From: Pseudomonadota bacterium
GTDB lineage: Bacteria > Pseudomonadota > Alphaproteobacteria > GCA-2731375
Length of the DNA: 52,951 bases
Reading direction: 5' to 3'
Assembly: GCA_027623205.1 (NCBI GenBank)
Contig: JAQBYC010000017.1
Span: 1-52,951 of the forward strand
The notes under the pieces were generated by a model. That model had not been told where the DNA came from, made no database searches, and saw nothing but the letters and a program-made list of their open reading frames with translations. Every line of letters starts with the position of its first letter. The first letter of the stretch is position 1. Below, in pieces: positions 1 to 52,951 of the stretch. The translations under genes and the position numbers were made by a program.

Positions 1-462
1 CGGCGCTGGGCGCGGCGAGGGACCCGGCCCAGGGCGCCCAAGGATCAGCGCACCAAGTCAGCCTATATCTTCGGCGCCATCTGCCCCGCGCGCGGCGTCG
101 GCGCTGCCCTTGTCCTGCCCCGCTGCAACACCGAGGCCATGCAATGGCATCTGAAAGAAATCGCCACCCAGGTGAGCCTGGGCGCCCACGCCATCCTGCT
201 CGTCGATCAGGCCGGCTGGCATATCACCGACAAGCTGGTGGTCCCGGCCAACATTACCCTGATGCTCCTGCCGTCCAGGTCCCCCGAGTTGAACCCAGTG
301 GAGAACATATGGCAGTTCATGCGCGAAAACTGGATCTCCAATAGGGTTTTCAAATCATATGACGAGATCATCGACATATCCGCCGAGTCTTGGACCAAGC
401 TGATCGATCAACCGTGGAGAATTATGTCTATCGGTCTCAGAAAATGGGCCCATGGGTTCTGA
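1..462 (+). CDS. IS630-family transposase, C-terminal part (cut by window edge)
   Basis: The frame is open from the first base, so the gene begins outside the window; about 153 residues remain. It shows two C-terminal parts of the DDE transposase core: a beta strand ending in the second catalytic Asp (LLVDQAGWH) and the PELNPVENIW block with the third acidic residue. This combination is typical of IS630/Tc1-like enzymes, which insert at TA. The protein ends at KWAHGF followed by TGA. The terminal inverted repeat should lie just after the stop, but the left end is missing so it cannot be confirmed. Whether the element is intact or a relic cannot be judged. Confidence 0.88.
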   Translation, partial: RRWARRGTRPRAPKDQRTKSAYIFGAICPARGVGAALVLPRCNTEAMQWHLKEIATQVSLGAHAILLVDQAGWHITDKLVVPANITLMLLPSRSPELNPVENIWQFMRENWISNRVFKSYDEIIDISAESWTKLIDQPWRIMSIGLRKWAHGF

Positions 463-508
463 TCAATGCAAACTGGTATAAGGGATAAATCGAGCGGCTG
501 CCAAAATT

Positions 509-1177
509 CTATCGACCGGCTTGGGGACCTTCTTTTGTAAAAAGTTCCTGTCGGCGCGCCCTGACCTCGGCCAGCTGCGCCTCAAGCTCGGCGGCCTCGA
601 CGTCGGCGCGGCTCAAGCTTGGCTTACTAAGACTCTTGGAATTTTTTCGGAGCTTGGGCTCGCCAGTCCCGCCGCTGGCCATATGGAACCAGGCATTTGC
701 ACCTTCAATATCCTGCTTCACCATCCGGCCATCGAGATAGGCGGTGCCGAGGGCGTATTGGGCGCTGATGTTGCCTTGCAGCGCGGCCTTGCGCCACCAT
801 TGCACCATGCGGTCCATATCACGGGTTACGCCAATGCCCCGCATATACAGATTGCCGAGCCAGAATTGCGCGCCGGCATGGCCTTGCTCAGCGGCGCGTC
901 GGAACCATTGCGCGGCCTCGGCATAATGCCGTTCGGCGCCTTTGCCGACGGCCAACAGGACAGCAAGTTCGTGCTGCGCCTTGGCATTACCCCGTTGAGC
1001 CTCGGCGCGGATGGTTGTTTCGTCTTCGAAATTGGTCTGGACCTCAAATTCGAATGCGTCCAGCACTTCCTGCGCCAATTCGGCGATGTCCTTCACCGTT
1101 TCGGCAAGCCCCATGGCCGGCCGGCCAAATGCCACACAAGCCACTGCCATCACAAGCATACGGCCTAGCAATACCAT
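509..1177 (-). CDS. Exported Sel1-repeat (SLR/TPR-like) protein
   Basis: A 222-residue protein with a hydrophobic N-terminus (about residues 1-25) that looks like a signal peptide. Residues about 60-170 form three Sel1-like repeats, recognisable by AQHELAVL, AQFWLGNLYMRG and AQYALGTAYLDG with intervening A-WFRRAAEQG helices. Sel1 repeats are helical protein-interaction scaffolds, often periplasmic. The last 45 residues are charged and probably coiled. No clear Shine-Dalgarno site precedes the first ATG; the ATG at codon 7 (base 1159) is an alternative. The partner is unknown. It stands alone between the transposase remnant and the amidase. Confidence 0.8.
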   Translation of the reverse strand: MVLLGRMLVMAVACVAFGRPAMGLAETVKDIAELAQEVLDAFEFEVQTNFEDETTIRAEAQRGNAKAQHELAVLLAVGKGAERHYAEAAQWFRRAAEQGHAGAQFWLGNLYMRGIGVTRDMDRMVQWWRKAALQGNISAQYALGTAYLDGRMVKQDIEGANAWFHMASGGTGEPKLRKNSKSLSKPSLSRADVEAAELEAQLAEVRARRQELFTKEGPQAGR

Positions 1178-1306
1178 ACCGCAGTCTCACTCTTCTGCGC
1201 CTGAGTTGTTCGTGGCGGACAGAATAGACGGCAAATGGTTACCAAAACCCTATTTTGGGCTCGGTCTCTAATCCTAGGCACATTTGATTCAAGTTTCCGC
1301 TGATGT

Positions 1307-2713
1307 TTACCAACCCGGGGGATGCAAATTATGCCAGTCGGTTGCCGCCTCAAATGCCGCGCCGGCCTGGATCAGCAAGGGCTCGGACATGGGATGGCCG
1401 ACCAACTGCAAGGACAGGGGCAAACCATGGTCAGACAGGCCGCAGGGCAATGAAATGGTCGGCAGGCCCGCATAGTCCATGGGCACCGTAAAACGTGTTT
1501 GCCAGGGATCGCGGTCTTCCGGTATGGGGCCATAGGCCTGCGCCGCGCTGACCGGATAGGCGGCGCGTGCGGTACTCGGACAGGCCAGCAGGTCCACATC
1601 CTGCATGGTCCGGCGCAACTCGCCCACACAGGCGGCGCGCAGGTTGTTGGCCTCGGCGTAGTCGGCGGCACTAAATGCCTGGCCTCGGGCCAGCCATTCC
1701 CGGAACCAGGGGCCGTATTCATCAGCGCGCACGGGATAGGTCGCGCGGTGGGCGTCGGCGGCTTCGCCGGCGCACAGTACCGACCAGGCCGGCAGATAGT
1801 CGGCCAGGCGCGCCGGCATGGAAACCTCGACAATTTCAGCCCCCTGTTGGGCCATGACCTGGACCCCGGCGGCAACGGCAGCGGCATAGTCGGGCGCCAT
1901 GTCTTCGGAAGCAAAGCGTTGGTCCCAGCCAATGCGCAAGCCCGTGGCCCCAGCCGTCAAGCCCGCCAGCATATCCGGCACCGTCGCAACCAAGGTGGTG
2001 GCATCGTCCGGGTCCTGACCCGCGATGGCCTGCAAGACGATACCGGCGTCCGCGCTGCTGCGGGTCAGGGGACCCACATGATCAAGGGATTGCGCCAGAT
2101 CGAGCACGCCGTGGCGGCTTACCCGGCCCCAGGTCGGCTTTAGCCCCACGGTACCACATACCGCCGCCGGATGACGGATGGAACCGCCCGTATCGCTGCC
2201 CAGGGTCGCATAGGCCAGGCCGGCGGCGGTCGCGGCGCCGGAGCCGGAGGAGGACGCGCCGGACCAATGGCCTTCCCGCCAAGGGTTCTCCGGCACGTCG
2301 AAGGCCGGGTTATAGCCGGCCATGGCGCCTTCGGTCAGGTTCAGCTTGCCCAGTAAAACCGCGCCCGCCTCGCGAAGCCGCCGCACCACCGTGGCGTCGA
2401 ATTCCGGCACGTGGTCCGCCAGCACAGCGCAGCCCCCCATGGTGCGGACGCCTTTGGTATAACAAAGATCCTTCACCGCGACGGGGATGCCATGCAATTT
2501 CCCCCGGTAGCGGCCCGCCGCAATTTCCCCCTCCGCGGCCCGGGCCTCCGCCATGGCCTGGTCGGCCATCACCGTGGCATATGATTTAAGCCGCCGATCC
2601 AGCGCCGCGATGCGGTTCAACATGGCCTCGGTCAGGGCTACCGGCGATATTTCGCCGGCCTCAATGCGGGCGGAGAGTTCAAGAATGGTTACGTAATGAA
2701 GTTCATCGCTCAT
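1307..2713 (-). CDS. Amidase (amidase signature family)
   Basis: A 468-residue amidase signature enzyme that would hydrolyse a carboxamide to acid and ammonia. The catalytic Ser-cisSer-Lys triad is visible: Lys81 in PVAVKDL, Ser154 in the SGASSSGSG loop and nucleophile Ser178 in GSDTGGSIRHPA. The frame is open for 41 more codons upstream, but the start at 2713 is preferred because AGGA lies about nine bases before it and family members begin near this point. There is no signal peptide, so it is cytoplasmic. Substrate specificity cannot be read; GatA is unlikely because gatB and gatC are absent here. Confidence 0.9.
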   Translation of the reverse strand: MSDELHYVTILELSARIEAGEISPVALTEAMLNRIAALDRRLKSYATVMADQAMAEARAAEGEIAAGRYRGKLHGIPVAVKDLCYTKGVRTMGGCAVLADHVPEFDATVVRRLREAGAVLLGKLNLTEGAMAGYNPAFDVPENPWREGHWSGASSSGSGAATAAGLAYATLGSDTGGSIRHPAAVCGTVGLKPTWGRVSRHGVLDLAQSLDHVGPLTRSSADAGIVLQAIAGQDPDDATTLVATVPDMLAGLTAGATGLRIGWDQRFASEDMAPDYAAAVAAGVQVMAQQGAEIVEVSMPARLADYLPAWSVLCAGEAADAHRATYPVRADEYGPWFREWLARGQAFSAADYAEANNLRAACVGELRRTMQDVDLLACPSTARAAYPVSAAQAYGPIPEDRDPWQTRFTVPMDYAGLPTISLPCGLSDHGLPLSLQLVGHPMSEPLLIQAGAAFEAATDWHNLHPPGW

Positions 2714-2863
2714 GTTCGTCAGTCCTGCCTGGTTAAAAAAAGCCCCCCTGCATGCGCTGCCCGGATCGTTAGGGTTGGTCCGCAAGAGAAAAATATGGCG
2801 TTGTCGGCAAAAACCGGCAAACGGAGGCGACTTCAACGGGCTTCATATTCGTGCCGCTTGGTA

Positions 2864-4369
2864 TCACTTTTGATCCAGGACCCAGACGCCTTGCCAGGGT
2901 TCGACCGGCGGATTGCGGATCAGTCCGTCGCAACGATCGATGAACAGCTTCGCGACATTGTCATCGGGCGCTTCGGCGGCGCAGGCCTTGAAGAGTTCGC
3001 AGGCGGCTTTGAATTCGGCTTCGCGGTAAAGTTCCAAGGCGCTGGCGAACTGCGCCGCCGTGGCATGTTTTTGCCGCTGAACTGGTCCCGTATCGCAGTC
3101 GTAAAGTTCAAAAATGGAGACGGCGGTACTGCGCCCCTTCACAACCACCCGGTCCAGTTCGCGAAAACAGAATTCATCCTGTTTTTCCAGGCGCGCCCGG
3201 GTGATCTCGGTAAATAGGGTCGAGACGCCATATAGCTTGGTCAGCCCCTCTATTCGCGAGGCCATGTTCGCGGTGTCACCCACCACGTTGCTATCCAGCC
3301 GCTTGCCGCCGCCGATGGCGCCCAGCATCAGCGGCCCGCTGCTGATCCCCATGCCGAAGCGGATGGTCAATTCTCCGCTGCCGCTGCGCCGTGCGTTCAA
3401 TTCCCGCGATTGCCCGATCATGCGGATGGCGCATCTGAGGGTGGCATCGGCCTGGCCCGGAAACAACGCCATGATCGCATCGCCCAGATACTGATTGATG
3501 AAGCCACCCTCCTGTTCGACCACCGGTTCGATCGCAACCAGGAACTCATTCAGCGAGGTAAAAGTGCCGGCCGGGCCGAGGGCTTCCGACAGCGCGGTGA
3601 AATCGCGGATATCAGCGAACAGAACACTGGTTTCAAGCGATACGTGATCGCCGGCATCGATCTCTTCAATCGAGGCGCGGTTCAACAGTTGTAGAAACTG
3701 GAATGGCACAAAACGGCTATAGGACTCCGTCAAATTAACCAGCTGGTTGTTCCGCTGGCGAATTTCATCGTTGAGTTCCCGGTTGGTCCAAAGGGAGCCG
3801 GCCTGTTGCACCATCACCGTGAAGGCAGAGCAATGGTCGGCTTCAATATCTTCGAATAAATTCGCGCCATCCTTGGTGATGCCGCCCAGAATAATGCCGG
3901 CGAGTTTGCCGTGCTTGTCGTGAAAGGGACAAACGATGGCCTTCGCCAAGTTCAGTTCCGCCCAGGCCATGAGCAGGAAATCGTCTTCCGCGACGATCAC
4001 ACTTTCATTCGATTTCAGCCACTTTGGCGAAAACGGCAACTCGTCCGGCGGTTCGTCAAAGCCGAACTCGCCACTGACATGCAGTAATTTTTCACTCTCG
4101 CCCGCCTGCAGAAACAGCGCAACTTCGTATTCGAACGCTTCAATGACCGATTCCAAAGTGAGGGAAAAAAACTCATCCGGCGCATCCGCTTCCAGCGCCT
4201 TCGCGATAAAGGTCTGGATCGCCTTGAAGCGCATCAGTTCGCCGTCGACCTGACCCTTGGCTTGGATCAGATCCTGCTGCATCACCAGATTGCGGCCCGA
4301 TTCCGCCTCCAGCTTGGCGCAACGCGCTTCCAGCTCTTCATAGCTGCGTTTGGCAGCCGGCGCCGACAT
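2864..4369 (-). CDS. GAF-linked class III adenylate/guanylate cyclase
   Basis: A 501-residue cytoplasmic protein. Residues 8-45 look like a coiled coil, about 50-195 a GAF-like sensor and 245-424 a class III nucleotide cyclase. Metal-binding aspartates are present at 253 (FADIRDF) and 297 (YLGDAIMALF), and the transition-state Asn and Arg in DTANMASRIE. The usual purine-selecting Lys four residues before Asp297 is Gln293, so substrate choice (ATP or GTP) is open. The last 75 residues are helical and TPR-like. It starts nine bases after the FIST gene stop, so the two are very likely co-transcribed and the FIST protein may supply a ligand signal. Confidence 0.88.
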   Translation of the reverse strand: MSAPAAKRSYEELEARCAKLEAESGRNLVMQQDLIQAKGQVDGELMRFKAIQTFIAKALEADAPDEFFSLTLESVIEAFEYEVALFLQAGESEKLLHVSGEFGFDEPPDELPFSPKWLKSNESVIVAEDDFLLMAWAELNLAKAIVCPFHDKHGKLAGIILGGITKDGANLFEDIEADHCSAFTVMVQQAGSLWTNRELNDEIRQRNNQLVNLTESYSRFVPFQFLQLLNRASIEEIDAGDHVSLETSVLFADIRDFTALSEALGPAGTFTSLNEFLVAIEPVVEQEGGFINQYLGDAIMALFPGQADATLRCAIRMIGQSRELNARRSGSGELTIRFGMGISSGPLMLGAIGGGKRLDSNVVGDTANMASRIEGLTKLYGVSTLFTEITRARLEKQDEFCFRELDRVVVKGRSTAVSIFELYDCDTGPVQRQKHATAAQFASALELYREAEFKAACELFKACAAEAPDDNVAKLFIDRCDGLIRNPPVEPWQGVWVLDQK

Positions 4370-4378
4370 ACCGGCCGG

Positions 4379-5587
4379 CTAGGCCACTTCGCGCCGAACA
4401 ATGGGAAACAACGATGTCGTGTAGCTGTGGAAACGGTTTTTGCCAGCTACACGGCAATATTCACTGAACCCATAGACCCCCAGCCACGGCACCACGTCGT
4501 CACCACAAAGCGGATATTGCATTTTGGCGATAATTTCGTCTTTCAGGACCCGGTTGAAGGTAAACCGGCCCCGCGCCATGCAGTCGGCATGAAAAACAGC
4601 GACCGGACGGCGGCCGTTAAGTTGCTTTTGCATGCGTTCCATCAGCCGGTCCACGCCTTCGAAAATATACTGCTCATCCCGCTGCATCAGTTGGAATTTA
4701 GTACCTTCCACTACCGAGGTCGGCAAATAGAACGACAGATGATCATCCGAAACCTTGATCGGCACCCGCAGAATTTGCGGATTGTCATAGTCCACTTGCT
4801 CCGCTTCCGTCAGGGCCACGCCCAGACCGGTGATCGGCAGGGTCTCGGTCAGTTCCGTCGTCTCCGGCGGCAGGCCGAAGCGCGCCAATAGCGCGGGCCA
4901 GGCCGGTTTGCCATCCAGTTCGATAACCTGGTTGTCTTTGGATTTCGTGACCTCGAAAATGGCGCCGTCGACCGGAATGGAACCATGATGCACGCCCGAT
5001 AAAACTTCCAAACTGGGATCGGCAAAACCGACCAGAATAAGGCCGTTTTCCATTGCTGTCTGGCCATGGAACTGAAACGTGCCCTTGGCCTTGCCATTGT
5101 CCCCCGCCGTCGCGCCAAAGATCGGTAAATCCGCGCCAAAGACGGCTTCAATCCCCTCGATTACCCTGTCGCCAGACAAATTCAGGCCGGCTGAAAGGAT
5201 ATAAACCATGTTGATGTCCGGGTTGGCCGCTTTGATTTCGCCAGCCATCCGTTCACCCAGTTCCGCCGAATTCGCGCCGTTCAGGCCATCGGTGGCGGCA
5301 ACGGCGAATTCGTCGCCCGTGATCGCCATGACCGCCATGGCGCGCATGGCCTCGCTGACCCCTTCCCGGCCGATCACGCCGCTGCCGGTGCAGCCGATAA
5401 TTTCGGCCTCCGGGCAGGATTCCTTGGCGCCCGCCATCATTTGCGTGAAATTATGCCCCACCGTCGAATGAATGACCAACAATCTGCAATCCGCCTTGTC
5501 GCCATCGGCAAAGGCGGCCTCGATGCATTCAATCACGGCGCCCTTTGAATTGACCGCGTTACTGCTGCCGGAATGAAACTCCACCAT
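4379..5587 (-). CDS. FIST domain sensor protein (FIST_N and FIST_C)
   Basis: A 402-residue soluble protein matching the FIST architecture: an N-terminal half (about 15-210) with LLVIHSTVGHNF, IIGCTGSGVIG and the conserved GATAGDNG segment, and a C-terminal half with HADCMARGRF and WLGVYGFSEYC. FIST domains are proposed intracellular sensors of small ligands and are usually found beside or fused to signalling outputs; here the output is the cyclase directly downstream. The start is taken at 5587 because GGAGGA lies nine bases upstream; a TTG two codons earlier is too close to it. The upstream 279 bp are AT-rich near the gene, as expected of a promoter. Confidence 0.88.
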   Translation of the reverse strand: MVEFHSGSSNAVNSKGAVIECIEAAFADGDKADCRLLVIHSTVGHNFTQMMAGAKESCPEAEIIGCTGSGVIGREGVSEAMRAMAVMAITGDEFAVAATDGLNGANSAELGERMAGEIKAANPDINMVYILSAGLNLSGDRVIEGIEAVFGADLPIFGATAGDNGKAKGTFQFHGQTAMENGLILVGFADPSLEVLSGVHHGSIPVDGAIFEVTKSKDNQVIELDGKPAWPALLARFGLPPETTELTETLPITGLGVALTEAEQVDYDNPQILRVPIKVSDDHLSFYLPTSVVEGTKFQLMQRDEQYIFEGVDRLMERMQKQLNGRRPVAVFHADCMARGRFTFNRVLKDEIIAKMQYPLCGDDVVPWLGVYGFSEYCRVAGKNRFHSYTTSLFPIVRREVA

Positions 5588-5866
5588 GACCAACGTCCTC
5601 CAATCAGAACAGGCTTATAAATAAAAACTTTTGACGCCCCAAATTTTGCCAGCCTAAAGCTACGCGGCTACCCGGCGCGATGGTAAGCTAATAAGCTCCG
5701 GCTGTGCAAACATCTTGTTGCATTTGCAATCCCAGGTTCGGATCGCCAAACGACAATGCACCTAATTATTTCAGGGCGCCTCGAGACACCGGCGCCATAG
5801 CCCCGCAGCTGATTTTTTCTCACTCTGGTTGTATTCGGAAATTTCTCCTCGCTGAGTATACCCCCG

Positions 5867-6736
5867 TCATTCCTGCAGCGTTGGGCCATCGCCGCGGACG
5901 CGGGTTTGACGCATGTACCGGCGATAGCGGTCGGCGTCATAGCCGCTGCCACGGTGGATGAGGCAGCGGTTGTCCCAGATCACAAGATCACCCGGCTGCC
6001 AGGCGTGGGCATAGATACATTCCGCCTTTGTGGCACGTTCCTGCAGGTCGTCGATAAGCTGCCGGCTGCCGCCATCGCTCCAACCCTCAATGGCTTTGGC
6101 GTGGGATCCGATATAGTAGTTCCTTGCCCCCGTGCCCGGGTTCGTCCTGACCAGCTTTTGCCGCACGGGGGGTAGGGAGGCGGCAAGGGACGGCGTGACC
6201 GCGTCCGGGGCCACCTTGCTTCTGGAAAAGACGTAGTCGTGGATCGCCACCAAAGGCTCGATCCGTTCCTGCATGGCGTCATCAAGGCGCCGATAGGCTG
6301 CCCGGGCGCTGGCGAATTCAGTGACCCCGCCTGTTTCGGGGACCTCGTAGGCGCACATGATGGACAAACGGCTGGGCACCTCGCGAAAGGAGGAATCTGA
6401 ATGCCACATATTGTTGCCGGTCAAAAAAATGGTTTTCTTGTGGTCGTTGCCGAGTTGGCTGCCGTCAGGCTGAACATTGCCGATAGTGCCAAAATACGTG
6501 ATCTGCCCGCTTTCCCCCAAGGCGACGTGACTTTCCTCCGGCTCGCCCAGGCTGGCGGTGAAGGCGAGTTGCCTCGCGTCATCCATCTGTTGCTCGGGAA
6601 AACAAAGGAATGAATACCTGTCGATCGCCGCCTGAATTTCCATCACCCTTTCTGATGCCAGCGGCTGGCGCAAATCAATGCCCCAAACGCTGGCGCCGAA
6701 GTCCTCATGCAATGGTTCGATGCGCAAAACGGCCAT
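5867..6736 (-). CDS. TauD/TfdA-family Fe(II)/2-oxoglutarate dioxygenase
   Basis: A 289-residue non-haem iron oxygenase. The iron ligands are His112 and Asp114 in MWHSDSSF and the distal His in CLIHRGSGYD; the Arg of RRYMRQTRV would bind 2-oxoglutarate. Family members hydroxylate sulfonates such as taurine, phenoxyacetates or carnitine precursors. The true substrate is unknown. The start at 6736 is chosen because GGGAGAGA lies just upstream; a longer form from 6775 is possible. It is divergent from the metY-like gene, which makes a role in sulfur supply (releasing sulfite from a sulfonate) an attractive but unproven idea. Confidence 0.88.
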   Translation of the reverse strand: MAVLRIEPLHEDFGASVWGIDLRQPLASERVMEIQAAIDRYSFLCFPEQQMDDARQLAFTASLGEPEESHVALGESGQITYFGTIGNVQPDGSQLGNDHKKTIFLTGNNMWHSDSSFREVPSRLSIMCAYEVPETGGVTEFASARAAYRRLDDAMQERIEPLVAIHDYVFSRSKVAPDAVTPSLAASLPPVRQKLVRTNPGTGARNYYIGSHAKAIEGWSDGGSRQLIDDLQERATKAECIYAHAWQPGDLVIWDNRCLIHRGSGYDADRYRRYMRQTRVRGDGPTLQE

Positions 6737-6875
6737 GACTGTCTCTCCCGATAATTCGTCCTGGGACTCTGACACTTTGATCCCTTAATGTCAGCCTGCA
6801 ATACAGGCCGATGTACGTTGCTCCCACGACGCAGCGGCATTAGGATGCGGCGAATTCTCAGTGCTGGAGGGCCGA

Positions 6876-8168
6876 ATGGCGGACCCAAAAAATCTCCACT
6901 TCGATACCCTGACCCTACATGCGGGCCAGAAGCCGGATGCCACCTATGGCGCCCGCGCGGTGCCGATCTATCAATCCACCTCGTTTGTCTTTCAGGACAC
7001 CGACCATGCGGCGGCGCTGTTCAATCTGGAGCGGGCCGGGCATATCTATTCCCGCATTTCCAATCCCACGGTCGCTGTATTGGAGGAACGCATTGCGGCA
7101 CTCGAGGGCGGGGTAGGCGCGGTTGCCACGGCCTCGGGTCAGGCCGCACTGCATCTGGGCGTCGCGACCTTGATGGGACAGGGTGCGCACATCGTCGCTT
7201 CCGCCTCGATCTACGGTGGCAGTCACAACATGTTCGCCCATACCCTGCCTCGGTTCGGAATCGAAGCAACTTTTGTCGATCCCCGTGACCCGGCGGCTTT
7301 CGCCGCCGCGATCCAGCCCAATACCCGGCTGCTGTATGGCGAGACCCTGGGCAACCCCGGTCTGGAAGTGATGAATGTAAGGGCGGTGGCGGATGTGGCC
7401 CATGCCAACGGTCTGCCCTTGATGATCGACAACACCTTCGCCACGCCCTATCTGTTTCGCCCCTTCGAACATGGCGCCGATATCGTGCTGCATTCGGCGA
7501 CCAAGTTCCTCGGCGGCCATGGTGTCGCGGTGGCGGGTATCCTGGTCGACGGCGGTCATTTCGACTGGGAGGGTTCGGGCAAATTTCCCACCATGACAGA
7601 GCCATACGATGGCTATCACGGCCTGGATTTCGCCGAAGAATTCGGTCCCGGCGCCTTCATCATGCGGGCCCGGACGGAAGGGCTGCGCGATTTTGGCGCT
7701 GCCATGAGCCCGCAGACCGCCTTTTACATCCTGCAGGGCGTGGAAACCCTGTCCGTCCGGATGCAGCGCCATGTGACCAGTACCAGGCAGATCGTCACCT
7801 TTCTGTCGGAACACGAGGCGGTGGATTGGGTGACCTATCCCGAGCTGCCGGGCCATCCGGATCACAACCTGGCAAAGGTATTGTTGCCCGAAGGCGCCGG
7901 CGCGGTCTTCAGTTTCGGCATCAAGGGCGGCCGCGGGGCCGGCGCCAGGTTTATCGAAAGCCTGGAAATTTATTCGCATCTGGCAAATGTCGGCGATGCC
8001 AAATCCCTGATCATCCATCCCGCCTCCACCACCCATCAACAGATGGATGCGGTGTCCCTGAAGGCGGCCGGCGTCAGCGAGGATATGGTGCGGATGTCAG
8101 TCGGCCTGGAAGATGTCCGCGATCTGATGGACGATTTGAGCAATGCCCTGCGGCGCTCGCAACGTTAA
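6876..8168 (+). CDS. metY: O-acetylhomoserine aminocarboxypropyltransferase (sulfhydrylase)
   Basis: A 430-residue Cys/Met-metabolism PLP enzyme. It would make homocysteine from O-acetylhomoserine and sulfide in direct-sulfhydrylation methionine synthesis. The PLP Lys sits in [11 protein letters not shown]; other family blocks are [28 protein letters not shown] and IDNTFATP. The long insert around WEGSGKFP and the 430-residue length fit MetY better than cystathionine synthases. Start chosen at 6876 because GGAGG lies five bases upstream; a GTG at 6861 is also open. The alpha/beta hydrolase follows after 38 bp and may share its transcript. Confidence 0.93.
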
Positions 8169-8206
8169 GCCGGCCGGCATTATTCCGAGAGACAGGAGTT
8201 AACGCT

Positions 8207-9019
8207 ATGGAATTGCGCGTCGATGGCCGCAAGGTATTTGCCGCCACGGGTGGCAGGCCCTTTGATCCCGGCCAGCCGGCAATCGTCTTTGTACACGGGG
8301 CGGCGGCGGACCACACGGTGTGGAAGCTGCAAACCCGGTATTTTGCCTGGCACGGCAACGGCGTCCTGGCGGTTGATATGCCGGCGCACGGCCGCTCTGA
8401 CGGCCCCCCCATTCCGACCATAGAGGGTTTGGCGGATTGGCTGATCGCATTGTTGGATGCCGCGGACTTGCGGCAGGCGGCCTTGGTCGGTCATAGCGTC
8501 GGGTCGTTGGTTACCTTGGAGGCTGCGGCCCGCCATCCCGATCGGGTCAGTGCCTTGGCCCTGCTGGGTTGCGCCGTGCCCATGCGGGTCAATGACGAAC
8601 TGCTTTCCGCGGCCCGGGCGAACGAGCATCTGGCGAACCAGTTGACCAATGCCTGGGGTTATGGCCGGGCGGCGCAGCGGGGGGAACATGCGGTACCAGG
8701 CATGTGGATGATGGCCGGTGGCATGCGTTTGCTGGAAGACGCCGGCGACGGGGTTTTATATAATGATATGAATGCCTGCCATGTCTACGAAGGCGGCGAG
8801 ACGGCAGCGCAAAATCTGACCTGTCCGACCTTGTCGATCATGGGCGAACGCGACATGATGACGCCGCTGAAGCAGGCCAGGAAGCTGGCGCAACAAATCC
8901 CTGGCGCCAGACAGGTGGTGATCAAAGGCGCAGGCCACATCATGATGGACGAGACGCCGGACGCAACCCTGGACGCCTTGCGCGATTTTTTTGCAGGCGC
9001 CGTGCCGACGCAGGCATGA
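8207..9019 (+). CDS. Alpha/beta-fold hydrolase
   Basis: A 270-residue alpha/beta hydrolase. Oxyanion segment FVHGAAADHTVW, nucleophile elbow GHSVGS, Asp in MGERDMMTP and His in GAGHIMMDE complete a Ser-Asp-His triad. The sequence resembles small esterases and ring-cleavage (meta-cleavage type) hydrolases, but the substrate cannot be assigned. CAGGAG precedes the ATG by nine bases. The frame is open far upstream inside metY, but that part is a shadow. It ends in front of repeat copy A and converges on the MFS gene. Confidence 0.88.
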   Translation: MELRVDGRKVFAATGGRPFDPGQPAIVFVHGAAADHTVWKLQTRYFAWHGNGVLAVDMPAHGRSDGPPIPTIEGLADWLIALLDAADLRQAALVGHSVGSLVTLEAAARHPDRVSALALLGCAVPMRVNDELLSAARANEHLANQLTNAWGYGRAAQRGEHAVPGMWMMAGGMRLLEDAGDGVLYNDMNACHVYEGGETAAQNLTCPTLSIMGERDMMTPLKQARKLAQQIPGARQVVIKGAGHIMMDETPDATLDALRDFFAGAVPTQA

Positions 9020-9030
9020 ACCATCCCGGA

Positions 9031-9090
9031 GTGTTTTCAATTAATCGGAGTCGCTTTCGCGACTTAAGTAATTGGGTCAATTGCTCTAAT
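9031..9090 (+). repeat. Two-hairpin intergenic element, copy A (hairpin 1 only)
   Basis: Copy in plus orientation: TTTTCAATT, core GAGTCGC-TTTC-GCGACTT (9048-9065), then AATTGGGTCAATTGCTC. It lies between the convergent ends of the hydrolase and the MFS gene. The second hairpin (GCACATTTG/CAAATGTGC) found in the other copies is missing; a GC-rich palindrome with a T run takes its place. Confidence 0.8.
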
Positions 9091-9092
9091 CT

Positions 9093-9115
9093 TGAAAAGC
9101 CCGGGCCTTTTTTTT
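9093..9115 (+). terminator. Candidate intrinsic terminator
   Basis: AAAAGCCC-GGGCC followed by eight T. The stem is imperfect (one bulged base) and leaves little loop, so it is only a candidate. Its position 75 bp after the hydrolase stop and the downstream T run fit termination of plus-strand transcripts. Confidence 0.4.
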
Positions 9116-9128
9116 AAGGAACTATGGT

Positions 9129-10415
9129 CTAGCGCCGCCGTATATGCGGCCATATCAAACTTGCCAGGACCAAGGCGACGATGCCTTCGCCGGTCATAAT
9201 GCTGACCGCCATGGCGCCACCGAACCGGTCAGCCAGCAGGCCCAATTGCAGCACGCCGAGAGGGTTCACCCCGATGCAGACGGCCAGCACGCCCATCAAC
9301 CGGCTGCGCATTTCCGGTGGGGCGGCGGTAAAGATGATGGTGCTTTGCATGGCGGCAAAGCCGGCAACGCCCAGCCCGCCCAGAAATAAAATGCCCAGGG
9401 ACAGGGAGTACCATTGGGATAGGGAAAAGGCGAAAATGGCGCAAAGAAAGACCACCGAGCCATAGTAATAGATCCGCGAGAAATGCCGGGGCCGGGCCAA
9501 GTTGGCGATCACCGTGGCCCCCAGCAATGCGCCTGTGGCATCGGCGGAGAGCAACAGACCCGTGGCGACCGCTTCCTGGCCCAAAACCTGTGCGCCGATC
9601 ACCGGCACCATGGCCCCATAGGGAAAGCCGAATAGATTGACCACCATGGTAATAAACAGCGTCCCCATGACCCGCGGATCGGAGCGGATATAACGCAGAC
9701 CCTCGACGATCTGTGCCAGCATCCGTGGCGCGGGGGCACCGTGCGCCGTGGCCTCATAGCGAGCCCCCCAGACAAACCAAAAGCCCAAGGAGAACAATAC
9801 AGCGCCCAGAAGGTAAATCCCCGGTAGGCCAAAGGACTGCAATACCAGGCCGCCCAGGACGGGACCCACCAGGCGCATGCAATGATTGGTCGCGCTGTCC
9901 AGGGTCATGGCGACGCCGGCGCCGTCCGTGCCGGCCTTGTTGCCCGCGATGATGCCCAGCATGGTGCGCCGGACCGGGAATTCCAGGGTGCCGTACAGGC
10001 CGGAGGCAAAAGCGCCCAGGGCCACATGCCATAGCTCAATCCGCCCGGTCAGGGCCAGAAAGGCCAAAACGCTCGAGATCAGAGCCAGCAAGCACAGGCC
10101 GCATAACAACATAAGCCGCCGGTCAAAACGGTCGGCGATGGCGCCGGTAAAGGCGCTGAAAAACAACATGGGCAGGGTGCGCACCATGGTCAGCAAGGCC
10201 ACCATCAGGGCCGAACCGGTAACCTCGAAGGTGAAGACGCCGACAGCCAGGATTTCCAGCCAACGCATCATCCAGCCCAGGCCGCCCGCCAGCCAGATGC
10301 GGCGGAAATCCTTGTCGCGGATCAGAATTCGGGGCGTGACCGCGGCCTGACGCCCCCTGCCGGCTACCACGCCGGTCGCCGCCCTGGCCGCGGATTCGCC
10401 ATCTAATTCGGACAA
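9129..10415 (-). CDS. MFS transporter (enterobactin-exporter-like, MFS_3 type)
   Basis: A 428-residue transporter with about 12 hydrophobic segments and the MFS signature ADRFDRRLM after TM2; the C-terminal half carries PPEMRSRLMGVL. It resembles drug/siderophore exporters of the EntS/MFS_3 group. It is a paralogue of the transporter at 29180-30385. It starts only 9 bases after the stop of the UGA-containing GrdB-like gene, hence probably one transcript. The start here is a TTG with only a weak GGGG before it; the N-terminal 28 residues precede the alignable region, so the exact start is uncertain. Confidence 0.87.
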   Translation of the reverse strand: MSELDGESAARAATGVVAGRGRQAAVTPRILIRDKDFRRIWLAGGLGWMMRWLEILAVGVFTFEVTGSALMVALLTMVRTLPMLFFSAFTGAIADRFDRRLMLLCGLCLLALISSVLAFLALTGRIELWHVALGAFASGLYGTLEFPVRRTMLGIIAGNKAGTDGAGVAMTLDSATNHCMRLVGPVLGGLVLQSFGLPGIYLLGAVLFSLGFWFVWGARYEATAHGAPAPRMLAQIVEGLRYIRSDPRVMGTLFITMVVNLFGFPYGAMVPVIGAQVLGQEAVATGLLLSADATGALLGATVIANLARPRHFSRIYYYGSVVFLCAIFAFSLSQWYSLSLGILFLGGLGVAGFAAMQSTIIFTAAPPEMRSRLMGVLAVCIGVNPLGVLQLGLLADRFGGAMAVSIMTGEGIVALVLASLIWPHIRRR

Positions 10416-10424
10416 AATCCCCGC

Positions 10425-11297
10425 TTAATCACCCGCCGCCGCTTCAGCCAGCCGGCGGTCTTCCTCCCGCTGATAGCGCACGGTCAGGTCGCGGGGCTGG
10501 CGCACATCGTCGGCGGATTGGTCCGCGGCGGCGTTTTTCCAGGCGTCGCCCCCAGGCCAGGTTTGTGCCAGCGGAACGATCTCGCCGGGGCTTTGGATGC
10601 TCTCGAACGCCGCCATGGCCTGCCGCGCGATGGCCAATTGCTGTTTCGGATTAAAGGCCGGCCCGCCGCCATGGCCTAAAGGAAAATCCATGAACACGGC
10701 CCGTGGCGGCCAGCCGAACTTGACGATATCCAGGGCCGTCCCCATGCACAGGGTCGGAATGCCGCGGGCTTCCAGGTAACGTGCGATCAGACACACGGTC
10801 TGATGACATACCGGTCACAACGGCACCAGATAGGCGACATCCACGCCTTCCGCCGCAAAGGCAGCGTGCAGGGCCGGGGCCAGCTCTTCCTCAACCCGCC
10901 GTTTTGAATAGACCGCTCCCATGCAGGAGAAAAAATTGTCCCCGATGCCGCCGATCACGCCTTCCGCGGCGAGCCTCCGCAACGGCTCTATGGGGAAGGC
11001 GCAATTGGCGTCTTTACGGGCGTCGGGCAGATAGTTTTCAGTCAGATGGGAAAAGCGCAAGTCCTCTACCGGGGTATCCGACGGTATGACCCGGTGCGAG
11101 GCATCATCCTTGTAGAAATAGGCCACCTGCCCGGCAACATAGGTGCCGGCGGTTGACAGCATGCCGACACGGCACTCAGACAGCGGCTTGGCCAGCGGCG
11201 TCCAGGGCGGCGGCTCCGTCGCCTCGTGCCAGCCATAGGGCGCATAGCCCAGTTTGCTATACTTCTCCCGAATGGTCTTCATATATTCAACAGGCAT
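10425..11297 (-). CDS. GrdB-family (glycine/sarcosine/betaine reductase B-like) protein with in-frame UGA, probable selenoprotein
   Basis: Two open stretches, 10818-11297 and 10425-10814, lie in the same frame and are separated only by one TGA at 10815-10817. Read through, they give one 290-residue protein with U at residue 161 in LVPL-U-PVCHQT, a U-x-x-C redox motif. N-terminal features VGMLSTAGTYV, HLTENYLPDAR and IGGIGDNFFSCMG, and the C-terminal PLGHGGGPAFNPKQQ, match my memory of the proteobacterial GRDB family, whose members carry Sec or Cys at this point. A SECIS-like hairpin follows the UGA. The start is taken at the second ATG (11297), ten bases after AAGGAG; the first ATG (11306) is too close to it. 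The reaction is unknown; it is unlikely to be clostridial glycine reductase, since GrdA, GrdC, GrdD and thioredoxin partners are absent. Alternative: a pseudogene with a nonsense mutation. Confidence 0.82.
10775..10817 (-). promoter_or_regulatory. Putative UGA selenocysteine codon and bacterial SECIS hairpin
   Basis: On the mRNA strand the UGA (10815-10817) is followed by a stem AUCAGAC / GUCUGAU (10798-10804 with 10786-10792) closed by the loop CGUGU (10793-10797). The loop begins 17 nt after the UGA and has G as its second base. Published bacterial SECIS rules ask for a small apical loop 16-37 nt from the UGA with G in the first two positions, so this fits. A lower stem, UGU/GCA and GGUA/UACC, extends it to 10775-10812. 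The hairpin lies inside coding sequence, as in bacteria. Confidence 0.72.
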
Positions 11298-11356
11298 GAC
11301 GTCCATGCTCCTTTTCCAGACTCATGCTTCGATACTAGGCCAGCCCGGTGTCTTGC

Positions 11357-12490
11357 TCAACCACGCGCCAGGGCGCGGGAGATGACCAGTTTCTGGATAT
11401 CGTTGGTGCCTTCGTAGATGCGGTAGACCCGCACGTCGCGGAGGATCTTGGCGACGGGGAAATCTTCCAGATAGCCATTACCGCCAAAAGTTTGCAAAGC
11501 GGCCGAGGCCACTTGTTCCGCCATGTCCGAAGCGAACAGCTTGGCCATCGAGGCTTCCATCAAACTTGGCGCGCCGCTGTCGAGAAGTTCGGCTGCGTGC
11601 AGATACATTTGGCGCCCGGCCTCGATCTGGGTGGCCATATCGGCCAGGCGAAAGGCCACCGCCTGATGTTCAATAATCGGCCTACCGAACGCCTCCCGCT
11701 CCCGGGCATAGGCCAGGGCCGCTTCGTAGGCCGCCCGCGCCCCACCCACCGCCTGGGCCGCCACACCGATGCGCCCGACGGATAGGTTGGCCAGGGCAAT
11801 GCCCAGGCCCCGGCCCTCTTCGCCCAGCATGTCGCTGGCCGGCACCCGCATATCTTCGAGCGCGATGGCGCAAGTATCGTTGCTGCGATGGCCCAATTTG
11901 GCCTCTTCCCGCAGCACTTTGTATCCAGGATTGTCCGTTGGTGTGAGAAAGGCCGAGATCCCCCGCTTGCCAGCCGTCGGGTCCGTGACGGCGATGATCA
12001 TGGCGACGGCGCCGCGCCGCCCGGCGGTGATGAATTGTTTTTGGCCGTTCAGCACGAAATGATCGCCCTGACGGGTGGCCCGGGTCAGAATGGCCGAGGC
12101 ATCGGAACCCGTGTGCGGTTCCGTCAACAGGAATGTCCCGATCATCTCGCCCCTGGTCATGGGCGGGAAGAACCGTTGCTTCTGGACCTCGGTGCCGTGA
12201 TCGCGCAGGGCCGCCATGACCGGTGAATTGTTGGCCGCCATCAGATTGGCGATACCGCCATCAGCGGCCGAAATCTCCTCCATGGCGACGACGTAGGAGA
12301 CGAAATCGGCCCCGGCGCCGCCCCATTCCGGGCCGACGCAGATGCCCATCAGACCGGCCCGGCCCATCCTGCGCATCAGTTCCGCTGGCGCGCCGGTCTT
12401 TTCCCATTGCCTGACGTTGGGCAGAATTTCCGTCTGGGCAAAGCGGCGCGCGGTATCCTGGATCATCCGCTGTTCTTCGCTTAAATGCAT
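11357..12490 (-). CDS. Acyl-CoA dehydrogenase
   Basis: A 377-residue FAD flavoenzyme that would oxidise an acyl-CoA to the enoyl-CoA. Signatures: FLLTEPHTGSDAS, VLNGQKQFITAG, RIGVAAQAVG, QTFGGNGYLEDFPV and the C-terminal YEGTNDIQ, whose Glu is at the usual catalytic base position. The length and FVSYVVAMEEIS resemble short/branched-chain and glutaryl-type enzymes; specificity unknown. Its ATG overlaps the TGA of the EamA gene (TGATG), indicating translational coupling. It precedes the putative selenoprotein by 59 bp. Confidence 0.93.
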   Translation of the reverse strand: MHLSEEQRMIQDTARRFAQTEILPNVRQWEKTGAPAELMRRMGRAGLMGICVGPEWGGAGADFVSYVVAMEEISAADGGIANLMAANNSPVMAALRDHGTEVQKQRFFPPMTRGEMIGTFLLTEPHTGSDASAILTRATRQGDHFVLNGQKQFITAGRRGAVAMIIAVTDPTAGKRGISAFLTPTDNPGYKVLREEAKLGHRSNDTCAIALEDMRVPASDMLGEEGRGLGIALANLSVGRIGVAAQAVGGARAAYEAALAYAREREAFGRPIIEHQAVAFRLADMATQIEAGRQMYLHAAELLDSGAPSLMEASMAKLFASDMAEQVASAALQTFGGNGYLEDFPVAKILRDVRVYRIYEGTNDIQKLVISRALARG

Positions 12491-13182
12491 CAGCCCTGTC
12501 GTCCCGCTGCAATCAAAATTACGCCGGCAACCACCATGGCCACCATTGCCAGCCGGCGCAAGGTGACCGTTTCTCGGCGGAATAGTATCAGATCCAACAA
12601 CTGGGTGAACAGCGGCGTGGTTGATACCAAGGGCACGACAATGCTGGCCGGCGCAAACGCCAGGGCCGCGTTCATGCTCCACACCGCCCGGCTATGCACA
12701 ATGCCGGCGGCGCCCAGGGGAAAGATCGGTGCCCATAGAGGCCAGGGGCGGGTCGCTCCATCTTTCATTCCGCCCCCCATGGTTTGCACCGCCGTACCGG
12801 CGACCACCGCCAGGGTGCCCAAGACGATGGCCCGGGTCAGTTCCTCGCTCGGCAACGACACGCCAAACAATGCCGCGAACAGGGGCGTGGTGGCGGTCAG
12901 CGTAGAGGTCAGGGTGGGTCCCAGACGCCGGACCGCCGCCAGGGCCAGATTCGCGGACAGCACCGGACGGAACAATCCCACGGCGACAAAGATCAGAAAC
13001 CCTGAACCAGCCCAATAGCCGCGCCGCAAAAAGAATGGCGAGAGCAGCCAATAGAACCCGGCGGTGGCGCCAGTATCGATCAGGGTGCCGGTGCGCGAAT
13101 CTCCGTGGCGCAGGCCCAAATACAGAAACTGAATGCCCATGGAAAAAAAGACGCCGCCAGGGATTGCGCCACCGCCAGCCAT
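12490..13182 (-). CDS. EamA/DMT-family transporter, N-terminus apparently frameshifted
   Basis: A 230-residue membrane protein with two EamA halves, recognisable by SANLALAAVRRLGPT / STLTATTPLFAALFG and SIVVPLVSTTPLFTQLLD. DMT exporters usually have 10 TM segments and about 280-300 residues, so this one is short. The ATG at 13182 has GGAGG seven bases upstream, but the first residues (MAGGGAIPGG) are not membrane-like. In another frame, bases 13211 to about 13150 encode FGGQLEAAEWLAVAQSLAA, a much better transporter N-terminus. The two frames would join if the run of seven T (13143-13149 on the minus strand) had one more T. This suggests a frameshift, a sequencing error or slippage. Substrate unknown. 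Confidence 0.78.
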   Translation of the reverse strand: MAGGGAIPGGVFFSMGIQFLYLGLRHGDSRTGTLIDTGATAGFYWLLSPFFLRRGYWAGSGFLIFVAVGLFRPVLSANLALAAVRRLGPTLTSTLTATTPLFAALFGVSLPSEELTRAIVLGTLAVVAGTAVQTMGGGMKDGATRPWPLWAPIFPLGAAGIVHSRAVWSMNAALAFAPASIVVPLVSTTPLFTQLLDLILFRRETVTLRRLAMVAMVVAGVILIAAGRQG

Positions 13183-13223
13183 TCGGCAGCCTCCAGTTGT
13201 CCGCCAAACACCCGCGTGATCGA

Positions 13224-14024
13224 TTATTTCGGCGACCATTTGGTGACCGGCCGCGTCATCTTCTCACCGGCAACGGAAACCGCCTCGACCCGCTCGTCAA
13301 AGAAACACAGATAGTCCTTGATGCGGGCCGCCTCGGCCACTGGTGCGGGATAACTCCAGACCAGATCTTCGAAACATTCTTCACCCAGGTTCAGGTGCCA
13401 ATACGCAGCCGTACCCTTGTAGGGGCAGTCCGTGCGCCGCCCGGACGGCGCCAACAGCTCCATCCGGACATCCTCTTTCGGCAGATAATAGCGCGGGGGC
13501 AGGCCGGTTTCGAACAGCATACGGGCCCGGCTGCTTTCCGCCACCATCTGACCCGCCACCGTGATGCGTACCGGACGGGACGAGCCCAGAATATCCAGGC
13601 GCACGCGGGGGTCTCTGGCGTGGACGAAAACCTCTTCGTCCTCCTCAAACCAATGATCCATGCGATCCCAATAAAAAGCCACGTAGTCCTTGATCTCGGC
13701 GGTTTCGGGATAAGGATTGGGATAGCCCCAGACCGCGTTTTCCGCCGCCCGGTCCCCCACTTTCACCGTCCAATAGGCGGCATCGCCCTTGAAGGGGCAA
13801 TGGGTCGAATGATCGGTCGCCTGCAACAGATCCTGGCGCACATCGTCAAAGGGAAAGTAATAGACCGGAACATGATTGCTTTCGTACAGATATTGCGCGC
13901 GGGCGGTATCCACCAGGGTTTCACCATTGAAGACCACCCGCAGGCGCTTCTGGCAGGCCTCGAAATGCACGTCATATCCTGGGTGCTTGTCATACAATGA
14001 TGGTCGTTGGCTGGTTTCTGTCAT
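13224..14024 (-). CDS. Tandem DUF427 protein
   Basis: A 266-residue protein made of two copies of DUF427 (about residues 25-120 and 140-240). The paired motifs show the duplication: DVRQDLLQATDHSTHCPFKG against DVRMELLAPSGRRTDCPYKG, each followed by AAYW and by a W-YP-P stretch. DUF427 is a small beta fold of unknown biochemical role, sometimes linked to nucleotidyltransferase-like proteins. The start at 14024 has GGGAG eight bases upstream. It is probably the first gene of the block that runs through the selenoprotein to the MFS gene. Confidence 0.9.
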   Translation of the reverse strand: MTETSQRPSLYDKHPGYDVHFEACQKRLRVVFNGETLVDTARAQYLYESNHVPVYYFPFDDVRQDLLQATDHSTHCPFKGDAAYWTVKVGDRAAENAVWGYPNPYPETAEIKDYVAFYWDRMDHWFEEDEEVFVHARDPRVRLDILGSSRPVRITVAGQMVAESSRARMLFETGLPPRYYLPKEDVRMELLAPSGRRTDCPYKGTAAYWHLNLGEECFEDLVWSYPAPVAEAARIKDYLCFFDERVEAVSVAGEKMTRPVTKWSPK

Positions 14025-14143
14025 GATTTGTCTCCCAGACGTTATCATCGCCCTGCTGCGGTTCGGGTGCAACTTGGATGGAGTTGCCGACTTGATGCCG
14101 TTAAGCTCGTCACCTGACTGTACTGTGAGCAGGGAAGCTGAAG

Positions 14144-15316
14144 ATGACAAGGCCGATGATCAGGGCGATGCTTTGGGCCGTGGCGGCGGGTCTCGCGCTC
14201 GCGGCGGCTGCCGTGCGGGCGCAAAGCCCGCTGGCCGATGCCCATATCCACTACAGTCATGATGCCTGGGACATGTTGCCGCCGGCCGAGGCGATCAAGG
14301 TCTTGCGCCAGGCTGGCCTGAAAAAGGCGTTCGTTTCCTCTTCCAGCGACCAGGGGACACAGATGCTCTACGAACAGGCGCCGGATCTCATCGTGCCCGT
14401 GCTGCGGCCCTACCGGCGGCGTGGGGAAACCGGCACCTGGTTCCACGATGATAGTGTCGCCGACATGGTGGCGGGCCTTTTGGCAAAGAATACTTATGCC
14501 GGCATCGGCGAGTTCCACCTCTTCGGCGAGAATGCCGATCTTCCCGTTCCCCGGCGCATGGTGCAACTGGCGGCGAAGCATAAGATATTCCTGCATGCCC
14601 ACTCCGATGCCGACGCCATTGCGCGTATCTTTTTGCAAGACCCGGACGCACGGGTGCTGTGGGCGCATTCCGGTTTCGACCAACCGGCCGCCATCGCGGT
14701 GATGTTGCGTAAATACAAGAATCTATGGTCGGACCTGGCTTTCCGTTCGGATCATGCCTCGGACGGAAAGGTCGATCCCGAGTGGCGCAGAATTTTCATG
14801 GAATTTCCGGACCGCTTCCTGATCGGCACCGATACGTTCGCCCCGGAACGCTGGTATTTCGTGATCGAGCATGCTGCATGGTCGCGGGCGTGGCTCGCCG
14901 GTCTTCCCAAGGACGTTGGCGAGAATATCGCCTACCGCAATGCCGAGACCCTGGCCAACTGGGCCTTGGGGGGCGATGGTTCCACCTGTGCCTCGGGGAT
15001 TACGATGTCGAAAGACGGCTATCGCCTGTCCTACGGTTTTGAACCCGCGGCGATCCAGGTTGGCCGGCCGTTCGCAGTGCGGATCGCTGTATGCGCTCCG
15101 GAGAATGCGCCGTTTGCCGGCGAGGTACGGGTGGGCGCGGCCATGCCGGCGCACGGCCACGGCATGAACTACAAACCCGCTGTACAAAAGACCGCCCCGG
15201 GCCTGTATTATGCCCAAGGCCTGATGCTGCATATGCGCGGCCATTGGCAGTTCAATTTCCAACTGCTTACGGAGACGGGGATTGTGCGCCTGGGCGCCGA
15301 TCATCAGCAAAAATGA
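14144..15316 (+). CDS. Exported amidohydrolase with C-terminal YtkA-like domain
   Basis: A 390-residue protein with a signal peptide (residues 1-26, ending AVRA-QS). Residues about 30-275 form an amidohydrolase TIM barrel: DAHIHYSHD (His34, His36), HAHSDAD, WAHSGF and IGTDTF would hold the metal. The barrel is followed by a beta domain (about 290-390) with MPAHGHGMNYKP and HMRGHWQFNFQL, the hallmark of YtkA-like domains, which are associated with copper or respiratory proteins. The barrel-YtkA fusion is unusual in my experience. The next gene, a di-haem cytochrome, overlaps by four bases (ATGA), so the two are translationally coupled and probably act together in the periplasm. Confidence 0.82.
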   Translation: MTRPMIRAMLWAVAAGLALAAAAVRAQSPLADAHIHYSHDAWDMLPPAEAIKVLRQAGLKKAFVSSSSDQGTQMLYEQAPDLIVPVLRPYRRRGETGTWFHDDSVADMVAGLLAKNTYAGIGEFHLFGENADLPVPRRMVQLAAKHKIFLHAHSDADAIARIFLQDPDARVLWAHSGFDQPAAIAVMLRKYKNLWSDLAFRSDHASDGKVDPEWRRIFMEFPDRFLIGTDTFAPERWYFVIEHAAWSRAWLAGLPKDVGENIAYRNAETLANWALGGDGSTCASGITMSKDGYRLSYGFEPAAIQVGRPFAVRIAVCAPENAPFAGEVRVGAAMPAHGHGMNYKPAVQKTAPGLYYAQGLMLHMRGHWQFNFQLLTETGIVRLGADHQQK

Positions 15317-16473
15317 AACCAACGGCTCGGGTTCTGTACGCCGCGTTGTTGGCGGCGCATTTTCTGTTTCCGGCAGCGGCGCACAGCGCCGGCGTTTCGT
15401 TCACCGAAGACGAGCGCGCGACTATTCTGTCCCATGGCCCCTGGCCGCCAGGTATTGCGCCGGATTCTACCAACCGCGTATCGGGCGAGGCCAGCGCCAT
15501 CGCCCTGGGGGAACGGCTATTCGCCGATCCCCGACTATCATCCACGGGCACGGTGGCCTGCGCCACCTGTCATGTCGCGGCCCTCGCCTTCACCGATGGC
15601 CAGCCCCTGGGACGCGGCCTGAGACCCCTCGTGCGCAATACGCCGACGGTTTTAAATGCCCGCTTCAACCGCTGGTACGGCTGGGCTGGCGCCGTCGATA
15701 CCTTGTGGGGGGCCAGCATACGCCCGCTCCTTGCGCCCAGCGAAATGGCGGCGACCGAGGATCACGTCGCGCGCCTGCTTGTCGCTGACGCAGCACTGGC
15801 CAGCCTTTTCAAAACCGCATTCGGGGTTAATTCAAACGCTCTACCAGCCGGCGAAATATTGGTTGCCGTGGGTAAGGCCCTGGCCGCATTCCAGGAAACC
15901 CTGATGACCGGACGGACGCCCTTTGACGCGTTTCGGGATGCGCTGGCCAGCAACGATGGAACGGCCATGGCGCGGTATACACAGTCAGCGCAAAGGGGCT
16001 TGAAGATATTTGTCGGCAGGGGGCGTTGCAGCTTTTGCCACATGGGTTCCAGCTTCACCAATGGCGAGTTCGACGATGCGGGCATATCCTATTTCATCAG
16101 CGCTGGCAAAGTAGATAAGGGCCGCTATGAAGGTATCCGGCATTTCCGCCAATCGTCATTTTCAGGGTCTGGCGGTCATTCCGACAACCCCCATGACGCC
16201 AATGCCAATCTGACCCGTCACGTCTCCTTGCAGCAACGTGATTGGGGGGCTTTCAAGGTACCGTCCCTGCGTAATGTGGCCCAGACCGCCCCTTATATGC
16301 ACAACGGCAGCCTGGCGAGCCTGCATGATGTCGCCAGGCATTACTCTGAGATCAATACGGAGCGCTTGCACACCAACGGCACCGCCATCCTGCGGCCGCT
16401 TCATCTGACGGCGGTGGAGATCGATGATCTTGTGGCGTTTTTGGAATCATTGACAAGCGGGAAATTGCGATGA
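15313..16473 (+). CDS. Di-haem cytochrome c peroxidase / MauG-family protein
   Basis: A 386-residue periplasmic protein with a signal peptide (about 1-26). Two c-type haem sites are visible, CATCH (83-87) and CSFCH (239-243). RNTPTVLNARFN, PLLAPSEM and the late PSLRNVAQTAPYMHNGS match the CCP/MauG family. Such enzymes reduce hydrogen peroxide or oxidise side chains of a partner protein (MauG on methylamine dehydrogenase, MbnH on MbnP). The frame is open further upstream, but the ATG at 15313 overlapping the amidohydrolase stop gives a proper signal peptide. The coupling suggests the YtkA-tailed amidohydrolase is its partner. Confidence 0.9.
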   Translation: MKPTARVLYAALLAAHFLFPAAAHSAGVSFTEDERATILSHGPWPPGIAPDSTNRVSGEASAIALGERLFADPRLSSTGTVACATCHVAALAFTDGQPLGRGLRPLVRNTPTVLNARFNRWYGWAGAVDTLWGASIRPLLAPSEMAATEDHVARLLVADAALASLFKTAFGVNSNALPAGEILVAVGKALAAFQETLMTGRTPFDAFRDALASNDGTAMARYTQSAQRGLKIFVGRGRCSFCHMGSSFTNGEFDDAGISYFISAGKVDKGRYEGIRHFRQSSFSGSGGHSDNPHDANANLTRHVSLQQRDWGAFKVPSLRNVAQTAPYMHNGSLASLHDVARHYSEINTERLHTNGTAILRPLHLTAVEIDDLVAFLESLTSGKLR

Positions 16474-16530
16474 ACTTACGGTTGGCCCGGTGAGTTGGCC
16501 TCGGCAAAAAGCGGAAAGGAACGATTGGGC

Positions 16531-17925
16531 ATGAAGACATTGGATGTTTTGCGGGATATCCGCGCCTCCATGGACCTACCGTCGGCAGGCCTGAATGATC
16601 TGGAACTTACCGGCCAGGACCCGGTTCTGCCCTCATCGTTTCGGGTCGGAAGCGTGGCCCAGGCGGCGATCGCAGCCTCGGCCCTGGCCGCGAGCGAGCT
16701 ATGGTATCGGCGCAGCGGCAAGCGCCAGGGCATCAAAATAGACATGCGCCACGCGGCAATCGAATTCCGCAGCGACCGCTATATCCGGATTGATGACGGG
16801 CCGCCGCCGGCGCTTTGGGATAAAATCGCCGGCACTTATCAAACCGGCGACGGCCGCTGGGTCCGCCTGCACACCAACTTCGCCCATCACCGGGACGGTA
16901 TTCTGGATCTATTGGGCGCCGCCTACGACCGCCAGGCGGTCGCGGCCGCGCTTGGCGAATGGAGGGGACAGGACTTCGAGGACGCGGTCGCCGAGCGGGG
17001 CCTGGTCGCCACCATGATGCGCACGGCGGCGGAGTGGCGGGCGCATCCCCAGGCCCGGGCCCTGGATCAACAACCGCTGATCGGGATCGAACGGATTGGC
17101 GATGCCCCGCCGCGCCGCCTGACCGGGGCGGCACGCCCGCTTGCCGGTATCCGTGTGCTCGATTTGACACGAATCATCGCCGGCCCGGTTTGCGGGCGAA
17201 CCCTTGCCGCCCATGGGGCGGATGTCATGCGCGTGACCGCGCCGCACCTACCCTTCGTCGCGGCCCTGGTTACCGATGCCGGGCGCGGCAAGCTTTCCAC
17301 CCATCTTGACCTGGGCGCGGAAAACGGCAGGGAGAACTTGCGGAAATTAATCGCCGAGGCGGATATCTTTGTTCAGGGCTATCGGCCCGGCGGGCTCGAC
17401 CGCTGGGGATTTTCGCCAGCAGACGTGGCGGCGATCCGTCCCGGCATCGTCTATGTCTCGCTTTCCGCGTACGGCCATATTGGCCCCTGGTCCCTGCGAC
17501 GGGGATTTGATTCACTTATCCAGACAGCCAGCGGCATCAATCATGCCGAGGCCAAGGCCTGCGGCCTGGACGAGCCAAAAGCCCTGCCGTGCCAGGCCTT
17601 GGACCATGCCTCGGGTTACTTCATGGCCGCCGCCGCCATGGCCACCCTGGCGCGGCAAGCCGAACAGGGCGGCAGTTGGCACATCCGCGTTTCGCTGGCC
17701 CGCACGGGGCGTTGGATTCAAAGCCTTGGGCAGATCGACAACGGCTTCGACATTGCCGATCCGACGCTGGATGACATCCATGATCTGATGGAAGAGAGCC
17801 CCTCCGGCTTCGGCCAACTGACGGCGGTCCGCCATGCCGCGCAGTTGGCGGTGACACCCACCAGTTGGGAGCGGCCCGCCGTGCCCCTGGGCAGCCACCC
17901 GCCGATCTGGCCCGCTAGACGATAA
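16531..17925 (+). CDS. CaiB/BaiF (family III) CoA-transferase, rearranged domain order
   Basis: A 464-residue CoA-transferase. The usual N-terminal Rossmann part of the family (LAGIRVLDLTRIIAGPVCG, RGKLSTHLDL, DIFVQGYRPGGLDRWGF, VSLSAYG) begins only at residue 204. It runs to the catalytic-type Asp358 in LDHASGYF. Residues 40-200 look like the part that normally follows it (QAAIAASALAASELWYRRSG, GTYQTGDGRWVRLH, EWRAHPQARAL). The order is therefore middle/small domain first, then Rossmann. AAAGGA precedes the ATG by nine bases. Substrate unknown; it follows the MauG-like gene after 57 bp. Confidence 0.85.
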   Translation: MKTLDVLRDIRASMDLPSAGLNDLELTGQDPVLPSSFRVGSVAQAAIAASALAASELWYRRSGKRQGIKIDMRHAAIEFRSDRYIRIDDGPPPALWDKIAGTYQTGDGRWVRLHTNFAHHRDGILDLLGAAYDRQAVAAALGEWRGQDFEDAVAERGLVATMMRTAAEWRAHPQARALDQQPLIGIERIGDAPPRRLTGAARPLAGIRVLDLTRIIAGPVCGRTLAAHGADVMRVTAPHLPFVAALVTDAGRGKLSTHLDLGAENGRENLRKLIAEADIFVQGYRPGGLDRWGFSPADVAAIRPGIVYVSLSAYGHIGPWSLRRGFDSLIQTASGINHAEAKACGLDEPKALPCQALDHASGYFMAAAAMATLARQAEQGGSWHIRVSLARTGRWIQSLGQIDNGFDIADPTLDDIHDLMEESPSGFGQLTAVRHAAQLAVTPTSWERPAVPLGSHPPIWPARR

Positions 17926-17968
17926 CCGACAATTGCGAACGCCCGAATAACGACTGGGAAAGCCTCAA

Positions 17969-18301
17969 ATGATCAAACGAATTTCGCTTTTGACCCGCAA
18001 AGCCCATTTGACCCATGACGAATTCGTCCGCCATTGGCTGCATGTGCACGGTCCCTTGGCACGCCTGGTTCCCGGTATCCGCCGGTATGTGCAGAGCCAC
18101 ATCAAGGGCGAGAGCGTCCGCGCCGATATCCCGGCGGCGGAGATGGAAATCGACGGCATCGCCGAGCTTTGGTACGATTCCGTTGAAGAAATGAAACATT
18201 CCAGCGCAACGCCCGAGGCGCAGGCCCTGTACGCTGATGGGGCATTGATCATCGGCAGGATCAAGACATTTGTTATCGAAGAAAAAGTTATCATAGAGTA
18301 A
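17969..18301 (+). CDS. EthD-domain protein
   Basis: A 110-residue dimeric alpha/beta-barrel-type protein. The opening MIKRISLLTRKAHLTHDEF followed by HWLHVHGPLARLVPG is characteristic of EthD (PF07110), first seen in ETBE degradation clusters and later in many ring-oxidation and polyketide pathways. The HVHGP His is the usual active-site candidate. It starts 43 bp after the CoA-transferase and probably belongs to the same transcript. A GGCGCC-GGT-GGCGCC hairpin without a T run follows the stop. Confidence 0.85.
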   Translation: MIKRISLLTRKAHLTHDEFVRHWLHVHGPLARLVPGIRRYVQSHIKGESVRADIPAAEMEIDGIAELWYDSVEEMKHSSATPEAQALYADGALIIGRIKTFVIEEKVIIE

Positions 18302-18351
18302 GGGCTCCAGGCGCCGGTGGCGCCGTGATCCGGGGAAACCGGCATGGCTGA

Positions 18352-18525
18352 GCGGAGCGAGGCATAGCCGCCGTTTTATTCATCGTCCGGCTAACGGAAA
18401 GCGAAGAGACATTTGACTGTTTTCGGGCTTCCGGTCATTTCAAGGTGCTAGTGGCCGAATACAATGCCAAATTCGGCGCTGTCTTGAGCCGCCGGCGCGA
18501 CGCCTATGTTCAGGTCTGGCCCTGA
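18352..18525 (+). pseudogene. Possible gene remnant between ethD-like gene and pyrF
   Basis: The 280 bp before pyrF have no gene with a normal start. One frame is open for 57 codons (18352-18522, stop TGA) and reads like protein (for example GHFKVLVAEYNAKFG and RRRDAYVQVWP) but has no ATG or good GTG start. It may be the end of a decayed gene, or simply chance. I do not recognise the family. Confidence 0.25.
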
Positions 18526-18581
18526 CGCGTGCGGCTTGCTACAAGGCGGTCCAGACCCGAATTTCAGAGGACTAGCCATAG

Positions 18582-19319
18582 ATGTCAAAGCCCGCCGCCG
18601 CAGCCCTGGACGCGCCTATCGAGGAACGTCTGATCGTCGCCCTGGACGTACCAAGCACCGAGGAAGCCCGAGCCGTGGTCGACGAGATCGGCGATGCGGT
18701 CTGTTTCTATAAAATCGGCATGCAACTGCAATTCGCTAACGGACTGCAATTGGCGGAACAATTGATTGCCGAGGGCAAAAAGGTTTTTCTGGACGCAAAA
18801 TTGTTCGATATCGACGCCACGATCGAGAAGGCGGTGGCCTCGGTGGTCAAGATGGGCGTCAGCTTCCTGACCGTGCATGGCAATGAACCCACCATTCGCG
18901 CGGCCGTCCGTGGCCGTGGCGACGCCGCGCTGAAAATCCTCTCCGTCACCGTGCTGACCAGCCTTGATCACCATGACATCCAGGCGCTTGGTTTTGCCTG
19001 CGATGTCCGTGAATTGACCCTGCACCGGGCAAAAAAGGCCGCCGAGGCCGGCGCTGACGGGGTTATCGCCTCGGGCCTGGAAGTCTCTGAAATCAAGCAG
19101 TTGCCGGACCAGGATCTGTTGATCGTGACGCCGGGCATCCGCTCTGCCGGGGTCTCCAGCAACGATCAAAAGCGCGTGGTGACCCCGGAAATGGCCATCA
19201 TGGCCGGCGCCGACTATCTGGTCGTTGGCCGGCAGATCGTGGCTGCTGCCGACCGCCGGGCCGCCGCGCTGGCCGCCATGGCCGAGATGCGCGCCGCCTT
19301 TGCCCGCCGGGGCGCCTAG
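18582..19319 (+). CDS. pyrF: Orotidine 5'-phosphate decarboxylase
   Basis: A 245-residue OMP decarboxylase, the last step of UMP synthesis. The catalytic set is present: Lys44 in FYKIGMQL, Asp71-x-Lys73 and Asp76 in LDAKLFDIDATI, phosphate loop VVGRQIV and VTPGIRSAG. The motif is DAKLFDIDATI rather than the common DLKFHDIPNTV, but all charged residues are kept. A GAGG stretch (CAGAGGAC) precedes the ATG. The stop codon is immediately followed by repeat copy B. No other pyrimidine gene is nearby. Confidence 0.95.
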   Translation: MSKPAAAALDAPIEERLIVALDVPSTEEARAVVDEIGDAVCFYKIGMQLQFANGLQLAEQLIAEGKKVFLDAKLFDIDATIEKAVASVVKMGVSFLTVHGNEPTIRAAVRGRGDAALKILSVTVLTSLDHHDIQALGFACDVRELTLHRAKKAAEAGADGVIASGLEVSEIKQLPDQDLLIVTPGIRSAGVSSNDQKRVVTPEMAIMAGADYLVVGRQIVAAADRRAAALAAMAEMRAAFARRGA

Positions 19320-19418
19320 GCAATTTTCAATTGCTCGGAGTCGCGAACGCGACTCAAGCATTTGGTTCAATGGCTCTATTCTGAAAATTCTGAGCACATT
19401 TGGCGCAAATGTGCGCTA
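19320..19418 (+). repeat. Two-hairpin intergenic element, copy B
   Basis: Full-length copy, plus orientation. Hairpin 1 (19320-19378) has outer arm CAATTTTCAATT, core GAGTCGCG-AA-CGCGACTC and outer arm GGTTCAATGGCTC. Hairpin 2 (19392-19416) is GCACATTTG-GCG-CAAATGTGC. It starts at the base after the pyrF TAG and lies between convergent pyrF and the serine hydrolase gene. Confidence 0.9.
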
Positions 19419-19441
19419 GGCGTCCCTTCCGCCACCGCCAA

Positions 19442-20542
19442 TCAATCTGCAATGGCGGCGATGGTCTGGGCGATCAAGGGGTTCAGGGCCGCACCGTCCA
19501 GCCAGCGCGCCACCAGCACCAGATCCTGGGCCGGGTCGACCAGCACCGTATTGCCGCCCGCCCCGACCGCGGCCGCCGCCCGGGCGGAGGCCGCCGGGTA
19601 GCGGGCCCGGTCCGTGTTCAGCCACCACAGGTAGCCGTATTCGGGATTGATGGCGCACGGCGTCAGCATGGCGTCGATCCAGCTTTCCGGCAGCAATTGC
19701 CGGCCGTCCCAGGCGCCGCGCTGCAAAATCAACTGCCCCAGCCTGGCCTGATCCCGGGCGCCGATCCATAGGCCACCGCCCCAATGAGAACCGCCCGGTA
19801 CCGACGGCATGGTCACGCCGTCGATGCTGACGTGGGCGTTGCGGTAGGCGTTCCAGGACCAGTCGGCAGACGCCCCAATAGGCGCCATGATCCGTTCGGC
19901 CAGCACCTCGTCCAACGGCCGGCGGAACAGCTGCAGCAAAGACAGGCTCAGGCGATTGACCCGCACGTCGTTATATTCCCAATAACCGCCCGGCGGGCTC
20001 AGATCCCGGTGCTGGCCCTTGCGGGAGTTGTCGGGCTCGGCGCCCAGTTGCCGGTTGCGGTCGATCAGGTCCGGCTTGCCCCACAAGGTGCCCTCCCATT
20101 CCGAGGTCTGCTGCAACAGATGCAGCCAGGTGATGTCCCTGTTCTGGGCCGAGCTGAAATGATCATCCAGGGCGCTTGCAGCCACCCGTTCGTGCACGCC
20201 GCCGATCAAGCCATCCATCACCGCCAGCCCCGCCAGGACGGCGAGGTAGCTTTTCGCCACGGAAAACGTCATGTCCGGGCGCATGCTGTCGCCCCAGGCC
20301 GCGGCCAGACGGCCGCGGCGCAGGATCACGCCCGCCGGTCCGCCCCGCGGCGTGGTTGGGCCCAGCACTTCATTCCAGGGCGGCGGTTCGAATTCGCCCT
20401 TGCCCAGCTGATCGTCAATATTGCGGGACCAGGCGATTTCATGGCCCGCGGCAAAGACCACCGCGTCCGCAAGACGGGATGGCGAGAAACCAGCGGCATC
20501 CGGATCGATGGCTTCCGGTTCGATAGCTATTGTTTCCGACAT
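19442..20542 (-). CDS. Serine hydrolase, beta-lactamase / PBP-like family
   Basis: A 366-residue member of the beta-lactamase (class C, S12) fold. The nucleophile motif S94-V-A-K97 is in TFSVAKSYLAV; the second motif Y-x-N appears as YND (190-192) in GYWEYNDVRV; GAGGNTVLV sits at the usual KTG region. There is no signal peptide from the start at 20542, so a cytoplasmic esterase or peptidase is more likely than an antibiotic-inactivating enzyme. The frame is open to 20599, but MSETIAIEPE makes a natural start. It is divergent from the SLC13 gene. Confidence 0.87.
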   Translation of the reverse strand: MSETIAIEPEAIDPDAAGFSPSRLADAVVFAAGHEIAWSRNIDDQLGKGEFEPPPWNEVLGPTTPRGGPAGVILRRGRLAAAWGDSMRPDMTFSVAKSYLAVLAGLAVMDGLIGGVHERVAASALDDHFSSAQNRDITWLHLLQQTSEWEGTLWGKPDLIDRNRQLGAEPDNSRKGQHRDLSPPGGYWEYNDVRVNRLSLSLLQLFRRPLDEVLAERIMAPIGASADWSWNAYRNAHVSIDGVTMPSVPGGSHWGGGLWIGARDQARLGQLILQRGAWDGRQLLPESWIDAMLTPCAINPEYGYLWWLNTDRARYPAASARAAAAVGAGGNTVLVDPAQDLVLVARWLDGAALNPLIAQTIAAIAD

Positions 20543-20663
20543 GGGGGCAGTGTAGCACAGCGGCGGTAGGTCGGGATACAAAGGCAGCCCCCATGGCATT
20601 ATCGCGGAACGTAACTTTGTTGGAGGCCCGCGCGCCCGCGGGCAACGGGGGCAAGCCAGCCTG

Positions 20664-22040
20664 ATGAAAACATCCTATTGGATCGCCGCCACGGGCGTTT
20701 CGGCGGCCGCGGCCCTGGCATTTATTCCCATCGACGGCCTGGCAGTGGAAACCGCACGGACCGGCGCCCTGGCCCTGGCCACGGTGACTTTGTTCGCCAC
20801 CGGCGCCCTGCCGGAATTCATCACCGCCATTCTGTTTTTCGCCATTGCCATGCTGTTCGCCCTGGCCCCGGCGAACGTGGTCTTTTCGGGCTTTCATTCG
20901 GCTGGTTTCTGGATGGTCTTTGGCGGCCTGGTGATCGGCGTCGGGGTGCGCGGCACGGGCCTGGCGGAGCGTCTGGCCCATAGCGTCAGCCGGCGGTTTG
21001 GCCGCCGTTATGCGGGCATTATTGCCGGCACCGTGGTGATGGGCGTGGTTATGGCGTTTTTGATGCCCTCGACCCTGGGGCGAATAATGATCCTGTTGCC
21101 GATCATTTTGGCCATGGCCGACGGTTTTGGTTATAGCCCGGGCAGCAATGGCCGCACGGGCATGGTTCTGGCGGTTTCATTTTCTACCATGTTGCCCGGT
21201 TTCGCCATTATGTCGGCCACGGTGCCGGCCATGGTGGTGATCGGTTCCAGCGAGACCCTGTATGATGTCCGGCCCATTTACGGCACCTGGTTGATGCTGC
21301 ATTTTCCAATCCTCGGCGCCCTGAAGGCGGTGGTCATCGGCGCCTTGATCATCTGGCTGTTTCCCGAGGAGCCGATGCAGGCGCCGGCGCGGCAAGCCGA
21401 GGCGCCCGCCGCCATGGCGCGGCGGGAGCGGCTGATGGCCTTCATGCTGCTGCTGGCCCTGGCCTTATGGATGACCGATTTCCTGCATCATATCTCGCCG
21501 GCCTGGGTGGCCTTGGGGACCGCCAGCATCATCGTCCTGCCCTTCGTCGGCATCGTCAGCCCCCAGGCCTTTGATGAAAAGGTCCGGTTCGGCTCGTTAT
21601 TCTATGTCGCCGGGGTTCTGGGCCTGGGCGCTATTTTTGCCCATGGCGGGGTCGGTGATCTGGTGGCGAAGTCCGCTTTGCCGCTGCTCAACCTGCAACC
21701 AGGCGCAAACGCCTGGAACTTTGCCGCTGTCAGCGGGTTATCCAGCGTTCTGGCCATGTTCGCCACGCAGCCGGGCGTGCCGGCAATCCTGGTGCCGTTG
21801 GCCGGCCATATGGCCGAGGCCGCCGCCTTGCCGGTGGAGGCGATGCTGATGCTGACCGTGGTCGGCTATACCACGGTGATTCTGCCCTATCAGACACCGC
21901 CCTTGGTCGTGGCCATGCAATTGGGCGGCGTGTCCATGCGCCAAGGCAACAGATTATGCCTTTGGTTACTCGCCGTTACCCTATTGCTGCTGTTGCCCCT
22001 GGATTATTTCTGGTGGCGCCTGCTAGGCTGGCTGCCATGA
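20664..22040 (+). CDS. SLC13/DASS-type anion permease
   Basis: A 458-residue membrane protein with about 11-12 hydrophobic segments. The features ALPEFITAILFF, SAGFWMVFGGLVIG, MPSTLGRIMILLP and late TVVGYTTVILPYQTPPLV match the Na+/anion (di- and tricarboxylate, sulfate) symporter superfamily, including the two re-entrant hairpin regions. The transported anion is not deducible. Its last codon overlaps the ATG of the DUF1489 gene (ATGA), so the two are coupled. Confidence 0.87.
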   Translation: MKTSYWIAATGVSAAAALAFIPIDGLAVETARTGALALATVTLFATGALPEFITAILFFAIAMLFALAPANVVFSGFHSAGFWMVFGGLVIGVGVRGTGLAERLAHSVSRRFGRRYAGIIAGTVVMGVVMAFLMPSTLGRIMILLPIILAMADGFGYSPGSNGRTGMVLAVSFSTMLPGFAIMSATVPAMVVIGSSETLYDVRPIYGTWLMLHFPILGALKAVVIGALIIWLFPEEPMQAPARQAEAPAAMARRERLMAFMLLLALALWMTDFLHHISPAWVALGTASIIVLPFVGIVSPQAFDEKVRFGSLFYVAGVLGLGAIFAHGGVGDLVAKSALPLLNLQPGANAWNFAAVSGLSSVLAMFATQPGVPAILVPLAGHMAEAAALPVEAMLMLTVVGYTTVILPYQTPPLVVAMQLGGVSMRQGNRLCLWLLAVTLLLLLPLDYFWWRLLGWLP

Positions 22041-22495
22041 CCGTCCATATTGTTAAGCTTTGTGTTGGCGTCGATTCGATCGAGCATCTGGCGCAGTTCC
22101 AGGTAACCCGCCGGGCCCAGTCGCAGGCCATGGGCGCGCCAGCGGAGAATTTGCACCGCACCCGCAATCGGCCGCGCCGTGACAGCGAAGTTCTGGATGG
22201 CGGATCAATCTATTGGATCATCAAGGGCTTCATCCGGGTGCGCCAGGGCATTGCGCGCCTGGACCGCTTACACGATGACGAGGGCGGCAAGCGTTGTGGC
22301 CTGGTGCTGGACCCGACCTTGGTACGCACCGAATTGCATGCCCGGCGCCCGCATCAGGGTTGGCGCTATCTGGAGGCCACGGATGCCCCCCCGGATCTGC
22401 CCGCGCACATGCAGGCCGAGCATTGGGATCCCAGCATCCACGACGGACCGCCGCCCGAAATGGCCGCTGAACTCCGCGCCCTGGGCCTACTTTAG
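22037..22495 (+). CDS. DUF1489 family protein
   Basis: A 152-residue soluble protein: MTVHIVKLCVGVDSIEHLAQ, then RTRNRPRRDSEVLDGGSIYWIIKG and HQGWRYLEATDAPPDL. This matches DUF1489, a family I know almost only from Alphaproteobacteria, and so is a useful taxonomic marker. Function unknown. The frame is open upstream inside the permease; the ATG overlapping the permease stop is preferred. It ends 23 bp before repeat copy C. Confidence 0.9.
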   Translation: MTVHIVKLCVGVDSIEHLAQFQVTRRAQSQAMGAPAENLHRTRNRPRRDSEVLDGGSIYWIIKGFIRVRQGIARLDRLHDDEGGKRCGLVLDPTLVRTELHARRPHQGWRYLEATDAPPDLPAHMQAEHWDPSIHDGPPPEMAAELRALGLL

Positions 22496-22518
22496 CGAAT
22501 CACGGACCATTCTGCCCT

Positions 22519-22621
22519 GCTGAGCACATTTGACCCAAATGCACGCAGAATGTTCGGAATTGAGCGATAGAGCCAATTACTGGAGTCGGGTACGCGACTC
22601 CAATCAATTGAAAATGGCTCT
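22519..22621 (-). repeat. Two-hairpin intergenic element, copy C
   Basis: Full-length copy, minus orientation. Hairpin 1 (22569-22621) has core GGAGTCG / CGACTCC (22582-22588 and 22595-22601) and the TTTTCAATTG arm. Hairpin 2 is at 22521-22546 (GAGCACATTTG-ACC-CAAATGCACGC). It lies between the convergent DUF1489 and helicase genes, and its outer end overlaps the helicase TAG. Confidence 0.9.
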
Positions 22622-23882
22622 ATGCCGCCAGGCGCGGCGCCCGCTTCGTACGCTGCGGGTTGCGGCGGCGTTGACTTGGGCGCTTGGTCTGTTGCGGGCC
22701 GCGCTTGGCCAGGCCGGGGTCGTTGGCGATCTCGGCCGCATGATAGGGGTGGTCTTCGATCACCGGCACGCTCTGGCGGATGGTCTTTTCGATGTCGCGC
22801 AGATAGGCCCGTTCTTCATGATCGCAGAACGAGATCGCGACGCCGCCCGCCCCGGCCCGTGCCGTACGGCCGATACGGTGCACATAGCTTTCCGGTTCGT
22901 TGGGCAACTCGAAGTTGATGACATGAGTGACGCCCTCGACATCGATGCCGCGCGCGGCGATGTCGGTCGCTACCAGCGCCCGGATGCTGCCGGAACGAAA
23001 GCCATCAAGCGCCCGCTGCCGGGCATTCTGGGCCTTGTTACCGTGGATGGCATCCGACGAGATGCCGGTCTGCTCCAGGTGCCGAGCCACGCGGTTGGCG
23101 CCATGTTTGGTGCGGGTAAAGATGAGCACCCGCGCAATATCCTGGTCTTTCAGCAATTCGCTGAGGAGCGCCCGCTTTTTATCCTTGGGCACGAAAAAGA
23201 TCTTTTGCTCCACTTTCTCGACCGTGGTTGCCGCCGGGGCGGCCTCGACCCGGACCGGATCGTGCAGCAGTCCGCTGGCCAGACTTTGGACCGATTCTGG
23301 CATGGTGGCCGAGAACAGGGCGGTCTGACGGCGCGCCGGCACGGCGGCGATAATTTTCTTCACGTCGCGGATAAAGCCCATATCGAGCATGCGGTCGGCC
23401 TCGTCCAGAATAAAGACCTCGACCGCGTCCAGCCGCACCTGGCCTTGGTTCATCAAGTCCAGCAGCCGGCCCGGTGTGGCGACCAGCACATGGATGCCAC
23501 GGTTTAAAGTTTGAATTTGGGGGCGAGCGGAAACGCCGCCGAAGATCACCGCGGTGCGCAGCTCCAGATGGCGGCCATAACTGCGCAAACTATCGTTGAT
23601 CTGGCCTGCCAACTCGCGGGTCGGCGCCAGGATCAGCGCACGCGGCTGCTTAGGCCGGGGTTTGGCGGCGGGCTTGCCTGCCTCTCCCGCCAGGCGGTGC
23701 AGCAGGGGTAGGGCAAAGGCGGCCGTCTTGCCGGTCCCGGTCTGCGCCACACCCAATAAATCGCGCCCTTCAAGCAGCGGTGGGATGGACTTGACCTGGA
23801 TGGGGGTAGGGGTCGTGTAACCTTCGTCGGAGATGGCGCGAAGGATAGGCTGGGCCAATTTGAGGCCCGCGAATTCAGTCAT
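22620..23882 (-). CDS. rhlE: DEAD-box RNA helicase (RhlE-like)
   Basis: A 420-residue ATP-dependent RNA helicase. In order: Q motif [11 protein letters not shown], motif [12 protein letters not shown], Ia PTRELA, Ib [28 protein letters not shown] and [23 protein letters not shown] short basic tail ([13 protein letters not shown]) replaces the long RNA-binding extensions of DeaD, which favours the RhlE group. Only a weak purine run (AAGAAAGAAAA) precedes the ATG. A 340 bp untranslated or empty stretch lies upstream, which could host cold-shock type control. Confidence 0.93.
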
Positions 23883-24222
23883 GTATTGTTTTTCTTTCTT
23901 GATAAAATTATCGCAACCCTACGCCCCAAAAGCGGGGCGGCGAGGGTGCAAGCACCGTGTAAACAGCGCCGACGCAGCGTGCCATGGCAGAGGCCCGTCT
24001 ATCGAAACGCCCGGATATGTCGGAAAGAAAGGCAGCCGGCCCACGCATTCGGTAGGTGGACTTGTCGGAAAAGGCTTCTGGTTAGGAAGCACTTCGTCCG
24101 ACCGGCGAGCGATCGAAATTCGACCTTGGAGGGAGTGTCGCTGTGTGCATATAAGGCTTTTGGTCCCCGAAAGTCAAGACAATTCATCGCTTGCCGCCAA
24201 GCCTGCAGATATAGGAATGGCT
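23883..24222. other. 340 bp stretch without a recognised gene (helicase leader)
   Basis: Between the helicase start and the small gene upstream, both on the minus strand. No open frame looks coding. A short hairpin GGCTTC-TGGTTAG-GAAGC is present near 24078. The end next to the small gene reads AATGGCTCTATG, identical to the outer end of repeat copy C, and may be a remnant of that element. Likely the promoter and leader of the helicase. Confidence 0.4.
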
Positions 24223-24453
24223 CTATGCCCGGGCAATGGAGTCTATTTTCGCGCGGCGCTGGCCGGACCGTTGGGCGATTTCATTGTCTTGATCCTCGAT
24301 GGCGGTGCGGGCCAAATCGTCGATGTTGTCGCCGAATGACTGGTCAAGCAGATCATTTGACACCCGCCGGTTCGAGCTCACGGTACCGTCTTGGTAGGTC
24401 ACGGTGAACATCATGTATGTGGCACTCTTGCCCTTGGGTTTCTTGCGCGCCAT
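24223..24453 (-). CDS. Small conserved-looking hypothetical protein
   Basis: A 76-residue protein beginning MARKKPKGKSATYMMFTVTY with a basic head, a short beta segment (MFTVTYQDGTVSSNRRV) and an acidic then basic helical tail. The ATG at 24453 has GGAGG five bases upstream, the best Shine-Dalgarno site in this region, which makes translation credible; the frame is open to 24576 but lacks such a site there. Not recognised. It could be a small regulator or RNA-binding protein. Confidence 0.6.
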   Translation of the reverse strand: MARKKPKGKSATYMMFTVTYQDGTVSSNRRVSNDLLDQSFGDNIDDLARTAIEDQDNEIAQRSGQRRAKIDSIARA

Positions 24454-24562
24454 CTTGGCCTCCATATGATCGGGACAAGGGCCCGGGCAACCTCCCAGAC
24501 GCATGTCTTGTTCGCAGCCGGGGACGAAAATCAGGCCCCGGCATGCGGATTGTCCGTCTATT

Positions 24563-24665
24563 GGAGCAATTTTCAATTACGTGGAGCCGCAAACACGACT
24601 TGCGTAACTGGTTCAATTGCTCTTCCTTAAAGCGCCTGGGCACATTTGGACCAAATGTGCCCAAA
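24563..24665 (+). repeat. Two-hairpin intergenic element, copy D
   Basis: Full-length copy, plus orientation. Outer arms GAGCAATT and AATTGCTC pair perfectly; the hairpin 1 core has decayed (GGAGCCGC / ACGACTT). Hairpin 2 (24638-24662) is the best in the family, GGGCACATTTGG-A-CCAAATGTGCCC. It lies upstream of the small gene and downstream of the decarboxylase stop, so between two minus-strand genes. Confidence 0.88.
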
Positions 24666-24811
24666 CGGGCGCGAACGCCCCAGGTTGCAGGTGTCTTTGC
24701 CGCCGGTTCCCACGGGACCGCACCAGATAAATTTGCTGTCCGCTATGTGGCACATACCAGAGCTGCGGCCAAGATTCAATTACCCGACGCCTTTGGGGAC
24801 TGAAAATCGCT

Positions 24812-25942
24812 TTAGATATAATAGGCCGGCAGGGGTTCAAAACCATTAAAACCGACACTGGCGTAGGTCGTGGTGTAGGCACCGGCGGAGAGGAATTGGA
24901 CGCGGTCGCCAATGGCCAGATCCAGCGGCATCTCATAGCCTTTCCGTTGATACAGAACATCAACGCTGTCGCAGGTTGGCCCAGCCAGGATCGCCGGTCC
25001 CGCCGGCTTGCCGTCATGGGGTGTGCGCAGGGCATAATTGATAGCCTCGCCCTCGGTTTCCGCCAATCCGCCAAAGCGGCCGATATCCAGATAGACCCAG
25101 CGCACCGCATCCGCCTCGCTTTTGCGCGAAATCAACACCACCTCGGCCTGCAACAGGCCGGCATCGCCGACCAGATAACGCCCGGGTTCGGCCAGGGTAC
25201 GGGGCAGATGGTTGCCAAAATGCCGGACCATGGCCCGTTCAATGGCACCGGCATAATCCCCAAACGCCGCCACATCTTCCACATATCGGGCCGGGAAACC
25301 ACCGCCGATGTTCAACATGGACAGTTCTACGTCCCGCTGCGCCAGAGCCCGGAAGACGGCCGCCGCCTGTGCCACCGCGCCGTCCCATTGTTCCGGATCG
25401 CATTGTTGCGAACCGACATGAAAGGCCAGGCCATGAGGCACCAGGCCGATCGTATTGGCCTTTGCCAACAGCGCGGTTGCCATGGCGCCATCACAGCCGA
25501 ATTTTCGGGCCAAGGGCCAGCGGGCGCCGGCATTTTCCACCAATAGGCGACAGAATACCTTGCTGCCCGGCGCGGCCAGAGCCAGCTTTTCCAGTTCCGC
25601 CTCGCTGTCGAAGGCGAACAGCTCCACGCCCCGTTCAAAAGCATGGACAATGTCACGTTGTTTCTTGATGGTATTGCCGTAGGACAAAGTCTTTGGGTCC
25701 GCGCCTAGGCGCAGGACCAGGTCAACCTCGTTGGGGCTGGCGACGTCAAAGCTGGCGCCCAACTCCATTAACCGTGAAATGATCTCGGGCGCCGGGTTGG
25801 CCTTGACGGCATAAAAAATCTCTACCGCCGGCAAATGCCGCCGCATCTGTTCATAACGATCGGCCACGATATCCAGATCAACTACCAAAAATGGCGTCGT
25901 CGGATCCCGCTCCTCGATAAAGCGTGCAATCTTCTCCGTCAT
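24812..25942 (-). CDS. Ornithine (or lysine/ornithine) decarboxylase, fold III PLP enzyme
   Basis: A 376-residue alanine-racemase-fold decarboxylase. The PLP Lys47 is in YAVKANPAPEI; HVGSQQ and the glycine-rich GGGFPARY bind PLP phosphate; GPTCDSVDVLY carries the catalytic Cys and Asp at the dimer interface. It would make putrescine from ornithine. The length and CDSVD motif fit ornithine/lysine decarboxylases rather than diaminopimelate decarboxylase. The start at 25942 overlaps the speD stop by four bases (ATGA), giving a two-gene polyamine operon. A 210 bp gene-free tail and repeat D follow. Confidence 0.92.
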   Translation of the reverse strand: MTEKIARFIEERDPTTPFLVVDLDIVADRYEQMRRHLPAVEIFYAVKANPAPEIISRLMELGASFDVASPNEVDLVLRLGADPKTLSYGNTIKKQRDIVHAFERGVELFAFDSEAELEKLALAAPGSKVFCRLLVENAGARWPLARKFGCDGAMATALLAKANTIGLVPHGLAFHVGSQQCDPEQWDGAVAQAAAVFRALAQRDVELSMLNIGGGFPARYVEDVAAFGDYAGAIERAMVRHFGNHLPRTLAEPGRYLVGDAGLLQAEVVLISRKSEADAVRWVYLDIGRFGGLAETEGEAINYALRTPHDGKPAGPAILAGPTCDSVDVLYQRKGYEMPLDLAIGDRVQFLSAGAYTTTYASVGFNGFEPLPAYYI

Positions 25943-26397
25943 CGTGGCAACTCTGCCTTGCCGATCATCGGCAAGACGCCACGGCGCTGTTCGGTCAGTT
26001 CGATCCGGCTGGGGCGCAGAGCCTCCCGCAGGGCCGCCGCGGCCCGCGCGGGCTCCGCCTCGCCGCACATGAAAATGTCAAAGGCAGCGAAGGCGTGTTC
26101 GGGCCAAGTATGAACGCTAATATGGCTTTCCGCCAATACCGCAACACCGGAAACCCCGCCAAAGGGCGAAAAATGATGCAGGTGCAAATGCAACAATGTG
26201 GCCTCCGCCGCCGTCACCGCAGCTTCCATGGCCTGACCCAGGCGTTCGGGGTCATCCAAATGCGCGGCACCCCACATGTCCAGCAACAAATGAATGCCGG
26301 CAAAACGGACGCCATTGTGCGATTTAAAATGGTCGTTTGGGACCGGATCTTCATTCGCGACGTCAACCGTCAAAGTTTGAGGCCGAATGACCGCCAT
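25939..26397 (-). CDS. speD: S-adenosylmethionine decarboxylase proenzyme
   Basis: A 152-residue SpeD/SpeH-type pyruvoyl enzyme. The self-cleavage site is Glu90-Ser91 in LAESHISVHTWPE; Ser91 would become the pyruvoyl group. GIHLLLDMWG near residue 34 is the conserved start of the fold. It supplies decarboxylated SAM for spermidine, matching the downstream decarboxylase that supplies putrescine; no spermidine synthase is in the window. The start at 26397 has GGAGGGGG eight bases upstream, so the 40 extra codons of the open frame are unlikely to be translated. Confidence 0.93.
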   Translation of the reverse strand: MAVIRPQTLTVDVANEDPVPNDHFKSHNGVRFAGIHLLLDMWGAAHLDDPERLGQAMEAAVTAAEATLLHLHLHHFSPFGGVSGVAVLAESHISVHTWPEHAFAAFDIFMCGEAEPARAAAALREALRPSRIELTEQRRGVLPMIGKAELPR

Positions 26398-26633
26398 TGG
26401 CGCCCCCTCCAAAGCTGTATGAATTACGTCGTCGAATGCTAAAAACCGGCCCACCACCCAGGCCCAGAGCGGTCGCAAGATAGGATATATTCTCGTGGAT
26501 GCAAGCGGTAATTTCACTGCATTGTCATCCCGGTGGCGTCATTATCAATCGGCCCCATGGCGCACTACGCCTTGCCATTCCTGGTGGCTTTGGCCGATGA
26601 TGGTTGGGCGTCAGATATTCGGGGGGAAAACTC

Positions 26634-27020
26634 ATGCCGACGGAGTTACGAAAGATCGTCTTTTCCCATCGGGAGTTGATTGAAGCATTCGATCAACGCC
26701 CAAATAACCTTCTCGGCAATGCCGAAGCGGTGCCGCCCGGCGCCGTGCGCGGCGTGCATGTTTTCCAGAAATTTGGTGGTGGTGTGAAGGTTCTCTTGGA
26801 TATCGAGGACGAGACGGAAGGGCGGCTGAAACGCTTCAATCTCAATGCGGAGTTTATTTCAGAACTCTTGCTGCATTATTGCGCCACGCTGAACATTCCG
26901 GTGGCGCGCGAGGCGGACAAATATCTGGAGGTTATTGGCGACAACCTGGCCTTGAGTCAAAAGATCAGAGCTCAGGAAATCTTTGCCGAACATGCCGTTG
27001 AGCCACCGCTGGATACTTGA
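26634..27020 (+). CDS. Conserved-looking hypothetical protein
   Basis: A 128-residue soluble acidic protein, MPTELRKIVFSHRELIEAFD at its start, then an alpha/beta segment (RGVHVFQKFGGGVKVLLDIED) and two helices. GGGGG precedes the ATG at 26634 by seven bases. Not recognised. The lack of membrane or export signals and the compact size suggest a small cytoplasmic or regulatory protein. It is divergent from speD and ends 26 bp before repeat copy E. Confidence 0.7.
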   Translation: MPTELRKIVFSHRELIEAFDQRPNNLLGNAEAVPPGAVRGVHVFQKFGGGVKVLLDIEDETEGRLKRFNLNAEFISELLLHYCATLNIPVAREADKYLEVIGDNLALSQKIRAQEIFAEHAVEPPLDT

Positions 27021-27046
27021 TTCGACCCGCTTCAGCGGTTTACCCC

Positions 27047-27143
27047 GAGCGCATTTGGCCCAATGTGCTCAGACTCTTCAGAATAGAGCAATTGAACCAT
27101 TTAATTTAGTCGCGTTCGTGACTCAAATTAATTGAAAATCGCC
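27047..27143 (-). repeat. Two-hairpin intergenic element, copy E
   Basis: Full-length copy, minus orientation. Hairpin 2 (27047-27070) is GAGCGCATTTGGCCCAATGTGCTC; hairpin 1 (27086-27143) has AGTCGCG-TT-CGTGACT and the GAGCAATTGAACC and ATTGAAAAT arms. It lies between convergent genes and ends at the base next to the DUF2062 stop codon. Confidence 0.9.
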
Positions 27144-27692
27144 TTAATGACGCCGGCGCTCTCGAAAGCGTTGCACCAAACGCAGACTCCACCAATAACC
27201 CAGAAAGGCCGACCCGAATGCCCAGGGCACGCAACCCAGCAGCATGGGCACCCCCCATGCATCGAAAATTCCGACCGCATAAATCCAAAGGGATTCCAAA
27301 AACGAGGCGTCGGTCTGCAGCAGTTCGACCAATCGATCCGAGAACATGGCGTAGCCGCCTGCGTCGCCCCACCGGCCCAACATCGCCTCGCCCGTCAGCA
27401 GGAATAGATAATAGATCGGCGGCGCCGTGAAGACATTGGTCAGCCAGGTCCACAGCATGCCGACAACGACGTTGAAATCCCAGGCGGGACGCAGTAAGCG
27501 CACCGCGGCCCAAATGCCCGCGACGATCAGCATTTGGAAGCCAACCGTCGGCGTCATCGCCACCAGCAGGCCAACGAAGACGCCGCGCGCCGTATAATCG
27601 GCGGCGGCGGGGGAGCGGAGGACCGGGATCACCAGACGCAGGCGCAATAGACGCCGATAACCCTGCCAGAGGTTATGTTTTGGTCTCGTCAT
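27144..27692 (-). CDS. DUF2062 membrane protein
   Basis: A 182-residue protein with about three to four hydrophobic segments (FVGLLVAMTPTVGFQMLIVA, NVVVGMLWTWLTNVFTAPPI, and a C-terminal pair). The basic N-terminus and the TPTVGFQ and TNVFTAPPIYY blocks are diagnostic of DUF2062, found alone or attached to glycosyltransferases. Function unknown. It starts 6 bp after the thioesterase stop, so the two are one transcript. Repeat E abuts its stop. Confidence 0.9.
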   Translation of the reverse strand: MTRPKHNLWQGYRRLLRLRLVIPVLRSPAAADYTARGVFVGLLVAMTPTVGFQMLIVAGIWAAVRLLRPAWDFNVVVGMLWTWLTNVFTAPPIYYLFLLTGEAMLGRWGDAGGYAMFSDRLVELLQTDASFLESLWIYAVGIFDAWGVPMLLGCVPWAFGSAFLGYWWSLRLVQRFRERRRH

Positions 27693-27698
27693 ACAACC

Positions 27699-28151
27699 CT
27701 AGCCATTTTTTAGGGCGCCGCGTTTGCCGACCCGCTTCATCACCGCGCTGCAAACGAACAGCGTATTATCGCCTACATGAATATGCCCCCGGACAAATGC
27801 CATGCTGCCCGTACGCCGCACCAGTTCGGCCCGTGCCTCGACCAGATCGCCGGCCCGGCCGGCCGCGACGAATTCTGAATTGAAGGACACGGTGACATAG
27901 GCATCATCGGGCTCCGCCTTGGCCGTGACCGCCATGGTCAGGTCCGCCATGGTCATCAACAGGCCGCCGTGGATCACCCCATACGCGTTGGCGTGGCGTG
28001 GTTCACTGCGGATCACAAAATGATGGCTGCCATCCGGCAAAAGCCGCCAATGGAAGGGGCCGGCGTCGTTCTCGAACGGGTCAACCGGATCATAGATGAT
28101 ATAGCCATCAAGCGGCGGCGATGGCGGCACCGGGGTTTTTGCCTCAGACAT
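27699..28151 (-). CDS. PaaI-family thioesterase (hot-dog fold)
   Basis: A 150-residue hot-dog protein. ANAYGVIHGGLLMTMADLTMA is the substrate-site helix with the HGG turn; VTVSFNSEFVAAGRAGD and GSMAFVRGHI follow as in the PaaI/YdiI group. These enzymes hydrolyse aryl- or acyl-CoA thioesters. The N-terminal 40 residues are longer than in PaaI itself. A GCCCCT-TGGCG-AGGGGC hairpin lies about 20-40 bp upstream. First gene of a pair with DUF2062. Confidence 0.88.
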   Translation of the reverse strand: MSEAKTPVPPSPPLDGYIIYDPVDPFENDAGPFHWRLLPDGSHHFVIRSEPRHANAYGVIHGGLLMTMADLTMAVTAKAEPDDAYVTVSFNSEFVAAGRAGDLVEARAELVRRTGSMAFVRGHIHVGDNTLFVCSAVMKRVGKRGALKNG

Positions 28152-28207
28152 GGTATCGATCTAACATTCGCTGGCGCCCCTTGGCGAGGGGCAATGTGAA
28201 TTGGCTA

Positions 28208-28303
28208 GGCGCACTTGATCCGAAGGTCCTCAGGATTTCTAAATATAACAATTAAACCAATATCTTAACTCGCCTTCGTGGCTCCAATTAACTGAAAATA
28301 GCC
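28208..28303 (-). repeat. Two-hairpin intergenic element, copy F (degenerate)
   Basis: Minus orientation. The layout is as in the other copies (GCGCACTTGATCCGAAGG, then CAATTAAACC, AACTCGCCTTCGTGGCTCC, AATTAACTGAAAAT), but both stems are heavily mutated. It lies between the GST stop and the thioesterase start, both minus strand. Confidence 0.65.
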
Positions 28304-28330
28304 CTCGCGGCACGGCCTTTTCCAGCCCTT

Positions 28331-28996
28331 TCAAATGGAGGACTGCGCGCGGCTTTGGGAATCCTTGAATTGTTCCTTGCCGATGTTGGCGGCACGTTCC
28401 ACCGCGGCGCGGGCGCCAACACGTTTGAACCAGGCCCGCAAATGTTCGAATTCCTGCAAATCGATGCCATAAGCCTTGTAGCCGCGAATCCAGGGCCAAC
28501 ATGCCATGTCGGCGATGGAATAGGCGCCGGCCAGAAAGTCACGGTCCGCCAGACGGGTATTCATCACGCCATACAGCCGGATGACTTCGTTGGTATAGCG
28601 GTCAACGGCATAACCAATCTTCTCAGCCTTGTAGTTGCGGAAATGCGCCGCCTGCCCGGCCATGGGTCCCAGGCCTGCCATTTGCCAGAACAGCCATTGC
28701 TCCACTTCGCTGCGTTGGCGCTGCTCGTGCGGGTAAAACTTGCCGGTCTTGTTGCCCAGATATTGCAGGATGGCGCCGGATTCAAAGATCGAAATCGGCG
28801 CCCCATCCGGCCCGTCCGGATCAACAATGGCGGGCATGCGCCCATTTGGCGAGATCTGCTGAAAGTCCGCCGCGAACTGTGCTCTCTTTGATAAATCCAC
28901 CAGCTTGATTTCATAGGGCAAGCCGCATTCTTCCAGCATGATGGTAATTTTCCAGCCATTCGGCGTCGGCCAGAAATATAGTTCGATAGGCGACAT
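28331..28996 (-). CDS. Glutathione S-transferase (YghU/YfcG/Ure2p-like)
   Basis: A 221-residue GST. The thioredoxin-like half has MSPIELYFWPTPNGWKITIM and ISPNGRMPAIVDPDG with FESGAILQYL (glutathione gamma-glutamyl binding); the helical half has YSIADMACWPWI. The N in the TPNGWK position is the thiol-activating Thr/Asn used by the Nu/Ure2p class, whose members often act as disulfide reductases. Start taken at the second ATG (28996), nine bases after AGGA. Confidence 0.9.
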   Translation of the reverse strand: MSPIELYFWPTPNGWKITIMLEECGLPYEIKLVDLSKRAQFAADFQQISPNGRMPAIVDPDGPDGAPISIFESGAILQYLGNKTGKFYPHEQRQRSEVEQWLFWQMAGLGPMAGQAAHFRNYKAEKIGYAVDRYTNEVIRLYGVMNTRLADRDFLAGAYSIADMACWPWIRGYKAYGIDLQEFEHLRAWFKRVGARAAVERAANIGKEQFKDSQSRAQSSI

Positions 28997-29179
28997 GTTC
29001 ATCTGTCCTGGTTTGCGCCGTTCCAGCGATGCCGCCGGGCGTACTCAAAGTTTAAAGCGAAGTTATGATAGTGTTGCCGCCAATCCGCAAGTCACCTGCA
29101 AGCAGTGGGGCCGCTTTATGAAATTCGTCATGCTAGTCGAGGCACTCGTTTTGGTCCACGGCGCACGGTAAATCAATTG

Positions 29180-30385
29180 ATGGCGCATAATCCGGGCCTG
29201 GGCGCCTTATTGGCGATTTCAGCTTTCCGTAAGGTCTGGGCGGTGGGCGCCTTGGGCGGCGTCGTACGCTGGATCGAGATGCTAGCCTTTGCGGTCTATG
29301 TTTTTGATATTTCCCATTCACCGTTTCTGGTTGCCCTGGTTTCCCTGGTGCGGATGCTGCCCCTGGCGTTTTTCGGCGCCGTCGTGGGTGTCATGGCGGA
29401 CCGGGTCGACCGTCGGAAGATCGTTCTGGGCGGCCTGGTATTGCTGTTTCTGGTTGCTTTGCTGCTGGCCTGGCTGGCCCATTCGGAACGGTTGGAGATC
29501 TGGCATCTGCTCGCCGGATCCCTGATCAACGGTTTTTACTGGTCCACCGACATGCCTGCCCGGCGGACCCTGTTGGGCGCGATCGCAGGCGCGGAACGGA
29601 TCGCGCCGGCCATGGCGCTGGATGCCTCGACCAACAGCTTGACCCGCGCCGTGGGCCCCGCCACAGGGGGGTTGCTGGTCGCCTTCACCGGTTTGCCGGG
29701 GGCACTGTTGCTCGGCGCCGGTCTGTATGGCCTAGCCATATTGTTGATGCTGGCGCTGCCCCGGCAGGAAGGCGGGCGGCTGGCGCCCGAGTTCGGCTTG
29801 TGGCGGACCTTGAAGGAAGGGCTGTCCTATGCCGCCAAGGATCGGGCGGTTCTGGGCATCATGATTGTGACCTTGATCTTCAACATCTGGGTCTTTCCCT
29901 ATACCTCGATGATTGCGGTTATTGGCCGGGATGGTCTGGGCCTGGGCCCCTTCAATGTCGGCCTGTTAATGAGCATGGAGGGCGCGGGCGCCTTCATCGG
30001 CGCCATCGGCGTAGCGTTTCTGGGCCGTCCGTCGGACTATGGACGGATCTACTTATACGGCGCCGTCATTGGTGAAATCTGCCTGATGTTGTTTGCCATT
30101 TCACCGCATCCCCTGCTTTCGGGTCTGATGTTGCTGCTGGCCGGCGTCGGGGCGGGTTGTTTCTCCAGCATGCAGGCCACACTGATGCTACTCGTGGCGC
30201 CGCCCGAAGTCCGCAGCCGTCTGATGGGGGTGCTATCGGTCTGTATCGGCCTTGGCCCCCTGGGTTTCGCCCATTTAGGCCTGATGGCCAATTGGCTGGG
30301 CGCCGCGGAGGCGGTAACAATCATGGGCCTGGAAGGTCTATGCGCCTTTTTTCTGGCATGGTTGCTCTGGCCTGAAGTCCGCTGA
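29180..30385 (+). CDS. MFS transporter (MFS_3 type), paralogue of the 9.1 kb gene
   Basis: A 401-residue, 12-segment transporter. MADRVDRRKIVLGG is the MFS loop 2-3 signature and PPEVRSRLMGVLSVCIG is shared almost word for word with the transporter at 9129-10415, so the two are paralogues. Substrate unknown. The ATG at 29180 has no strong Shine-Dalgarno site. A tiny frame (29118-29171) just before it could be a leader but has no support. It precedes an acyl-CoA ligase by 64 bp. Confidence 0.87.
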   Translation: MAHNPGLGALLAISAFRKVWAVGALGGVVRWIEMLAFAVYVFDISHSPFLVALVSLVRMLPLAFFGAVVGVMADRVDRRKIVLGGLVLLFLVALLLAWLAHSERLEIWHLLAGSLINGFYWSTDMPARRTLLGAIAGAERIAPAMALDASTNSLTRAVGPATGGLLVAFTGLPGALLLGAGLYGLAILLMLALPRQEGGRLAPEFGLWRTLKEGLSYAAKDRAVLGIMIVTLIFNIWVFPYTSMIAVIGRDGLGLGPFNVGLLMSMEGAGAFIGAIGVAFLGRPSDYGRIYLYGAVIGEICLMLFAISPHPLLSGLMLLLAGVGAGCFSSMQATLMLLVAPPEVRSRLMGVLSVCIGLGPLGFAHLGLMANWLGAAEAVTIMGLEGLCAFFLAWLLWPEVR

Positions 30386-30449
30386 GACCCTAATATGGCC
30401 GCATTGTGCCAGCGACAAGATTGACTGCAACGCAGTCTGGGAGGACAGA

Positions 30450-32093
30450 ATGGATCTGGGCTTGAGCCTGCCGCAGGATCGCATCGATGCTTTTGAAAAG
30501 ACCGGGGCCTGGATTAATCGAACGATATTTGATTATCTCGATGATACCCTGGCCGGCGGCGCAGACCGTCCGGCGATCACCTCATACAATGGCGAGACGG
30601 GGCAAAAAACAGCTCTCACCTATGGCGAACTGGATCGTCTTTCACGGCGACTGGCCCTGGCCCTGATCGATCTGGGCGTGCAACCGGGCGATGTGGTCTC
30701 GCTGCAATTGCCGAACTGGTGGCAGTTCAACGCCCTGCACCTGGCCTGCGCCCGCATCGGCGCCATTACCAATCCATTGATGCCGATATTTCGCGAGCGG
30801 GAATTGCGTTATATGCTGGGCTTTGCCGAGAGCAAGGTGGTGGTCGCGCCGCACAGCTTTCGCGGCTTCGCCTACAAACCGATGATCGAGGGGATCCGTG
30901 GTGACCTGCCGGATCTGACCCATGCCTTCTACATTGATGGCGAAGGCGCGGACGACTTCGCCACGGCGTTGCTGAGCGAGCCGCGGGAAGAGCGGGCCGA
31001 TGCGGACGCGGTTCTGGCCGCGCTGCGCCCGAGGCCCAACGACGTGAACGAAGTGATCTATACCTCCGGCACCACCGGCCAGCCTAAAGGCGTGATGCAT
31101 ACCGCCAACAGCACCTTGGGTCATTTAAGTAGCTGGATCCAGCTGCACGGCCTGAGTGGCGATGACAAAGTCTTCATGGCCTCGCCTCTGGCCCACCAGA
31201 CCGGCTTTCTCTACGCCATTCTCCAGCCCGTGATGCTGGGCGCGGAGGTTGTGCTGCTGGATCGCTGGGATGCCCCTATGGGGGTCGAACTTATAGAAAA
31301 GCACGGCTGCACCTTCACCATGGGCGCGACACCCTTCCTCAGCGACATCGTTACAATGCCCAATGTACAGAATTTTGATTTGTCGAAGTTGCGCATTTTC
31401 GCCTCCGCCGGCGCGCCGATCCCGCCGGCCCTGGTGCAAAAAGCCGCCGCCAATTTCTCCTTCAAGGTGCTGTCGGGTTGGGGCATGACGGAATGCGCCT
31501 GTGCCACCGTCTGCCGCCCCGATGATCCGGATGAAAAGGTCTGGACATCAGATGGCTATCCCCTGCCCCACACCGAGGTTGCGGTCCACAGGCCCGACGG
31601 TAGCCCAGCGCCCCAGGGCGAGGAAGGGGTGTTGAAGGTCCGCGGCCAACCCATGTTCGTGGGGTATCTGAAAAGGCCGGAGTTGCACGGCCGGGATGCG
31701 GATGGCTGGTTCGATACCGGCGATCAGGCCTTCATTCATCCCGATGGCTATATCCGCATCACCGGACGGGCCAAGGATATCATTATACGCGGTGGTGAAA
31801 ACGTGCCTGTGGTGGAGGTCGAGGACGTGCTCTATCGCCATCCGGCGGTGGCCGAGGTGGCGGTCGTTGGCATACCCGATGACCGCCTGGGCGAGCGGGG
31901 CTGTGCATTTGTCACCTTGCAACCGGGCAGCAGCCTGGATCTGGAAGAGTTGATCCGCTATCTCGGTGAAATTGGCACGGCGAAGCAATATTGGCCCGAG
32001 CACCTGGAAGTGATCGATGAAATGCCGCGCACCCCCAGTGGCAAGATCCAGAAATTCAAGCTGCGCGAGATGGCCGCGGCTTTTGGCCGTTAG
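30450..32093 (+). CDS. Acyl-CoA synthetase / AMP-dependent ligase (cyclohexanecarboxylate-CoA ligase-like)
   Basis: A 547-residue ANL-superfamily ligase. The P-loop is YTSGTTGQPKGVMH; later motifs are GWGMTECA, DGWFDTGDQAFIHPDGY, ITGRAKDIIIRGGENV and the catalytic-Lys SGKIQKFKLRE. It would activate a carboxylic acid to its CoA thioester. The N-terminal GDVVSLQLPNWWQF block resembles AliA-type cyclohexanecarboxylate and medium-chain ligases; the substrate is an inference. GGGAGG lies six bases before the ATG. A methyltransferase gene follows after 30 bp. Confidence 0.92.
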   Translation: MDLGLSLPQDRIDAFEKTGAWINRTIFDYLDDTLAGGADRPAITSYNGETGQKTALTYGELDRLSRRLALALIDLGVQPGDVVSLQLPNWWQFNALHLACARIGAITNPLMPIFRERELRYMLGFAESKVVVAPHSFRGFAYKPMIEGIRGDLPDLTHAFYIDGEGADDFATALLSEPREERADADAVLAALRPRPNDVNEVIYTSGTTGQPKGVMHTANSTLGHLSSWIQLHGLSGDDKVFMASPLAHQTGFLYAILQPVMLGAEVVLLDRWDAPMGVELIEKHGCTFTMGATPFLSDIVTMPNVQNFDLSKLRIFASAGAPIPPALVQKAAANFSFKVLSGWGMTECACATVCRPDDPDEKVWTSDGYPLPHTEVAVHRPDGSPAPQGEEGVLKVRGQPMFVGYLKRPELHGRDADGWFDTGDQAFIHPDGYIRITGRAKDIIIRGGENVPVVEVEDVLYRHPAVAEVAVVGIPDDRLGERGCAFVTLQPGSSLDLEELIRYLGEIGTAKQYWPEHLEVIDEMPRTPSGKIQKFKLREMAAAFGR

Positions 32094-32123
32094 AGCGTTT
32101 CCGGGTTAACGAAGGCGGCAATC

Positions 32124-32966
32124 ATGACGCAAGACGAAGCGGCCAGACAGCAACAGGAGACCCGCGATAATTGGTCTCTACGGGCCGGTGAATGGAACCA
32201 ACAGGCTGATCACATGGCCAGGCTGGCCAAGGGCCTGAATGAGCCGTTGATTGCGGCGGCCGCCGTTGCGCCGGGTCATCAAGTCCTCGATCTGGCTTCT
32301 GGGGTTGGCGAGCCCGCGCTAACCATGGCCAAATTGGTCGGCGGACAGGGCCGCGTCACGGCCACCGATCTGGTGGCCAAAATGCTGGCGGGGGCGGAAC
32401 GCCGGGCCGGCGAACAAGGCCTGACCAACATGCGATTTCAGGTCACGCCAATGGAAGACCTGCCCTTCGCCGACGACAGCTTTGATGCCGTGACGTGCCG
32501 CCTTGGCCTGATGTACACCCCGTCGCCGGAGACGGCAGCGGCCCAGGCTAGGCGGGTTCTGCGTACAGGCGGCCGCGCCGCATTTCTGGTCTGGGGACCG
32601 AAAGCGGATAACAGCCAGTTCATCATCGTCGACCGGGTGCTGCACGAGGTCGCGGGCATCGACCCGCACGAGGGCGCCTTCACGCCGACCCGCCTGGGTG
32701 ACGAAGGCGCCTTAAACCGGATTTTGCAAGCCGGCGGATTTAGCGCCTGGGACGAGCAGACTCTGCGCTTCAGCCCTCGGGTCGATCCGGACAGCAATTT
32801 CTGGCGTCCGCAATTGGCCCTACGCCTGGGCGACCGCCTCGGGGCCATGTCTGACGAGGAGCGCCAGCGTCTGGACGACGCCATGCGTCAGGCCTACGAA
32901 GACCTGCGCGACGGTGACCGGGCGCAATTGCAGGTGCACGCCCGGATCGGCATTGGCACCGCATGA
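32124..32966 (+). CDS. Class I SAM-dependent methyltransferase
   Basis: A 280-residue methyltransferase of the UbiE/Methyltransf_11 type. Motif I is VLDLASGVGEPALTMA, the acidic loop is ATDLVAKML, and ARRVLRTGGRAAFLVWG is motif III with the post-strand turn. The N-terminal helix RDNWSLRAGEWNQQADH is typical of small-molecule O- and C-methyltransferases. Substrate unknown. Co-transcription with the acyl-CoA ligase is likely given the 30 bp spacing. Confidence 0.9.
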   Translation: MTQDEAARQQQETRDNWSLRAGEWNQQADHMARLAKGLNEPLIAAAAVAPGHQVLDLASGVGEPALTMAKLVGGQGRVTATDLVAKMLAGAERRAGEQGLTNMRFQVTPMEDLPFADDSFDAVTCRLGLMYTPSPETAAAQARRVLRTGGRAAFLVWGPKADNSQFIIVDRVLHEVAGIDPHEGAFTPTRLGDEGALNRILQAGGFSAWDEQTLRFSPRVDPDSNFWRPQLALRLGDRLGAMSDEERQRLDDAMRQAYEDLRDGDRAQLQVHARIGIGTA

Positions 32967-33007
32967 TCCGGACCCACGGCGCGACCGGCGGTTGGCGCGA
33001 ACCCGTA

Positions 33008-33847
33008 TCATGGCTGCCATGCTTCGAAAGTGCCGAGCTTCAACGCACGTTTTTCATCATCCGATAGTTTGTAATTAAAGCCATAAGCGGCTGCTTCCCA
33101 ACTGCCGTATGTTGGGTTGGCGACAACAATCCATTGCTTGCCCCATTTGTCCGCATGTTTTTCCATCAAGGCGGCCCGGCCCGCCTGCGTATTCCTATAG
33201 CCGTCCACGAAATCACCAAAGTTGTCGCCGATCAGCAGCAGCACCCGATAATCCTTGCCCACATGGGCCCGTCGCGGGCTCTTCTTCGACGACTCCCATT
33301 CCGGCCGCTCCTTTTTCAGCAGCACCGTATCCACGTTGCCGCCCATGGGATAACCGAATTTCTCCAAATTCTTCCGGGTCGCGTCTTCCAATTTGCCGTC
33401 CCGGTTGGAGACATAAAATATCTTTACCCCCTTGCTGGCGGCGTATTTGGTAAACGCCAGCGATCCCGGAATAGGACGCGAGGTCACGGTGTTGACGAAT
33501 TTGGTCCAGGTTTTGGAATCAAAGCTTTTGCCGTTCAAAACCATCCAGGTCTGATAAGGCGAATTGTCCAGAACGGTTTCATCCACATCCAGGATCACCG
33601 CCGCCGGCTTGTCCAGATAACCATCACCCTGTTCGGCGGCGGCAAGGGCGCTCCAATTGTTGTCGGCCAAAGCCTGATCCAGGCGCAGGGTGGCCAACGC
33701 GTAGGCGGTCAGGGCGCTGCCTTTGAACTCCACCGAATGCTGGGTCCACAGAGTTGCGTTCAGATTATCGTTCGGGCCAGCGCCGGCGGGTATCGCCAAT
33801 AGCGCCGCAGCAGCGAAAATCACTGCCGCTTTCACAAGATTTTTCAT
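33008..33847 (-). CDS. Exported HAD acid phosphatase (class B / e(P4) 5'-nucleotidase-like)
   Basis: A 279-residue protein with a signal peptide (about 1-23, ending GAG-PNDN) and no lipobox Cys, so soluble in the periplasm. The DDDD-type HAD motifs are present: ILDVDETVLDNSPYQ, VSNRDGK, and GDNFGDF. Family members dephosphorylate nucleoside monophosphates and NMN outside the cytoplasm. Its place at the tail of the nucleoside uptake operon fits: it would make nucleosides for the BMP transporter. The start at 33847 has GGGGGAG upstream; the open frame extends further but without a signal peptide at its start. Confidence 0.88.
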   Translation of the reverse strand: MKNLVKAAVIFAAAALLAIPAGAGPNDNLNATLWTQHSVEFKGSALTAYALATLRLDQALADNNWSALAAAEQGDGYLDKPAAVILDVDETVLDNSPYQTWMVLNGKSFDSKTWTKFVNTVTSRPIPGSLAFTKYAASKGVKIFYVSNRDGKLEDATRKNLEKFGYPMGGNVDTVLLKKERPEWESSKKSPRRAHVGKDYRVLLLIGDNFGDFVDGYRNTQAGRAALMEKHADKWGKQWIVVANPTYGSWEAAAYGFNYKLSDDEKRALKLGTFEAWQP

Positions 33848-33881
33848 GTTTGCTCTCCCCCAGTTTGTCTCACGAATGATA

Positions 33882-34577
33882 TCAAAGATTGGCAACCAAA
33901 TCCGGCAAACTACCGATCCGCTCGATCCGCCGGTACCTGGAATGATTGGGTTCCGCCTGATGACGCTCGAATGAGGCCGTGACATGATACGGCACATGGA
34001 CACCATAGCCGCCTAGTTCCAGGATCGGCGTCACGTCGGATGGGATTGAATTGCCTACCATCAAAGTCTGACCGGGCTGGAGACCAAAACGCGCGAACAA
34101 AGCGTCATAGGTCGCCGTATCCTTCAGGGCGACAATTTCAATTGCCTCGAAATAATGAGCCAGCCCGGATTGCGAGATTTTGTTTTGCTGATCCATGACA
34201 TCGCCTTTGGTAATCATGATAAGGCGGTGGCTTCGACCCAAATCAGCCAGCACCGCCTCCACGTCAGGCAGAAGTTCCATCGGCCGGTCCAGCATCGCCT
34301 TGCCCATCATGGCAATCTCGTGGATGTCCGCCGCACTGATCCGCTGGTCGGAAATTTCGATTGCGGCCTCAATCATCGACAGGGTGAAACCCTTGACGCC
34401 ATAACCGAACAGCTTGACGTTACGTTCCTCGACCCCATGCAGCCGGGTCTGGACCTCATCGTGAGGGGCATAGGCGTCAAGAATTTCTGAAAGACGTACC
34501 TGGGTCGCTTGAAAATGGTTCTCCGTGTGCCAGAGCGTATCGTCGGCATCGAAGGCGATGGTCTCAAGGCTGCTCAC
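33882..34577 (-). CDS. HAD-superfamily phosphatase (YjjG-like group)
   Basis: A 231-residue cytoplasmic HAD hydrolase. Motif I is FDADDTLWHTE, motif II MITKGD, the Lys is in IVALKD and motif III is VGNSIPSDVTP. An alpha-helical cap (about 20-90) marks subfamily I. The DxDDTLW start occurs in nucleotidase-like and general house-cleaning phosphatases. Being 45 bp behind deoB and 34 bp before the acid phosphatase, it likely acts on a nucleotide or pentose phosphate; this is inference from position. Confidence 0.85.
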   Translation of the reverse strand: MSSLETIAFDADDTLWHTENHFQATQVRLSEILDAYAPHDEVQTRLHGVEERNVKLFGYGVKGFTLSMIEAAIEISDQRISAADIHEIAMMGKAMLDRPMELLPDVEAVLADLGRSHRLIMITKGDVMDQQNKISQSGLAHYFEAIEIVALKDTATYDALFARFGLQPGQTLMVGNSIPSDVTPILELGGYGVHVPYHVTASFERHQAEPNHSRYRRIERIGSLPDLVANL

Positions 34578-34622
34578 GACCGTCTTCCCGCAAGCGCTGT
34601 GCAGCCTTTGGCATGGCCCCGC

Positions 34623-35846
34623 TCATGACAGACAGGACCTGCCAAAGGGCAAAGGCGAAAGCCCCAAATGCGCCGCGACGCTTTGACCAATGTCCGCGAA
34701 GCTTTCCCGCCGGCCCAGATCGCGGGGCGTAACATTGGGGCCGAACATGATGACGGGGATATTTTCCCGGGTGTGATCACTGCCCGGAAAGGTCGGATCG
34801 CACCCGTGGTCTGCCGTCAATATGGCCAGATCGCCGGGCTGCAGCCTGGCTTCCAACGCCGGTAGCCTAAGGTCGAAGGCTTCGAGCGCCGCGGCGTATC
34901 CCGCGATGTCCCGGCGGTGCCCGTACAATGTGTCAAAATCAACGAAATTGACGAAAACAAGGGCGCCATCCGTGGCGTCCGCCACTTCCCGCAAGGTCAG
35001 AGCGAACAAACCGTCGGTGTTCGCCGCGGTGATTTTTCTGCTGATACCCCGGCCCGCGAAGATATCCGCGATCTTGCCCACGGAAACGACTTCCCGTCCG
35101 GTATCGAACGCATGGTCCAGCAAAGTGGGACCATGCGGTGGCGTGGTCAGATCACGCCGGTTCGCAGTACGCCGGAACTCGCCCGGCACCTCGCCGACGA
35201 AAGGCCGGGCAATGACCCGGGCGATGTTGAGCGGTTCAAGCAGGCTTTTTGCCCTGGCGCATAATTCATAGAGCCGATCCAGGCCAAAATGGGATTCATG
35301 CGCCGCGATCTGGAATACGGAATCGGCGGATGTGTAGCAGATCGGCTTGCCGGTCTCTATATGTTCGACGCCAAGCCGCTCAATGATCTCGGTGCCGGAC
35401 GCGTGGCAGTCCCCCAGGATGCCTGGCAAGGCGCCGTCTTCGATGAGCGTTTCAATAATCCGTGGTGGGAAACACGGCCTGATCCTGGGAAAATAGCCCC
35501 AATCGAAATCCACCGGCAACCCGGCGATTTCCCAATGGCCACTCGGTGTATCCTTGCCACGGCTGGTTTCCGATGCAAAACCGTGCGCGCCCGCGGGTGC
35601 AGCATGAGCCGCCAACCCTGCCGGCAGCCGTCCGCTGCTCGCCGCTGCCGCGTGGGCCAGACCCAGCCGGATCAGGTTTGGCACCACCAGCCTCCCCTGA
35701 CGCAGGCCCGGACGATCAGCCTTGCCCAGAGCGCAGGCTTCCGCAATATGACCCCAGGTATCGGCGCCACTATCGCCGAAGTCCGCCGCATCCGCCGCGC
35801 CGCCGATGCCGAGAGAATCAATCACCAGAATGAAGGCGCGGGTCAT
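34623..35846 (-). CDS. deoB: Phosphopentomutase
   Basis: A 407-residue alkaline-phosphatase-superfamily mutase that converts (deoxy)ribose 1-phosphate to 5-phosphate. The N-terminal metal motif [18 protein letters not shown], the phosphoacceptor [12 protein letters not shown] and the C-terminal [19 protein letters not shown] are all present. It takes the sugar phosphates produced by the two phosphorylases upstream. The ATG overlaps the deoA stop (ATGA). The next enzyme, DeoC aldolase, is not in the window. Confidence 0.96.
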
Positions 35847-37180
35847 AAATTTTCCCCCGTGATGCGTTGACGAACCATCGGAGCCGGTTGCGGCGCGCTG
35901 TCGGCAACGGCAAAAGCCGCGCGCAATTGCGCGATCGCGGCGTCGGCGGCGGCTTCGTCACGGGCGTGGATCATGGCCAATGGCCGATCCGGGCCGACCC
36001 GGTCGCCGATGCCGCGGACCTCGCTCAAACCTACCGCATGGTCGATGTCATCGCCGGCCCGGCGGCGGCCGCCACCCAGGCCGACGACGGCAACGCCCAC
36101 AGCCCGGGCGTCCACCGCACTGATAACACCAGCGCCATGAGATAGGCACGGTATCCGCAAAGGGGCGGCTGGCAGGCGCCGGGCGTGAGCCTCCAGGAAA
36201 TCCGTGGGACCGCCAAGGGCGGCGACCATGCGAGCGAAATGAGCTGCCGCAGCCGTGCTATCCAACGCCTGTTCAGCCTTGCGCCGCCCATCTTCGACGC
36301 AGTCGGTGATGCCGCCCAAGGTCAGCATGTCTGCCGCCAAGGCCATGACAATCGCATGCAGACGGCTATCACGTTGCCCCTTGCCGGTTAGATAATCGAC
36401 GGCTTCCCCGACTTCGAGAGCATTGCCGACGGTACGGCCCAGGACCTGATCCATGTCGGTGATCAGCGCGACGGTTTCAAGACCGGCGCCGTTGGCGACG
36501 CTGACGATGCTGCGCGCCAATTGCTCTGCCATGGCCTCCTCAACCGCAAAGGCGCCACTGCCGGTTTTGACGTCCATCACCAGGCCCTGGAGGCCCGCGG
36601 CCAGTTTCTTCGATAGGATCGAGGCGGTGATCAGGGGAACCGATTCCACCGTCGCCGTGACATCGCGGATGGCATAAAAACGGCGGTCGGCGGGCGCAAG
36701 GTCGGCGGTCTGGCCAATGATGGCGCAACCCGTATCCGCCACCACCGTGCGGAACAAGGCGTTGTCGGGCGTCGTTACATAGCCGGGAATGGAATCGAGC
36801 TTATCAAGGGTGCCGCCCGTATGCCCCAAGCCCCGGCCGGAAATCATCGGCACGAAACCGCCGCAGGCGGCAACGATCGGCGCCAGCATCAGGCTGACCT
36901 TGTCGCCGACGCCGCCGGTGGAATGCTTATCCAGCACCGGACCGGGCAGATCGAGACCGGACCAGTCAAGCACGCTGCCCGAATGGGTCATCTCACGTGT
37001 CAGGATGACGCATTCGTCCATGCTCATGCCTTGGAAAAACACCGCCATGGCGAATGCGGCCACTTGTCCCTCGCTGATCGACTGGTCCGTCAGGCCGCGC
37101 ACCATGAAGACAATTTCCTCTGGCGTAAGGCTTTCGCCATCCCGCTTTCGACGGATGATCTCCTGGGGCAAAAGCATCAT
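35843..37180 (-). CDS. deoA: Thymidine phosphorylase
   Basis: A 445-residue pyrimidine nucleoside phosphorylase. Phosphate-binding [14 protein letters not shown], glycine-rich [22 protein letters not shown] and [10 protein letters not shown] are the family's defining blocks, and the length equals E. coli DeoA. It splits thymidine and deoxyuridine to base and deoxyribose 1-phosphate. It overlaps punA upstream and deoB downstream by four bases each, so the three are translationally coupled. Confidence 0.96.
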
Positions 37181-37983
37181 CTAATCTGGCCCTGATAGCG
37201 CGCCAGAAAACCGGTCAGCAGGATTTGTAGCGCCTGTGAGGCGCGATCGGCCGCCGCCATAGTCTGGGCGTGGCTCAAGGGCGTGTCGCTCAACCCGGCC
37301 GCGAGGTTGGTGATGACCGACAGGGCGGCCACTTTCAGACCGGCGTGGCGGGCCAGGATCACTTCCGGCACGGTGGACATGCCGACCGCATCCGCGCCCA
37401 GAATATTCGCGGCCCTGATTTCCGCGGGCGTTTCGAAATTGGGCCCGCAGAACCACATGTAGACGCCATCGTCGAGATCGATGCCGGCGGCGGCAGCCGC
37501 CTTGTGAAACATCGCGCGAAGGTTCTGATCGTAGGCGCCGCACAGATCTACGAAGCGCGCACTGTCCGGCTCGCCGAACAGGGGTGAAACGCCGGTAAAG
37601 TTGATGTGGTCGGACACCAGCATGATGCTGCCCGGGCCTGTGCCGGGGTTCACGCTGCCTGCCGCGTTGGTGATGATCATGCACTCAACGCCCAAGGCTG
37701 CAAGGGTGCGAACCGGGATTTTCATGCCGCCCGCCTGGCCGCTTTCATAGTAGTGGGTTCGGCCCTGCATTACCGCGACCGGCATGCCGCTGACGCTGCC
37801 AAGCAGCAGGCGACCTGCATGTCCCGCCACCCCCGTTTCCGGAAATCCCGGCAGGTCGGCATAGGAAATGGCGACCCCATCATCAAGCGTGTCGGCAAAG
37901 CCGCTCAGACCAGAGCCCAGGATCAGGCCGACCTTGGGGGCGAAATCCGGCGCCCGTGCGCGAATGAGATCAATGGCGCTCAT
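37177..37983 (-). CDS. punA: Purine nucleoside phosphorylase (trimeric, PunA/XapA type)
   Basis: A 268-residue family 2 phosphorylase. GLILGSGLSGFAD holds the phosphate loop, GRTHYYE the catalytic His, ITNAAGSVNPG and GPNFETPAEIR the purine and sugar sites, and GMSTVPEVILARH the C-terminal helix. It cleaves inosine, guanosine or xanthosine and their deoxy forms to base and (deoxy)ribose 1-phosphate. Overlap ATGA with cdd upstream and with deoA downstream. Confidence 0.95.
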   Translation of the reverse strand: MSAIDLIRARAPDFAPKVGLILGSGLSGFADTLDDGVAISYADLPGFPETGVAGHAGRLLLGSVSGMPVAVMQGRTHYYESGQAGGMKIPVRTLAALGVECMIITNAAGSVNPGTGPGSIMLVSDHINFTGVSPLFGEPDSARFVDLCGAYDQNLRAMFHKAAAAAGIDLDDGVYMWFCGPNFETPAEIRAANILGADAVGMSTVPEVILARHAGLKVAALSVITNLAAGLSDTPLSHAQTMAAADRASQALQILLTGFLARYQGQIR

Positions 37984-38387
37984 TCGTCCCGACCCGGCCT
38001 GACATGCTCGGGCCCGAAGGAGAAAGGCAGTAATTCGCCCAGCGTAAAGCTGCGGCGCAAGCCTTCGGGGCCGCAGACGTGGATCGGCGTGGCCGCGTCG
38101 GCAAATTCCCGTAGCCGCTGCCGGCAGCCGCCGCAGGGCGTAACCAGGGCATCGCCAGTGCCGATGACGGCGGCCTCGATCAACTTTTCTTCGCCAGCCA
38201 TGACCAACTGAGAGATCGCCGCGGCCTCGGCGCAGCAGCCCTCGGGAAAGGCGGCATTTTCCACATTGCAGCCGGCATAGAGGGCGCCGCTTTCCCCACG
38301 CACCACGGCGCCAACCCGAAATTTGGAATAAGGCGCATAGGCCTTGGCCATTGCCTGTTGGGCCAAGTTAAACATCGCATCATCCAT
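37980..38387 (-). CDS. cdd: Cytidine deaminase
   Basis: A 135-residue homotetrameric-type cytidine deaminase. Zinc ligands are Cys52 in CCAEAAA and Cys85/Cys88 in PCGGCRQ; Glu54 is the proton shuttle; FRVGAVV and GCNVENAAFPEG bind the nucleoside. It converts imported cytidine and deoxycytidine to the uridines that DeoA-type enzymes accept. It begins one base after the upstream permease stop. Confidence 0.95.
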   Translation of the reverse strand: MDDAMFNLAQQAMAKAYAPYSKFRVGAVVRGESGALYAGCNVENAAFPEGCCAEAAAISQLVMAGEEKLIEAAVIGTGDALVTPCGGCRQRLREFADAATPIHVCGPEGLRRSFTLGELLPFSFGPEHVRPGRDE

Positions 38388-38388
38388 C

Positions 38389-39363
38389 TCACGCCTCCTT
38401 GACGTAGGGTACGCCGATGGCTTTGGGCGCCACCGCCTTGCCGATGAAACCGGCCAACAGGACGACGGTCAAGATATATGGCAGGGCCTGGATCAATTGC
38501 ACCGGGATTTCGCCGATGCCCGGCACGACGACGCCCTGCAGGCGAATTGCGACCGCATCCAGCAGACCGAACATGAGACAGGCGCCAAGCGCCGGAACAG
38601 GCCGCCATTTGCCGAAGATCATGGCCGCCAGCGCGATATATCCCTGGCCCGCGGACATGTTCTGCACAAAGCCGGCGTTTTGCGCAATTGCAAGGTAGGT
38701 TCCGGCGATACCGGTCAAAAGACCGCCGATGAGCACCGCACGGTAACGCAGCCAGGCAACCGAAATGCCGGCGGTATCGACCGCCTGCGGGTTTTCGCCG
38801 ACCGCGCGCAGGCGCAGGCCGAAACGGGTACGGTAGACCACCCACCAGGTCGCAAATACGGCGGAAAAGGCTATATAGACCAACAGATTATGGCCACTCA
38901 GAAAACCGCTATAAAGCGTGCCGAGCAGCGGCACATCCCGCAGAACATCGGCGAAAGGCAGGGTAATCGGCATAAAGCGGGCATCCGGTCCGACACTGGG
39001 CGTCTGGCCGCCGCGCTGGAACCAGGCGATGCCCAGCACCACGGTCAGGCCGGAGACCATAATATTGATGGCTACGCCGCTGACCACGTGGTTGCCGTTG
39101 TGGGTGATGCAGGCAAAACCATGCAGCAGGGCAAGACAGATTGCCAGAGCGATCCCGGCGCCCAGGGCAAGCCATACGGATCCGGTCACGGCGGCGACAC
39201 TGGCGGAGATGAAGGCGGCGCCCAGCATTTTGCCTTCCAGTCCGATGTCGATGATGCCGGCGCGTTCCGAGAACAGGCCGGCCATGGCGCACAGGATCAA
39301 AGGCGTCGCCACCCGCACCGTGGCATTGGCGGTCAGGACAGTGAAGACGAAAGCATCTTCCAT
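38389..39363 (-). CDS. Nucleoside ABC transporter, permease 2 (YufQ/NupQ-like)
   Basis: A 324-residue BPD_transp_2 permease with about 8-10 membrane segments. ATPLILCAMAGLFSERAGIIDIGLEGKM at the start contains the family's ERAG-ID-GLEG loop; the N-terminal segments and GENPQAVDTAGI (EAA-like coupling loop) follow as in the YufQ group. It pairs with the permease just upstream (3 bp gap) to form the channel of the BMP-dependent importer. Confidence 0.9.
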   Translation of the reverse strand: MEDAFVFTVLTANATVRVATPLILCAMAGLFSERAGIIDIGLEGKMLGAAFISASVAAVTGSVWLALGAGIALAICLALLHGFACITHNGNHVVSGVAINIMVSGLTVVLGIAWFQRGGQTPSVGPDARFMPITLPFADVLRDVPLLGTLYSGFLSGHNLLVYIAFSAVFATWWVVYRTRFGLRLRAVGENPQAVDTAGISVAWLRYRAVLIGGLLTGIAGTYLAIAQNAGFVQNMSAGQGYIALAAMIFGKWRPVPALGACLMFGLLDAVAIRLQGVVVPGIGEIPVQLIQALPYILTVVLLAGFIGKAVAPKAIGVPYVKEA

Positions 39364-39366
39364 TGC

Positions 39367-40490
39367 CTAGGCCGCCGACACCGCAGGTTCAGGGCGCGGC
39401 TTCACGGCATAATAGATCCGCGCCACCCAGGGCGCCGTCATATAGGCCAAGGCGCCGGAAAATAGAATGACCAGTCCCTGTATGGTTACCACCAATTCGC
39501 GGGTGATGCCGGGCACCTCAAACGCCAGTTCCGCGCCGCCTTGATAAAGCACGCCGAACAGCAGGCTTGCCAGGACCACGCCGATGGGGTGATTGCGGCC
39601 CATCAGGGAAACGGCAATCCCGGTAAAGCCATAGCCGGCGGTAAAATCGAGCAGCAATCTGTGATGTACACCCATCACTTCGTTCATCCCGACAAACCCG
39701 GCCAGGCCACCCGAGATGCACATTGTGATGACAATGACGCGGCGGGGATTGACGCCGGCGTAGACCGCCGCCCGCTCGTTATGGCCCACGGTGCGCAATT
39801 CATAGCCCCATCGGGTCCGCCAGATATAGGCGCCCAATCCAAGACAGCAAACCGCCGCCCAGACGATCGAGACGTTGAGCGGCGAGCGGGCGAAGGAGAC
39901 GCCAATCCAGGCAAGCGCCTCGTGCACGAAAGGCAGATGACCACTGACATCGAACTCCCGGCTCTGCGGTGACATTTGGCCGGGCTGGATCAGGACATTG
40001 ACCATCAGGTAGACCATCAGCGCCGCGGCAATGAAATTGAACATGATGGTGGTGATCACGATGTGGCTGCCGCGGCAGGCCTGCAGGTACGCCGGCACCG
40101 CCGCCCAGGCGGCGCCGAAGATCGCCGAGGCCAGCAATCCCAGCGGCAGCAACAGGACCATGGGCAGTGCGGAATCAAGGGCCAGCATGACCAGACCAAC
40201 CCCCAGGCCGCCGATATAGGCCTGCCCTTCGCCGCCGATGTTGAACAGTCCGGCGTGAAAGGCGATGGCCACCGCAAGACCCGCAAAGGTGAAATTGGTG
40301 GCGTAGTAGAGGGTGTAGCCGATGCCTTCCTGATAACCCAGGGCGCCTTTCACCATCACGGCCATCGCGGCAAACGGGTCTTCACCGATGGCAGCGATAA
40401 TCAAGCCGGAGACGATCAGGGCCAGGGCTATGTTGAGCACTGGGATCACGCCAGTATCGATCCAGCGGGGGAGGCTGGCGGCAGGCATAT

Positions 40491-40494
<4 letters not shown>
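39367..40494 (-). CDS. Nucleoside ABC transporter, permease 1 (YufP/NupP-like)
   Basis: A 375-residue BPD_transp_2 permease. NFTFAGLAVAIAFHAGLFNIGGEGQ carries the FNIGGEGQ loop typical of YufP-type proteins (compare the IDIGLEG loop of the second permease). The coupling loop is GHNERAAVYAGVNPRRV. It overlaps the ATPase gene by four bases. Together with the other permease it forms a heterodimeric channel. Confidence 0.9.
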
Positions 40495-42071
<1,577 letters not shown>

Positions 42072-42083
42072 ATGAGCATAACA

Positions 42084-42113
42084 AATGCCAAAACTATGAA
42101 TGCCAAAACTACC
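42084..42113. repeat. Two tandem 15 bp units
   Basis: AATGCCAAAACTATG is followed directly by AATGCCAAAACTACC in the 55 bp gap between the BMP gene and the ATPase gene. A third partial unit (AATGA) follows. It may tune spacing or stability of the transcript; no function is evident. Confidence 0.6.
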
Positions 42114-42126
42114 AATGATCGGGCGG

Positions 42127-43122
42127 CTATTTGCAGCTTTTGTCGCTCATGTAGTCGTGCACCATTATCCTGCCGGCAATGATATCAGCCTTGGCCGCGT
42201 CGACCTGGGCTTTCATATCGCCTGAAATCAGGGCCTTGTTATTTTCGTCCAAGGCCCAGTCGATACCGCCTTCCTTCAACCCGAAGACCTTGATGCCGGC
42301 CTTCCAGGTGCCGCTCCTGGCTTCCATGAATGTTGTGTAGGCCGCGACATCGACCCGTTTCAACATCGAGGTCAGCATCGTGCCCGGCTGCAGATAGTTC
42401 TGATTGGAATCGGTGCCGATGGCCAGTTTGCCGGCGTCTTTCGCCGCCTGATAGACGCCGACGCCGGTACCGCCCGCGGCGGCAAATACGACATCGACAC
42501 CCTGACCGAATTGGCCGCGGGTCAGTTCAGCGCCGCGGCTTGGATCGCTCCAGGCCGACGGCGTGGTGCCGGTCATGTTCTGAATGACGTCGATTTTGCT
42601 ACTGACATATTTGGCGCCTTTTTCGTAGCCGCACGCGAAACGGCGTATCAGCGGAATATCCATGCCGCCGATAAAGCCAATCTTGCCCGATTTGCTGGCC
42701 ATCGCCGCCAGCATGCCGACCAGGAACGAGCCTTCATGCTCCTTGAACAACAGTGATTGCACGTTGGGCGCGACAACGTAACCGTCGATGATGGCGAACT
42801 TGGTGTTGGGAAACTCCTTCGCCACTTTTTCGATAGCGGAAGATTGGGCGAACCCGACGCCAAGGATTATGTCGGAACCACGCTGGGCCATTTTGCGGAT
42901 CGCCTGTTCCCGCTGGGTCGGGTTGGTGATCACGAACTCGCGGTGCTTGACGCCGGTTTCCTTGTTGAATTTCAAGACGCCGTCATTGACGCCCTGGTTG
43001 AACGACTTGTCAAACTTGCCACCCATATCGAAAACCACCGCCGGCCGCAGATCTGCCGCCGAAACCGCGGCCGATGCCACCAAAAGGATTGCAGATGCCA
43101 AAAAAACGGATGCGGGTTTCAT
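42127..43122 (-). CDS. BMP-family (Med/PnrA-like) nucleoside-binding lipoprotein-type protein
   Basis: A 331-residue substrate-binding protein with a cleavable signal peptide (about 1-23, SAAVSA-AD); no lipobox Cys, so free in the periplasm. VVFDMGGKFDKSFNQG, FAIIDGYV, FIGGMDIPLIRRFACGY and AAGGTGVGVYQAAKD are the BMP/PnrA family blocks. Purine and pyrimidine nucleosides are the known ligands of this family. As first gene of the operon, it has a GGGGAGAGAG Shine-Dalgarno site and the TTGCCA half-site cluster upstream. Confidence 0.93.
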   Translation of the reverse strand: MKPASVFLASAILLVASAAVSAADLRPAVVFDMGGKFDKSFNQGVNDGVLKFNKETGVKHREFVITNPTQREQAIRKMAQRGSDIILGVGFAQSSAIEKVAKEFPNTKFAIIDGYVVAPNVQSLLFKEHEGSFLVGMLAAMASKSGKIGFIGGMDIPLIRRFACGYEKGAKYVSSKIDVIQNMTGTTPSAWSDPSRGAELTRGQFGQGVDVVFAAAGGTGVGVYQAAKDAGKLAIGTDSNQNYLQPGTMLTSMLKRVDVAAYTTFMEARSGTWKAGIKVFGLKEGGIDWALDENNKALISGDMKAQVDAAKADIIAGRIMVHDYMSDKSCK

Positions 43123-43181
43123 AATGCTCTCTCCCCAATTGTTCTCGTGCCTTATGCCGGCGGCCCACGGCGCACCGATTA

Positions 43182-43280
43182 CTTGCCAACCGATACCCTA
43201 GTAGTCCAGCATTGGTACTGGCAAGATGGACTCTGCATTATTGGCAAAATAGCGCACGTAGGATCTGCCGTATTGGCAAG
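43182..43280. promoter_or_regulatory. Cluster of TTGCCA half-sites upstream of the nucleoside operon
   Basis: Within 100 bp upstream of the BMP gene, CTTGCCA (43182) and its inverse TGGCAAG (43219) form an inverted repeat; TTGGCAA recurs at 43241 and 43273. Four related half-sites in one promoter region suggest an operator for an unidentified repressor. No regulator gene lies next to it. Confidence 0.35.
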
Positions 43281-43971
43281 TATACGATCAGCTCATCGCT
43301 TTCACCCTCATCGCCGAAGGCGAAGGGCAAAGCCGCATCGGCGATCTATTGCCATCGCCTACCCGGCAAGCAGATACTTGAACGACCGCAAAACGCCGAT
43401 GGTAGAATTTCGGCATGCAACAGAATAATCCATGGCGGTTGGCCTTCGCCGCTTTACTGTTAAAATGTGATATGTTCGCAACCCATTCTAGTTGAAAGTT
43501 CATAACCGCGGCGAGGCCATGACGTAAGGAATTCGGGTAAACTGGAGCACGCTTCAGACAAGTACCTGGGTTTGGCGGAAATCCTTTACCTGAACGCCGC
43601 CATCGCTATGTTGCTGATATTTACCGTGATTGACGCAGTCGTATTGAGTTTCGGCCCTTGGCCGGAAGTAGCTTTGGTGAAGGCGGAGCATGGGCTGTTC
43701 TTCATTTATCCGGATCTTCTGCTCCTACCGATGCCGCGGCTTTACAAAGCCTAAGTACAACATAGAGAAAGCAAGCGCGGTGCTCGAGAACCGGCAAAAT
43801 CAAAGAGCATTGGTCGAAGACCGCATTTTGCCAGTGGCCAAACGTCGACCACGCCTTCAACAATCGCCCGACGAATCGCATAGTGGCAGTTCTCTGCTGC
43901 CCCATTCGCGACATTCACAGTCCGCTCCGATCAGTGTGGATTTGGATGAGGTACACCGCTAGAGTTCCACA
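43281..43971. other. Gene-poor stretch before the cyclase gene
   Basis: About 690 bp with no convincing gene. One plus-strand frame (43506-43754) encodes a hydrophobic segment (NAAIAMLLIFTVIDAVVLSFG) and a basic end, but its only start codons are TTG or similar (43572) without a ribosome site; it may be a remnant of a small membrane protein. The region is less GC-rich than its surroundings, like the next gene, and may have arrived with it. Confidence 0.35.
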
Positions 43972-45708
43972 ATGTCGGGGAGAATTCAACGCAGGCTGAC
44001 AGCGATCCTAGCCGCTGATGTGGTCGGATATTCTCGTCTCATGGGCGAGGACGACTCCGGCACGCTTTCGGCATTGCGTCAGCTGCGTTCGGACGTATTC
44101 TCACCGACAGTCAGTTCGCACAACGGAACCGTGGTTAAAAGCATGGGGGACGGCTGGCTGGTGGCATTCGACAGTGCCGCTGATGCAGTCAACTGCGCGA
44201 TCAAGGTGCAAATGGCGCTATCGAATCACGCTCTGATCAGACTACGGACCGGGATCCACGTCGGTGACGTTACACACGAAAACGAGGACGTGTTTGGTGA
44301 TGGCGTCAATATTGCCGCCCGCCTGCAGGAAATAGCCGAACCTGGGGCGATCGTCATTTCAGACATTGTGAAACGCAGTGTAGACGGCAAGCTGGCCTCG
44401 GTTTTTAAAAATTTGGGCTTTCAAAAGTTAAAAAATATCGCCGAACCGGTTGCAGCATTTGGTTGGGGCATGACCGGAGTCAAGGTTACTCCGGCGACCC
44501 GAACACCACCAGACAAACCCTCAATCGCGGTGTTGCCGTTCGATAATATGTCTGACGATCCGGAACAGGAATTTTTCGCCGACGGCATCGCCGAGGATGT
44601 CATTACCGCGCTCTCTCGCTTCCGCTCACTTTTCGTTATCGCCCGCAATTCCAGTTTTTCCTACAAAGGCACCTCGCCGGACATTCGCACGGTCGCTGGC
44701 GAGTTAGGTGTGAAGTATGTGGTCGAAGGCAGCGTCCGCAAGGCAGGCAATCGCGTGCGGATCACCGCGCAGTTGATCGATGCCACCAGCGGCAACCACC
44801 TTTGGGCCAACCGCTTCGACGGCAGTCTGGATGATGTATTTGAACTACAGGACCAGATCACCGAACAAATCGTTGTCGCCGTCGAGCCGGAAATCGAAGC
44901 CCGCGAACGTGAACGCGCCAGACGAAAGCCGCCGGAAAGCCTAGACGCCTGGGAACTGATGCAACGTGGTCTTGCGCATTTCTACCGTATCAACAAGGCT
45001 GATCGCACAGAGGCCATACGCCTTTTCAGCGAGGCGGTCGCGTTGGACCCGGAGTTCGCACGTGCGCACGCTCATCTCGCTTATGCTCTACTGTCTCTGG
45101 TAACGCTGGGTTACGCCGAAGATCGCGCAGCAGCGATGGCATCGTCCCGGGCAGCGGCCGAACGGGTGGTTTCTCTTGATCCCAACGAGCCGCTAGCGCA
45201 TTTTACTTTGGGAGAACTCCATCTCTTTGCCGGTGAGATCGAAATGGCGATCGGTAAAATGCAGACTGCGATTGCCATCAACCCCAACAGCGCCCAAGGT
45301 TATTTTGGCCTTGGCTTCGCCTACCATTATGGCGCCGGCGAAGCGGAGCAATCCTTGCCGCATTACGATGCAGCGTTGCGCCTTAGCCCGAATGATCCTA
45401 TGCGCTGGATGACACTCATGCTCAAGGGTTCAGCGTTGCGGCTACTTGGTCGTTATGCCGAGGCGATCTCTCATTGCCGCCAGGCTTGTCAGTTCCCCGA
45501 TAAAGGCTTCCTGCCCTACATGCATCTAACCACGGCATTGGCGGAAGCCGGACATATTAGCGAGGCGAAGGCGGCTGTCCAAATGGCTATGCAACTGCAG
45601 CCGGCGTTTTCGATCGGCTTTATCCGCGAACGCTTTACCGGCATACATCCAACGGTGCTGCAGAGCCTGCTAGAAGGCTTGCGGAAGGCAGGCGCACCGG
45701 AAAAGTAA
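43972..45708 (+). CDS. Class III cyclase with TolB-like segment and TPR repeats
   Basis: A 578-residue protein. Residues 1-170 are a class III nucleotide cyclase: LAADVVGYSRLM (Asp16), VVKSMGDGWL (Lys56, Asp60) and NIAARLQE (Asn113, Arg117). About 180-320 is a TolB N-terminal-like part (SIAVLPFDNMSDDPEQEFFADG, where the motif continues with IAEDVITAL). From about 330 on come TPR repeats (RAHAHLAYAL, PLAHFTLGELHLF, AQGYFGLGF). This architecture is common and multiply duplicated in Rhizobiales. It would make cAMP under control of the TPR part. No Shine-Dalgarno site is clear. Codon use is less GC-rich than in neighbouring genes, suggesting acquisition. Confidence 0.9.
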   Translation: MSGRIQRRLTAILAADVVGYSRLMGEDDSGTLSALRQLRSDVFSPTVSSHNGTVVKSMGDGWLVAFDSAADAVNCAIKVQMALSNHALIRLRTGIHVGDVTHENEDVFGDGVNIAARLQEIAEPGAIVISDIVKRSVDGKLASVFKNLGFQKLKNIAEPVAAFGWGMTGVKVTPATRTPPDKPSIAVLPFDNMSDDPEQEFFADGIAEDVITALSRFRSLFVIARNSSFSYKGTSPDIRTVAGELGVKYVVEGSVRKAGNRVRITAQLIDATSGNHLWANRFDGSLDDVFELQDQITEQIVVAVEPEIEARERERARRKPPESLDAWELMQRGLAHFYRINKADRTEAIRLFSEAVALDPEFARAHAHLAYALLSLVTLGYAEDRAAAMASSRAAAERVVSLDPNEPLAHFTLGELHLFAGEIEMAIGKMQTAIAINPNSAQGYFGLGFAYHYGAGEAEQSLPHYDAALRLSPNDPMRWMTLMLKGSALRLLGRYAEAISHCRQACQFPDKGFLPYMHLTTALAEAGHISEAKAAVQMAMQLQPAFSIGFIRERFTGIHPTVLQSLLEGLRKAGAPEK

Positions 45709-45783
45709 CCGCCTGAATGCCAGCGTCAGGGCCGGTGAGCACTGTCGGCCATCGCCGGTATAACGCCTATTATCGGGGTCAGA

Positions 45784-46563
45784 TTATGTCTCGCTGAATT
45801 GCCCATGCCGGCCGGCGCCGGCGGCGAAACGGGCGGCGCCGCTTTGGGCCTCGGCCGCCTTGGCGGCAAGGGAGAGCTCTTTTTCCACCTTGATGGCTTC
45901 CTCCAGGGTTCGGCCCACCTGCAGATAGGCGGAGCGGCGATCGGAGCGCATGGCGATCTGGGGGAATTCGGCAATCTGGCGGGCCAGTTCCTCGGCCGCC
46001 TGAAGGGTCTTGCCCATGGGCGCACGGCGGGTGGCGAGGCCCCAGGCCATGGCTTCGTCGGCGCCAACACCCCGGCCCGTGATCAGCATATCCAGGGCCC
46101 GGGCGGATCCGATCAGGCGGGGCAGCCGCACCGTCGTGCCGTCGCTCATGGGTACGCCCCAGCGGCGGCAGAAGACGCCGAATACGGCGCTGTCATCGAT
46201 CACCCGGATATCACACCACAGGGCAAGGCCCAGACCGCCGGCAACGGCATGCCCGGCGACCGCCGCGATCACCGGCTTGGACAAGGTTGGGGCGGTGGGC
46301 CCCTCGGCATCGCCGGCCCAGGCGACATAGTCGGCGCTGCCGGCCACCTGTTTCAAATCGGCGCCGGCGCAAAACGCCCCGCCTGCCCCGGTCAAAACGG
46401 CAACCAGCTGGCTGTCATCGGCATCGAAATCCCGCATCGCCTGGCCCAGGCCGCGGGCGGCGGCATTGTCCAGGGCGTTGCGCACCTCTGGCCGATTGAT
46501 AATGACCGTGGTAACCGGGCCCTGGGCTGCCAGTAGAATTTTGCCATCCGCATAACGCTTCAT
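45784..46563 (-). CDS. Enoyl-CoA hydratase / crotonase family protein
   Basis: A 259-residue crotonase-fold enzyme. Oxyanion-hole segments FCAGADLKQVAG and VAGHAVAGGLGLALWCDIRV are present. The catalytic region reads VFGVFCRRWGVPMSDGTTVRLPRLIG, listed here in pieces as VFGVFCRRWG and VPMSDGTTVRL. Neither Glu of classical hydratases is at the usual site: position one is Cys/Arg-rich and position two Ser-Asp, so another crotonase reaction is possible. Its ATG overlaps the MFS stop by four bases, so it is the last gene of the minus-strand block. Confidence 0.87.
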   Translation of the reverse strand: MKRYADGKILLAAQGPVTTVIINRPEVRNALDNAAARGLGQAMRDFDADDSQLVAVLTGAGGAFCAGADLKQVAGSADYVAWAGDAEGPTAPTLSKPVIAAVAGHAVAGGLGLALWCDIRVIDDSAVFGVFCRRWGVPMSDGTTVRLPRLIGSARALDMLITGRGVGADEAMAWGLATRRAPMGKTLQAAEELARQIAEFPQIAMRSDRRSAYLQVGRTLEEAIKVEKELSLAAKAAEAQSGAARFAAGAGRHGQFSET

Positions 46564-47873
46564 ACCGTTGGTCCTTGCTGGTTCAGTTCAAATTGCCCGG
46601 GGTCGGGGGCCGGCCGGGCCAGGGCAAGCATTATGCTGCCGATCGCCAGGACCAGATAGCCCAGAAAACCAAGCGCCATGGTTTCCATGGCCACCCCCCG
46701 GTCAATCAACCAACCCAGGGTAACCGGCGACAGGGCGGAGGCCCCGACCCCCATGGACATGACCAGCGCGCGGATCGCACCCAGATGCAGGACACCGTAG
46801 AATTCGGGCCAGGCGGCGCCGATCAGGGTCTGTCCGCCGCCGCTCGTGAGGCCCAGCATCAGGGTCAGGGCCACGGCCGACATCGGATGATCGAACAGGA
46901 TTATGATCAGACAGGCAAGCACCAGAGGATAGAGGTAAAAGGGCAGCAGCCGGCGTGCGCCATAGCGGTCGATCAAAGGCCCAAAGGCCAGGTTGGCGCC
47001 AATGGCGCCAACCGTATAGGCAACAAAGGCGGAGGCCATCCAGGCCAGGGTCCAGCCCTTGGCGAAAGCCAGGTGGGCCTGATGAAAAAATAACCCCGTC
47101 ACAATGAACGATGGCGCGGTAATGGCAAAGCACAACAAATAAAAGCGCGGGTCGCGGACGACTTCGGCCCGGGTCCACTGCCGCCGCCGCGCGGTCCCGG
47201 CGGTCTTTCGCGGATCGTCCTGTACGCCGTTCTGGTCCGGTCCGGTCAGACCGGACTCGACTGCGGTGCGGGCCAGGAAAAAGTGGTGCCGGGCGCCATG
47301 GCCCCGCAATAGCCATAGGGCCAGGGGGATCAGGAACAGCGCCAGGGTGGCGGCAATGGCGGCCCAGGCCATACGCCAGCCCAGCATGCTGGTCAACCAC
47401 ACCGCCAGGCCGGGAAATACCGCCACGCCCATGGGAAAGCCCAATATGGCAATCGAAACGGCGCGGCCGCGCTCGGCCTCGAAATAGCGGCCCATGCTGG
47501 TCATCGCCGTATGGCTCATCAGGCCCTGGCCGGACAGGCGCAGGGCAAACAGGGCCGGCGCCAAAGCCCAGGCCGCCGGAATCACCGCCATGTTGGCGCA
47601 GGCCAGGATCAAGGCACCGCATACCAAGGCCGTGACCCAGCGCAGATCGAAGCGGTCGATCAACTTGCCGGCCCAAATCAGGCAGACACCGCTGGCCGCC
47701 GTACCCAGGGCGTAATAGCCGCCAAAGCCACCATGGCTTAAGCCGAACTCGGCCCGTATATCGGGGCCGAAAACAGCAATGAAAAAGGTCTGCCCAAAAG
47801 CCGAGAAAAACGCGATGAGCACGCCAAAGCCCAAGAACCGCCGGTTATTGAAAAGGAACTTTAGATAAGCCAT
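46560..47873 (-). CDS. MFS transporter (oxalate/monocarboxylate-type)
   Basis: A 437-residue, 12-segment transporter. GKLIDRFDLRWV is the loop 2-3 signature, and SLSHGGFGGYYALGTAASG-like packing plus GPLIDRYGARRLLP in the second half give the usual two-fold repeat. The central loop (about 195-235) is long and charged. It resembles the oxalate/formate antiporter-like group; the substrate is unknown. Coupled to the crotonase gene, it may import the acid that enzyme's pathway handles. Confidence 0.85.
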   Translation of the reverse strand: MAYLKFLFNNRRFLGFGVLIAFFSAFGQTFFIAVFGPDIRAEFGLSHGGFGGYYALGTAASGVCLIWAGKLIDRFDLRWVTALVCGALILACANMAVIPAAWALAPALFALRLSGQGLMSHTAMTSMGRYFEAERGRAVSIAILGFPMGVAVFPGLAVWLTSMLGWRMAWAAIAATLALFLIPLALWLLRGHGARHHFFLARTAVESGLTGPDQNGVQDDPRKTAGTARRRQWTRAEVVRDPRFYLLCFAITAPSFIVTGLFFHQAHLAFAKGWTLAWMASAFVAYTVGAIGANLAFGPLIDRYGARRLLPFYLYPLVLACLIIILFDHPMSAVALTLMLGLTSGGGQTLIGAAWPEFYGVLHLGAIRALVMSMGVGASALSPVTLGWLIDRGVAMETMALGFLGYLVLAIGSIMLALARPAPDPGQFELNQQGPTV

Positions 47874-47892
47874 GAAAAATGGTCGCCGCCAC

Positions 47893-48252
47893 TCACCGTC
47901 GGCTGCGGCCGGCGCAGTTAATGCAGGTGGCTACCGCCGGGTCCAGTTCCAGCCGGGCGGGCGCAATGGCCTCGTCGCAGCTGACGCAATAGCCGTAGCC
48001 GCCGCCTTCCAGGCGTCGCAGGGCAGCCTCGATCCGCTGCAGTTCGCCCACCCGGCGGCGCTCCGATTCCTGAGCCATGGCCTGATCCTGCATGGCATCC
48101 ATCCGCGACAGGCGGCCCACCTTGCTCTGATCCAGTTCCACCGGCTTCCGGCTCTCGTGGGCACTGTCCGACAAGGCGCGCAGTTCCGCCTGCCGGGCCG
48201 CCAACCGCTCTGACAGGCCGGCGAATTCACCATCCTTTTCCCCAGCATTCAT
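47893..48252 (-). CDS. TraR/DksA-family zinc-finger protein
   Basis: A 119-residue protein with a helical N-terminal coiled region and a four-Cys zinc site: Cys89, Cys92 (GYCVSC) and Cys110, Cys113 (TCINC). GYGYCVSCDEAIAPARL is diagnostic of the DksA/TraR family, which binds in the RNA polymerase secondary channel. It lacks the DxxDxA coiled-coil tip of true DksA (here DAMQDQAM), so it may be a variant regulator. It lies 19 bp before the MFS gene. Confidence 0.9.
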   Translation of the reverse strand: MNAGEKDGEFAGLSERLAARQAELRALSDSAHESRKPVELDQSKVGRLSRMDAMQDQAMAQESERRRVGELQRIEAALRRLEGGGYGYCVSCDEAIAPARLELDPAVATCINCAGRSRR

Positions 48253-48321
48253 GCCTGCTTCATAGCAGCCCCGGACGGTCCTGCCCAGCCGCGCAAAGCC
48301 CCGGGCCCGGCCGGGCGCCGG

Positions 48322-49113
48322 TTAATAGTTCACGGAATTGGCGGAACCGCCGTCCACGGCAATGGATTGACCGGTCACCATGTCTGCCAGGGGCGAGCAG
48401 AAGAACAATGCGGTGGCGGCGATATCCTCGGGCTTGATCAGGCGGCCCATTGGAATACTTGCGATTTGCCTGGCCTCAATCTCGTCCACGCTGACATTGG
48501 CGTCCCGTGCCTGGCGATCAAAGCCCTGCAACATCCGGTCGGTTGCCGTGGTGCCGGGGTGAACGCAATTGACGGTAACGTTATGGACCGCGACATGTCC
48601 GGCGAACTGTTTGGTGAAGTTGGCGACACCCGCGTTGACGATGCCGTTGGTCACACGCAGGGGCGCGGCGATCCGCGCCGTCATGCCGCCAATATTGACG
48701 ATGCGGCCCCCGCCCTGGACTTTCATGTGCGGCAAGGTTTCACGGGCGCTGCGAATGTACGCCATCAGCTTGACATCAATATGGTAACGCCAATGTTCGT
48801 CGGTCTGTTCATCGAACGGCGCGCTCATTGAGGTCACGGCGTTATTGATCAGAATATCCACGCGCCCGGCGGCCTTGGCGGCCTGGTTTACGAAATTCTG
48901 GATATCTTCAAGCCGGCTGACATCGGCAACAATGGGCCAGACCTGCACGTTCAATGCCCGGATCTCTTCCGCCGCCCGTGCCTGTGTTTCCGGCGTCCGC
49001 CCACAGAGGGCGATGTGCGCGCCCTGCGCCGCAAGCGCCAGGGAAATCGCCCTGCCGATGCCCCGGCTGCCACCCGTCACCAGCGCAACCTTGTCCCGCA
49101 GATCAAAATGCAT
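48322..49113 (-). CDS. SDR-fold protein lacking the catalytic tetrad
   Basis: A 263-residue short-chain dehydrogenase/reductase fold. The NAD(P) loop TGGSRGIG (13-20), the ADVSR Asp and NNA (90-92) are intact. At the catalytic sites the residues differ: Asn is Asp113, Ser is Gly142/143 (NIGGMTA), Tyr is Asn156 and Lys is Asn160 (VTNGIVNAG). Normal members read S-x12-Y-x3-K. So it may bind nucleotide but not do the usual oxidoreduction. The C-terminus HPGTTATDRM and QSIAVDGGSANSV is regular. It follows the cupin gene by 8 bp. Confidence 0.88.
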   Translation of the reverse strand: MHFDLRDKVALVTGGSRGIGRAISLALAAQGAHIALCGRTPETQARAAEEIRALNVQVWPIVADVSRLEDIQNFVNQAAKAAGRVDILINNAVTSMSAPFDEQTDEHWRYHIDVKLMAYIRSARETLPHMKVQGGGRIVNIGGMTARIAAPLRVTNGIVNAGVANFTKQFAGHVAVHNVTVNCVHPGTTATDRMLQGFDRQARDANVSVDEIEARQIASIPMGRLIKPEDIAATALFFCSPLADMVTGQSIAVDGGSANSVNY

Positions 49114-49121
49114 GGCGGCGG

Positions 49122-49625
49122 CTAGACGCGTTCGTATGGTGTCCGTTTGACCGTCATTACATTCACCCCTTCGATCCGAATGAGCCGCGTCTCGCCCGTA
49201 CGTTTGGGGGCATGCACCTGTCCGGCTTCGTAGGCGACCGCCATGCCCGGCCTTAGTTCGTACGACTTGAAAGCCTCGACTTTACCCGGCCTGCCATCTT
49301 TCGGGGCCTCGACCACCCGGTATTCCGTCATCTCCGTCGTACCACTGGCCTGGCCGTAGATCGCCCAGGTGGGGCCGTGATCATGGGGCGGAGATTCGTT
49401 CGAACCCTTGAACACATGCGCCAAGATACAGAACTTCAGTTCCGGATCCTCATAGATGATCTTGCGCGGCGCATCCGCGTCCGGCCCCAAATACGTTGCC
49501 AGAACATCCGCATCCGACAGTATCTGCTCCAGACCCTGGCGCACCTGCTCCAGACCCTCCGGCCCAGGGTTCTGCTTCAGGATGTCGTGGCAACGGCTGC
49601 CGAATTGCTCAATCGTCTGGACCAT
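49122..49625 (-). CDS. Cysteine dioxygenase-like cupin
   Basis: A 167-residue single-domain cupin. The metal-binding triad is His81 and His83 in PPHDHGPTWAIYGQ with His138 in GQVHAPK; GTTEMTEYR supplies the cupin Glu. The arrangement resembles thiol dioxygenases (CDO type I), which oxidise cysteine or mercaptopropionate to sulfinates, but the family also includes non-thiol enzymes. The Cys-Tyr crosslink of mammalian CDO cannot be assumed. It sits 13 bp after the GST gene. Confidence 0.82.
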   Translation of the reverse strand: MVQTIEQFGSRCHDILKQNPGPEGLEQVRQGLEQILSDADVLATYLGPDADAPRKIIYEDPELKFCILAHVFKGSNESPPHDHGPTWAIYGQASGTTEMTEYRVVEAPKDGRPGKVEAFKSYELRPGMAVAYEAGQVHAPKRTGETRLIRIEGVNVMTVKRTPYERV

Positions 49626-49638
49626 GGGCTTCTCCTCA

Positions 49639-50235
49639 CTAGCTCTTTAAAATTTTAACCAGGGCGGGGCGCGCCATACAACGGCCCAACCAGGCGGTCA
49701 GGTTGGGGAAGGCCCCGAGATCGACTTGCGCCAATTTTACCCAACTGAGCACCGCCGCCACATTCAGATCGGCGATCGTAAAGCGGTCCGCCACCAACCA
49801 TTGCCGATCCGCCAGGGCGTCATTCAGAATGCCCAGGGGTTTCTGCAAGGTGCCTACGCCCTGATCGGCCAGGTTGGCATCCCGTTCTTCTTCGGGCCGC
49901 AAGACCCGATTGAACAATACGCTCAGAGCCGTGCTTTCCACCTCGGTCACGGCCCAAAAGGTCCATTGCAGGATCATCGCTTCTTCGGCCAGATCCCGGG
50001 GCGCCAGATCGCCGCCATGCTTTTTTACCAGGTACATGTTGATAGCCATGGATTCCGATAGTACCAGGCCGTCATCGTCAATAGAGGGTACCTTGCCGGC
50101 CGGATTGACTGTCAGGTAATCCAGACCTGTTTCATCCTTTTGCCGCTGGTGATAATCGAGGCCCAATTCCTCGGCCAGCCACAACGCACGCAGGGTCCGC
50201 GACCGGGTGGCGCCAAATATTTGCAGTCTGCTCAT
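49639..50235 (-). CDS. Glutathione S-transferase family protein
   Basis: A 198-residue GST. The N-terminal thioredoxin-like half has FGATRSRTLRALWLAEELG, NPAGKVPSIDDDG and LSESMAINMYL; the C-terminal helical half has FTIADLNVAAVLSW. The Ser/Thr near ATRSR would be the thiol activator, as in beta/theta-like classes. Substrate unknown. It differs clearly from the GST at 28.3 kb. Confidence 0.9.
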   Translation of the reverse strand: MSRLQIFGATRSRTLRALWLAEELGLDYHQRQKDETGLDYLTVNPAGKVPSIDDDGLVLSESMAINMYLVKKHGGDLAPRDLAEEAMILQWTFWAVTEVESTALSVLFNRVLRPEEERDANLADQGVGTLQKPLGILNDALADRQWLVADRFTIADLNVAAVLSWVKLAQVDLGAFPNLTAWLGRCMARPALVKILKS

Positions 50236-50274
50236 GCGCCTATCCTCTTGCAGGGCGTCCCCACGGGTGCGCCC

Positions 50275-50691
50275 CTATGAATGTGCCACCGCGCCGCCAT
50301 CGCTCATATGGCCCAAGCGGGCGTCGAAATTGCGAAAATGATCCTCGAACCAATTTTTCAAACGCCCCGCCAGCAGATCGGGAACGTCACCAAAATGACC
50401 CGTGTGATGATCGTCCATGATATCGCGAATGGCGTCCAGCAATTGTTCGTGATCTTGTTTGTGGAGCCGATACTCATCATAGGCGGTATCACGCATGATT
50501 TTTTCCTCCAGTGCGAAGTGGGCCGATATGTTGGCAAAGACTTCGCCCAGGAAATCCGCTACGGCGCCGCCATCTGGATCGCGGTCAAGTTCGCCGTGGA
50601 GCTGGTTCAGCAGTTCCACCATTTCTTGATGTTCGTAATCGATCGAGGGAATCCCGGTCTCGAATTCAGCCTGCCAGGCAATAAATGTCAT
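50275..50691 (-). CDS. Bacteriohemerythrin
   Basis: A 138-residue four-helix di-iron oxygen-binding protein. The ligand set is complete: His in IDYEHQEM, His/Glu in SAHFALEEKIM, HKQDH, and the final His in WFEDHF. It may store or sense oxygen near the membrane or deliver it to an oxidase. The start at 50691 has GGGGAG eight bases upstream; the longer open frame is less likely. It sits between the cytochrome b fusion pair and the GST gene. Confidence 0.94.
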   Translation of the reverse strand: MTFIAWQAEFETGIPSIDYEHQEMVELLNQLHGELDRDPDGGAVADFLGEVFANISAHFALEEKIMRDTAYDEYRLHKQDHEQLLDAIRDIMDDHHTGHFGDVPDLLAGRLKNWFEDHFRNFDARLGHMSDGGAVAHS

Positions 50692-50760
50692 CGTGGTGGC
50701 TCCCCTTCCATGGGTCTTCGCCGCCGCATCGATATTGCGGCTCATCGTGCGCCAGGTTCA

Positions 50761-51264
50761 TCAACGAAACAGGAAACCGCCCATTTCCTGGCGAAAAACG
50801 ATGGCAAGGCTTTGCCGGGCGGTCAATTCAATCTCGGCCGTCTTTTGATAGTCGAAGCCCGCGCTGCGGTCACTGTCGCGCAGACGGGCGACAATCGCAT
50901 GTTTGCCCGGGCTGACGGTGAAACGCTGATAGATGCGGCTGGGACCGTCCCCCGACAGGCCCGTGGGCGGTACCGAGGCGCTGTAACGGGTTTCACCGTC
51001 TATCGTCAATTCTATCACCACCGGCAGGCGCTGGCGCGGGCAATCCAGGGGCCGGCGCATGTTCGGCGCCAAATTCTGCAGTTCCGCCTGGGTGAAGCGC
51101 CGGCACCCCCCTTCGCGCTTGGCGCCATGAGCCAGACTGAGTTTGATCAGCGCCTGATCGGGCGGAAAATGGGTATAACGGGGCGAGGAGGCGAAATAAC
51201 CCAAAAAGGCCGCGAACAGTAGATAGACCAAGGCCTGGCCAGCGTAACGATATATGTTGCTCAT
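50761..51264 (-). CDS. Membrane-anchored periplasmic protein coupled to the cytochrome b fusion
   Basis: A 167-residue protein with one N-terminal membrane segment (about 8-26, GQALVYLLFAAFLGYFA) and a soluble domain of about 140 residues. The domain has two Cys (GGCRRF and PLDCPRQRLP) and a beta-rich second half ending EMGGFLFR. Not recognised. It overlaps the cytochrome b gene by four bases (ATGA), so it is probably a dedicated partner, for example an assembly or electron-entry subunit. Confidence 0.72.
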   Translation of the reverse strand: MSNIYRYAGQALVYLLFAAFLGYFASSPRYTHFPPDQALIKLSLAHGAKREGGCRRFTQAELQNLAPNMRRPLDCPRQRLPVVIELTIDGETRYSASVPPTGLSGDGPSRIYQRFTVSPGKHAIVARLRDSDRSAGFDYQKTAEIELTARQSLAIVFRQEMGGFLFR

Positions 51265-52820
51265 ACCGTCTCCTTCTGCCGCGTTCTGGGAGGTTCGATT
51301 TCGACGGGCCGCGGTGGCAGGCCGGCCTGAAAGGCCCGCACTGCCGCGGCCACTTGTTTCCCGGTCCGGGCCCCGGGCTCAAGCTGGCCAATGCGTTCGC
51401 GGGGCACCCGGGCACGCAGATGCGGGTCACGCGCGCCCGCCAGTCGTTGCGCGGTCCAGCGCAGACCGAAACGGCTATAGCATTCGCCGCCCTTGCAGCC
51501 GGCCAGGAATACCCCGTCGGCAAGATCGCGGCTGAGGACATAGTCGATGAACGAGGGCGGCAAGGCGCCAAGGCAGGGCAATGGCACCTGTGCGACGCCA
51601 TCGGTCGCTGTCTGCCTCGCTGCCATTGCGTGTTTGCAGCCGAGCATGAGAACCCTGTGATTGCCAGTCAGGTCTGCCGTGGCTGTTTGTATCTGCTGGC
51701 GCAGGTCTTTCAGGGGATGGTCGGCGAGATCGATGCCCGGCACCATGGCGGAGGCGCGGCGGAACGGCGTCGATGTGGGGCAGGCGCCGGCGCAAAGACC
51801 ACAGCCGGTGCACAAACCGGGGTCGACCACCGCCTCCCGCTCGAACGGGCGGCCATCGCTGCGCGGCATCATGGTGATGGCGGCAAAGGGACAGTCTTCC
51901 TGGCAGCGGGTGCAGCCATTGCAATTGGCAAGATCGACCTGTGCAACGGATCGTCGGCGCAGGGGCGGCAGCCAGGGCAGCACCGCGATCAGGACACTGC
52001 CGCCGAAGGTCAGTGCCCAGGCCGGTCCGGCGCCCCAGATCTCCACCACCGGATAGGCAATCAGATAGAACCAGTCCAGCCCCACCACCGCCGGCACCCG
52101 GCCCAGATCGGCGGGCCCTTGGCTCAGGGCCGGCCAGAACAGGGACAGGCCCAGCAACATGGCAAAGGTGCCAACGGCCAAGCCGCGGGCGGGAAAGATC
52201 TCCGGCTTGGCCACCCGTTGCAGATGGATCCACAGCACCAATAAAAGGATCAGCGGTACGGCGATGTGCAGGAATACCATCAAGGTGAAAAAACGGTCGT
52301 CCAGAAAATCGGGCGCCAGGAAGTTGCGCGCGATTGACTCGCCGAATATCGGCAGCCAGTCCAACCACTCTGTGGTGGCGGTGGCGACATATTGGGCCAG
52401 GGTATCCCATACCAGCCAATAGCCGGTGATGCCGCAGATCACCACCAGCCACAGGATCGGAACGCCCGTGAACCAGGTAAACCAGCGGCTGCCGCGATGG
52501 CGGTCCAGCGAGAATTCACGGACCATGTGAAGCATCATCATGGCCACCATGCCGTCGGAGGCATAACGATGCAACGAGCGCATGACGCCGGCCAGATACC
52601 ATTGCTCATGGGTCATGTACTCGACCGAATCGTAGGCTTCCGAGATGCCGGTATCAAAGAAGATATAAATATAAATGCCGCTGACCGCGACGACCCAGAA
52701 ATAGAAGAAACCCAATGCGCCCAGATGGTACAAAGGGTTCCAATCCGGTCCGAACGGCTTATCCAGCCAGCCTTCCAGAACGTTGAAGACGGCCTGCAAT
52801 GGACGCTGCAAGGCTTGCAC
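51261..52820 (-). CDS. Cytochrome b / 2x[4Fe-4S] ferredoxin / MvhD-type fusion protein
   Basis: A 519-residue redox protein in three parts. Residues 1-285 are a cytochrome b with its two His pairs, His84/His98 and His185/His199 (each 14 apart), and further membrane segments. Residues 295-350 hold two [4Fe-4S] sites, CNGCTRCQEDCP (from Cys300) and CTGCGLCAGACP (from Cys337). Residues 388-460 resemble the MvhD/FrhD iron-sulfur subunit, with Cys395, Cys416, Cys442 and Cys447 (LAGCKGGECYSRFG). MvhD normally passes electrons between hydrogenase and heterodisulfide reductase-like HdrA. The fusion would link a membrane quinone pool to an unknown soluble partner. No HdrA gene is in the window; it may lie to the right. 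Confidence 0.88.
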   Translation of the reverse strand: MQALQRPLQAVFNVLEGWLDKPFGPDWNPLYHLGALGFFYFWVVAVSGIYIYIFFDTGISEAYDSVEYMTHEQWYLAGVMRSLHRYASDGMVAMMMLHMVREFSLDRHRGSRWFTWFTGVPILWLVVICGITGYWLVWDTLAQYVATATTEWLDWLPIFGESIARNFLAPDFLDDRFFTLMVFLHIAVPLILLLVLWIHLQRVAKPEIFPARGLAVGTFAMLLGLSLFWPALSQGPADLGRVPAVVGLDWFYLIAYPVVEIWGAGPAWALTFGGSVLIAVLPWLPPLRRRSVAQVDLANCNGCTRCQEDCPFAAITMMPRSDGRPFEREAVVDPGLCTGCGLCAGACPTSTPFRRASAMVPGIDLADHPLKDLRQQIQTATADLTGNHRVLMLGCKHAMAARQTATDGVAQVPLPCLGALPPSFIDYVLSRDLADGVFLAGCKGGECYSRFGLRWTAQRLAGARDPHLRARVPRERIGQLEPGARTGKQVAAAVRAFQAGLPPRPVEIEPPRTRQKETV

Positions 52821-52884
52821 GTAGTTCCCCTTTTTCCCCTGTTGGACGTCTTGGCCGCTGGCTTGATTAGTGCCTGTGCGACAA

Positions 52885-52895
52885 TGTCAATGACA
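52885..52895. promoter_or_regulatory. Palindrome upstream of the cytochrome b fusion gene
   Basis: TGTCAATGACA is a perfect 11 bp palindrome about 65 bp before the ATG. Two GGACAT direct repeats (minus strand) lie next to it, near 52905 and 52930. Such a site could bind a dimeric regulator, but none can be named. The upstream promoter boundary is cut by the window end. Confidence 0.25.
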
Positions 52896-52951
52896 CATAC
52901 AGATGTCCGGTTTTTGTAGCACATTAAATGTCCGCTTTTATTTGCTAGGCC

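Follow-up and report, generated by a model that had tools for sequence, protein, structure and literature searches.

A predicted PrdB-like selenoprotein with a UxxC motif, encoded across an in-frame UGA codon in an alphaproteobacterial genome

Selenoproteins of the proline reductase type with a UxxC motif were described in 2005 from the Sargasso Sea, where 42 genes encoding selenocysteine (Sec) were found (PMC1088965), and the Global Ocean Sampling data yielded 235 Sec and 110 Cys sequences with the UxxC motif under pfam07355 (PMC2398784). PMC9312934 lists PrdB-type selenoproteins among those most widespread in bacteria, and the family is also covered in PMC13188914. For Alphaproteobacteria, formate dehydrogenase was the sole selenoprotein family listed by Zhang et al. 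in 2006 (PMC1794560), and a literature search for the PrdB-like subfamily in this class found nothing specific. The gene described here fits the marine metagenome proteins by family and motif, sharing with them the superfamily, the UxxC motif and the occurrence of Sec with Cys homologues, and differs from them in its setting: a whole genome with six paralogues, the full Sec machinery and a negative search for PrdA/GrdE. It is a well-supported additional member of the known PrdB-type selenoproteins, a family known since 2005. A preliminary description of the locus had proposed a probable new selenoprotein; the selenoprotein assignment is upheld by the SECIS hairpin, the Sec/Cys exchange and the machinery, but the family is not new, having been catalogued between 2005 and 2008 (PMC1088965, PMC2398784). 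What is new, as far as searched, is the multi-paralogue whole-genome setting, the absence of PrdA/GrdE and a SECIS contrast between matched Sec and Cys versions.

The gene lies on the minus strand of the window (the whole stretch of 52,951 nucleotides that was analysed) and runs from 11297, or alternatively 11306, to 10425, in the following surroundings:

9129..10415, minus strand: MFS transporter gene, 9 nt downstream (Pfam, synteny)
10425..11297, minus strand: predicted PrdB-like selenoprotein gene, 290 aa with Sec as residue 161 (joined frame, family match, orthologues)
10782..10808, minus strand: predicted bacterial SECIS hairpin with stems of 3 bp and 7 bp; loop CGUGU at 10793-10797, G at 10796
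10806..10808, minus strand: codon of the presumed resolving Cys of the UxxC motif (Cys167 when counted from ATG 11306; conservation of 90% or more across 42 sequences)
10815..10817, minus strand: in-frame TGA (predicted Sec codon), residue 1 of U-P-V-C (site codon TGA or Cys in 141 of 141 homologous hits)
11308..11313, minus strand: AAGGAG, probable ribosome-binding site, 10 nt upstream of ATG 11297 (direct sequence reading)
11357..12490, minus strand: acyl-CoA dehydrogenase gene, just upstream, starting at ATG 12490 (Pfam, synteny)

A table-11 listing of open reading frames splits the gene at the TGA. As had been claimed, the two stretches share one frame and are separated only by this codon; the preliminary description gave no strand, which is minus. 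If TGA 10817-10815 is translated as Sec, no stop interrupts the frame between ATG 11306 or 11297 and the TAA at 10427-10425. The joined protein reads ...VDVAYLVPL-U-PVCHQTVCLIARYLE... around the Sec site and contains the proposed U-PVC (U-x-x-C) motif at the split. The upstream ATG 11306 would give 293 aa with Sec164. Because the AAGGAG element is separated from ATG 11297 by 10 nt and from ATG 11306 by only 1 nt, the former is the likelier start, and this spacing supports the start at 11297 and Sec at residue 161 as first proposed.

Among curated models, the best match is PrdB (TIGR04483; E = 6e-39), followed by the GrdB models (E of about 1e-6; TIGR01918, E = 1.4e-6), while PF07355 scores 16.8 with a gathering cut-off of 22. 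By this significant model match together with a UxxC redox motif at the conserved site, the gene is assigned to the PrdB/GrdB superfamily. The original label, GrdB-like/PF07355, is right only in a loose sense, since the PF07355 score falls short and the nearest model is PrdB instead. The PrdB subunit of clostridial D-proline reductase is homologous over residues 30-247, has a Sec codon that aligns with the TGA here and shares UxxCH, although the motif here is UPVCHQT and the clostridial one UGTCHR. Homology to GrdB of glycine/sarcosine/betaine reductase (PF07355, TIGR01917/01918) is weak and confined to around residues 96-228, and the protein has 290 aa compared with 431 model positions. Proteins annotated as 'glycine/sarcosine/betaine reductase selenoprotein B family protein' (Roseomonas, Haematobacter plasmids) belong to the same family, with 36-39% identity and an uninterrupted frame, as do homologues from Bradyrhizobium and others (likewise 36-39% identity and uninterrupted), in which Cys replaces Sec, these having been selected by a Cys pattern.

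These likenesses raise the question whether the gene encodes a true D-proline reductase subunit PrdB that works with a pyruvoyl PrdA, as the top-ranking TIGR04483 match and the TGA at the aligned site of clostridial PrdB would suggest. The match of 133.9 bits, however, does not reach the equivalog cut-off of 300, and clostridial PrdB sequences form a clade of their own (support 100/100) with the present gene outside it. Moreover, whereas clostridial PrdB has PrdA, a profile search of the source genome (G000; 5.0 Mb, 228 contigs, 96.9% complete) found no PrdA/GrdE pyruvoyl subunit (PF09338), while the same search matched Acetoanaerobium and Peptoclostridium records, including beside prdB, as positive controls. 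The neighbours, furthermore, are acyl-CoA dehydrogenase and MFS transporter genes and not prdA, prdC or prdD. Because no pyruvoyl partner was found in the genome with a working positive control, the identity as D-proline reductase was rejected and is considered very unlikely; taken with the models below cut-off and the separate clade, the functions of D-proline and glycine reductase are both unsupported. For GrdA (PF04723) there was no match in G000, in a search in which no positive control matched either.

The gene order around the orthologue is partly conserved. An acyl-CoA dehydrogenase gene upstream with a DUF427 gene beyond it occurs in five genomes besides G000, and in three of these five, all of the same genus, the MFS gene is also found downstream; more distant orthologues lack these neighbours. 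The source genome contains five PrdB-like paralogues (L002-L006) of 30-40% identity, each with one in-frame TGA and all at the same site. They are distributed over contigs C113, C202, C154 and C129, two of them about 6 kb apart on C113, and each has a SECIS-like hairpin. L004, L005 and L006 adjoin genes for CoA-transferase III, acyl-CoA dehydrogenase, enoyl-CoA hydratase or thiolase, L002 is near genes for a GMC oxidoreductase and a luciferase-like monooxygenase, and L003 is near an O-methyltransferase gene. The neighbours suggest an acyl-CoA-related setting of the gene. Elsewhere in the window, at 14144-15316, a 390-aa open reading frame gave no Pfam match at 1e-5 and is kept in a same-genus relative with 83% identity.

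The preliminary description had proposed a search of the source genome for selA, selB, selC and selD, and all of them are present: selA and selB lie side by side on contig C213, the tRNA-Sec gene with anticodon UCA (TCA) is on C209 and selD is on C63, so that the Sec pathway is complete in G000. The tRNA-Sec and selB genes are located on different contigs, in contrast to the nested arrangement described in other Alphaproteobacteria (PMC8124441). The selD gene (L024; G000:C63:21997-22926) has an in-frame TGA of its own within GGGUGSK and is itself a predicted selenoprotein gene. A second match to the SelD family above the curated cut-off (L025; G000:C163:12743-13660) has no internal stop and is located inside a 794-aa open frame, possibly as part of a fusion protein.

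An AlphaFold2 model computed from a 42-row alignment predicts one alpha/beta domain (mean pLDDT 90, pTM 0.89) that is unbroken across the Sec site, with a strand at 157-161, Sec at 164 and a helix at 165-180 (numbering from ATG 11306). Invariant in 42 of 42 sequences are D99, P105, the Sec/Cys position, the next Pro, E179, G182, R202, G211 and G215. Foldseek of the model against the PDB gave no match at E < 0.001, a sequence search for solved relatives of the protein found none, and structural re-alignment returned generic alpha/beta (Rossmann-like) matches only (best Z 8.0), so that no substrate is revealed by the structure. Truncation can occur at any Sec codon under selenium-poor conditions, and this would speak for the TGA as a real stop, with two polypeptides or a regulated 160-residue product as the functional form. 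This reading is nevertheless very unlikely: the downstream part would start within a helix, at the catalytic motif; each Cys homologue is one unbroken protein; and the genome has the machinery for Sec.

A single protein read through the TGA is also indicated by the conservation of this codon. A comparison with homologues, looking for Cys or Sec at the site, had likewise been suggested beforehand, and in 141 homologous hits the aligned codon is TGA (54), TGC (65) or TGT (22) and no other. Neither of the refuting outcomes named beforehand for the genome and the homologues, a lack of selB/selC or a residue other than Cys or Sec at the site, was observed. The 87 Cys hits include 80 loci that were retrieved by a pattern requiring Cys, whose Cys is thus present by construction; outside this set the tally is 54 TGA versus 7 Cys hits, duplicate loci included. 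Most homologues found belong to Alphaproteobacteria. Fifteen genomes from the same bacterial family, most of which have six to ten PrdB-like paralogues, gave 93 matches, of which 92 carry TGA; the remaining one is a 31-aa fragment that does not cover the site. Two of the 92 have further stops, either TAG or TAA. Of 289 genomes sampled across the class, 24 had matches at 1e-30 or better, mostly with TGA. One PrdB-like match (G104:C22:157310-158176) has a TAG as its only internal stop. When 16 orthologues were compared, 15 had TGA and one, L136 with 59% identity, had Cys (TGC), this being among the seven Cys hits outside the patterned search. TGA is kept in all same-genus orthologues and three more distant ones, and 12 further genomes from the same bacterial family retain it in their orthologues, several of these at a synonymous divergence well over 1 per site. 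Purifying selection persists downstream of the TGA: in pairwise codon comparisons of orthologues at 78-91% identity, dN/dS is 0.07-0.20 before and 0.13-0.27 after the TGA, and remains at 0.11-0.26 past it when the first 20 codons are omitted, with no other stop.

Directly behind the TGA, folding gave a hairpin with a 7-bp apical helix and the loop CGUGU, which begins 17 nt past the TGA and has G at position 2; loop distance and G agree with the preliminary description. On energy alone this hairpin is mildly better than shuffled sequences (z = -1.8 for the single sequence; 12 of 200 shuffles as good) and an Rfam search gave no gathering-level match, while the comparative evidence makes a SECIS element convincing. 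Across 44 distinct TGA sequences, the drawn helix is paired in 90.5% of cells, compared with 22-40% when it is slid by 1-3 columns, there are 31 double-change cells versus 8.4 in shuffles, and none of 500 shuffles attained the observed covariation score. Since the peptide that they encode is almost identical, the Cys homologues serve as the best control. In the fixed register, 41 of 45 distinct TGA sequences but only 3 of 81 Cys sequences form a helix of 6 bp or more (Fisher p = 7e-25, a value to be taken only as a guide because related sequences are not independent), and within the HQT peptide the counts are 40/41 for TGA and 3/78 for Cys. Furthermore, the Val codon is GTG in 53 of 54 TGA versions versus 17 of 86 Cys versions, and the following Ser is encoded by AGT in TGA versions (28) while the Cys versions mostly use AGC (67). 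Codon choice and helix contrast together point to selection on the RNA, beyond that on the protein alone. Four of the 45 TGA sequences are without a 6-bp helix in the exact register, two of these being the divergent L148 and L006. L148 (G136:C20:324147-324941), whose sequence downstream of the TGA does not form the shared apical helix in its usual register and has a minimum free energy of only -8.7 kcal/mol, may have been recently converted or may use a different SECIS.

The same data bear on the interpretation as a pseudogene or sequencing error, in which a Cys codon (TGC/TGT) would have mutated or been misread to TGA. The TGA is one base from the Cys codons and callers of open reading frames split the gene, yet it is kept in the orthologues of same-family genomes, in the more distant orthologues and in all five paralogues, dN/dS stays low past it, and the TGA versions carry SECIS-specific synonymous codons that are rare in the Cys versions. 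Pseudogene, sequencing error and split gene were rejected on the grounds of conservation, codon-level constraint and Cys homologues, and such an origin is extremely unlikely. A reading of UGA as Cys or otherwise, for instance by a UGA-decoding tRNA other than tRNA-Sec, would agree with Cys at the site in homologues but deserves next to no credence, given a standard tRNA-Sec with SelA, SelB and SelD and a SECIS structure that accompanies UGA and not the Cys codons.

The locus is thus almost certainly one intact gene for a predicted Sec-containing PrdB-like oxidoreductase, and the features of a bacterial selenoprotein, namely an in-frame UGA in a conserved coding region, Cys homologues, a SECIS hairpin at the proper distance with G among the first two loop bases, and selA/B/C/D, were all found. 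We infer that Sec is incorporated at TGA 10815-10817. In the proposed mechanism, SelA would make Sec-tRNA(Sec) using selenophosphate from SelD, and SelB, docked on the SECIS hairpin that immediately follows the UGA, would deliver it to the ribosome, so that UGA would be read as Sec and translation would run on to the TAA at 10425. This would place Sec in a strand-loop-helix U-P-V-C motif at the helix start, where the selenolate, with the Cys as resolving thiol, would most likely reduce a small organic substrate, or cleave it reductively, by two-electron chemistry of the thiol type. No pyruvoyl subunit such as that of D-proline/glycine reductase would take part, and the acyl-CoA dehydrogenase and transporter genes next to it suggest a catabolic setting. 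Judging from neighbours and motif, the most likely role is that of a stand-alone UxxC selenol/thiol oxidoreductase that works in catabolism on small organic molecules; for the catalytic part, thiol-type redox chemistry without a pyruvoyl subunit, we would put the chances at about even.

The gene is real and intact and not a pseudogene, and with six PrdB-like proteins and SelD the predicted selenoproteins of this bacterium number at least seven. For the prediction of SECIS elements, the matched Sec and Cys versions, which differ in the hairpin, form a clean set of natural data. Since the pyruvoyl partner is absent, the names 'proline reductase' or 'glycine/betaine reductase' are probably wrong as to function for these widespread proteins. 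Stand-alone PrdB-like selenoproteins may, with the balance lying near the middle, represent a functionally distinct class of selenol oxidoreductases that has no pyruvoyl subunit and would serve acyl-CoA or organic-acid catabolism and not Stickland reduction of amino acids.
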